31,373 nt of DNA from a virus. The notes beneath the pieces were generated by a model. That model did no database searches and had not been told where the DNA came from. It saw nothing but the letters and a program-made list of their open reading frames with translations. Positions 1 through 31,373 of the stretch are shown one piece after another. The position numbers and the translations under genes are program-made. The stretch spans positions 1 to 31,373 of the IMG/VR virus record IMGVR_UViG_3300025626_000080. One strand, 5' to 3'. Position 1 is the first letter of the stretch. The number at the start of each line of letters is the position of its first letter.

Positions 1-1548
1 CCAATATCCGTTAACTATCCGTTTTTCTTCAAACCGATCCAGGACGGTATGGATCGTCCTAAAACAGAACTTGCATACAGAGTTCCAGCTTCGAAGCTTA
101 CTAGAAGGAAGCTTGAGAGCAATGAGCAATTAAGAGAATTAGATGGACTTGATACAACAATTGACTGGAAAAATACAGGTGACAACTCTTATGATGGTGA
201 AAAGCTAAAACTATTAGCTCATGATGAAAGTGGTAAGTGGGAAAGACCTGATAATATATTAAATAACTGGAGAGTTACAAAAACCACATTAAGGCTAGGA
301 TCAAGGATTGTAGGCAAATGTATGATGGGCTCAACTTCAAATGCTTTAGATAAAGGTGGAGACAATTTTAAAAAACTATACGAAAGTTCAAACGTTACAA
401 AAAGAAATAGAAACGGACAAACTGCTTCTGGACTCTATAGCTTGTTCATACCTATGGAGTGGAACTACGAGGGATTCATCGATACTTACGGATTGCCTGT
501 ATTCGTTAGAGGACAAGATAATATCAAAGGAGCAGATGGTTATGAAATTACAACAGGAGTTATTGAACACTGGGAAAACGAAGTTGCAGGATTAAAAGAA
601 GATAGTGATAGCTTAAATGAATATTACAGACAGTTTCCAAGAACTGAAGCTCATGCTTTTAGAGACGAAACTAAAGATAGTTTGTTTAACTTAACTAAGA
701 TATACGAACAAATTGATTACAACTCTGATTTTGAAAACAACAAGCTAGTTACTCAAGGAAGTTTTTATTGGCAAAAAGGTATAAAAGACACTAAAGTAGA
801 GTTTGTTCCTAATAAAAATGGAAGATTTCTAGTATCTTGGGTTCCTAATTTAGAAATGCAAAACAATATAATAATTAAAAATGGTATTAAGCATCCAGGT
901 AATAAAGATGTTGGAGCTTTCGGCTGTGACTCTTATGATATTAGCGGTACTGTTGATGGTCGCGGCAGTAAAGGAGCACTTCATGGATTAACTAAGTTTA
1001 GCTTATTTGACTCTCCACCAAACCATTTCTTTTTAGAGTATATATGTAGACCACAAACCGCCGAGGTGTTCTTTGAGGATGTTCTAATGGCACTTCACTT
1101 TTATGGGATGCCTATACTAGCAGAGAACAACAAACCTCGTTTATTGTATTATTTAAAAAGAAGAGGCTATAGAGGTTTTAGCATAAACAGGCCTGATAAA
1201 GTTTGGAACAAGCTTTCTACAACTGAAAAAGAAATTGGTGGCATACCTAACACCAGTGAAGATATTAAGCAAGCGCATGCTGCTGCTATTGAAAGCTATA
1301 TAGAAAACCACGTTGGTATTGGTGAAAATAACCAATATGGCAATATATATTTTCAAAATACATTAGAAGATTGGGCTAAGTTCAACATTAACAATAGAAC
1401 TAAACATGATGCTTCAATTAGTTCTGGTTTGGCTATAATGGCAGTAAATCAAAATAAATACAAGCCTACAGCTTTACAAAAAAGTAACGGAGTTAGTTTG
1501 AGTATTAAAAAATATGACAATACAGGGTATAATTCAAAATTAATATAA
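1..1548 (+). CDS. terL: Terminase large subunit, C-terminal part (5' end outside window)
   Basis: This is the packaging motor subunit that pumps DNA into the prohead and cuts the concatemer. The frame is open from base 1 (reading PISVNYPFF...), so the ATG at 49 is internal and the gene is truncated by the window edge. The Walker A/B ATPase part is missing. What remains fits the RNase H-like nuclease half: a first acidic motif in GAFGCDSYDISGTVDGRG (about residues 290-307 counted from the ATG at 49), followed by G-rich and acidic segments, and a late helix rich in D/H/E (SEDIKQAHAAAIESYI). It abuts the portal gene with no intergenic base (TAA then ATG), the usual terL-portal order of tailed phages. 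The call rests on nuclease motif style plus position; the missing N-terminus prevents an ATPase check. Confidence 0.85.
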   Translation, partial: PISVNYPFFFKPIQDGMDRPKTELAYRVPASKLTRRKLESNEQLRELDGLDTTIDWKNTGDNSYDGEKLKLLAHDESGKWERPDNILNNWRVTKTTLRLGSRIVGKCMMGSTSNALDKGGDNFKKLYESSNVTKRNRNGQTASGLYSLFIPMEWNYEGFIDTYGLPVFVRGQDNIKGADGYEITTGVIEHWENEVAGLKEDSDSLNEYYRQFPRTEAHAFRDETKDSLFNLTKIYEQIDYNSDFENNKLVTQGSFYWQKGIKDTKVEFVPNKNGRFLVSWVPNLEMQNNIIIKNGIKHPGNKDVGAFGCDSYDISGTVDGRGSKGALHGLTKFSLFDSPPNHFFLEYICRPQTAEVFFEDVLMALHFYGMPILAENNKPRLLYYLKRRGYRGFSINRPDKVWNKLSTTEKEIGGIPNTSEDIKQAHAAAIESYIENHVGIGENNQYGNIYFQNTLEDWAKFNINNRTKHDASISSGLAIMAVNQNKYKPTALQKSNGVSLSIKKYDNTGYNSKLI

Positions 1549-3945
1549 ATGATAAATACTAATTATAATAGTTCATTTCCAGATCAGGTAGTACCTGAAT
1601 CAGAAAAAGCTACACTAGAGTACGGGCTAGCTGTAGGTAGAGCTATAGAAAATGAGTGGTTTAGAAACGATAGAGGAGTTTACGATAGGTTTAACACCAA
1701 CTATAACAACTTCCACAGACTTAGACTATATGCAAGAGGAGAGCAATCTGTTCAAAAATACAAAGACGAACTATCTATTAATGGTGATTTATCTTATTTA
1801 AACTTAGACTGGAAACCTGTACCAGTTGTACCTAAGTTTGTAGATATATTAGTTAACGGTATATCACAAAGAAATTACGAGCTAAAAGCTTACTCACAAG
1901 ATCCTACATCTGTTCAGAAAAGAACTGAATACGCAACAAGCATACTTGAAGATATTAATGCAGCTAAGTATATAGAAGCTGTTAAAAGAACAACTGGTAA
2001 AGATGTTTCAAGAGGTCCTAAAGGAAAAAACATACCTAAGCAAGTCGAAGATATAGAAGCTCACATGCAGTTTGATTACAAACAATCTATAGAGGTTGCT
2101 CAAGAAGAAGCTATAAATTATATATTAGATAAAAATAAATATGATTTAATTAGAAGAAGATTAAACTATGACCTAACAGTATTAGGTATAGCTTGCACTA
2201 AAACAAACTTTAATGAAAGTGAAGGTATAAAAGTAGAATACGTAGATCCATCTTCTTTAGTATATTCATTTACTGAAGATCCTTATTTTGATGATTTGTA
2301 TTATATTGGTGAAGTTAAATCAATAAGCTTAGCTGAGTTAGTAAAACAGTTTCCTGACTTGTCTCCTGAAGATATAAAAGATTTACAAAAATACCGCGGA
2401 AGTGCTCAGAACACTAGGTCTTTAGGCGCTAAGTATGATAATCAAACTGTTCAAGTTTTATACTTTGATTACAAAACTTATACTAACCAAGTTTTTAAAA
2501 TAAAGAAAAAAGATAATGGCTTTGAAAAAGCTTTAGAAAAACAAGATACTTTTTTAGAAGCTGAAGAAACTGACAACTTTAAAAAAGCTCATAGATCTAT
2601 AGAAGTATTATATTCTGGTGCTAAAGTTTTAGGAACTAATAAAATGCTAAAATGGGGTATGTCAAAAAACATGACTAGGCCTGAAGCTGATATTACTAAG
2701 GTTAATATGAATTATTCTTTAGTAGCACCTAGAATGTACAAGGGTAGAATAGAAAGTTTAGTTAGTAGAATTACAGCATTTGCTGATATGATACAAGTTA
2801 CACATTTAAAGCTACAACAGGTAATGTCTAGAATAATACCTGATGGTGTTTATATGGACATAGACGGATTGTCAGAAGTAGACTTAGGAAACGGAACTAG
2901 CTATAATCCAGCAGAAGCTTTGAATATGTATTTTCAAACTGGTAGTATTGTAGGTAGGTCAATGACTCAAGATGGTACTGGTAATCCTGGTAGAGTCCCT
3001 ATACAAGAGTTAAACACTAACAATGGTATGGGTAAAATACAAGGACTTATACAAACTTATCAATATTACTTACAAATGATAAGAGACGTTACCGGGCTTA
3101 ACGAAGCTAGAGATGGTAGTAATCCAGATAAGTATGCTTTAGTAGGTTTACAAAAACTTGCTGCAGCAAATTCTAACGTAGCAACTAGACACATATTACA
3201 ATCTAGCTTGTATGTTACGCTAAGAACTTGTGAGAATATAAGCATGAGAATAGCAGATGCAATAGCTTTTCCTACAACTTATCAAGCTTTAATACAAAGT
3301 GTTTCTTTATATAACTCTAAAACATTAAAAGAGTTGGAAAATAGTAGCCTATTAGATTTTGGAATATCTTTAAATCTAGAACCTGACGAAGCAGAAAATC
3401 AATTATTAGAGCAAAATATACAAGTAGCACTACAAGGCGGGCAAATATATTTAGAAGATGCTATAGAGCTTAGAGAAGTTAAAAACTTAAAGCTAGCTAA
3501 TAGAATGTTAAAAAAGAAGCGTGAAGAAAAAATGGCTAAAGAGCAAGCTGTGCAACAACAAAATATGCAGGCTCAGTCACAAGCTCAAGCGCAAGCAGCA
3601 GAGCAAACTTCTTTAGCTGAAACACAAAAGCAACAAGTTCTTAATGAGCAAAGAATACAACTTGAACAAGCTAAGTCTCAATTTGAAATACAAAAACTTC
3701 AACAAGAAGCACAAGTAAAACAACAACTAATGCAGTCTCAGTTTGAGTATGACATGCAATTAGAAGAGCTTAAAGCTAAAGCAAGAACTGATTCAGATTC
3801 GTCAAAAGAAAATCGTAAAGATAAAAGAGTTTCAATGCAGGGTCAAGAACAAAGACAAACCCAGCAAGAAAAAATAGCACCTGAAAATGCTATGCCTACA
3901 CCACAGGCGGACCAAGGTTTAAACCTTAGCCAATTAATGGGGTAG
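1549..3945 (+). CDS. Portal protein
   Basis: This probably forms the dodecameric portal ring at the capsid vertex through which DNA is packaged and ejected. The protein has 798 residues, which is long for a portal but similar to portals of podoviruses and crAss-like phages. The central part (about residues 60-560) is mixed alpha/beta and contains the segment DVTGLNEARDGSNPDKYA, followed by a helical stretch with an alternating hydrophobic pattern, as expected for the portal wing and stem. The last 150 residues (about 640-780) are Gln/Ala/Glu-rich and almost certainly a long coiled coil, the barrel-like tail seen in large portals. It starts directly after the terL stop and is followed 25 nt later by the scaffold-like gene. 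It ends with TAG. The assignment is mainly from context and length. Confidence 0.82.
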   Translation: MINTNYNSSFPDQVVPESEKATLEYGLAVGRAIENEWFRNDRGVYDRFNTNYNNFHRLRLYARGEQSVQKYKDELSINGDLSYLNLDWKPVPVVPKFVDILVNGISQRNYELKAYSQDPTSVQKRTEYATSILEDINAAKYIEAVKRTTGKDVSRGPKGKNIPKQVEDIEAHMQFDYKQSIEVAQEEAINYILDKNKYDLIRRRLNYDLTVLGIACTKTNFNESEGIKVEYVDPSSLVYSFTEDPYFDDLYYIGEVKSISLAELVKQFPDLSPEDIKDLQKYRGSAQNTRSLGAKYDNQTVQVLYFDYKTYTNQVFKIKKKDNGFEKALEKQDTFLEAEETDNFKKAHRSIEVLYSGAKVLGTNKMLKWGMSKNMTRPEADITKVNMNYSLVAPRMYKGRIESLVSRITAFADMIQVTHLKLQQVMSRIIPDGVYMDIDGLSEVDLGNGTSYNPAEALNMYFQTGSIVGRSMTQDGTGNPGRVPIQELNTNNGMGKIQGLIQTYQYYLQMIRDVTGLNEARDGSNPDKYALVGLQKLAAANSNVATRHILQSSLYVTLRTCENISMRIADAIAFPTTYQALIQSVSLYNSKTLKELENSSLLDFGISLNLEPDEAENQLLEQNIQVALQGGQIYLEDAIELREVKNLKLANRMLKKKREEKMAKEQAVQQQNMQAQSQAQAQAAEQTSLAETQKQQVLNEQRIQLEQAKSQFEIQKLQQEAQVKQQLMQSQFEYDMQLEELKAKARTDSDSSKENRKDKRVSMQGQEQRQTQQEKIAPENAMPTPQADQGLNLSQLMG

Positions 3946-3970
3946 CAATTATTAATTATTATATTATATT
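3946..3970 (+). promoter_or_regulatory. AT-only leader shared with the gene at 6586
   Basis: The spacer between the portal gene and the next start contains TTAATTATTATATTATATT immediately before ATG. The same 19 bases recur at 6562-6580, in front of the next gene after the capsid terminator, followed there by ATATT and ATG. There is no Shine-Dalgarno-like purine run. It could be an SD-independent translation leader or a promoter element; the sequence alone does not decide. Confidence 0.3.
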
Positions 3971-5053
3971 ATGTCAGAAGAAAAAACAAAAGAAGAAGGT
4001 TCTTTTAAAATTAAAAAAACCCCTAAAAAACTTTCTCAAGAAAAAGCAACAATAGTAAAAGCTAAAACAAAAGAAGAAGTTGAAGAAGCTAAAGTAGAGG
4101 AAGTTGTAAAAGAAGAACCTGTTGCTGAAGAAAAACCTGTAGTAGAGCAAGTAGAAAAAACGCCAGACTCTCCTATAATGGAAATAACAGAGCAAGAAGA
4201 AAAACAAAAAGAAGAGATTAAAACACCTGAACCTGAAGTAGCTAAAGCTAACTTACCTGAAAACGTGGAAAAGTTAGTTGATTTTATGAAAGAAACAGGT
4301 GGAACAGTAGAAGATTATGTTAGATTAAATAGAGATTATTCTAACGTAGATAGTGATGCTCTATTACTAGAGTATTATAAAACTACTAAACCGCATTTGG
4401 ACTCTGAAGAAATAAGCTTTTTATTAGAGGATAAGTTTTCTTACGACAAGGACACTGCTGAAGATAGAGAGATTAAAAAGAAAAAACTAGAGTACAAAGA
4501 AGAAGTTGCAAAAGCTAGAAGCTTTTTAGAGGAAACAAAGAGTAAATACTACGACGAAATCAAGTTGAGACCCGGCGTAACTCAAGACCAACAAAAAGCT
4601 ACTGAGTTTTTCAACAGATACAACAAAGAGCAAGAAAAAGCTGAACAACAACACGATACGTTTAAGTCACAAACCAAAGATTACTTTAATAATTTCAAAG
4701 GTTTTGAATTTAACTTAGGTGAGAAACAGTTTAGATATGGCGTTAACAACGCTGACGATGTTGCTGATAAACAATCGAATTTAACTAATTTTGTTCAGAA
4801 GTTTCTGGACGGTGAAGGTAATGTTAAAGATTTCAATGGTTATCATAAAGCTGTTTTTGCAGGAGAAAATGCTGATGCAATTGCTAAGCATTTTTATGAA
4901 CAAGGTAAAGCTGACGCTGTAAAAAACGTTATGGCTAAGTCTAAAAATATATCATCTGAGCCTAGAAATAGTGCTTCTACAATGGATATTGGAGGCTTAA
5001 AAGTAAGAGCAGTCGGAGGTGTAACTAGTTCTAGATTAAAAATAAAACGATAA
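3971..5053 (+). CDS. Putative capsid scaffolding protein
   Basis: A 360-residue, highly charged protein lying between portal and major capsid genes, where scaffolding (assembly) proteins normally sit. Residues 1-95 are low complexity, dominated by Lys, Glu and Val with repeated KEE/VEE/EEK patterns, and probably disordered. About 95-260 is helical and charged with coiled-coil character (KKKLEYKEEVAKARSFLEE). The last 35 residues are basic and end in SSRLKIKR, similar in kind to the basic C-terminal hook that scaffolds use to bind coat protein. No protease motif was seen. The role is inferred from composition and position; it could instead be another head assembly protein. Confidence 0.6.
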   Translation: MSEEKTKEEGSFKIKKTPKKLSQEKATIVKAKTKEEVEEAKVEEVVKEEPVAEEKPVVEQVEKTPDSPIMEITEQEEKQKEEIKTPEPEVAKANLPENVEKLVDFMKETGGTVEDYVRLNRDYSNVDSDALLLEYYKTTKPHLDSEEISFLLEDKFSYDKDTAEDREIKKKKLEYKEEVAKARSFLEETKSKYYDEIKLRPGVTQDQQKATEFFNRYNKEQEKAEQQHDTFKSQTKDYFNNFKGFEFNLGEKQFRYGVNNADDVADKQSNLTNFVQKFLDGEGNVKDFNGYHKAVFAGENADAIAKHFYEQGKADAVKNVMAKSKNISSEPRNSASTMDIGGLKVRAVGGVTSSRLKIKR

Positions 5054-5075
5054 CAATTAATAAAAAAATAGAGAC

Positions 5076-6524
5076 ATGGCTTATACATTTTCAAGCACAC
5101 ACGACTCTACCGCTATTATGCCTGAGAAAGCACAAAATCTTACCAATGGTAATTATTTGGACTTTCAAGCTAATGGAGAGGGTTGGTCAAAGCAATACTT
5201 ACCTGAGTTATACGAAGAGGAAGTAGAGCGATACGGAAACAGAACTTTAAACGGGTTCTTAAGAATGGTTGGCGCAGAGATGCCAATGACATCGGATCAA
5301 GTAATTTGGTCTGAACAAAATAGACTACACATCGGGTACAAAGCTTTCGCAGCTGGCGCTGGAGCTAAGTTAAAAGCATCTGATGGTCACACGGCTAATA
5401 AAATAGAGATTCACTCTGGTGCTGAGAATTGCGCTATTAGAGTTGGTGACTTATTAACTATACTAAAGACTGATTCAGACAAGAGAGTTGTAGCTATTGT
5501 TACAGCTAATTCTACAGTTACTGGAGCTACATCTTCTAGTAACTTAGTAACAACTATCACAGTTGATCCTTACAACTATGCTGCATTAACTAATGCTAGC
5601 CTAGCTGCTGCGGATGCTGTTAACTTGTTTGTTTTTGGTTCTGAATATGCAAAAGGTTCAGCTGGTAGAACAGAAGCTTTACAGCCTGAATTTGCTACTA
5701 AAACAAACAATCCTGTAATCATTAAAGACTATTACGAAGTTAATGGTTCTGATGCTGCGCAGATTGGTTGGGTTGAAGTTGCTACTGAAGACGGAACATC
5801 TGGTTATTTATGGTATCTAAAAGCTGAGTCTGAAACAAGACTTAGATTTGAAGATTACTTAGAAATGACTATGGTTGAAGCTGTACCTGGAACAAATGCT
5901 GCTGGTTTAAAAGGCACATCAGGTATGCTTGATCAAATTGAAAAAGGTGGTCACGTGTTCCAAGGAGCTGCGAATGAAAAGTTAGATTTAGGTGATTTTG
6001 ATTCTATACTTTCAACTCTTGATAAGCAAGGAGCTATTGAAGAAAACATGCTTTTCTTAAATAGAGCTAAAACTTTAGAGATTGATGATCTATTAGCTGG
6101 TCTTAACTCTTATGGTTCAGGTGGTACTTCTTATGGTTTATTTGATAACGATGAGGATATGGCACTTAACTTAGGTTTTTCAGGTTTTAGAAGAGGTTCT
6201 TATGACTTCTACAAAACTGATTGGAGATACTTAAATGATGCTACTACAAGAGGTATGATGAGTGATTTAGATGGTGTTGTGGTTCCTGCTGGAACTTCGA
6301 CTGTTTATGATCAGTCATTAGGATCTAACATCAGACGTCCTTTCTTACACGTAAGATATAGAGCTTCTGAGACTGAAGATCGTAGAATGAAATCATGGGT
6401 CTTAGGATCTGTTGGTGGAGCAGCTACTACTTCTACTGATAACATGGAAGTTCACTTCTTATCAGAAAGATGTTTAGTTGTGCAAGGTGCAAATAACTTT
6501 GTATTGTTAAAAGCAGGATCATAA
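5076..6524 (+). CDS. Major capsid protein
   Basis: 482 residues, forming the icosahedral shell. The N-terminus (SWSKQYLPELYEEEV-like helix, then NGFLRMVGAEMPMTSDQVIW) and the C-terminal stretch VRYRASETEDRRMKSWVLGS followed by FLSERCLVVQGANNFVLL match the pattern I know from marine and crAss-like phage capsid proteins, which adopt the HK97 fold. Residues about 90-190 form a small-residue-rich beta segment (many Ala, Thr, Ser, Val) that could be a surface domain. The gene sits after the scaffold-like gene and is the only one in this cluster directly followed by a strong terminator hairpin, as is common for the most highly expressed late gene. The sequence gives no sign of a cleaved N-terminal delta domain. 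Confidence 0.87.
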   Translation: MAYTFSSTHDSTAIMPEKAQNLTNGNYLDFQANGEGWSKQYLPELYEEEVERYGNRTLNGFLRMVGAEMPMTSDQVIWSEQNRLHIGYKAFAAGAGAKLKASDGHTANKIEIHSGAENCAIRVGDLLTILKTDSDKRVVAIVTANSTVTGATSSSNLVTTITVDPYNYAALTNASLAAADAVNLFVFGSEYAKGSAGRTEALQPEFATKTNNPVIIKDYYEVNGSDAAQIGWVEVATEDGTSGYLWYLKAESETRLRFEDYLEMTMVEAVPGTNAAGLKGTSGMLDQIEKGGHVFQGAANEKLDLGDFDSILSTLDKQGAIEENMLFLNRAKTLEIDDLLAGLNSYGSGGTSYGLFDNDEDMALNLGFSGFRRGSYDFYKTDWRYLNDATTRGMMSDLDGVVVPAGTSTVYDQSLGSNIRRPFLHVRYRASETEDRRMKSWVLGSVGGAATTSTDNMEVHFLSERCLVVQGANNFVLLKAGS

Positions 6525-6533
6525 TCCTAATTA

Positions 6534-6563
6534 AAAGGTGGTCGAAAGGCCACCTTTATTTTT
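6534..6563 (+). terminator. Rho-independent terminator after the capsid gene (GAAA tetraloop)
   Basis: A 10-bp stem (6534-6543 with 6548-6557, one G:U pair) closes on a GAAA loop as C-GAAA-G and is followed by ATTTTT. It starts 9 nt after the capsid stop and before the next start at 6586. It probably ends, or partly attenuates, transcription after the capsid gene, or protects the 3' end of its mRNA. Confidence 0.85.
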
Positions 6564-6585
6564 AATTATTATATTATATTATATT
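6562..6585 (+). promoter_or_regulatory. AT-only leader, second copy
   Basis: This repeats the 19-base leader found before the scaffold-like gene (3952-3970), with an additional ATATT before the ATG. It lies directly downstream of a terminator, which makes a promoter role possible, but AT-rich simple sequence can recur by chance. Confidence 0.3.
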
Positions 6586-7365
6586 ATGGAAACAAAAGAA
6601 AAAAAGGCTCCAGTTAAATCTGTAGCAAAAGAAATTAAAAAAAATACTTGGGAGATTAAAGATAGGCTCTATATGTTAAACACGAGTTACACTCCATTGT
6701 CGTTTAGATTACCAAGTAAAAACATGTTATGGTTTGACGAGGAAAGAGGCGAACAAAGAGAGCTGAGATACGCTGTAAATATGCCTTCTCCATTTATGGA
6801 TGAGCAAAAAGGAACAGCTAGATTAGAGCAAATAGTTTTTGAAGATGGCCTATTGATGGTTCCAAAAGAAAAAGTTGCATTACAAAAGCTACTAAGTTTA
6901 TATCACCCAGCCCTTAACAAAACATATTCTGAACAAAACAAAGCAGAAGAAGCTGCTGAAGACGTAGATTATATAAATGCAGAAATAGATGCTTTAGTAG
7001 CTGCTAGATCTGTAGATATAGATAAAGCAGAGGCTATGTTGAGAGTAGAAATTGGATCTGAAGTTAGTAGAATGAGCTCTAAAGAGATAAAAAGAGACTT
7101 ACTATTAATGGCTAAGAAAAACCCTTTTATGTTCTTAGAGTTGTTAGAAGATGAAAACGTTGATTTAAGAAACGTAGCTATAAAAGCCCAAGAAAATGGA
7201 ATAATAGTTATATCTCAAGATCAAAGAACTTTTAATTGGGGTTCTAACGGTAGAAAATTAATGACAATACCTTTTGACGAAAACCCATACTCAGCAATGG
7301 CTGCGTGGTTTAAGACAGATGAAGGTGTAGAAGTTTACAAAACTATCACTAAAAAGTTAAAATAA
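6586..7365 (+). CDS. Conserved phage protein of unknown function, virion module
   Basis: 259 residues from ATG 6586 (METKEKKAPV). An in-frame GTG at 6538 would add 16 residues (VERPPLFLII...), but these are encoded by the terminator hairpin and the AT-only leader, so I reject that start. The protein has a basic N-terminus, then a compact segment with WFDEERGEQRELRYAVNMPS, a helical acidic middle (about residues 120-180), and a conserved-looking C-terminal part with SQDQRTFNWGSNGRKLMTIP and DENPYSAMAAW. I recall this pattern from structural clusters of marine Bacteroidetes phages but know no assigned function. It is bracketed by two terminator hairpins, so it may be a separately controlled transcription unit. 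A role in head completion or as an accessory protein is only a guess. Confidence 0.75.
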   Translation: METKEKKAPVKSVAKEIKKNTWEIKDRLYMLNTSYTPLSFRLPSKNMLWFDEERGEQRELRYAVNMPSPFMDEQKGTARLEQIVFEDGLLMVPKEKVALQKLLSLYHPALNKTYSEQNKAEEAAEDVDYINAEIDALVAARSVDIDKAEAMLRVEIGSEVSRMSSKEIKRDLLLMAKKNPFMFLELLEDENVDLRNVAIKAQENGIIVISQDQRTFNWGSNGRKLMTIPFDENPYSAMAAWFKTDEGVEVYKTITKKLK

Positions 7366-7382
7366 CAAGTGATTATAATTAT

Positions 7383-7409
7383 AAGAGGTTACTATTGTAG
7401 CCTCTTTTT
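7383..7409 (+). terminator. Rho-independent terminator
   Basis: A 10-bp stem (7383-7392 with 7397-7406, one G:U pair) with a TATT loop is followed by a T run (TTTTT through 7409). It lies 17 nt after the stop at 7365 and 12 nt before the next ATG at 7422. Together with the hairpin at 6534 it isolates the gene at 6586. Confidence 0.8.
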
Positions 7410-7421
7410 AAAATATTTAAG

Positions 7422-8192
7422 ATGATAAATGTTGATGATGTATACAAAACTGTATTACTTATTTTAAATAAAGAGCAAAGAGGATATATAACCCCTGCTG
7501 AATTTAATAAAATAGGTGCACAAGTTCAAAATGAAATATTTGAAAATTACTTTAACGACATTAATCAATATTTAAGACAGCCTCAAACTGACTTTGATTA
7601 TTCTGATAGAGCAGAATACATGGATGAGAAGATAGCACAGTTTAAAAAGGAAGGAACCGTATCTGGTTCAAGTGGTATATTTACAGTACCCACAGACTTA
7701 TATAGGCTAGGCTCTGTTACTTACACAAGTGGGAGTCAAGAAGTAGAACTACAAAAACTAGGAAGAAGAGAGTTCTACAATATAATTAATTCAAAACTAA
7801 CAGCACCATCTTTATCATATCCTGTTTTCTTACAGGAAGACAACACTAGAGATACACATACTAAGATACTAGTATATCCTACCACAATCGCATCAGATTC
7901 TATTAAAGTTCAATATTTAAGAAAACCCGGAGGAGGCACAGACAACGTTGATGATCCAACGTGGGCTTATACAGTTGATGAAGATACTAGTGGTTATATA
8001 TTTGCTGGTACTACAACTGGAACTACAGTAACACCTAGCACAGGTGCTAAAAACTTTGATCTTCATATAGCTGAAAAAACAGAAGTAATAAAAAGAATAT
8101 TACTATATGCTGGGGTTATAGTAAAAGATCCTGTAGTGCTTCAAGCTATGTCTTCTGAACTAGCTAAAGACAAACAATTAGAAAAATCATAA
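7422..8192 (+). CDS. Head-tail connector / ring-type structural protein
   Basis: 256 residues. The first 60 residues are helical (INVDDVYKTVLLILNKEQRG then TPAEFNKIGAQVQNEIF), followed by beta-rich segments with IFTVPTDLYRLGSVTY and a run on ligand-like loops (LQKLGRREFYNIINS), then a Gly/Thr-rich beta insertion at about 180-220 and a C-terminal helix. This layout resembles the small connector or ring proteins that join portal and tail in podoviruses. Function is inferred from position, just after the capsid region and just before the tail tubular-like protein, and from the fold pattern. It may equally be a neck protein of another type. Confidence 0.6.
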   Translation: MINVDDVYKTVLLILNKEQRGYITPAEFNKIGAQVQNEIFENYFNDINQYLRQPQTDFDYSDRAEYMDEKIAQFKKEGTVSGSSGIFTVPTDLYRLGSVTYTSGSQEVELQKLGRREFYNIINSKLTAPSLSYPVFLQEDNTRDTHTKILVYPTTIASDSIKVQYLRKPGGGTDNVDDPTWAYTVDEDTSGYIFAGTTTGTTVTPSTGAKNFDLHIAEKTEVIKRILLYAGVIVKDPVVLQAMSSELAKDKQLEKS

Positions 8193-8195
8193 AAT

Positions 8196-9398
8196 ATGGC
8201 CACTAACTTCTTACTAAACGAAAACGACGGACAGTATTACACTGGTCAGCAATACTTTAATAGTGAAGCTGCTGGGTCAGGTTCTGGTAAAGCCCTTCCA
8301 GTAACCACATTTAATACAGACTTAGTTTCAGCTTTCAACTCTAGCGCTATTCAAATAGGCTCTGCTAGTAACTTTGAAGTTTATTTTAGAACAGGTAATA
8401 ATGCTTATAAAAAATTAAAAGAAAATAACTTAAGTGTAGCAGGTAATATTATTACAATATTTCATTCAGGTTTAATATATGAAGATGGAACTACTGTATT
8501 ATCAGGTAGTGTAATACCAACTGGAGATTATTATGTTCAATTAAAGTCTTCTGCTAAAGCTTATAATTATGGGGAATATCAATATATAAAGTTAGATGAT
8601 ATTATAAATAACTTTATAGTAGCTTATGTAGGTGCTGACAAGTTAATAGCTTCTTGCAAGAGATCTGATATAGTTTTTCACGCTAGAAGATCAATGCAAG
8701 AGTTTAGTTACGATACTCTTAAGGTTATAAAAGCTCAAGAACTAAGTATTCCTGCTAGTTTAAAAGTTCCTTTTCCAAAAGACTATGTAAACTACGTTAA
8801 AGTATCTTGGATAGATGAAGTTGGAGCTAAACACGTTATCTACCCTACAAGAATTACTAGTAACCCATCTGAAATGTATACGCAAGACAGCGATGGAGAA
8901 GCTGTTCAAGATGATTTTAGTAAAAATCTTCAAATAAGTTCTGTAATTGAAAAAAGGTATTCTGAAACCGATATAGATATTACTAGAACTTCTCCTGATG
9001 ATTATAGATACTCAAAAGATTCTAGAGCTTTAGGTGCTAGAATTGGTTTACTACCTGAAGAAGCTCAAGTTAACGGCAAGTTTACTATAAATGATAGAGA
9101 AGGTTGTTTTAGTTTTTCTTCTGGATTAGTTAATAAATTAATTTTAGTTGAATACGTATCGGATGGACTTGCAATAACTGAAGACATGAGAGTTCCAAAA
9201 CTAGCTGAGCAAGCAATGTATATGTCTATAGCTCATGCTATACTTTCATCGAGGTCTAGAGTTCCTGAATATATAGTAAATAGATTTAAGCTAGATAAAA
9301 GAGTAGCATTAAGAAACGCTAAAATAAGATTAAGCAATATTAAGATAGAGGAAATATCACAAGTATTTAGAAACAGAAGCAAGTGGATTAAACATTAA
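8196..9398 (+). CDS. Tail tubular protein A-like (T7 gp11-type) connector
   Basis: 400 residues, starting 3 nt after the previous stop. The central part carries a segment I recognise from podovirus tail-tube/connector proteins: IKLDDIINNFIVAYVGADKL, then VFHARRSMQEFSYDTL, then IPASLKVPFPKDYVNYVKVS (about residues 130-210). The C-terminal third is helical and basic, ending in RNRSKWIKH. Residues 1-115 form an extra beta-rich domain (Ser/Gly/Thr-rich) not needed for the connector core, possibly a decoration or a contact to the neighbouring ring. It would form the ring joining the portal-adaptor to the tail nozzle. Confidence is good for family, moderate for exact role. Confidence 0.7.
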   Translation: MATNFLLNENDGQYYTGQQYFNSEAAGSGSGKALPVTTFNTDLVSAFNSSAIQIGSASNFEVYFRTGNNAYKKLKENNLSVAGNIITIFHSGLIYEDGTTVLSGSVIPTGDYYVQLKSSAKAYNYGEYQYIKLDDIINNFIVAYVGADKLIASCKRSDIVFHARRSMQEFSYDTLKVIKAQELSIPASLKVPFPKDYVNYVKVSWIDEVGAKHVIYPTRITSNPSEMYTQDSDGEAVQDDFSKNLQISSVIEKRYSETDIDITRTSPDDYRYSKDSRALGARIGLLPEEAQVNGKFTINDREGCFSFSSGLVNKLILVEYVSDGLAITEDMRVPKLAEQAMYMSIAHAILSSRSRVPEYIVNRFKLDKRVALRNAKIRLSNIKIEEISQVFRNRSKWIKH

Positions 9399-9400
9399 AT

Positions 9401-12400
9401 ATGGCAGAGATTAAAAACACTTTTCAAGGTTCTAAAATGAACCAAGACTTAGATGATCGTTTAATTCCTAACGGTACTTATAGAAGCGCAACAAACATTC
9501 AAGTTGGTAATTCAGAATCAGATGATGTAGGTACGCTTCAAACTGTGTTAGGTAACTTTGAGCTTACAGAATTTGGCATACCTTCTACAGTAGTTGGATT
9601 AGAAGTTGTTGGACATGCCATAGACGCATCTAAAGACGTTATTGTTGTTTTCTTAACAAATTCATCTACAGATCAAAGGTTATCTATTGTGGATAAAACT
9701 GGTAGTATTACTCTTCCTGACAATACCACTGTTAATAATGTAACTAAATCAACAGGTAACAACTATGTATGTATGTATTCTCCAGGTTTTACGGGTATAC
9801 TTGTTGAAGGATCTTTTTTAAATTTTTCAAAACTTTTTAGAGTTGTAGCTAATATAGTCGAAGACTTAATGTTTTTTACTGACAACTTCAACCAACCTAG
9901 AAAAATTAACATAAAGTCAGCACAATCTAGCTCTAGCTATTATACTAACGAAGATCAAATTTCAGTAGCTAAATATTATCCTTATCAACCTATATCTTTT
10001 TTAGACACTTCTAGTGGTATTAAAAAACTAGGTCTTGTGAATAAGCAAGACGAGTACCTGCCTCCTTCGCTAGTTGCTTTTGGATCTGTTTATACAGCTG
10101 GCTCTGGTGATGACTTAGTCATTTTAAAAAACGTAACAGACGACTCTCTTGTTGACTTAATAGCGCATATGCAGACTGTTAATTCTTTAAATAATCACAA
10201 CATAAGTTTAACAAGTCAATCAGTAATAAATGGCGCTCAAAAAAGAATAAAAATTTCAAACTTATCAAAAGAAGGTTCAAACGAGTGTTATGTAAGAAGA
10301 ATAGACATAAAAGCTAATGGCGACTGCGAAATAAAAATTGAAAACAAAGATGGCTCAGATATAGTTAATGATGCTGCTACCGTGCTATCTAGTTGGGATA
10401 CTATGGATCAGCTAGGTTTTAGTTGGCCAAATCCAGATTACGATACTAGTTTTGCGTATAGTGGCGCTTCTAAATATATGGAAGATAAGTTTTTAAAGTT
10501 TAGTTATAGATTTAAGTTTGATGATGATGAATATTCTTTAATGGCTCCATTTACTCAAGCTGCATTTATTCCAAAGCAGAAAGGATATTTTGTAGGTCAA
10601 GATGCTAAAAGAGCAGGGCAGAAAGGTATAGTGCCTTTTATGGAAAACGAAGTAACTAATGTTACCTTAAATATACCAATGCCTATTGTTACTAGTGCAC
10701 TTGGAAACGTTGAATTGAGAGATAAATTTAAAGTAAAAGAAGTACAAATACTAAGTAAGGCTTCTGATGATCAGAATATAAAAGTTGTAACTGACTTAGA
10801 ATTAGAATCAATAGTTGGTGGAATATCAACTGCAACTGTCACCAACACTGGAAGTAATAGTTCTATAACTCCTTTTTCACCTGGTATTTATACTGTAGGT
10901 GCTACTGGTGGAAGTGGATCTGGAATGTTAGTTAAAGTAAGAAGATCATCAACATCTACTGGTAACACTTTGAATTATCCAGACTATGGACCTCTAGACA
11001 GTAACTTTATACAAGTAGTTTCACCAGGTGTTGGGTACACTGTAGGTGATGTATTAACTTTAGATTTAGACTTTCATGATCCTGTTGCTGTAGATAACGG
11101 AGCAAGCAAAGCTACAATAACTGTAGCGTCTTTAACAAATTATATTGAGTATAACTACAACTCACAGCAACCTATAAAAGTTTTACCTAGTAAAGAGATA
11201 ACTAGAGTATCAGATATAGTTCCTATAAAAGCTTTAGCCCAAGCAGTGGTTGGCAATAGAGTAGTATATGGTAATTTTCTACAAAAATATGGCAACTTAG
11301 ATAAGTTAGATTATGATATAGAAATATCTGATAAAAAAGTTTTATCTAATAATGACCAACAAATAAAAGAACATCCTAATCACACTGTTAAGCAAGGTAG
11401 AACTTATCAAGTTGGTGTAGTTCTTAGAGATAGATACGGTAGGACTAGCAACGTTATAATAAATGACGATACAAGTAATAAATCTAGTACTATATACGTA
11501 CCATATACAGCTGGCGGATCTGATCCTTTAGAATTTTTTGGAAGATCTTTGAAAATAAAATGGAATAGAGAGATACCAAAAGAAGCTTCAGGTCAATGGC
11601 CTGGCTTGTATCATGAGAAAGATAACCCACTTGGCTGGCATAGTTACCAAATTGTAGTTAAACAAAAGCAACAAGACTACTATAATGTCTATGTCCCTGG
11701 AAGCATGAGTGGAAGTATAGTATTTAAAGGCCTAGGTGCTAATACAGATAATTTAGATTTTGAAGATGATGGAGGCAACTCTCATATAGTTCTTTACGGA
11801 GATAACATAAATAAAGTACCTAGAGAGCTTAAGGAAGTAGGAAGTCAAGATACTCAATTTGGTTCTACTACAGATTTGTTTTGTGTAGTTGGTGAACCTT
11901 TAATAGCAACTGGACATACTGGTAACAGTATTCAAACTAGCGCTCAAGTGATAAGAACATCACAGCAGCTACTAGATCCTAAAAGAATAAAAGTAGAAGA
12001 GTTTAAAAAGTTTAGAGATCTAGGTGACTGGACAATGTATAAAGGCGTGAATTTAAAGCATTTAGACGGCACTGGCACTTTAGATGGTCAATTTACTAGT
12101 GATACTTATATATATCCAGGTTCAGCAGGTAAGGCTGATCCACTCTATTTAGATGGTAATAAAAACCCTTATGTGTTAAAATTAGCTACAAATAGTAGGT
12201 TAGGTTATCTTGGTAGTGAACAAAAAACAAATTGGGAATTTTCAAAAAGGCTTCATGTTTTTGAAACATCGCCGGTTGAAAGCAGTATAGAAATATTTTA
12301 TGAAACCAGTACTTCTGGCTTAATATCAGAACTAAACAATAGTATAAGAACAGCAGAACCAACAGGAGTGTTGTCAGATATATCTCCAATTGTTTTTGCT

Positions 12401-13513
12401 TTGCAAGAAGGAGATGCAATATCTACAACGTGCACTAATACTTTTGAAGTAATGTCAGGTAGTGCTAAAATAAATAACCCTCTTTCTGTTATAAAAATTA
12501 AAAAAGTATTTAATGGTAATGGAACTAATGTTACTAGCGATTGGAGCATAGTTCAGGCAACTGCTGGTAGTTCTGGTACCTCTCCTACGTTTCAAATAAA
12601 AAATAATAAAAAATATGTTTTCACAGAAGGTTCTTACGATGGAGACTGTTTATTTACTTTTACATTAACTGCAACTTGCCCTGACAGTGAAGGTACTGTT
12701 ATATCTAGAGATTTTGTATTTAATAACTTTAGAGTTACTAATATGGATCCTATAATTTATAACTTAACAGTTAAGGAGTCTACATTTCTAAACGCTGAGT
12801 TTAATTCAGGAGGAACTAGTAATAAATTACAATGGACACATTGGCTAAGTGGTCACCCATCAAAAACAATGTATGAAATGGCTCAAGCTAATGGTTCAAG
12901 TTCTTCTGCTAGTTACTATGGAGCTAGCAATCCAATTATTGTCAACCAAACAAATACAACTAACAATGATTATGGCAATACAACAGACTGTGTTTATATA
13001 GAGCAGAAGAGATTAAACCAAAATCAAGGTGATCTTGGAGATAGCTTAAGATACGCTAATGCTGAGTTTGTAACAAACGGGTTTGAACCTTTAACTACTT
13101 TTAATGATACTACAGCTATTGGTGTTAACAACAGGCTAGATGTCAAACAAAGGTTGCTTGGTGTAAATGTTGAGATAGTACAAGCTTTTAGATACCATGG
13201 TCAGTTTGAAAAAGATTCTAGTCCTAAGTACTATATACAAGGAGGTGGTGCTGATAACGCTATGAGCTCTTGGTCAGTTTATAAGTCTAGCTCACTACAC
13301 ACTGACGGACCCTTCCAATTTAAATTCAACTATAATGGAACTATCCAAAATAGAGATTTTCAATTTAGCAATGCTGGTGGTGGTTATAAGGCAGCTTTTA
13401 TATATGAAATAGTTGTTGTAGCTAAAGATGCTCAATCAAGTTCTGGAGGTGGCTACGGAGCTGGTACTAGAGAAAGCTCTAAAAAAGTGTTTCATTTTAT
13501 AATTTTTAAATAA
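9401..13513 (+). CDS. Tail stabilization / tail tube protein (T7 gp12- or P22 gp10-like)
   Basis: 1370 residues, beta-rich. It begins with a characteristic start, FQGSKMNQDLDDRLIPNGTY followed by RSATNIQVGN, which I know from tail stabilization/nozzle proteins of crAss-like and marine podoviruses. Residues about 470-580 contain a Gly/Ser-rich beta repeat (YTVGATGGSGSG then SPGVGYTVGDVLTL) that looks like an inserted domain of the kind found in marine phage tail proteins. The rest is large beta modules with many Asn/Ser/Thr, ending in KKVFHFIIFK. The gene starts 2 nt after its neighbour and ends with TAA. The next gene starts two codons later in the same reading frame, so the pair may be one interrupted protein. 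It should form the tail tube and close the head after packaging. Confidence 0.72.
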   Translation: MAEIKNTFQGSKMNQDLDDRLIPNGTYRSATNIQVGNSESDDVGTLQTVLGNFELTEFGIPSTVVGLEVVGHAIDASKDVIVVFLTNSSTDQRLSIVDKTGSITLPDNTTVNNVTKSTGNNYVCMYSPGFTGILVEGSFLNFSKLFRVVANIVEDLMFFTDNFNQPRKINIKSAQSSSSYYTNEDQISVAKYYPYQPISFLDTSSGIKKLGLVNKQDEYLPPSLVAFGSVYTAGSGDDLVILKNVTDDSLVDLIAHMQTVNSLNNHNISLTSQSVINGAQKRIKISNLSKEGSNECYVRRIDIKANGDCEIKIENKDGSDIVNDAATVLSSWDTMDQLGFSWPNPDYDTSFAYSGASKYMEDKFLKFSYRFKFDDDEYSLMAPFTQAAFIPKQKGYFVGQDAKRAGQKGIVPFMENEVTNVTLNIPMPIVTSALGNVELRDKFKVKEVQILSKASDDQNIKVVTDLELESIVGGISTATVTNTGSNSSITPFSPGIYTVGATGGSGSGMLVKVRRSSTSTGNTLNYPDYGPLDSNFIQVVSPGVGYTVGDVLTLDLDFHDPVAVDNGASKATITVASLTNYIEYNYNSQQPIKVLPSKEITRVSDIVPIKALAQAVVGNRVVYGNFLQKYGNLDKLDYDIEISDKKVLSNNDQQIKEHPNHTVKQGRTYQVGVVLRDRYGRTSNVIINDDTSNKSSTIYVPYTAGGSDPLEFFGRSLKIKWNREIPKEASGQWPGLYHEKDNPLGWHSYQIVVKQKQQDYYNVYVPGSMSGSIVFKGLGANTDNLDFEDDGGNSHIVLYGDNINKVPRELKEVGSQDTQFGSTTDLFCVVGEPLIATGHTGNSIQTSAQVIRTSQQLLDPKRIKVEEFKKFRDLGDWTMYKGVNLKHLDGTGTLDGQFTSDTYIYPGSAGKADPLYLDGNKNPYVLKLATNSRLGYLGSEQKTNWEFSKRLHVFETSPVESSIEIFYETSTSGLISELNNSIRTAEPTGVLSDISPIVFALQEGDAISTTCTNTFEVMSGSAKINNPLSVIKIKKVFNGNGTNVTSDWSIVQATAGSSGTSPTFQIKNNKKYVFTEGSYDGDCLFTFTLTATCPDSEGTVISRDFVFNNFRVTNMDPIIYNLTVKESTFLNAEFNSGGTSNKLQWTHWLSGHPSKTMYEMAQANGSSSSASYYGASNPIIVNQTNTTNNDYGNTTDCVYIEQKRLNQNQGDLGDSLRYANAEFVTNGFEPLTTFNDTTAIGVNNRLDVKQRLLGVNVEIVQAFRYHGQFEKDSSPKYYIQGGGADNAMSSWSVYKSSSLHTDGPFQFKFNYNGTIQNRDFQFSNAGGGYKAAFIYEIVVVAKDAQSSSGGGYGAGTRESSKKVFHFIIFK

Positions 13514-13519
13514 AAGAAA

Positions 13520-15388
13520 ATGGCAGCGTTTAATCAAGAAATAGTTTATTATAATACGTTTTTACTAAAGAATATCACTACTAAAGCAATGGTTAACTCA
13601 AGTGCTTATACTGGCAGTTATCCTGTAACAAAACAAGAGTTTCATGCTGTATACCCAGGAGTTCCTTATAAAGGTTGGTCTGGAACCAACACTAAGCTAG
13701 TTGAATATGATGGTAGTATAAATTTCACTAACAGTGGCAGTGTTGTTAAACCTAAAAGTAATGTTAATCATGTTTCAACGGTTTTTAACGATACTCTTGG
13801 TAGTAACTGGATTATTGAAGAATCTAGAATAAGAGGAGGCTACAATAACGCTCCTGTAGAGTTAGGCGTTAGAGCTTTTTTAAGAGAAGATTCTAACGAA
13901 GCTTTAGAAAGGCCAAATGCTTTAGTATATTCTGGTATTTTTAATTCTAGAACTGGTTTTAATGAAACAAACGTTTTTAGCATAGGAGAAGAAATTTCAA
14001 GAGCCGTTGATCCTGGTTACGGTTCTATACAATTGCTGGATGCAATGGACAATGATTTAACTATTGTACAAGAAAACAAAGTAAATAGAGCATTGATAGA
14101 TAAAGATGCTATATTTACCGCTGAAGGCCAAGCGTTGACAACTGCGGCTAAGCAAGTAATAGGTCAAATAACTCCATATGCTGGAGATTATGGCATAAGC
14201 AGAAACCCAGAATCTTTTGCTAAGTACGGGTTTAGAAGGTATTTTGCAGATAAATATAGAAACTCAATATTAAGGCTTTCAAGAGATGGCATAACTGAAA
14301 TATCTGAGTATGGTATGAAAGACTTCTTTAGAGATAACCTTAATAAAATTGATGACGGTTTTAAAACTTCTACATCTTTAGAATTTTTAGTACAAGGTCA
14401 AATGCCTCCTGTTACAATAGGTAGTAGTATACCTATAAACGAATTAGGTGCTTTTATACAGGCTAAAAATGCTTTAACAACTGCAACAGCTCCTTCAATA
14501 GGTTCTGTATTAGAAATACTATCACTTACCTCTGGCCAATACATAACTACAAACGCTATAGTAACAGGGATAAACACTACTAATCGTCTTATATTTTTAA
14601 CGCAAGCAGGTTTTAGTGATTTTATAACTTCAGGAGAAACGAGTCAAGGAACTTGTAGGTTTGTTTCAAAAGTAAAAGATTCTGTTGTAGGAGCTTACGA
14701 TTCTTATCAAGATCAATACGTTGTTTCTCTGCAAAGATCTGCTCCAAGTAAAACAATAGAAGAAACAAGTGATTATTATAGTACCCTACACTTTGATGAA
14801 AAGGTAAAAGGTTGGGTTAGTTTTTATACTTATAGACCTGATATAGCTTTTAGTATGAAAAGTAGGTATTTTAGTACTAAAAATGGCAAGTTGTACGAGC
14901 ATTATGAGGGTGGCTTTTTAGGTGACGACGTCTTTGATAAAATTACTCCTTGTGATATGGGTAATTTTTATGGTGTATATAGCAAATCTAATGTTGTATT
15001 TATATTTAACCAAAACCCTAGCAGAGTTAAAACTTTTACTACTATAGACTATGAAGGTAGTAACGGGTGGCAAGTAGATTACATAAGAACAGACGACAAG
15101 TCTAAAAGAGTTAGTGAGCCACAAGGTGATAAATCTAAAATAATACTAAGCTACGCGGAAGGCGAATATACAGATGGTGGAATAAAGTTTTACTCAGGTT
15201 TTAAACCTAGAGAAAATAAATACTATGCTAATATAATTAATGATAGTCAACAAAGACCTAAGGAAGTATTGTTCGGTCAATCAATAACTGGAGTTAAAGG
15301 TTTTGTCGCCAAAGTAAGTATGACCACGGATAGCACAAACACAGGTGATATAAAAGAATTATTTACAGTAGGAACAAACGTGATATAA
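13520..15388 (+). CDS. Tail protein, probably second half of the tail tube/muzzle protein
   Basis: 622 residues in the same frame as the preceding gene, separated by TAA-AAG-AAA then ATG. It contains a stretch I associate with the C-terminal half of single-chain podovirus tail tubular B-like proteins: LTIVQENKVNRALIDKD, then YAGDYGISRNPESFAKYGFR and RYFADKYRNSILRLSRDGIT (about residues 180-255). Further on are beta-propeller-like segments with DSYQDQYVVSLQ and YYSTLHFDEKVKGWVSFYTY. No enzymatic motif is visible. With the upstream 1370-residue protein it probably makes the tail nozzle or its closing end (muzzle). It could be a functional separate protein rather than a broken one, because it has its own AT-rich start context. 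Confidence 0.65.
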   Translation: MAAFNQEIVYYNTFLLKNITTKAMVNSSAYTGSYPVTKQEFHAVYPGVPYKGWSGTNTKLVEYDGSINFTNSGSVVKPKSNVNHVSTVFNDTLGSNWIIEESRIRGGYNNAPVELGVRAFLREDSNEALERPNALVYSGIFNSRTGFNETNVFSIGEEISRAVDPGYGSIQLLDAMDNDLTIVQENKVNRALIDKDAIFTAEGQALTTAAKQVIGQITPYAGDYGISRNPESFAKYGFRRYFADKYRNSILRLSRDGITEISEYGMKDFFRDNLNKIDDGFKTSTSLEFLVQGQMPPVTIGSSIPINELGAFIQAKNALTTATAPSIGSVLEILSLTSGQYITTNAIVTGINTTNRLIFLTQAGFSDFITSGETSQGTCRFVSKVKDSVVGAYDSYQDQYVVSLQRSAPSKTIEETSDYYSTLHFDEKVKGWVSFYTYRPDIAFSMKSRYFSTKNGKLYEHYEGGFLGDDVFDKITPCDMGNFYGVYSKSNVVFIFNQNPSRVKTFTTIDYEGSNGWQVDYIRTDDKSKRVSEPQGDKSKIILSYAEGEYTDGGIKFYSGFKPRENKYYANIINDSQQRPKEVLFGQSITGVKGFVAKVSMTTDSTNTGDIKELFTVGTNVI

Positions 15389-15389
15389 T

Positions 15390-16058
15390 ATGGGACCTTA
15401 CGATGATATAGACTTACAAATAGAAAAAGATTTTGGTAGTGGCTCTACCACAAAAACAAATAAATCAAGAAATATGAGTAGTAAAATGGACACAACTCTA
15501 GCCATCACTGGAGGGGTTATGGCTGCTGGGCAAATAACAATGGGCTTCATACAGCAAGCACAGGCTAATAAGTTAGCTAATGAAGCTGAAGAAAGAAGAA
15601 TTCAAAATGAAAATTTACTTAGTGAGTTAGAAAACTCTAGACAAGATATTATAAATCCTTATGAAAATATATCAGTAGCTACTCAAGCAGCTGAAATGCA
15701 AATACAAGAAACTGATAAAGCATTGGCAAATACTTTAGATACGTTAGCTTCTACAGGTATGGGAGCTGGTGGTGCAACAGCACTAGCACAAGCAGCTATG
15801 AAGTCTAAGCAAGGTGTTTCTGCTAATATAGAACAACAGCTTGTACAAAACGAAAAACTAAAAGCTCAAGGCGAACAATTTGCTTTTGGAGTTAGAGAAA
15901 ATAGAGAACAACAGAAGCTAGATAGAACAGCAGGCTTAATAGACAGAGACATAGCAAGAGAAGATCAATATAGAGGAGATGCTATGGCAGCTGTAGCTCA
16001 AGGTTTTTCAGGAGCAGCATCAACTTTAACAGGCGTTGCTGGAGCAATGGGTGGTTAA
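15390..16058 (+). CDS. Small internal virion-like protein (T7 gp14-like)
   Basis: 222 residues. The N-terminal 30 residues are polar, followed by a probable membrane or membrane-inserting segment (TTLAITGGVMAAGQITMGFI, about residues 35-54). Next come Gln/Glu/Ala-rich helices with coiled-coil character (ANKLANEAEERRIQNENLL...) and a Gly/Ala-rich C-terminus (SGAASTLTGVAGAMGG). Size, hydrophobic N-terminal segment, coiled coil and its place just before a lysozyme-containing protein and a giant protein match the arrangement of T7 gp14-gp15-gp16, the ejection proteins that build a channel across the host envelope. I saw no sequence match to T7 gp14 itself, so this is position and architecture only. 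Confidence 0.5.
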   Translation: MGPYDDIDLQIEKDFGSGSTTKTNKSRNMSSKMDTTLAITGGVMAAGQITMGFIQQAQANKLANEAEERRIQNENLLSELENSRQDIINPYENISVATQAAEMQIQETDKALANTLDTLASTGMGAGGATALAQAAMKSKQGVSANIEQQLVQNEKLKAQGEQFAFGVRENREQQKLDRTAGLIDRDIAREDQYRGDAMAAVAQGFSGAASTLTGVAGAMGG

Positions 16059-16075
16059 TAAAAAAATAAATAAAT

Positions 16076-18562
16076 ATGGGAAGATACGCAGATCCACAGA
16101 TAATAGTCGATAAAAGATTTGAAACAGTCAGAGGTGAATTAGACAAGCTTTATAAAAACGTAGATGACAACCTGCAGTTAATAGGTAAAAGAAAGCAAGC
16201 TAGAAAAGCTGCACAAGCTAAAAAATATTCAGGCTATGGAGATATATATAATAAAGCTACTAAAGATGCTAGATCAGATTCTAGAAGATTTGCTCGTACT
16301 AGACCAGATATGGCTAAAGATGCTAAGAACCAATTTAGTGATCAAATAGCTGGTAGGTTTAATGAAGGTTACGATAATATAAAGGCTTTTATAGCAGGTC
16401 AATACATTTCTAAAGAAGGAGAAGAGCCAATAAAAAATCCTACTGAAAGTCAAATAAACGCGTTTGTCCAAGGCCAAATAGATGCTGCTAACGATCTTGG
16501 TGAATCTCTTGTAGCTTTTGAAGGATTAGCTAATGCACATGCTAAAGGTATTAAAGCTGGTGGAAAAGACGGTAAAAAAGCTGGAAGTGTAGTTATTGGT
16601 AGTGAATTTAGTAATATATTTAATGCTATGACTGGAGATGAAGAAGGCCAAAGCGATATTCAATGGAGTAGAATGAAGTTAAGTGGTAGCTTAACTGGAG
16701 GTACTACTATATATTTTGATGGGCAAGGAGAAGATGAAGAAGGTTTTAACGTGGCAGATGACACCGAGATTATAGACTTAAGTATTGCTAAGAAAAATTA
16801 CATGAATGGTAATCAAGAAGCTTATTTTAAAACAATTAAAGAAAAAAAGGAAGTTCTAGAAGACATGAGAACTCCAATAAAAACTTTACAAAATAATAAA
16901 GCTGTTAATCTTTTTGATATGTATAGTACTACCGATGAAAATGGTAATCCTATTAAAATGAAAGTTCTTAATCAGAAAAAAACTCAAGATTATTTTATTA
17001 CTGGTAAAGGAGCTGCTATAACTATAGATGCTATGGTAGAAAAACATGGTGGTATTGATGCTGCTGTTCAAGCTTATTTTGGTGCAGATGTAGCTGCTAA
17101 ATTTCCTGAGCCAGGTGAAAAAGGCTATGATCAGGCTATGCTAAAGCTAAAAACTAGACTATATGAAGATTTAGATCCTTTAATATCAGACGGTGATAAA
17201 GATATGCTTTCTCCAAATAAAGAAACCACAAGCCGTCAGTTTACAAAAGATACTAACTCTAAAGTTGTTAAAAGTTTCTACGAGGAAGTACATGGAGAAG
17301 TTGGCAAGTTGCTACCTACATTACCTAATGATACAGAACAACTAGCTGAGTTTAATCGCTATATACAAGATAGGCCATATAGTCAAGGAGCGTCAACCTA
17401 TACTATAACTCGCATGGAGCCGGCGCAACCAGGTTCATCTAACATGGTTTTAGTAATGAAAAATGGTAGTAGAATACAACCAGAAGAAGGTTATTTTAAA
17501 CTAAATGATCCACAAGCAAGAAGAAAATTAGAACAAGGTTTAATGAAAGGTAATTTTCAAGGAACTACAGATAGAAGACATGTTGATGGTTACTACAATT
17601 CTGAAGAGTTTGGTGGAGAAGTTGAAGAAAACTATAATGGAGCTGAAAAGGAAAGTGTTAGAATAACTAGTACAAAATCAAAAGGTGGTATTAGCTATGA
17701 TGAATACATGGAAAAAGTTGAAGGCGCTGAAAAACCATTAAATAGTAACACTATAGACTGGCCTTGGGAAACCAATGGTTTAGGCGGTGGTAGTCAAGCT
17801 GCAGCTTTAGACAACGTTACCCCACTAAATCAACCAGCAGATAACAGTGTACAAGCACAATTAGGTATACAACCTCAAGCAGCTACACCACCTGCCGCAC
17901 AAGTAGGACAATTATCTGAAACAAGCTTTGGAGGTGGAGATTACAGCTCTAATACAAGAGTAGGAGATGCAGCTGTATATAAAAATGATGGTAGTTTAGA
18001 TGATCAATATAGAAAAATAATTAACTTTGAAACAATAGGCGGTTTAGCAGATGGTACTGGTACACCTGGTTATGGATTTACAGATACTAATACATACCCT
18101 GATACACCTAAATCTCCTGAAGAAGCTGTAAAATATATAAAGACAGCTGTTGTGCCAAAAGTAGAAGATGATTTAGGATTTAAGCTTAGTGAGTTGGATT
18201 CAATACCTAAAAATGTAACTGCTAGTTTAGTTGATTATAAAATGAATACTGGCAGAAGTATGGATGACTTGCTTATAATTGCTTATCAAAATCAACAAGC
18301 GGGAGATAAATCAGATGCAGATAATTTAAATAAAACTTGGGATGGTTTAAAAGCTGTTAAAGGTGAAGCACCAAAACCTACAAAAGAAGTGTACGACGCT
18401 CTTAAAGCTGGTGAAATATCAGCTGAAGCTATAGCCGCTGCTAAAGATGAATTGTATTTAGGTAGAATAAAGGTAATGAAAGATAATAACAGTCCTAAGT
18501 TGAAAGCCGCAGTTGAAGCTTATAGAAATAGCCACAGTAATAGGGTAAATATGTTTAAATAA
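16076..18562 (+). CDS. Internal virion protein with C-terminal lysozyme-like domain
   Basis: 828 residues. The first 600 are helical/charged with low-complexity, disordered-looking patches (Gln/Pro/Ala-rich around residues 570-625) and no domain I recognise. From about residue 640 to the end it resembles a GH24/GH108-type peptidoglycan hydrolase: YRKIINFE (Glu652, candidate catalytic acid), then GTPGYGFTDTN (about 661-671), then ASLVDYKMNTGRSMDDLLI, the typical helix with NxG. It would degrade peptidoglycan locally while DNA is ejected. The next gene begins 4 nt after this stop. The Glu-Asp-Thr spacing is not identical to T4 lysozyme, so the exact family is uncertain. No signal peptide is visible, in line with a virion-borne rather than an endolysin enzyme, though it could serve as both. 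Confidence 0.6.
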   Translation: MGRYADPQIIVDKRFETVRGELDKLYKNVDDNLQLIGKRKQARKAAQAKKYSGYGDIYNKATKDARSDSRRFARTRPDMAKDAKNQFSDQIAGRFNEGYDNIKAFIAGQYISKEGEEPIKNPTESQINAFVQGQIDAANDLGESLVAFEGLANAHAKGIKAGGKDGKKAGSVVIGSEFSNIFNAMTGDEEGQSDIQWSRMKLSGSLTGGTTIYFDGQGEDEEGFNVADDTEIIDLSIAKKNYMNGNQEAYFKTIKEKKEVLEDMRTPIKTLQNNKAVNLFDMYSTTDENGNPIKMKVLNQKKTQDYFITGKGAAITIDAMVEKHGGIDAAVQAYFGADVAAKFPEPGEKGYDQAMLKLKTRLYEDLDPLISDGDKDMLSPNKETTSRQFTKDTNSKVVKSFYEEVHGEVGKLLPTLPNDTEQLAEFNRYIQDRPYSQGASTYTITRMEPAQPGSSNMVLVMKNGSRIQPEEGYFKLNDPQARRKLEQGLMKGNFQGTTDRRHVDGYYNSEEFGGEVEENYNGAEKESVRITSTKSKGGISYDEYMEKVEGAEKPLNSNTIDWPWETNGLGGGSQAAALDNVTPLNQPADNSVQAQLGIQPQAATPPAAQVGQLSETSFGGGDYSSNTRVGDAAVYKNDGSLDDQYRKIINFETIGGLADGTGTPGYGFTDTNTYPDTPKSPEEAVKYIKTAVVPKVEDDLGFKLSELDSIPKNVTASLVDYKMNTGRSMDDLLIIAYQNQQAGDKSDADNLNKTWDGLKAVKGEAPKPTKEVYDALKAGEISAEAIAAAKDELYLGRIKVMKDNNSPKLKAAVEAYRNSHSNRVNMFK

Positions 18563-18566
18563 TATT

Positions 18567-21500
18567 ATGGAAAACAAAGATTTAGAGTTACTTAAAAACG
18601 AAATACTAGGCGTAGAAGAACTTGTTGAAGAACAACCCGTGGAAAAGACAGAGGATCCGGAGACAACAACTGCCCCGACTGCGGATCCAGAAAGTGGGGC
18701 ATCCAGCTTGGAAACTACTTCATCGGAGTTAGCAGATCTTAAGAAAGAATTAGTTACTGATCCTCCAAAAAAATACAAGCACGTTCCTATAGAAAATCTT
18801 ATAGATAAAGATATAGAGACTTTACAAACTTCTTATCCTAATTTTAAAATAAACAAAACATTTATTGGTGGAGCTATAGAAGTAATTAATATACAGACAG
18901 GTGAAAAGCAAGAATTTTTTGGACCACAAAGCACAGGTGTTACTGGAAGAAACATAGAAGGCTTAAGCAAAGACAAAGATCAAGAATATATTGATTTTAA
19001 AAACTTTATAGAAGCTAATGATGATGTATCTGAAGAGTCTAAATACATACATCAAATGACAGGTTTAATTCCTGAAGACAATGAGTATAAAGGATTTGAA
19101 TACGAAGGCACTACAAAAAACCCTTATTCTTTAATAAAAAGAACAGAACAGAAACTTAACCTAGCTTTAGATGAATATGCTGAATCAATAAGTTTTGGTT
19201 TACCTAACTCAAAAGGAGAAAGAAAACAAACGTATGAGCTTTTGATGAATAAAAAAGCAGATTACAATAGCTTAAGTCAAGAAGCTAAAAACCAAATTAA
19301 TGCTTCTGTTATTAACATGGTTAAAAAAGATGAATTTTTAAATATAACAGACGACGATGTTAAATCTATATTAACTAACAATAAATTTATAAGTAATATA
19401 AATTATAATAGAGATCAAGCAGTTAGTGAGCAGATGGTTGATATTGTTGATATAACTTTTGATTTAAGTAAAGATGCTGATAAGCAAGAATTTATTGATT
19501 TTAAAAAGAGAAAAGAAAATGAATTTACAGCAAATCTTAATGCACAGCAGAAAGCTAGACTAAAGCAAATTGAAAACCTTAACAAACAAAGAGATAGTGA
19601 AGACTTAACACTAGAAGAAACAGTAGATTTAAAAAACGCACCTGAAAAATTAGAAACATTATTTAACAATGATGGTTCTTTTAATGGAGCAACAGAAGCA
19701 GAGCAACAGACATATACACTTCAACAGCAGATGGAGTATTTAATAGCTTCTTTAAGTTCAGACTTTGACAACAGAACAACAAAAGAAAAGTTTAAAGACA
19801 ACTACGACATAGAGGTTTTACAGTTAATGAAGAACGAGCAGATAGGTAACAAGAGGTTTATTGATATATCTCCTGCTTTATTGAACAATCTTAAAAGCAA
19901 AGCTTCTTTAAACGAGTTACCTATAGCTATAGTATCTGAACTTGGATCTTTTTTAGCTACTATAGGTGACGATGAAAAAACAAGAATAAGTTATTCAAAA
20001 CTTGCCAAGTATCAAATAAGCCCAGAGCTACTCAAAAAAGATCAAGCTTTATTAGGAGTTGAAGAAGAAGATTTTAGAGGTTATACTGCTTGGCTTGATG
20101 ATAAGAAACAACACGAGCAGGCTATGTTAGGCGCTTTTAATGTTATAAACTTAGAGCAAATGCCTGATAGAAACGAAGAGTTTAATCCTTTTGTTAACTT
20201 TTTTCAAGAAACTATTAAAGCTTTTCAAACTGGTACTTTTTATGGTGCTAGAGACACAGAGTATTCTTCTAATTTTAATAGAGCATTATTTGGTAGTTAC
20301 AGCCCTGTTGAGACGTTAGACGCTGTCGAAGCGTCTTTTAATAGTTATAATGAAAGAAATCCTGATTCAGAAATTAAGCTAAGCCCAAAACAAAAAGAAA
20401 ACTTTAAACAAGGTATAGCTGAATTAACATCCACTGGTTTAGGTGGTATGGTTCCTTTTTTAATGGAAATGTTTGTAGTTGGAGCAGCAACAGAGGGAGT
20501 AGGTGTATTTAGAAGCTTTGGTAAAGTTGGTCAAGTTATAGATGCTATGTTACTAGAAGAACTTAAGTTTGCGGCAGTGCCTAGTACACCACTAGAACCA
20601 GGCGCAGGTGCAACATTTACAGGCGCTGGTATGTTGGCTAGTAAAATACCAATTGGCCCTTTTAAAACTTACTTTACAGGACTAAGACCTTTTTATGAAA
20701 AAGTAATTAAAGCAGGTTGGGTTGGAGCTGCATCATCACAAGCTAACAAGTTTGTTAGAGTTTTTGCAGATGACTTACTAGGACACACTCCTTGGAGAAC
20801 TGCTTTTGAAAACAACTATGGTGACTTGCTATCAGGCGATGATGAAGCGTTTAACGAATTTACTAAAGAAACATTGGTAGATGCTTTTATATTTGGAATA
20901 TCAGGTGTATCACATTTAAGAAAAGGTGATTTTCAATCTGTAAGCAAAAAGAAAAAAGTACTAAGTAGCTTGATTGATAAAAACAGTAAGGAGCTTAATG
21001 CTATAAGAGAAGAATTTTCTTTAGATAATTCAGAATTTAAAAAGATGTCTGGCGAAGAGTTTATAGAAGCATTACAAAATGCAGATTTATCTAAAGCACA
21101 ACAAGAAAGATTTACTAAGCTTCAAGAGTCTTTTGGCTTACAAACAATGTTATCTCAGAATATACAGCATGATATTAAGTTTGAAGATTATAACAACATA
21201 GATCTTTTTGAAAAGAATTTAGCTAACCCAGTAACTAAAAGATTAACGGCTAACGCCGAAGCTGCCGGAGCAAAAGCCCCAAAGTTTAAATTTGAATTTA
21301 CAGATGCAAATAACCCTGTATTAGCTGGCGCCCCTGCCAAAGTAATAGCAAAAGGTGGAGAATATAGAGTTGTATTTTCTAGGGAAAGTTACAATGCTGG
21401 AAGAGCTGGTCATGAGTTGCAGCATTTAGTAGACTTAGAATACTATAGATTAAATCCAGAAGCTAAAGAAAGCATTAGAAGAAAAGCTGGACAAGAAGAA

Positions 21501-24500
21501 ATTTTACTTTCAAAAGTTGATAATATAAAAGTAACTGTAGGAGATAAAACTACTAATGAATCGCTTATAAAACTTTTACAAAAAATATATCCTGAGCTTA
21601 CAAAGGCTGAAATATTAGAAAAAGAATATAAAACTAACTTAATAGAATTATTCAGTGACAAATCAAATTTGTTAATAGAAAATCCAATAGAAGCTTCTAC
21701 ATGGCTTGGTGAATTAAAAAGAGACTTTTTAGATTTAAAAAGATCGATGTTTGGTTCAGATGCAAAGCTAGTAGAAATTAGAACTGTTGAAGATCTAATG
21801 ATTCAAATAAACAATTTAACTAGAGATCTTAATAGAGGTACAGAAATTAATGATAGTACTCTTGATATAATGGAAGCTCTCTCTAAAACTAAGTTAAGTG
21901 AAATAGGTCTTACTAAATTAAATAAAGACGCAGAGTCAATAAAAACAGAAATTGAGTTAGCTGAAAAGAAAGCGCCAAAAGATTTTGAAGGAGATATAGT
22001 TGTTCCAACGCAGTTAGAATCTAAATCAGTACTAGAAAACCTAGAAAAAGAAGTAAGAGAAAAAGGAGAGTTTAAAGGTAAAGACGAAAAAGGTAATGAT
22101 CAATATACTCCTGATCCGTCTACTGTAAGTAAAATACTTGCAGAAACTTATTATAAAGCAGAGGTCATGGCCAACAACCCAGAGATTTGGATTAGACATG
22201 GTTCTTTAAGAATGCCTAAAGACCAACAGGTTCGTGATGACGTTGCAGGTGAATTAATGGTAGAATTGGTTAAATATGCTAACAGGTATGACGGAAGAGG
22301 CAGTGTTGATGGTTACTTAAACTGGGCTTTAAATAAGCAATGGGTAAATGCTCTTAATCGTGCTGGGGTTTATGACAATGCAGGTAAGGTTGAGTTTGAT
22401 GAGAATAAAAATTATAACAAAGAGCTAGGAGGAGAAGATAGTTGGCGAGATGTAGAAACGCAAGCAACTGAAATTAGAACTCCAAATATAATAACTAATA
22501 GAACGCCTAAAACAGTTAGTAAAGCTATTGAAGGAGGTTATTATAATAAAGATCTATACAACAACGTAGCTAAAAGCATAAGCACTGGTTCAGATATTTC
22601 TACTAATTATAAAGATACTTTTCCAAGATCTGGCATAATAGAAATGATAGAGCCTAGTTTAGTTGGTAAAATAGTAGATCAAAAAACAGGTCAAGTAAAT
22701 ACTTCAGCAACAGAGATAGGTAAAAAGTTAGCTACTAAAGTTTTTGATAAATTAGGTATAAACAAAGAAGTAGAAAATGCCGATCAAATACTAACTGGTA
22801 TAATAGAAATATTACCATCTAGAAGTTCTGTTCCTTATAATGAAGTAATCACAGCTAGCGGTGAATCTATAGTAGCTAGCGATGCTCAAGCTGGATTATC
22901 TTCCGGTATACAAACCAAATTATTAGAGTCTCCTCTGTATGAGAGAAAAGGTAGAGAAAAAGATCCTCAAGGTAATCCTATATATGAAAAAATTAAACAA
23001 GAAGATTTAACTCCAGAAAAATTACAAGAAATAAGAGATTATTTTAACACGCCTAATACTAGAAACAACTCTACTAAACTTAGAAACTTAATTTATCAAA
23101 TAGATAAAGCTGTAACTAATAGCATAGAAGTAAGTGTTGCTAAAGAAAAAATACTAAAAGACGCTTTTGAAATAGGTGATATGATGGGTGCCACTAGTCT
23201 AGAGCTTAACGCTGCTGGAATTTCAGAATCAATTAGAGAAGAACTAGCTGATGCAGGTTATGACTTTACTGTTCAAGATCTTAATAAGAAAGTAAACAAC
23301 TTTGTCTTATCAAATAGTGAAAATACCGAAGATCTTGACTTTTTGATTAAGACAGCTGTTATAAAACAAATAAAAATTGAGAAAGACGGAGATGGTTTTA
23401 TAAAAGTAACAAAAGAAAAAATGCCTGATTTTGATGCGCCTTTATCTTTTTCTTCTAAAAAACTAACTAAAGAACAAGCAGAAGCAGCTAGAGACGAACA
23501 CGCTGAACAGTTTATTAAGTTCGTGGAGTCTCCATTTTTTGGTAATGTATTTAATGTTGGAAAATTTCCTGGAAGCAAACAAACACTACCGTTTTTATTA
23601 GCTAAATTTAACGATGCTAAAAGAACTGTTGGTAATGCTGGAAGCGAAAGAGGTAAAAAAGTTCTTAAAGCTTTAGAAAACACTAAAGAAATATCTGAAG
23701 ATATATTATTACAAGACTCTGAGTTTGCTAATGCTATAAAGCAACTTAATAAAGATATAAAAGAAAACAATATAGAAGCTGCTAATTCTATAGTAGGAGC
23801 TAATACTAAGACACAAGATATATTTAACATTGTTACTGGTTTAAAAAATGGACAGGTAGCAAAAGTTATACAGCTAGAAGGTAGAGATGGTAAAACCATA
23901 CTGTGGAATCCAGATGGTAAGTTTGAGTTTAAACAAACTGAAGGAGTTGAAATAGTAAAAGGTAGCACTAAGCTTGTTAAAGAAAACTTAATAAATAAAG
24001 TATACGATCCTAAAATAGCTAAGGCTTTAAAAAATTATGACTTTGTTATTAACAGTGCTTTACAGAAGTGGTATTTGTCAGTTCCTAAAAAAGAAAAAGC
24101 AGCAGCTGATAGGTTTTTATACAGGCATTTTCAAATGACTACTAATACTACATTTTCAGATAGAGCTTATGCTCCTCTCATAGGTGCCACTCTTAAAGAC
24201 GGCATTGATGAAGGTCATAAAAAAGGTGAGCATGTTATGGATGCTTCTATGAATACTGCTTTAAAATTTCAAGCTATAAAAAATGGTAAATATAATAAGG
24301 CTTTTCATGATTTAATTTCTTCTGAATATTTTCAACTACTTACTGACAAACAAGTTTCTGATGTGATGGACAAAGAAATAGGTCCAAACAATACAGCTCA
24401 GATATTTAAAATGATTAAAGCAGAGCCTGAAAATATATATAACTTTGCAGAAGGTGAATACTATGATCAGACAATAGCTAAAGAGTACATAAAAAGAGAT

Positions 24501-27500
24501 GGTAATATAACAGCAAGAGAGTACTTTAATAGCAATGATATAGTAGGTGCGATACTTAAAAATAAAGCTTATACTACTTATTTAAATCCAGATAGAGGTA
24601 TAGAGAATATATTAAAACAAAAAGGTGAAACCTTTGCTCAGCAAGATCGTAGTTCTGTTTCTAAAAATATGGCTAGAGCTAGAAAGAAAACTGCTGAAAT
24701 AGAGCAACACGCTTTAGATCAAGGCTATAACCTAGTTGTTGATGGCACTGGAGCTGGCTACAATGCAACTGCTGCGAGAGCTAAAAAATATACAGATTTT
24801 CGAGGTGAAAATGTCCCTGACGGCTATGAAGTTTCTATGGTTTTTATTAACACATCTTTAGAAACATCTCTTGCGAGAAATGCTAGAAGAGTAGAAAGAA
24901 GTTTAGAACCTTTTATAGTAGAAAGAACTTGGAAACAAACAGAAGCAAATAGAAGAAAATACAAAAAACTATTTGGTAAAAACTATTTTGAGTTAGATAA
25001 CAACAATTTAAAACAAGGTGAAACACCTCAAGACTTTATAGATAGAGTTAATGCTAAGTTTGCTATAGAAGGAAAGAAAGTAGTTGTAATGATGGCTGGT
25101 AGTCCAGGTTCTGGTAAATCTACAGTTGTTGAAGATTTAAGTTTAAATGCTGAAAGCTTAAATAGACTTAGTAATCAAAAGCTAATTAATAGAGGTAGAG
25201 ACCCAAAAGAAGTTGTTGAATGTTCTATTGGAGACTTTGATGATAATGTAGCTTTTACTGATTGTAAAGTTTTAGCTAAAATGGGAGAGATAATTATAGA
25301 GCTCGATGCTCAAGATTTTAACACCCGTAAAGAAGCTTTAGAAAAAGATGGTTACACTATGAGCTACGAACAGTTTGATCAAGTTATAGGAGCAGAATCA
25401 GGTCCTTCTTGGAGAAAGTGGACTGAAGATTATAAAAGAATAGGTAGTGAAGACATGTTTATTATGACTGCTAGAGCTGCGGGTTCTCAAGAAGCTATAT
25501 TTAATTACTTAAAACAAAAAGGTTACGAGATACCTATAGAAAATATTATAACAACTGAAGGTACAGCTTTTGTAGATGGTCCTTTGTCTGGTGAAAACAA
25601 AAAAGCAGCTGAGATACCTAATTTTTATATTGGTGAATACAATGGAAAACAATATAATAAATTAAACTTTAGCGATGATTATTTTCCTAACACCGACGCT
25701 GTTAAGTTTGTAACTAACCAACTAGATATAACTGGAGACGTCTATACTAGCTTAGCTTCTAAAAATATAAGTAAAGAGTTTAATAGCTATATAGATAATG
25801 TTTTTAAAATAGATCCAAACACATCCTACTCTCTTGCTTCTGCTAAAAACTTAGGCGCATCTAAAGATGGTGTGAGATTTCTTTCTTACGGCATGGAAGA
25901 TTTTAAAGGTTTGTTATATGCTACACTAGATAAAGGAGTAGTAGGTGAAAGACAGTTTAAGTTCTATGAAGAAACATTGTTAGATACATATGAGAGAGGT
26001 GTACAAGCTTTTGAAATAGATATGGCTAAAGTTAATAATAGTTTTAAAATAGCTAAGAAAACAGCACCTAAAAACTTAAATGAAAAAGTAGGAGAAACTA
26101 CTTTTACTAATCAAGATGCTGTAAGAGTTTACTTATGGAAACAATCTGGAGAAAAAATACCTGGTATAAGCGATGCAGAAATAAATAAGCTTGTTAATCA
26201 AGTAGAATCTGATCCTCAGTTACAATCTTTTGCTGGAAAAATACTAGAAGCTACAGGTGAAGGAACATATGGTAAACCAACTGAAACCTGGAACACAGGT
26301 AATATAGCTATGGATCTTATGGAGATAGGTAAAACAGTAAAAAGAAAAAAATATCTTGCAGAATTTTTAAATAATAGAGATCAAATATTTAATGAAGATA
26401 ATAAAAATAAATTAAGAGCAAATTTAGGCAACAAATACATGGATGCTTTAGAAAACATGTTTGCTCGTATGGAAGCTGGAACAAATAGATTAGATATAGG
26501 TACAAAAGTTGGTAACAGGATGTTAGATATTATAAATAATACTAACGCAGTTACAATGACTCTAAACACTAGATCTGCTTTATTACAAACTATATCTGCT
26601 GCTAACTACGTCAACTGGAGTTTTAATAATCCTTTAAAAGCTACTGCAGCATTTGCTAATATACCTCAGTTTGCTAAAGATTATATTACTCTTATGAACG
26701 ATCCATTTCTAACTGAAAGAAGAGGTGGTAATAAAATAAATATCAATGAAGCTGAAATTGCTGCTGCTGCTAAGAAAAATGGTTATCAAGGCATGTTATC
26801 TTACCTGCATGATAAAGGCTATGTTATGACTAAGATGGCTGATAGCTTTGCAATATCTTTTGGTGGTGCAAGTTTCTATAGAAATAGAATAAACGACTTG
26901 ATGAGCCGTGAAAAAATGAGTGAATCAGACGCGGCTGCTCAAGCTAGACTAGAGTGGGTTAAGCTTGCTAGAGAATCTCAACAATCTGGAGATCCTTCAA
27001 AAATAGGTGCTGATCAAGCTAGCACACCTGGTAGGATTATGTTAGCATTTGCTAATACACCTGCGCAATACTTAAGACTACAAGCTAGAGCAGCACAAGA
27101 TCTTAAAAATGGAAGAGGTGATACTAAGGCTAACGTGAGTAAAATATTATATTACGGTTTTGTTCAAAACCTAGCATTCAATGCTCTTCAACAAGCTTTA
27201 TTTATGGCAGATGAAGACAGCATAACAGAAAAACAAAAGAAAACAGCAATGGGTATGCTTGATAGTTATGCTAGAGGCTTTGGAATAGGAGGTAATGCAT
27301 TTGTAGTTGGTAAAAACATAATGTTAGATCTTGTTGAAAGAAGTGAAAGAAACAATCCTGAATATATAGATGCAGTTCAAAAGCTAACTCAACTATCTCC
27401 TGGTATAAATAGTAGATTTTCAAAGCTTAAATCTGCTGCTTATGTTTATGAAAACAAAGTAGAAGAAATGCCTGGACCAGTTTCTTTTAGCAACCCTTTA

Positions 27501-27788
27501 TTACAGGTTACAACTAACATAGTTGAAGGAGTTGCTGGAATATCACTAGAGAGGTTAAGAAAAAAAGCGCAAAATTTAGCAGATGCAACGGATGAAGAGA
27601 ATGACTGGCTAACTAGAGCTGCCTTATTAACCGGTTATCCTAAATGGCAACTAGTTGATATGAAAAAAGACTGGGAAAAACAGAATGCAAAAACAGGTTT
27701 AGAAGAAAGAAAGAAACAAAGAGAAAGTTTCTTCGGAGGAGGAACAAGTGATTCTGAAAACAAAGATAGAAGTAACTTTGGATTTTAA
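18567..27788 (+). CDS. Giant multidomain virion/ejection protein (3073 aa)
   Basis: A 3073-residue protein, the last of the virion cluster. Visible in order: acidic, Pro/Thr/Ser-rich disordered N-terminus (about 15-80); charged helical region (80-560); hydrophobic, membrane-prone segments (about 620-730, with GLGGMVPFLMEMFVVGAA); zincin motif HELQH at 949-953 with a later NLIELF acidic site; a sigma-region-2-like patch (about 1220-1270); charged helices; a zeta-toxin/polynucleotide-kinase-like half (about 2030-2170, DGTG at 2059, then ARNARRVERSLEPFIVERTW); a P-loop GSPGSGKST at 2178-2186; a HAD-like domain (DFDDNV from 2223, MTAR at 2300-2303, SDD at 2369-2371); and a C-terminal segment (about 2660-2880) with SQQSGDPSKIG and NTPAQYLRLQARA that I recognise from many giant phage proteins. 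The start is ATG at 18567. It is likely ejected with the DNA. The enzymatic roles are inferred from motifs, not known. Confidence 0.7.
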   Translation: MENKDLELLKNEILGVEELVEEQPVEKTEDPETTTAPTADPESGASSLETTSSELADLKKELVTDPPKKYKHVPIENLIDKDIETLQTSYPNFKINKTFIGGAIEVINIQTGEKQEFFGPQSTGVTGRNIEGLSKDKDQEYIDFKNFIEANDDVSEESKYIHQMTGLIPEDNEYKGFEYEGTTKNPYSLIKRTEQKLNLALDEYAESISFGLPNSKGERKQTYELLMNKKADYNSLSQEAKNQINASVINMVKKDEFLNITDDDVKSILTNNKFISNINYNRDQAVSEQMVDIVDITFDLSKDADKQEFIDFKKRKENEFTANLNAQQKARLKQIENLNKQRDSEDLTLEETVDLKNAPEKLETLFNNDGSFNGATEAEQQTYTLQQQMEYLIASLSSDFDNRTTKEKFKDNYDIEVLQLMKNEQIGNKRFIDISPALLNNLKSKASLNELPIAIVSELGSFLATIGDDEKTRISYSKLAKYQISPELLKKDQALLGVEEEDFRGYTAWLDDKKQHEQAMLGAFNVINLEQMPDRNEEFNPFVNFFQETIKAFQTGTFYGARDTEYSSNFNRALFGSYSPVETLDAVEASFNSYNERNPDSEIKLSPKQKENFKQGIAELTSTGLGGMVPFLMEMFVVGAATEGVGVFRSFGKVGQVIDAMLLEELKFAAVPSTPLEPGAGATFTGAGMLASKIPIGPFKTYFTGLRPFYEKVIKAGWVGAASSQANKFVRVFADDLLGHTPWRTAFENNYGDLLSGDDEAFNEFTKETLVDAFIFGISGVSHLRKGDFQSVSKKKKVLSSLIDKNSKELNAIREEFSLDNSEFKKMSGEEFIEALQNADLSKAQQERFTKLQESFGLQTMLSQNIQHDIKFEDYNNIDLFEKNLANPVTKRLTANAEAAGAKAPKFKFEFTDANNPVLAGAPAKVIAKGGEYRVVFSRESYNAGRAGHELQHLVDLEYYRLNPEAKESIRRKAGQEEILLSKVDNIKVTVGDKTTNESLIKLLQKIYPELTKAEILEKEYKTNLIELFSDKSNLLIENPIEASTWLGELKRDFLDLKRSMFGSDAKLVEIRTVEDLMIQINNLTRDLNRGTEINDSTLDIMEALSKTKLSEIGLTKLNKDAESIKTEIELAEKKAPKDFEGDIVVPTQLESKSVLENLEKEVREKGEFKGKDEKGNDQYTPDPSTVSKILAETYYKAEVMANNPEIWIRHGSLRMPKDQQVRDDVAGELMVELVKYANRYDGRGSVDGYLNWALNKQWVNALNRAGVYDNAGKVEFDENKNYNKELGGEDSWRDVETQATEIRTPNIITNRTPKTVSKAIEGGYYNKDLYNNVAKSISTGSDISTNYKDTFPRSGIIEMIEPSLVGKIVDQKTGQVNTSATEIGKKLATKVFDKLGINKEVENADQILTGIIEILPSRSSVPYNEVITASGESIVASDAQAGLSSGIQTKLLESPLYERKGREKDPQGNPIYEKIKQEDLTPEKLQEIRDYFNTPNTRNNSTKLRNLIYQIDKAVTNSIEVSVAKEKILKDAFEIGDMMGATSLELNAAGISESIREELADAGYDFTVQDLNKKVNNFVLSNSENTEDLDFLIKTAVIKQIKIEKDGDGFIKVTKEKMPDFDAPLSFSSKKLTKEQAEAARDEHAEQFIKFVESPFFGNVFNVGKFPGSKQTLPFLLAKFNDAKRTVGNAGSERGKKVLKALENTKEISEDILLQDSEFANAIKQLNKDIKENNIEAANSIVGANTKTQDIFNIVTGLKNGQVAKVIQLEGRDGKTILWNPDGKFEFKQTEGVEIVKGSTKLVKENLINKVYDPKIAKALKNYDFVINSALQKWYLSVPKKEKAAADRFLYRHFQMTTNTTFSDRAYAPLIGATLKDGIDEGHKKGEHVMDASMNTALKFQAIKNGKYNKAFHDLISSEYFQLLTDKQVSDVMDKEIGPNNTAQIFKMIKAEPENIYNFAEGEYYDQTIAKEYIKRDGNITAREYFNSNDIVGAILKNKAYTTYLNPDRGIENILKQKGETFAQQDRSSVSKNMARARKKTAEIEQHALDQGYNLVVDGTGAGYNATAARAKKYTDFRGENVPDGYEVSMVFINTSLETSLARNARRVERSLEPFIVERTWKQTEANRRKYKKLFGKNYFELDNNNLKQGETPQDFIDRVNAKFAIEGKKVVVMMAGSPGSGKSTVVEDLSLNAESLNRLSNQKLINRGRDPKEVVECSIGDFDDNVAFTDCKVLAKMGEIIIELDAQDFNTRKEALEKDGYTMSYEQFDQVIGAESGPSWRKWTEDYKRIGSEDMFIMTARAAGSQEAIFNYLKQKGYEIPIENIITTEGTAFVDGPLSGENKKAAEIPNFYIGEYNGKQYNKLNFSDDYFPNTDAVKFVTNQLDITGDVYTSLASKNISKEFNSYIDNVFKIDPNTSYSLASAKNLGASKDGVRFLSYGMEDFKGLLYATLDKGVVGERQFKFYEETLLDTYERGVQAFEIDMAKVNNSFKIAKKTAPKNLNEKVGETTFTNQDAVRVYLWKQSGEKIPGISDAEINKLVNQVESDPQLQSFAGKILEATGEGTYGKPTETWNTGNIAMDLMEIGKTVKRKKYLAEFLNNRDQIFNEDNKNKLRANLGNKYMDALENMFARMEAGTNRLDIGTKVGNRMLDIINNTNAVTMTLNTRSALLQTISAANYVNWSFNNPLKATAAFANIPQFAKDYITLMNDPFLTERRGGNKININEAEIAAAAKKNGYQGMLSYLHDKGYVMTKMADSFAISFGGASFYRNRINDLMSREKMSESDAAAQARLEWVKLARESQQSGDPSKIGADQASTPGRIMLAFANTPAQYLRLQARAAQDLKNGRGDTKANVSKILYYGFVQNLAFNALQQALFMADEDSITEKQKKTAMGMLDSYARGFGIGGNAFVVGKNIMLDLVERSERNNPEYIDAVQKLTQLSPGINSRFSKLKSAAYVYENKVEEMPGPVSFSNPLLQVTTNIVEGVAGISLERLRKKAQNLADATDEENDWLTRAALLTGYPKWQLVDMKKDWEKQNAKTGLEERKKQRESFFGGGTSDSENKDRSNFGF

Positions 27789-27839
27789 AAATAAGGAACA
27801 TAAAAAAACTGGGCACCATACCCAAAGTTCCTGTAACCA

Positions 27840-27872
27840 AAAAAGGGGAGGTCATTACGACTTCCCCTTTTT
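27840..27872. terminator. Bidirectional terminator between convergent gene clusters
   Basis: A 14-bp stem (27840-27853 with 27859-27872, one G:U pair) with a 5-base loop ATTAC. It has an A run before and a T run after (poly-U in both directions). It lies 51 nt after the giant gene's stop and just past the end of the minus-strand operon, so it can end transcription from both sides. Confidence 0.88.
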
Positions 27873-27876
27873 ATAT

Positions 27877-27918
27877 TTAGCACCATGGGCAAAATCCGCC
27901 CGGACATCCGTCACACAT
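27877..27918 (-). CDS. Possible 13-residue four-cysteine micropeptide
   Basis: Starts at ATG 27918 and reads MCDGCPGGFCPWC, ending in TAA at 27877-27879. The cysteines follow C-x2-C-x4-C-x2-C, the spacing of a small metal knuckle; the second pair, CPWC, resembles a thioredoxin-type CxxC. It lies 3 nt after and in frame with the TGA of the 51-residue membrane ORF, and 4 nt before the operon terminator. Thirteen residues is far below usual gene length and ATG ORFs of this size are frequent by chance, so translation is unproven. Four cysteines in twelve residues is the only reason to list it. Confidence 0.3.
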   Translation of the reverse strand: MCDGCPGGFCPWC

Positions 27919-27921
27919 AAT

Positions 27922-28077
27922 TCATATTTTAATAGTTATACCTATTGACACTATGAAAGCGCCGCTTGCTATTGCAAGTGTGTTTGCATTAAAGTTTGGC
28001 TTTTGTTTATGCCAAATCATATTTGTACCAGCAAATGTCATCATGCCAATACCACCTATTACAGCTAGTCTTTTCAT
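27922..28077 (-). CDS. Small membrane protein, 51 aa
   Basis: Start ATG at 28077, stop TGA at 27922-27924. The start overlaps the TGA of the upstream gene as ATGA, the classic arrangement for translational coupling, which supports it as a real gene. The protein has two likely membrane helices: residues 3-22 (RLAVIGGIGMMTFAGTNMIW) and about 31-49 (NTLAIASGAFIVSIGITI), joined by a short basic/polar loop (HKQKPNFNA). I do not recognise a family. Given neighbours (lipoprotein, another membrane protein) a role in the host envelope is possible: lysis, a spanin-like or holin-like accessory, or exclusion of other phages. None of these can be shown from the sequence. Confidence 0.6.
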   Translation of the reverse strand: MKRLAVIGGIGMMTFAGTNMIWHKQKPNFNANTLAIASGAFIVSIGITIKI

Positions 28078-28391
28078 TTTAATTTTAATATTGTATTTAA
28101 ATTAGAATATATTATTCCTATTAATATTATAGAACAATATATAACAGGCTTTTGTAAATCAGTTTCTATAACTAAAGTAAATATACTTAAGAATAATAAC
28201 TTAGCAGCCATGCTGCCATACATTAAACCTACACCTGTTTGTTTTGCTTTTAAAAAAATAGTTATAACTACTTTGTTTATAGCTAGCATAATACCTGTAG
28301 CTAATAAACCGTAAATAAAAGATTCTATCAAATTAATTATAATTAGAATATGAACAATAACCTGCAGAAAAAGTATCAGGAATATTAACAT
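28074..28391 (-). CDS. Small polytopic membrane protein, 105 aa
   Basis: Start ATG at 28391 gives 105 residues with three or four membrane helices: about 3-20, 24-45 (SFIYGLLATGIMLAINKVV), 58-75 and 83-99 (VIYCSIILIGIIYSNLN). This start overlaps the lipoprotein gene by 59 nt, exactly the overlap the lipoprotein gene has with the RNR gene. A TTG at 28331, directly after the lipoprotein stop, is an alternative start that gives about 85 residues and three helices. The stop is TGA, overlapping the next ATG. Size and hydrophobicity would suit a holin or an ATP-synthase-I-like protein, but I see no diagnostic motif. It forms a membrane-protein cluster with its neighbours. Confidence 0.6.
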   Translation of the reverse strand: MLIFLILFLQVIVHILIIINLIESFIYGLLATGIMLAINKVVITIFLKAKQTGVGLMYGSMAAKLLFLSIFTLVIETDLQKPVIYCSIILIGIIYSNLNTILKLK

Positions 28392-28599
28392 AGTTAATTA
28401 CTCCGTCTTTTTTAGCTGCCCAATGATTTGAGTAAACACTATCGTTACACCCACACACTGGCATCCAATATAATGGATGAGTATCTAGCTCACAGGACGT
28501 AGAGTTATCTACATCCTGCTTACAAGGTTTTTCTTTTTTATTACACGATTTCACAAGCACCACCAGCGCAAGCAAGCTCGCCAGATAAATCTGTTTCAT
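28333..28599 (-). CDS. Kazal-like lipoprotein
   Basis: An 88-residue protein from ATG 28599 (a TTG two codons upstream at 28605 is a weaker choice). The N-terminus is a lipoprotein signal peptide: MKQIYLASLLALVVLVKSC, with the lipid-accepting Cys at 19 in a relaxed, Bacteroidetes-like lipobox (VKSC) followed by Asn-Lys-Lys-Glu. The mature part has a Kazal-type inhibitor pattern of the Bacteroidetes type, C-x9-C-x12-PVCGCNDSVYSNHWAAKKDG then GYC. The conserved Cys after SN in that family is replaced by Trp here, so one disulfide is probably lost. Kazal domains inhibit serine proteases, but reactive-site activity is not assured. It would sit in the host envelope, perhaps excluding other phages or protecting against proteases. 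Its first 59 nt overprint the RNR tail. Confidence 0.65.
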   Translation of the reverse strand: MKQIYLASLLALVVLVKSCNKKEKPCKQDVDNSTSCELDTHPLYWMPVCGCNDSVYSNHWAAKKDGVINYVNIPDTFSAGYCSYSNYN

Positions 28600-30403
28600 C
28601 TTCAACTTCTGTTATTTTAGTTAGATCTATATCAGTCAATGACTTCATCATTTCTTTATACTGTGATGATTTTATATCTTCAAAAGGAGCTTGAGTATAA
28701 GTACCACCATCATAAGGTAGGACAGATAGCCCGTTATAATAGTCCCTATTGTCCCACATCCATTTACCAGCTTTATCCCACTCTTCTTTTTTCAAACTAA
28801 CAGTAGCTGAAACATTATGAGTATTACTACCTCGCTTATGGCCAGGTTGTACCCACTCAGTTGCTACTCTTTTTATACGTTCAAGTAAATCAAATGGTGA
28901 TTCAGTTCTAAGTATAGATCCTTTAGGTGCTTTTTGTGGTATACTAATAACAGCAGTGTCATGAGGTCTGAAATATTCGTCTTCAATTAATTCAGGGTGG
29001 TTTTCAATTAAGTATTTATACATACTCTCGTTTTTACCAACTCTAACTCTACGCACATAATAATCATTATGCCATGCATGAATACCAGATGAAGTTCCTA
29101 ACGCCAGAGATGTTGTCCCAGCAGGCTTCACGGTTGTGCATCTTGCAGCAGATTTAATCCCTATTTGTTTTGCTATCTTTTTGTTTTCCCACACTACTAT
29201 ATCTGCAGCGGCCTTCATATCCAACTGCAGCACAGCGGCAGAGCCTATTCCTGTCATTGATACACCTATAAGGGCGTCCTTCTCTGTCGTATCTTTCCAT
29301 ATGTCTCTTAAATAATGAAAGTCAGTATAACCAGCTTGTAGTGTACCTATAAATGAAGCAACTCTACATCTTTCGTTAAAATCATCTTGATCTACTAAAT
29401 CACTTGCATTTACTTCACATAGATTACAAAACTGATATGGTCTTAAAGCTATTTCACAGCAAGGATTTGTTCCCCAGTCTTTATCATTGTTAAAATAAAT
29501 ACCTGGCTCACCTGATCCTGATAACTCAACACGCTTCCAGAGATCCATAAAAAATTCTTTACTTATCTTATGTCTCATAAGTACAGCTGAATTATTAGCT
29601 CTACCTCTTTGTGGTGCTTCTTCCCACCAGTGTCCAGACTTACAACCTATCATTGCTTCGTCATCTGCTGAAAACAAACTAATTAAAGCTGCTCTACGTA
29701 TACCACCGGCTAACACAGCATCTGCAATATGACATACAATATCATGAGCTTGTATTGTAGAAAGCTTATTACCGTCTTCAACATTTGATAATATACCAGC
29801 TACTTTTACTAAGCACTCTTTTAAAGGTTGTGGACCTGGTGCTTTACCACCAGACGTTACTAATTGAGCTCCCTTTGGTCTAATATCAGAATAATCAAAC
29901 ATTAACTTAGATGATCTCTTAGGACCCATATAAGACTTAATTAAAACTTTAACTGCATCAGCCCAACCTTCAATACTATCTCCAATTAAATGCCTTCGTG
30001 TTCTTTTGCCATAAGGTTGATTAACTGCTGGCAATTTATTTACATGATGGTTTTGTACAGAATATCCTACACCAGTACCACCAAGCAATAAAAACATTAT
30101 TTCATTAAAAGACTCAATGCTATCAATAGGTAAATAAGCACAATTATAAACTCTATTAGGCGAGATCTCAATCGGCTTACCTCCGAACTGTAGCGATCGC
30201 ATAGATGGTAGAACTTTCTTTTCATATACAAACTTATAAGCAGCTTCAATGTCGTCAGTAAGATCAGGATATTTTTTGATATGCATGTTCTTGTTTCTAG
30301 TAACTAGCTCTTCCCATGTTTCTCTTCTGTTTAATTCTGGCACATATTTAGCATACTTCATATAAACAGTAATATCACTTAGTATCTTGTTGCTTAACTC
30401 CAT
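28541..30403 (-). CDS. Class II (adenosylcobalamin-dependent) ribonucleotide reductase, monomeric
   Basis: 620 residues, converting ribonucleotides to deoxyribonucleotides with a B12-generated thiyl radical, which frees the phage from oxygen and from host RNR supply. Key residues are visible: Cys88 in YNCAY and Cys326 in FCNLCE as the redox pair, and NPCCE at 313-317 with Asn313, thiyl Cys315 and Glu317. The spacing 315 to 326 is that of Lactobacillus RTPR (408 to 419). The C-terminal swinging pair is Cys612 and Cys617 in CAGGAC. It is shorter than the Lactobacillus enzyme (about 740 residues), so an allosteric insertion may be reduced. The start at ATG 30403 overlaps the upstream gene by 29 nt and the end overlaps the lipoprotein start. 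Class II single-chain RNRs are frequent in marine phages. Confidence 0.93.
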   Translation of the reverse strand: MELSNKILSDITVYMKYAKYVPELNRRETWEELVTRNKNMHIKKYPDLTDDIEAAYKFVYEKKVLPSMRSLQFGGKPIEISPNRVYNCAYLPIDSIESFNEIMFLLLGGTGVGYSVQNHHVNKLPAVNQPYGKRTRRHLIGDSIEGWADAVKVLIKSYMGPKRSSKLMFDYSDIRPKGAQLVTSGGKAPGPQPLKECLVKVAGILSNVEDGNKLSTIQAHDIVCHIADAVLAGGIRRAALISLFSADDEAMIGCKSGHWWEEAPQRGRANNSAVLMRHKISKEFFMDLWKRVELSGSGEPGIYFNNDKDWGTNPCCEIALRPYQFCNLCEVNASDLVDQDDFNERCRVASFIGTLQAGYTDFHYLRDIWKDTTEKDALIGVSMTGIGSAAVLQLDMKAAADIVVWENKKIAKQIGIKSAARCTTVKPAGTTSLALGTSSGIHAWHNDYYVRRVRVGKNESMYKYLIENHPELIEDEYFRPHDTAVISIPQKAPKGSILRTESPFDLLERIKRVATEWVQPGHKRGSNTHNVSATVSLKKEEWDKAGKWMWDNRDYYNGLSVLPYDGGTYTQAPFEDIKSSQYKEMMKSLTDIDLTKITEVEDETDLSGELACAGGACEIV

Positions 30404-30614
30404 TTTGTTTTGCTTTTTGGTTTTCTTTTATTTTATCTTCCATTTGCTTTTTTAAAGCATCAATGGCATCTTGATAGCCAGGCATTAGTTTTATCGTTTC
30501 TAAACTGCCAATACTTAGTTCTCTAAGATGTGTTATTTCATTTATCATTTGTTGCATAACATTTGTCATAGACTTTATTTTGTTCTGCATTTCTAATAGT
30601 GTTGATTCTTTCAT
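30375..30614 (-). CDS. Small coiled-coil protein, 79 aa
   Basis: 79 residues, almost entirely helical and charged: MQNKIKSMTNVMQQMINEIT, then a second helix DAIDALKKQMEDKIKENQ. The heptad-like hydrophobic spacing suggests a coiled coil. I do not recognise a family. Its ATG (30614) overlaps the TGA of the 44-residue gene as ATGA, and its own TGA lies 29 nt inside the RNR gene, so it is translationally coupled on both sides. Such position-locked small proteins in phage nucleotide-metabolism operons are usually of unknown function. Confidence 0.6.
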   Translation of the reverse strand: MKESTLLEMQNKIKSMTNVMQQMINEITHLRELSIGSLETIKLMPGYQDAIDALKKQMEDKIKENQKAKQNGVKQQDTK

Positions 30615-30745
30615 CGGCCTTGTCCTATATATTTTTTTCTATAGTTAATACTGTTTTTAGATCTAGATGTTTTACATTTACTATGAACACCAGGTCTTTT
30701 CTTTTTAGTAGTCGCCCGATACGGTGATAGTGTCAGCTTCGCCAT
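30611..30745 (-). CDS. Small basic protein, 44 aa (RPGVHSK type)
   Basis: Starts at ATG 30745 and ends at TGA 30611-30613. It is short but well supported. It encodes a strongly basic protein, MAKLTLSPYRATTKKKRPGV then HSKCKTSRSKNSINYRKKYI and GQGR. The segment RPGVHSK...KTS...SKN.....KYIGQGR is a pattern I recall as a conserved mini-protein of marine phages, near nuclease or nucleotide-metabolism genes. Its stop overlaps the next start as ATGA, and its start lies 41 nt inside the upstream 63-residue gene. The charge suggests nucleic-acid or ribosome binding; no experiment I know of settles the function. Confidence 0.65.
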   Translation of the reverse strand: MAKLTLSPYRATTKKKRPGVHSKCKTSRSKNSINYRKKYIGQGR

Positions 30746-30896
30746 ATTTTTTGCTATATTTAATTAGATCTTTATATTTTAAATAACCTTTTGATTCTAT
30801 ACTCCAATCAATAAACTGTTGAAGTTTACGTTTTGTATACATACGTCTTGCTAGGTCTTTTCTTTCCCAAGAATTAAGTTCACGGTCTCGTCGCAT
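30705..30896 (-). CDS. Small charged protein, 63 aa, unknown function
   Basis: 63 residues from ATG 30896, with an Arg/Lys-rich helix (RRDRELNSWERKDLARRMYT) followed by an aromatic- and Lys-rich part (SIESKGYLKYKDLIKYSKKY). No family recognised. It overlaps the end of the endonuclease gene by 46 nt and the start of the 44-residue gene by 41 nt. The tight nesting between supported genes and the gene-like composition argue for translation, but this is the weakest of the small ORFs in this cluster. Confidence 0.5.
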   Translation of the reverse strand: MRRDRELNSWERKDLARRMYTKRKLQQFIDWSIESKGYLKYKDLIKYSKKYGEADTITVSGDY

Positions 30897-31303
30897 TCTT
30901 TTTGATTTTGAGGTTTATATAACGTAACGTTCGGTAAGTTTTTACATACATGAGCTTTAAATAGCTTCCAGCGTATGGGAAAAGATTCATTAGCACGTCC
31001 TTTGCATTCAATGATAAAGCCATTTCCCACAAAATCTGGCGTATACTTAATATTAAGTATCTTCTTATTACCTCGATTACGGTATTCACCTTTTCCATTA
31101 CTTTGTCTTTCATAAGCTTCTTGATCGAAGTTAAAAGAAGGGACAAGCTCGTAAGTTTGTCCCTCATATTGTGCTTTAATCTTAGCTTTTTTCAAAGCTA
31201 TGTACATATATTTTTCTAAACCTGAAGCAAATTGTATGCCATCATGTTTAACTTTCTTAGATCTTACCGGACCTTTCTTTTTGCTATACCGGCGAGATCG
31301 CAT
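30851..31303 (-). CDS. Endonuclease I-like Holliday junction resolvase (T7 gp3 type)
   Basis: 150 residues, almost the length of T7 endonuclease I (149). The PD-(D/E)XK motif elements align in order: SGLE with Glu30, then YTPD with Asp90, then IIECKG with Glu99 and Lys101. T7 has Glu20, Asp55, Glu65, Lys67 with the same SGLE, YTPD and E-x-K forms. It should cut branched DNA (four-way junctions) before packaging. A basic N-terminus (MRSRRYSKKKGPVRSKK) and a longer loop between the first and second motifs (residues 60-85) set it apart from T7. The start ATG 31303 overlaps the upstream gene by 20 nt, and the stop TAG lies within the next gene. Confidence 0.85.
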   Translation of the reverse strand: MRSRRYSKKKGPVRSKKVKHDGIQFASGLEKYMYIALKKAKIKAQYEGQTYELVPSFNFDQEAYERQSNGKGEYRNRGNKKILNIKYTPDFVGNGFIIECKGRANESFPIRWKLFKAHVCKNLPNVTLYKPQNQKECDETVNLILGKEKT

Positions 31304-31373
31304 CGTCCCAATCTTGTTGTGCTGTACTAGCGTGTGAAGGATGTGGTGGTCTAAAAGACTCCGGTAAAGGAGA
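31284..31373 (-). CDS. C-terminal end of an upstream gene (possibly SSB)
   Basis: An open frame enters from the right edge and ends in TAG at 31284-31286, giving 29 residues: SPLPESFRPPHPSHASTAQQ then DWDDAISPV. A Pro/Ser linker followed by a short acidic, Trp-containing tail is like the tails of single-stranded DNA-binding proteins. In T7 the SSB gene (2.5) lies just upstream of the endonuclease I gene (3), which would agree. The final residues are not the typical DF/IPF ending, and only 29 residues are available, so the identity is tentative. The 20-nt overlap with the endonuclease gene argues that the frame is coding. Confidence 0.4.
   Translation of the reverse strand, partial: SPLPESFRPPHPSHASTAQQDWDDAISPV

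Follow-up and report, generated by a model that had tools for sequence, protein, structure and literature searches.

Can a kinase whose P-loop lies behind the rest of the domain still be a single enzyme, or are its pieces the remains of two? The question is raised by a 31,373-base virus record, referred to below as the window. It carries the gene for a giant marine phage protein (18567..27788, + strand; 3073 aa) in which a kinase half is followed by a P-loop, and the P-loop by a HAD domain. The initial annotation, which had recorded this order, offered two explanations: a phosphatase fused to a kinase that has been circularly permuted, or a degenerate kinase with the stump of another behind it.

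Motif order in the giant protein

The kinase part running from strand 2 to the C-terminal helix, as delimited by profile and structural matches, is placed first (residues 2004-2170; 24576..25076, + strand, as are all features of this protein). It contains an NxD motif whose residues N2007 and D2009 (24585..24593) are both invariant in 42 aligned sequences, and a DGTG motif (residues 2059-2062; 24741..24752), equally invariant in the 42, within the stretch GYNLVVDGTGAGYNA (recomputed as residues 2053-2067). The lid, ARNARRVERSLE (residues 2103-2114; 24873..24908), aligns with that of Clostridium thermocellum Pnkp (CthPnkp) and has the RN-R-R pattern of Pnkp, its three arginines being invariant throughout the same set; KYKKLFGKNYFELDNN was recomputed as residues 2131-2146. 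Strand 1, the P-loop and helix 1 have moved C-terminally, to residues 2171-2199 (25077..25163; profile matches given below), where a motif search places the Walker A, GSPGSGKST, at residues 2178-2186 (25098-25124). Across all 3,073 residues GxxxxGK[ST] occurs once, as GSPGSGKS at 2178. A hidden upstream P-loop, as part of a complete and ordinary kinase, was looked for both by motif and by a full-sensitivity profile search of the giant protein, and none was found ahead of residue 2053. Recomputed positions thus bear out the motif placements of the initial annotation, including its remark that no GxxxxGK precedes the kinase half. By the features expected of a P-loop kinase of the Pnkp/zeta type, the Walker A, the DGT, the strand-2 Asp, the lid arginines and a match to the family profile are present; the P-loop, however, should be N-terminal to the DGT and is found 119 residues after the DGTG.

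An uninterrupted HAD phosphatase-like domain follows (residues 2216-2388; 25212..25730), with about 36 residues between the P-loop and HAD motif I. The recomputed motifs are DFDDNV at 2223-2228, MTAR at 2300-2303 and FSDD at 2368-2371, and 17 sequences agree without exception at D2223, D2225, T2301, R2303, D2370 and D2371. The threonine of DxDxT, said at the outset to be an Asn, is indeed Asn 2227, a replacement confined to the permuted pair described below; relatives have Thr. A HAD profile found no match among PDB sequences; by structure, the domain matches the T4 Pnkp 3'-phosphatase (5uj0) best. The remainder of the protein (residues 2401-3073; 25767..27785) is a conserved region matching other giants with E-values down to 1e-176. 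The region after 2400 was considered as a possible kinase remainder beyond the HAD and rejected, being a conserved domain that is present in kinase-less giants too.

The giant gene closes a series of genes of head, portal and tail type, with portal and capsid matches (phrogs) upstream of it. Cultured phages with related portals have Flavobacterium, Cellulophaga, Tenacibaculum and Maribacter as hosts, and a Bacteroidota host is therefore likely. The giant proteins at the equivalent genomic place in two of these portal relatives, elemo 6-9C and the isolate ctfjg026, have no BLAST match to that of the window and none of its motifs, and no homologous C-terminus was found among cultured phages. Elsewhere in the giant, residues 949-953 (21411-21425) read HELQH, an HExxH motif with the counterparts HEIDH and HEIGH in two related giants (L001 and L010), which makes a metallopeptidase domain possible in all three. 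A match to Sigma-70 region 2 at residues about 1214-1266 (22200-22370; E 7e-5) scores 23.0 bits, slightly under the Pfam cut-off of 24. On the minus strand, adjoining the giant gene, 28541-30403 encodes a 620-aa protein with matches to B12-dependent ribonucleotide reductase domains. A DUF1064 protein with a weak match to phage endonuclease I is encoded at 30851-31303. A PADLOC run gave nothing clear.

Swapped tiling, predicted fold and alternative readings

The family profile was derived from 42 non-redundant phage kinases, all normally ordered. The window protein matches it in two pieces: profile positions 35-190 at residues 2007-2164 (E 2e-40), then positions 5-31 at residues 2172-2198 (E 1.8e-7). 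Together these cover the profile without overlap, with nothing missing from the domain core and nothing duplicated. Pfam AAA_33 gives the same picture, residues 2024-2128 corresponding to its positions 40-139 and the P-loop segment to positions 1-36, as does Zeta_toxin, also in two swapped pieces; the scores are 38.5 bits for AAA_33 (cut-off 27) and 37.7 for Zeta_toxin (cut-off 22.3). In 127 giant ORFs, N-terminal-only matches of at least 8 bits were limited to the permuted pair, the L001 repeat loci and one contig-truncated kinase. Because there is no background of such matches, the detached P-loop piece is beyond chance.

The other member of the pair, L001, lies on contig IMGVR_UViG_3300000115_000098 and has equivalent junctions. 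It matches the profile in the same two pieces, likewise in swapped order (E 3.5e-39 and 6.6e-8). Its kinase part is 40-47% identical to that of the window, and the catalytic residues, Walker A included, are all intact in both proteins.

AlphaFold modelled residues 1975-2425 with a pLDDT of 76.6 and a pTM of 0.57, and the kinase unit alone (1995-2213) as a single compact domain with a pLDDT of 87.9 and a pTM of 0.83. In the latter the P-loop strand is called as a strand at pLDDT 91-95 with no HAD strand available for pairing; structure prediction, proposed at the outset as a check on permutation, is in its favour insofar as the unit is folded as one domain. In the model alignments, unpermuted relatives cover the kinase half only (with the HAD in the first model), and the P-loop unit is covered by the two permuted proteins alone. 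Model residues 26-193 match residues 29-170 of the CthPnkp kinase (4gp7), up to its end, with Z 10.7 and rmsd 3.0, over everything except the P-loop unit; sequential structure aligners are by nature unable to superpose a permuted core in full. The isolated unit scores Z 10.6 against 4gp7 and 8.8 against zeta. For the HAD (model residues 241-423), the best match is the T4 Pnkp 3'-phosphatase (5uj0; Z 11.8, rmsd 2.8, 132 residues). Whole-chain matches to T4 Pnkp had rmsd values of 15-18, an effect of domain placement, and were set aside in favour of per-domain comparison. Foldseek matches in the PDB had weak E-values. Tyrosine-phosphatase (PTP) folds align to the permuted unit across the P-loop (Z 5.5-6.9; also E 0.016), which lends mild support to a P-loop placed in the sheet of the kinase half, yet may reflect a common arrangement only.

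A circular permutant is marked by tiling in rotated order combined with a one-domain fold, and both are seen here, the former in the profile matches and the latter in the predicted model. With the order kept in L001, these results clearly favour the first of the two early explanations. We consider it highly probable (about 0.86) that residues 2004-2199 form a complete, circularly permuted kinase of the Pnkp/zeta group, followed by a HAD phosphatase-like domain; the permutation looks like a natural and rare one. Under the opposing explanation, a dead kinase devoid of its P-loop stands ahead of another kinase of which a stump alone is left, and there is no working kinase at all. Such a stage may have existed, since a permutation is likely to arise by duplication with later losses, and the permuted kinase parts do sit on long branches. 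Nevertheless, the profile pieces tile without overlap or leftover sequence, the unit is predicted as a single compact domain, and two proteins that are only 40-47% identical in this part retain both the arrangement and every motif, which argues against decay. Nor would decay preserve GSGKS, NxD and the lid jointly. Survival as two remnants is therefore improbable.

It is hardly credible that the P-loop unit is a separate nucleotide-binding element, or belongs to the HAD that it adjoins in sequence, instead of to the kinase half. The roughly 36 residues ahead of HAD motif I are too few for a second kinase, so that the P-loop does not sit in a complete domain of its own; the HAD domains of relatives lack such an element, the strand is confidently predicted with the HAD absent, and, by profile, the unit best matches the N-terminal end of this very kinase family. 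Finally, although both contigs are metagenome-derived assemblies, an assembly error or chimera can be practically dismissed as the source of the segment order: the reading frame of the giant gene is unbroken, and the order recurs with equivalent junctions on a second, independent contig that is about 45% identical there.

In the permuted kinase, then, strand 1, the P-loop and helix 1 would stand behind the remainder of the domain rather than ahead of it. The old C-terminal helix would be joined to the old strand 1 by about 4-7 residues (about 7 in the window, 4 in L001), and the new ends would fall between helix 1 and strand 2. With the HAD directly downstream, the whole would follow the T4 Pnkp order of kinase then phosphatase, the kinase being permuted. 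Such an arrangement would probably have originated by duplication of a kinase, after which the first P-loop unit and the second remainder were lost. Because every kinase motif is preserved, as are the aspartates of the HAD, the kinase-phosphatase is probably active.

Distribution, phylogeny and the interchangeable module

The permuted examples number two and come from related phages, which, like the Asn in HAD motif I of both, counts against the reading as a permuted kinase with a HAD phosphatase. Unpermuted kinase loci of viral and phage records have the P-loop 74-95 residues ahead of the DGTG, except for L121, with a longer insert and a distance of 142, and one start-truncated ORF, in which the P-loop is unseen. 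Among the kinase loci examined, only the window protein and L001 have it after the DGTG, by 119 and 111 residues respectively. What looked like a second P-loop in L148 proved to be a regex match in low-complexity sequence and was discarded. No third permuted kinase appeared among the matches listed in wider scans, the largest of which kept a sample of 80 of 548 relatives. Among the matches listed, a DNA pattern combining the P-loop with DFDD retrieved helicases and other unrelated ATPase-like ORFs; the sole kinase match in that set was the L001 contig, which had been included with it. A scan of genome contigs gave no match to the full module and, for the kinase half, two contigs, both of one MAG.

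In the tree, the window and L001 kinases group together (97/82) within the giant-protein kinases (100/99), which are set apart from nearly all stand-alone kinases. The grouping of the permuted kinases as a single clade is only moderately firm, given their long branches. Comparison of the two giant genes (18567-27788 in the window, L001:3617-13165) gave 76% identity in the first 100 residues, 73-94% past residue 2300 and mostly 20-50% between those ends, and a neighbouring 222-aa protein is nearly identical; by these identities, divergence within this one gene is strongly mosaic.

The conserved C-terminal region, about 650 residues long, is common to giants with a nested kinase, a HAD alone or an ART-like insert. 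Ahead of it may stand a HAD alone (e.g. L043), a HAD split after motif I by a complete unpermuted kinase (L010, L098 and numerous others), a HAD-less kinase (L040, L097), or a HAD carrying an insert of ~135 residues that weakly matches ART-PolyVal (E 0.0056, below cut-off; L050, L070, L085). The window protein and L001 have a whole HAD with the permuted kinase directly ahead of it. The site after motif I is an insertion hot spot (L010:5081-10669, L050, L070, L085, L087, L090, L093), occupied in marine phage giants by a complete kinase, a 135-residue piece or a 50-residue piece. Two nested-kinase giant genes (L036 and L060) were found on opposite strands of one 50-kb contig, IMGVR_UViG_3300025131_000066, which may be a chimera or two phages.

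In relatives the nested kinase begins and ends at one HAD hairpin turn; the kinase termini are therefore near each other. Neighbouring termini are a precondition for circular permutation, and insertion at the HAD hairpin suggests why it was possible in this family.

Possible function and relation to known systems

The initial annotation had envisaged a virion-borne end-repair or toxin-like enzyme. Among solved structures, the unpermuted family profile matches the CthPnkp kinase best (1.5e-7), ahead of zeta (1.9e-6) and T4 PNK (5.7e-6). This ranking and the match of the HAD to T4 Pnkp favour healing of nucleic-acid ends. We tentatively give slightly less than an even chance that the permuted kinase and the HAD act in this way, through 5' phosphorylation and 3' phosphate removal. 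The giant protein would be ejected into the host along with the phage DNA, virion delivery being suggested by gene order and protein type. The toxin-like half of the early proposal stands as a rival, if a rather unlikely one: the permuted kinase would act on a sugar nucleotide and block wall synthesis, as does zeta toxin, which is defined by phosphorylation of UDP-GlcNAc and an epsilon antitoxin partner. The Zeta_toxin score well above its cut-off and the presence of 1gvn among the PDB sequence matches are in line with it, and so are the zeta-like kinases of phage polyvalent proteins, which are proposed (PMC5512222) to act on wall precursors and weaken the wall at entry. Nevertheless, CthPnkp is ahead of zeta both in profile E-value and in structural Z (10.6 vs 8.8), by modest margins, and the adjoining HAD is nearest to the T4 Pnkp phosphatase.

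Natural circular permutations among P-loop enzymes are best known from one GTPase group. In the open-licence literature, as represented mostly by titles and abstracts, no case of a circularly permuted kinase was found. We would venture, with slightly more reserve than for end healing itself, that this is the first natural permuted enzyme of the polynucleotide-kinase type: a working, phosphatase-joined and phage-delivered end healer in a giant whose enzymatic module has been swapped among nested, permuted, single-domain and ART-like forms. The permuted kinase and its normally ordered relatives of the same family make up a rare before/after pair, and with it a test for how permutations arise and remain functional. 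The locus is also a warning, as annotation by motif order would read the kinase as two broken pieces.

T4 Pnkp resembles the window protein in having kinase then HAD phosphatase in one chain, and both domains are structurally similar, being matched by model residues 26-193 and 241-423 respectively. Its P-loop is N-terminal, however, whereas that of the window lies between kinase and HAD, in a module within a 3073-aa protein whose motif I Thr is replaced by Asn. The CthPnkp kinase (4gp7) is the best PDB match both by family profile and by model, and the RN-R-R lid is common to the two, but it is unpermuted and its partner phosphatase is a metallophosphoesterase, not a HAD. Zeta toxin and PezT, represented by the Pfam Zeta_toxin match above its cut-off, are of the same fold group and likewise unpermuted. 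The nearest annotated homologues of the kinase half, from Pelagibacter phage HTVC008M (AGE60463.1) and from phage Melnitz (QZI95068.1), are stand-alone kinases of about 220 aa, with the P-loop first and no HAD. The nested-kinase giants (L010, L098) have the same kinase and HAD families as the window and, where the contig reaches, the same C-terminal region; unlike the window, they carry an unpermuted kinase between HAD motif I and the remainder. Polyvalent proteins are also large, multi-enzyme proteins, thought to be coinjected with DNA, and some include zeta-like kinases (Iyer et al. 2017, PMC5512222); neither HAD-kinase nesting nor a permuted kinase was found in the main text of that paper. 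The YjeQ/YlqF/Lsg1 proteins (PMC1262696) share with the window a natural circular permutation of a P-loop domain, but they are GTPases, not kinases, and are permuted at another point, with G4 before G1-G3.

Follow-up and report, generated by a model that had tools for sequence, protein, structure and literature searches.

Can the 3′ end of a gene for a metabolic enzyme also encode, one base out of frame, the secretion signal of a second protein? This question is raised by a 31-kb virus record, analysed here over its full length of 31,373 nt (the window), where a minus-strand, leftward block of genes at the right end includes the gene for a phage-type class II (B12-dependent) ribonucleotide reductase (RNR) of 620 aa (28541..30403, minus strand; phrog_367, PF21995, PF02867). 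Class membership is indicated by family profile matches together with a C-terminal Cys pair, both of which are present. The protein matches phrog_367 over its full length (E=3.6e-133), the RNR-II insertion domain PF21995 and the barrel PF02867 are both above cut-off, and the TIGR02505 score of 271.9 bits lies under the equivalog cut-off of 340. The gene ends with the redox tail DLSGELACAGGACEIV (Cys-x4-Cys; 28544..28591, minus strand), which is kept in nearly all relatives and is directly followed by the stop codon TAA at 28541-28543; its last codons are GAT TTA TCT GGC GAG CTT GCT TGC GCT GGT GGT GCT TGT GAA ATC GTG TAA. In the +1 frame relative to the RNR, a lipoprotein-like ORF of 88 aa (28333..28599, minus strand) runs from an ATG at 28597-28599 to a stop at 28333, with a TTG two codons upstream (28605) as an alternative start. 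It begins with ATG AAA CAG ATT TAT CTG GCG AGC TTG CTT GCG CTG GTG GTG CTT GTG AAA TCG TGT, that is MKQIYLASLLALVVLVKSC, and continues for 69 more codons past the Cys. The signal-peptide segment MKQIYLASLLALVVLVKS (28546..28599, minus strand) is located wholly within the DNA of the RNR tail, and the overlap between both ORFs measures exactly 59 nt (28541-28599). The original prediction that an RNR tail and a signal-peptide-like start occupy the same 59 nt is thus confirmed by the coordinates and by both frames, and so is the claim that the putative lipid-accepting Cys codon TGT (28543..28545, minus strand) overlaps the RNR stop, with which it has the single base T28543 in common.

The hydrophobicity of the second frame comes almost automatically, because the GCT, GGT and TGT codons (Ala/Gly/Cys) of the ACAGGACEI tail read as CTG, GTG and CTT (Leu/Val) in +1. 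Unrelated RNR tails often give LVLVEHVKLCN, VLEVLVKSCN or LVQVGLVKSCN in this frame with no gene behind, which indicates that hydrophobicity and a Cys at the stop are cheap. These tails favour a rival explanation, a coincidence in which the hydrophobic frame of the window would be a by-product of the ACAGGACE codons and the 70 following codons an untranslated or degenerate insert. We regard such a coincidence as rather unlikely. When the tail amino acids were fixed and the codon usage of the window was applied, about 6% of synonymous tails were open in +1 and about 0.8% were both open and had a hydropathy of at least 2.5. The maximum over 11 residues was 3.13 in the window versus a median of 1.7 among open synonymous tails. 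Further, in sequence of equal composition a run of 68 or more open codons arises with a probability of 0.26%, which speaks against coincidence for the 70 further open codons. The GC-richer codons of the tail, which had been taken as a mark of constraint from two frames, do not bear that meaning: tail GC is 0.49 in the window and ranges over 0.44-0.49 in seven relatives that lack this lipoprotein, and GC3 is 0.26 versus 0.11-0.26. These GC-matched tails rule out dual coding as the cause, and the GC content of the tail stems from its Ala, Gly and Cys residues.

Comparison with other genomes drew on 80 RNR relatives and on further loci. The closest relatives, clade A, comprise L001-L004 and L211-L215. 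L001-L004, which are the nearest by RNR (92-83% amino acid identity), retain the tail, are interrupted by stops in +1 and lack the lipoprotein, and their RNR stop overlaps the start of an ORF of 51-55 aa. In L211-L215, which were found via the downstream membrane ORF, the order is RNR, an ORF starting with MIESF, and then the 51-55 aa ORF. The RNR tree places the window within clade A (support 1.0 with L001-L003, L211 and L212), as its only member with an open +1 frame. Thus, a retained tail without a continuous signal frame, the finding named beforehand as refuting dual coding, is what the nearest relatives of the window display, and since they are closed in +1 and have no lipoprotein, the overlap in the window must be recent. 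This distribution also favours coincidence. Compared with the gene order of clade A, the window has a single addition, the mature lipoprotein stretch of about 208 nt. The view that the insert consisted of two ORFs was rejected, as the membrane ORF has long been adjacent to the RNR and only the mature lipoprotein was inserted.

That membrane ORF (MIESF; 28074..28391, minus strand) has homologues whose start overlaps the RNR stop as ATGA. In the window the usual ATG reads TTG at 28331, displaced by the mature lipoprotein stretch, or else the ORF starts at an ATG at 28391. The latter, located within the 3′ end of the lipoprotein ORF, would add a hydrophobic out-of-frame leader, MLIFLILFLQVIVHILIIIN (28331-28391, minus strand), as a second overlap of this kind. 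Next comes a membrane ORF of 51 aa (MKRLAVIGG...; 27922..28077, minus strand), which directly follows the RNR in L001-L004. Near the end of the RNR block lies a tiny Cys-rich ORF of 11-15 aa, MCDGCPGGFCPWC in the window (27877-27918, minus strand) and MCPYCNGYCGSC, MCELCGGFCGGC and MCPLCLGGICEYCKS in relatives; it also occurs in L001-L004, L009, L207, L208, L210-L212, L218 and L219. Its pattern did not appear in any of 1920 shuffled versions of the downstream sequences, and it is possibly a conserved metal-binding or redox micropeptide. A DNA element, GGTTACAGGAACTTTGGGTATGGTGCCC (27811-27836), is nearly invariant in the window and 18 related loci and far more conserved than its flanks; it is located just beyond a terminator-like hairpin between convergent gene blocks, and an Rfam search of 27700-28700, including this element, gave nothing near threshold. 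On the plus strand, 18567-27788 encodes a predicted protein of 3073 aa with P-loop/zeta-toxin-like matches (AAA_33, Zeta_toxin, E about 2e-9).

A different situation is found in the sister clade B (L005, L007, L009, L207-L210, L216, L218-L220 and L222), where the +1 frame is open and hydrophobic. The phages of this related group are marine. The frame is open from the ATG in all members, the exception being L219, whose 5′ half is lost, and the encoded signals follow the pattern M[LY]S..K, then ..LI..VSLL.LVVLV. The mature parts behind it have about 167 aa, 15-20 aa, or are missing altogether. All five extended forms carry LPSC, LSSC or LNSC after the hydrophobic core, and three of them are short (L216, LSSC; L218, LNSC; L222, LSSC), with related forms in L218 and L222 (LNSCSLQEGVCRDQLYQST and LSSCSVQAGVCRADLYQSA). 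In L005, L009, L207, L208 and L220 the frame stops just before the Cys, which in L005, L009 and L208 leaves Cys-less forms of 27-28 aa. Since many members end before the Cys, the frame persists where no lipoprotein follows, a point that weighs against the dual-coding reading.

If the second frame is maintained, synonymous change in the overlap should be reduced, as had been proposed for relatives in general. Most clade B loci were fetched by a pattern requiring open, hydrophobic tails, and the comparison was therefore centred on L005, L007 and L009, which came from an unconditioned search. In this trio synonymous identity in the overlap was 0.90 versus 0.74 for amino acid-matched codons elsewhere (P=0.008), and for ten clade B members, at codons outside the search pattern, it was 0.875 versus 0.738 expected (P=0.02). 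No such excess was seen in clade A without the window (0.69 versus 0.71 expected) or in fifteen other relatives (0.55 versus 0.54 expected). The proposed reduction therefore holds for clade B and fails for clade A; as judged from these alignments, synonymous codons of the overlap are conserved only where the +1 frame is open. Exchange of tails by recombination, rather than selection, could also account for the reduced synonymous change within clade B.

A further, independent case comes from L209 and L210, reached through tail DNA identical to the last codons of the window. Here the same +1 frame opens ORFs of 193 and 192 aa, MLSK..TTLILVVSLLALVVLVKL[PS]SC/KKI, which start with M-L-S-K inside the RNR tail and extend about 168 codons beyond the RNR stop; inspection of the sequence showed that, downstream of that stop, this frame has no further start codon close to the Cys. 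The mature parts are 62% identical, with a dN of 0.28 versus a dS of 1.8, a ratio characteristic of a protein under purifying selection. That an identical arrangement carries a protein shown to be under selection weighs against coincidence in the window. The protein has no Pfam or PHROG family match, and a structure model from the two sequences was too poor for a fold search (mean pLDDT 41.8). Homologues with signal peptides of their own were found in three further contigs and in a phage assembly, LR756504, and their signals end in MQKRNKKLCLIFLIYILIS/CSKI (L224), MKKFFICMFSFLS/CSKI (L226), ..FLFTS/CKKI (L227) and MKLKLLLLFIMIISTS/C (LR756504), with the Cys at the same position as in L209 and L210. 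The L224 homologue is located immediately after the RNR, and the RNR-tail frame forms a separate ORF of 49 aa whose signal ends in LSSC. Because these homologues have ordinary signal peptides and the same Cys, the RNR-tail peptide appears to stand in for a conventional signal.

How did the window, a member of clade A, come by an open frame? Of 18 synonymous codons in its tail, no more than 6 are shared with the closest relative, where 0.71 was expected as a fraction (P=0.001), so that in the window itself conservation is lower, not higher, in the tail codons than in the remainder of the gene. The last 15 RNR codons are nearest to clade B genomes and the upstream codons to clade A, with a less clear affinity for codons 560-600. 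Although the pattern-fetched loci inflate the resemblance of the tail to clade B, the unconditioned L009 is still among the best matches. Clade-B-like last codons most likely fit a recombination event within the conserved tail that would have brought in the mature domain; the alternative is convergent selection for a signal peptide.

The mature segment of the window (70 aa, CNKKEKPCKQDVDNSTSCELDTHPLYWMPVCGCNDSVYSNHWAAKKDGVINYVN...; 28336..28545, minus strand), located between the RNR and the next gene, is absent from the closest relatives and unrelated to the mature part of L209 and L210. Its codon score is above all 342 off-frame windows and below all 114 genuine in-frame windows, which gives intermediate support for coding. 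No homologue was found in viral and genome contigs by peptide-pattern scans (one of them with a narrow pattern), in phages or in 50 related contigs, and plasmids gave matches only at E 2-7. With no homologue and a codon score below that of real genes, a combination that counts in favour of coincidence, the reality of the mature part rests on one sequence. This sequence is Cys-rich, lipoprotein-like and includes a Kazal-like motif, PVCGCNDSVYSN (28426..28461, minus strand), features that speak against coincidence. The best PDB sequence match is the Kazal inhibitor 3pis (E=0.3), below Pfam thresholds. Five of six Cys align with a clear Kazal protein of L203, NHW replacing NxC, and in phmmer this pair beat all 20,000 shuffles, a partly circular comparison since L203 was fetched by the motif of the window itself. 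Membership of the Kazal family was rejected, given that the Kazal_1 and Kazal_2 Pfam thresholds failed and only five of six Cys are present; the mature part may be called weakly Kazal-like. Its single-sequence structure model was too poor for a fold search (mean pLDDT 42). Separately, the phage contigs L202-L205 code for a protein with a Kazal domain (Kazal_1 E=7e-8) that is secreted and, in three of the four, extends into a C-terminal segment similar to a Bacteroidota sorting domain.

Whether the product would be lipidated depends on the residues around the Cys. Classical lipoboxes avoid a charged residue such as Lys at -2. In the window, a positively charged n-region (MKQ) is followed by the hydrophobic core IYLASLLALVVLV, and the lipobox reads V-K-S-C with Lys at -2, so that the description of a complete signal peptide was right for n-region and core and too strong for the lipobox. 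L210, L216 and L222 have L-S-S-C, but with a Lys 4-6 residues before the Cys. A Lys or Arg directly after the core is imposed on every such signal by the conserved Cys-Glu (TGY GAR) of the RNR, and for this reason lipidation of the predicted lipoprotein is not assured. The segment might then be an uncleaved N-terminal inner-membrane anchor with an unmodified Cys, a reading that agrees with Lys on both sides of the core and at -2 in the window, and with the Cys-less forms of L005, L009 and L208, which would be simple membrane peptides. It is at odds with the ordinary lipoprotein signals, Cys in the same place, of the L209/L210 homologues, and with the LPSC, LSSC or LNSC after the core in all five extended clade B forms. 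We consider an anchor unlikely; it competes with the lipidation step only, and its probability overlaps that of dual coding. As for initiation, Shine-Dalgarno sequences are missing from the main genes on the plus strand of the window, as they are in Bacteroidota (PMC3155529), which makes an internal AUG start without a ribosome-binding site plausible in the presumed host. Ribosomal frameshifting from the RNR into +1, giving a minor RNR-lipoprotein fusion without redox tail, is highly improbable: the frames are adjacent and overlapping and +1 opens only just before the tail, but the ATG lies at most five codons from the upstream stop in the window and in all extended clade B members, and export would not be expected of a signal peptide that is attached to a cytosolic enzyme of 600 aa.

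Taken together, the two frames, their phylogenetic distribution, the synonymous conservation in clade B, the selection on L209/L210 and the homologues with stand-alone signal peptides make it probable that the 59-nt segment is dual-coding, an RNR tail and a lipoprotein secretion signal, maintained in clade B and gained by the window through recombination. Frame 0 would provide the C-terminal Cys pair of the RNR, and the +1 frame, from the internal ATG (28599), a secretion signal whose mature part lies beyond the RNR stop. The tail would suit this use by accident, GCT-GGT-GGT-GCT-TGT being read as Leu/Val, and the sister clade would maintain the frame with interchangeable mature parts. In the window phage, recombination inside the conserved tail most likely introduced the clade-B-like last codons along with the Kazal-like domain. 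Its lipoprotein would be translated from the internal ATG, exported and lipidated, and would likely act at the envelope during infection, e.g. in host-surface modification or superinfection exclusion. The claimed dual coding of two functional ends is accordingly supported for clade B, with its open frame, synonymous constraint and selected mature proteins that have no possible start outside the RNR tail, and needs to be qualified for the window, where the overlap is young. As for the broader proposition that the RNR redox tail is a maintained, reusable out-of-frame signal donor, with lipoproteins swapped by tail recombination and synonymous codons restrained by selection on +1, we see the chances as evenly balanced.

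As a rule, each overprinted gene is argued on its own and from a single sequence. Here, the tail constitutes a natural experiment, with closed-frame relatives, open frames with no, short or long passengers, and a passenger with its own signal elsewhere. It allows direct tests of how an unused frame turns into a signal peptide and of how far this constrains the tail of an essential enzyme. In the open-access literature we found no paper describing an RNR/lipoprotein overlap. Judging by this literature, an enzyme redox tail as overlapping partner, one tail as repeated signal donor for unrelated mature parts, and one protein family with and without the overlap are new.

The nearest known systems are the two-component spanins, with 182 embedded and 228 overlapped among 528 systems, and overlapped and separated forms within one family (PMC6139136). 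As in Rz/Rz1 and P2-type overlapped spanins, a phage lipoprotein starts out of frame, often +1, in an upstream gene (PMC6139136), and overlapped and separated forms coexist, here L209/L210 versus L224. Such lipoproteins may escape gene callers, a problem also reported for o-spanins (PMC6139136). In spanins the upstream partner is the i-spanin, which is a partner in function too, whereas the overlapping partner at this locus, when examined as a possible o-spanin system, is the redox tail of a metabolic enzyme, the RNR, and mature parts are exchanged. The RNR itself resembles phage class II enzymes of the NrdJ type (PMC6459318), being B12-type with a C-terminal Cys pair, and is ordinary apart from the second role of its 3′ end. 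Like Kazal inhibitors (PF00050/PF07648), the mature part has the motif PVCGCxxxxYxN, and five of six Cys line up with those of L203, but it gives no Pfam hit even at a limit of E=10, and the Cys after YxN is Trp or absent. Finally, as in de novo overprinted genes (PMC4683798), a new coding function arises in the alternative frame of an old gene; unlike in these, only the signal peptide would be overprinted, and the mature domains would arrive ready-made downstream.
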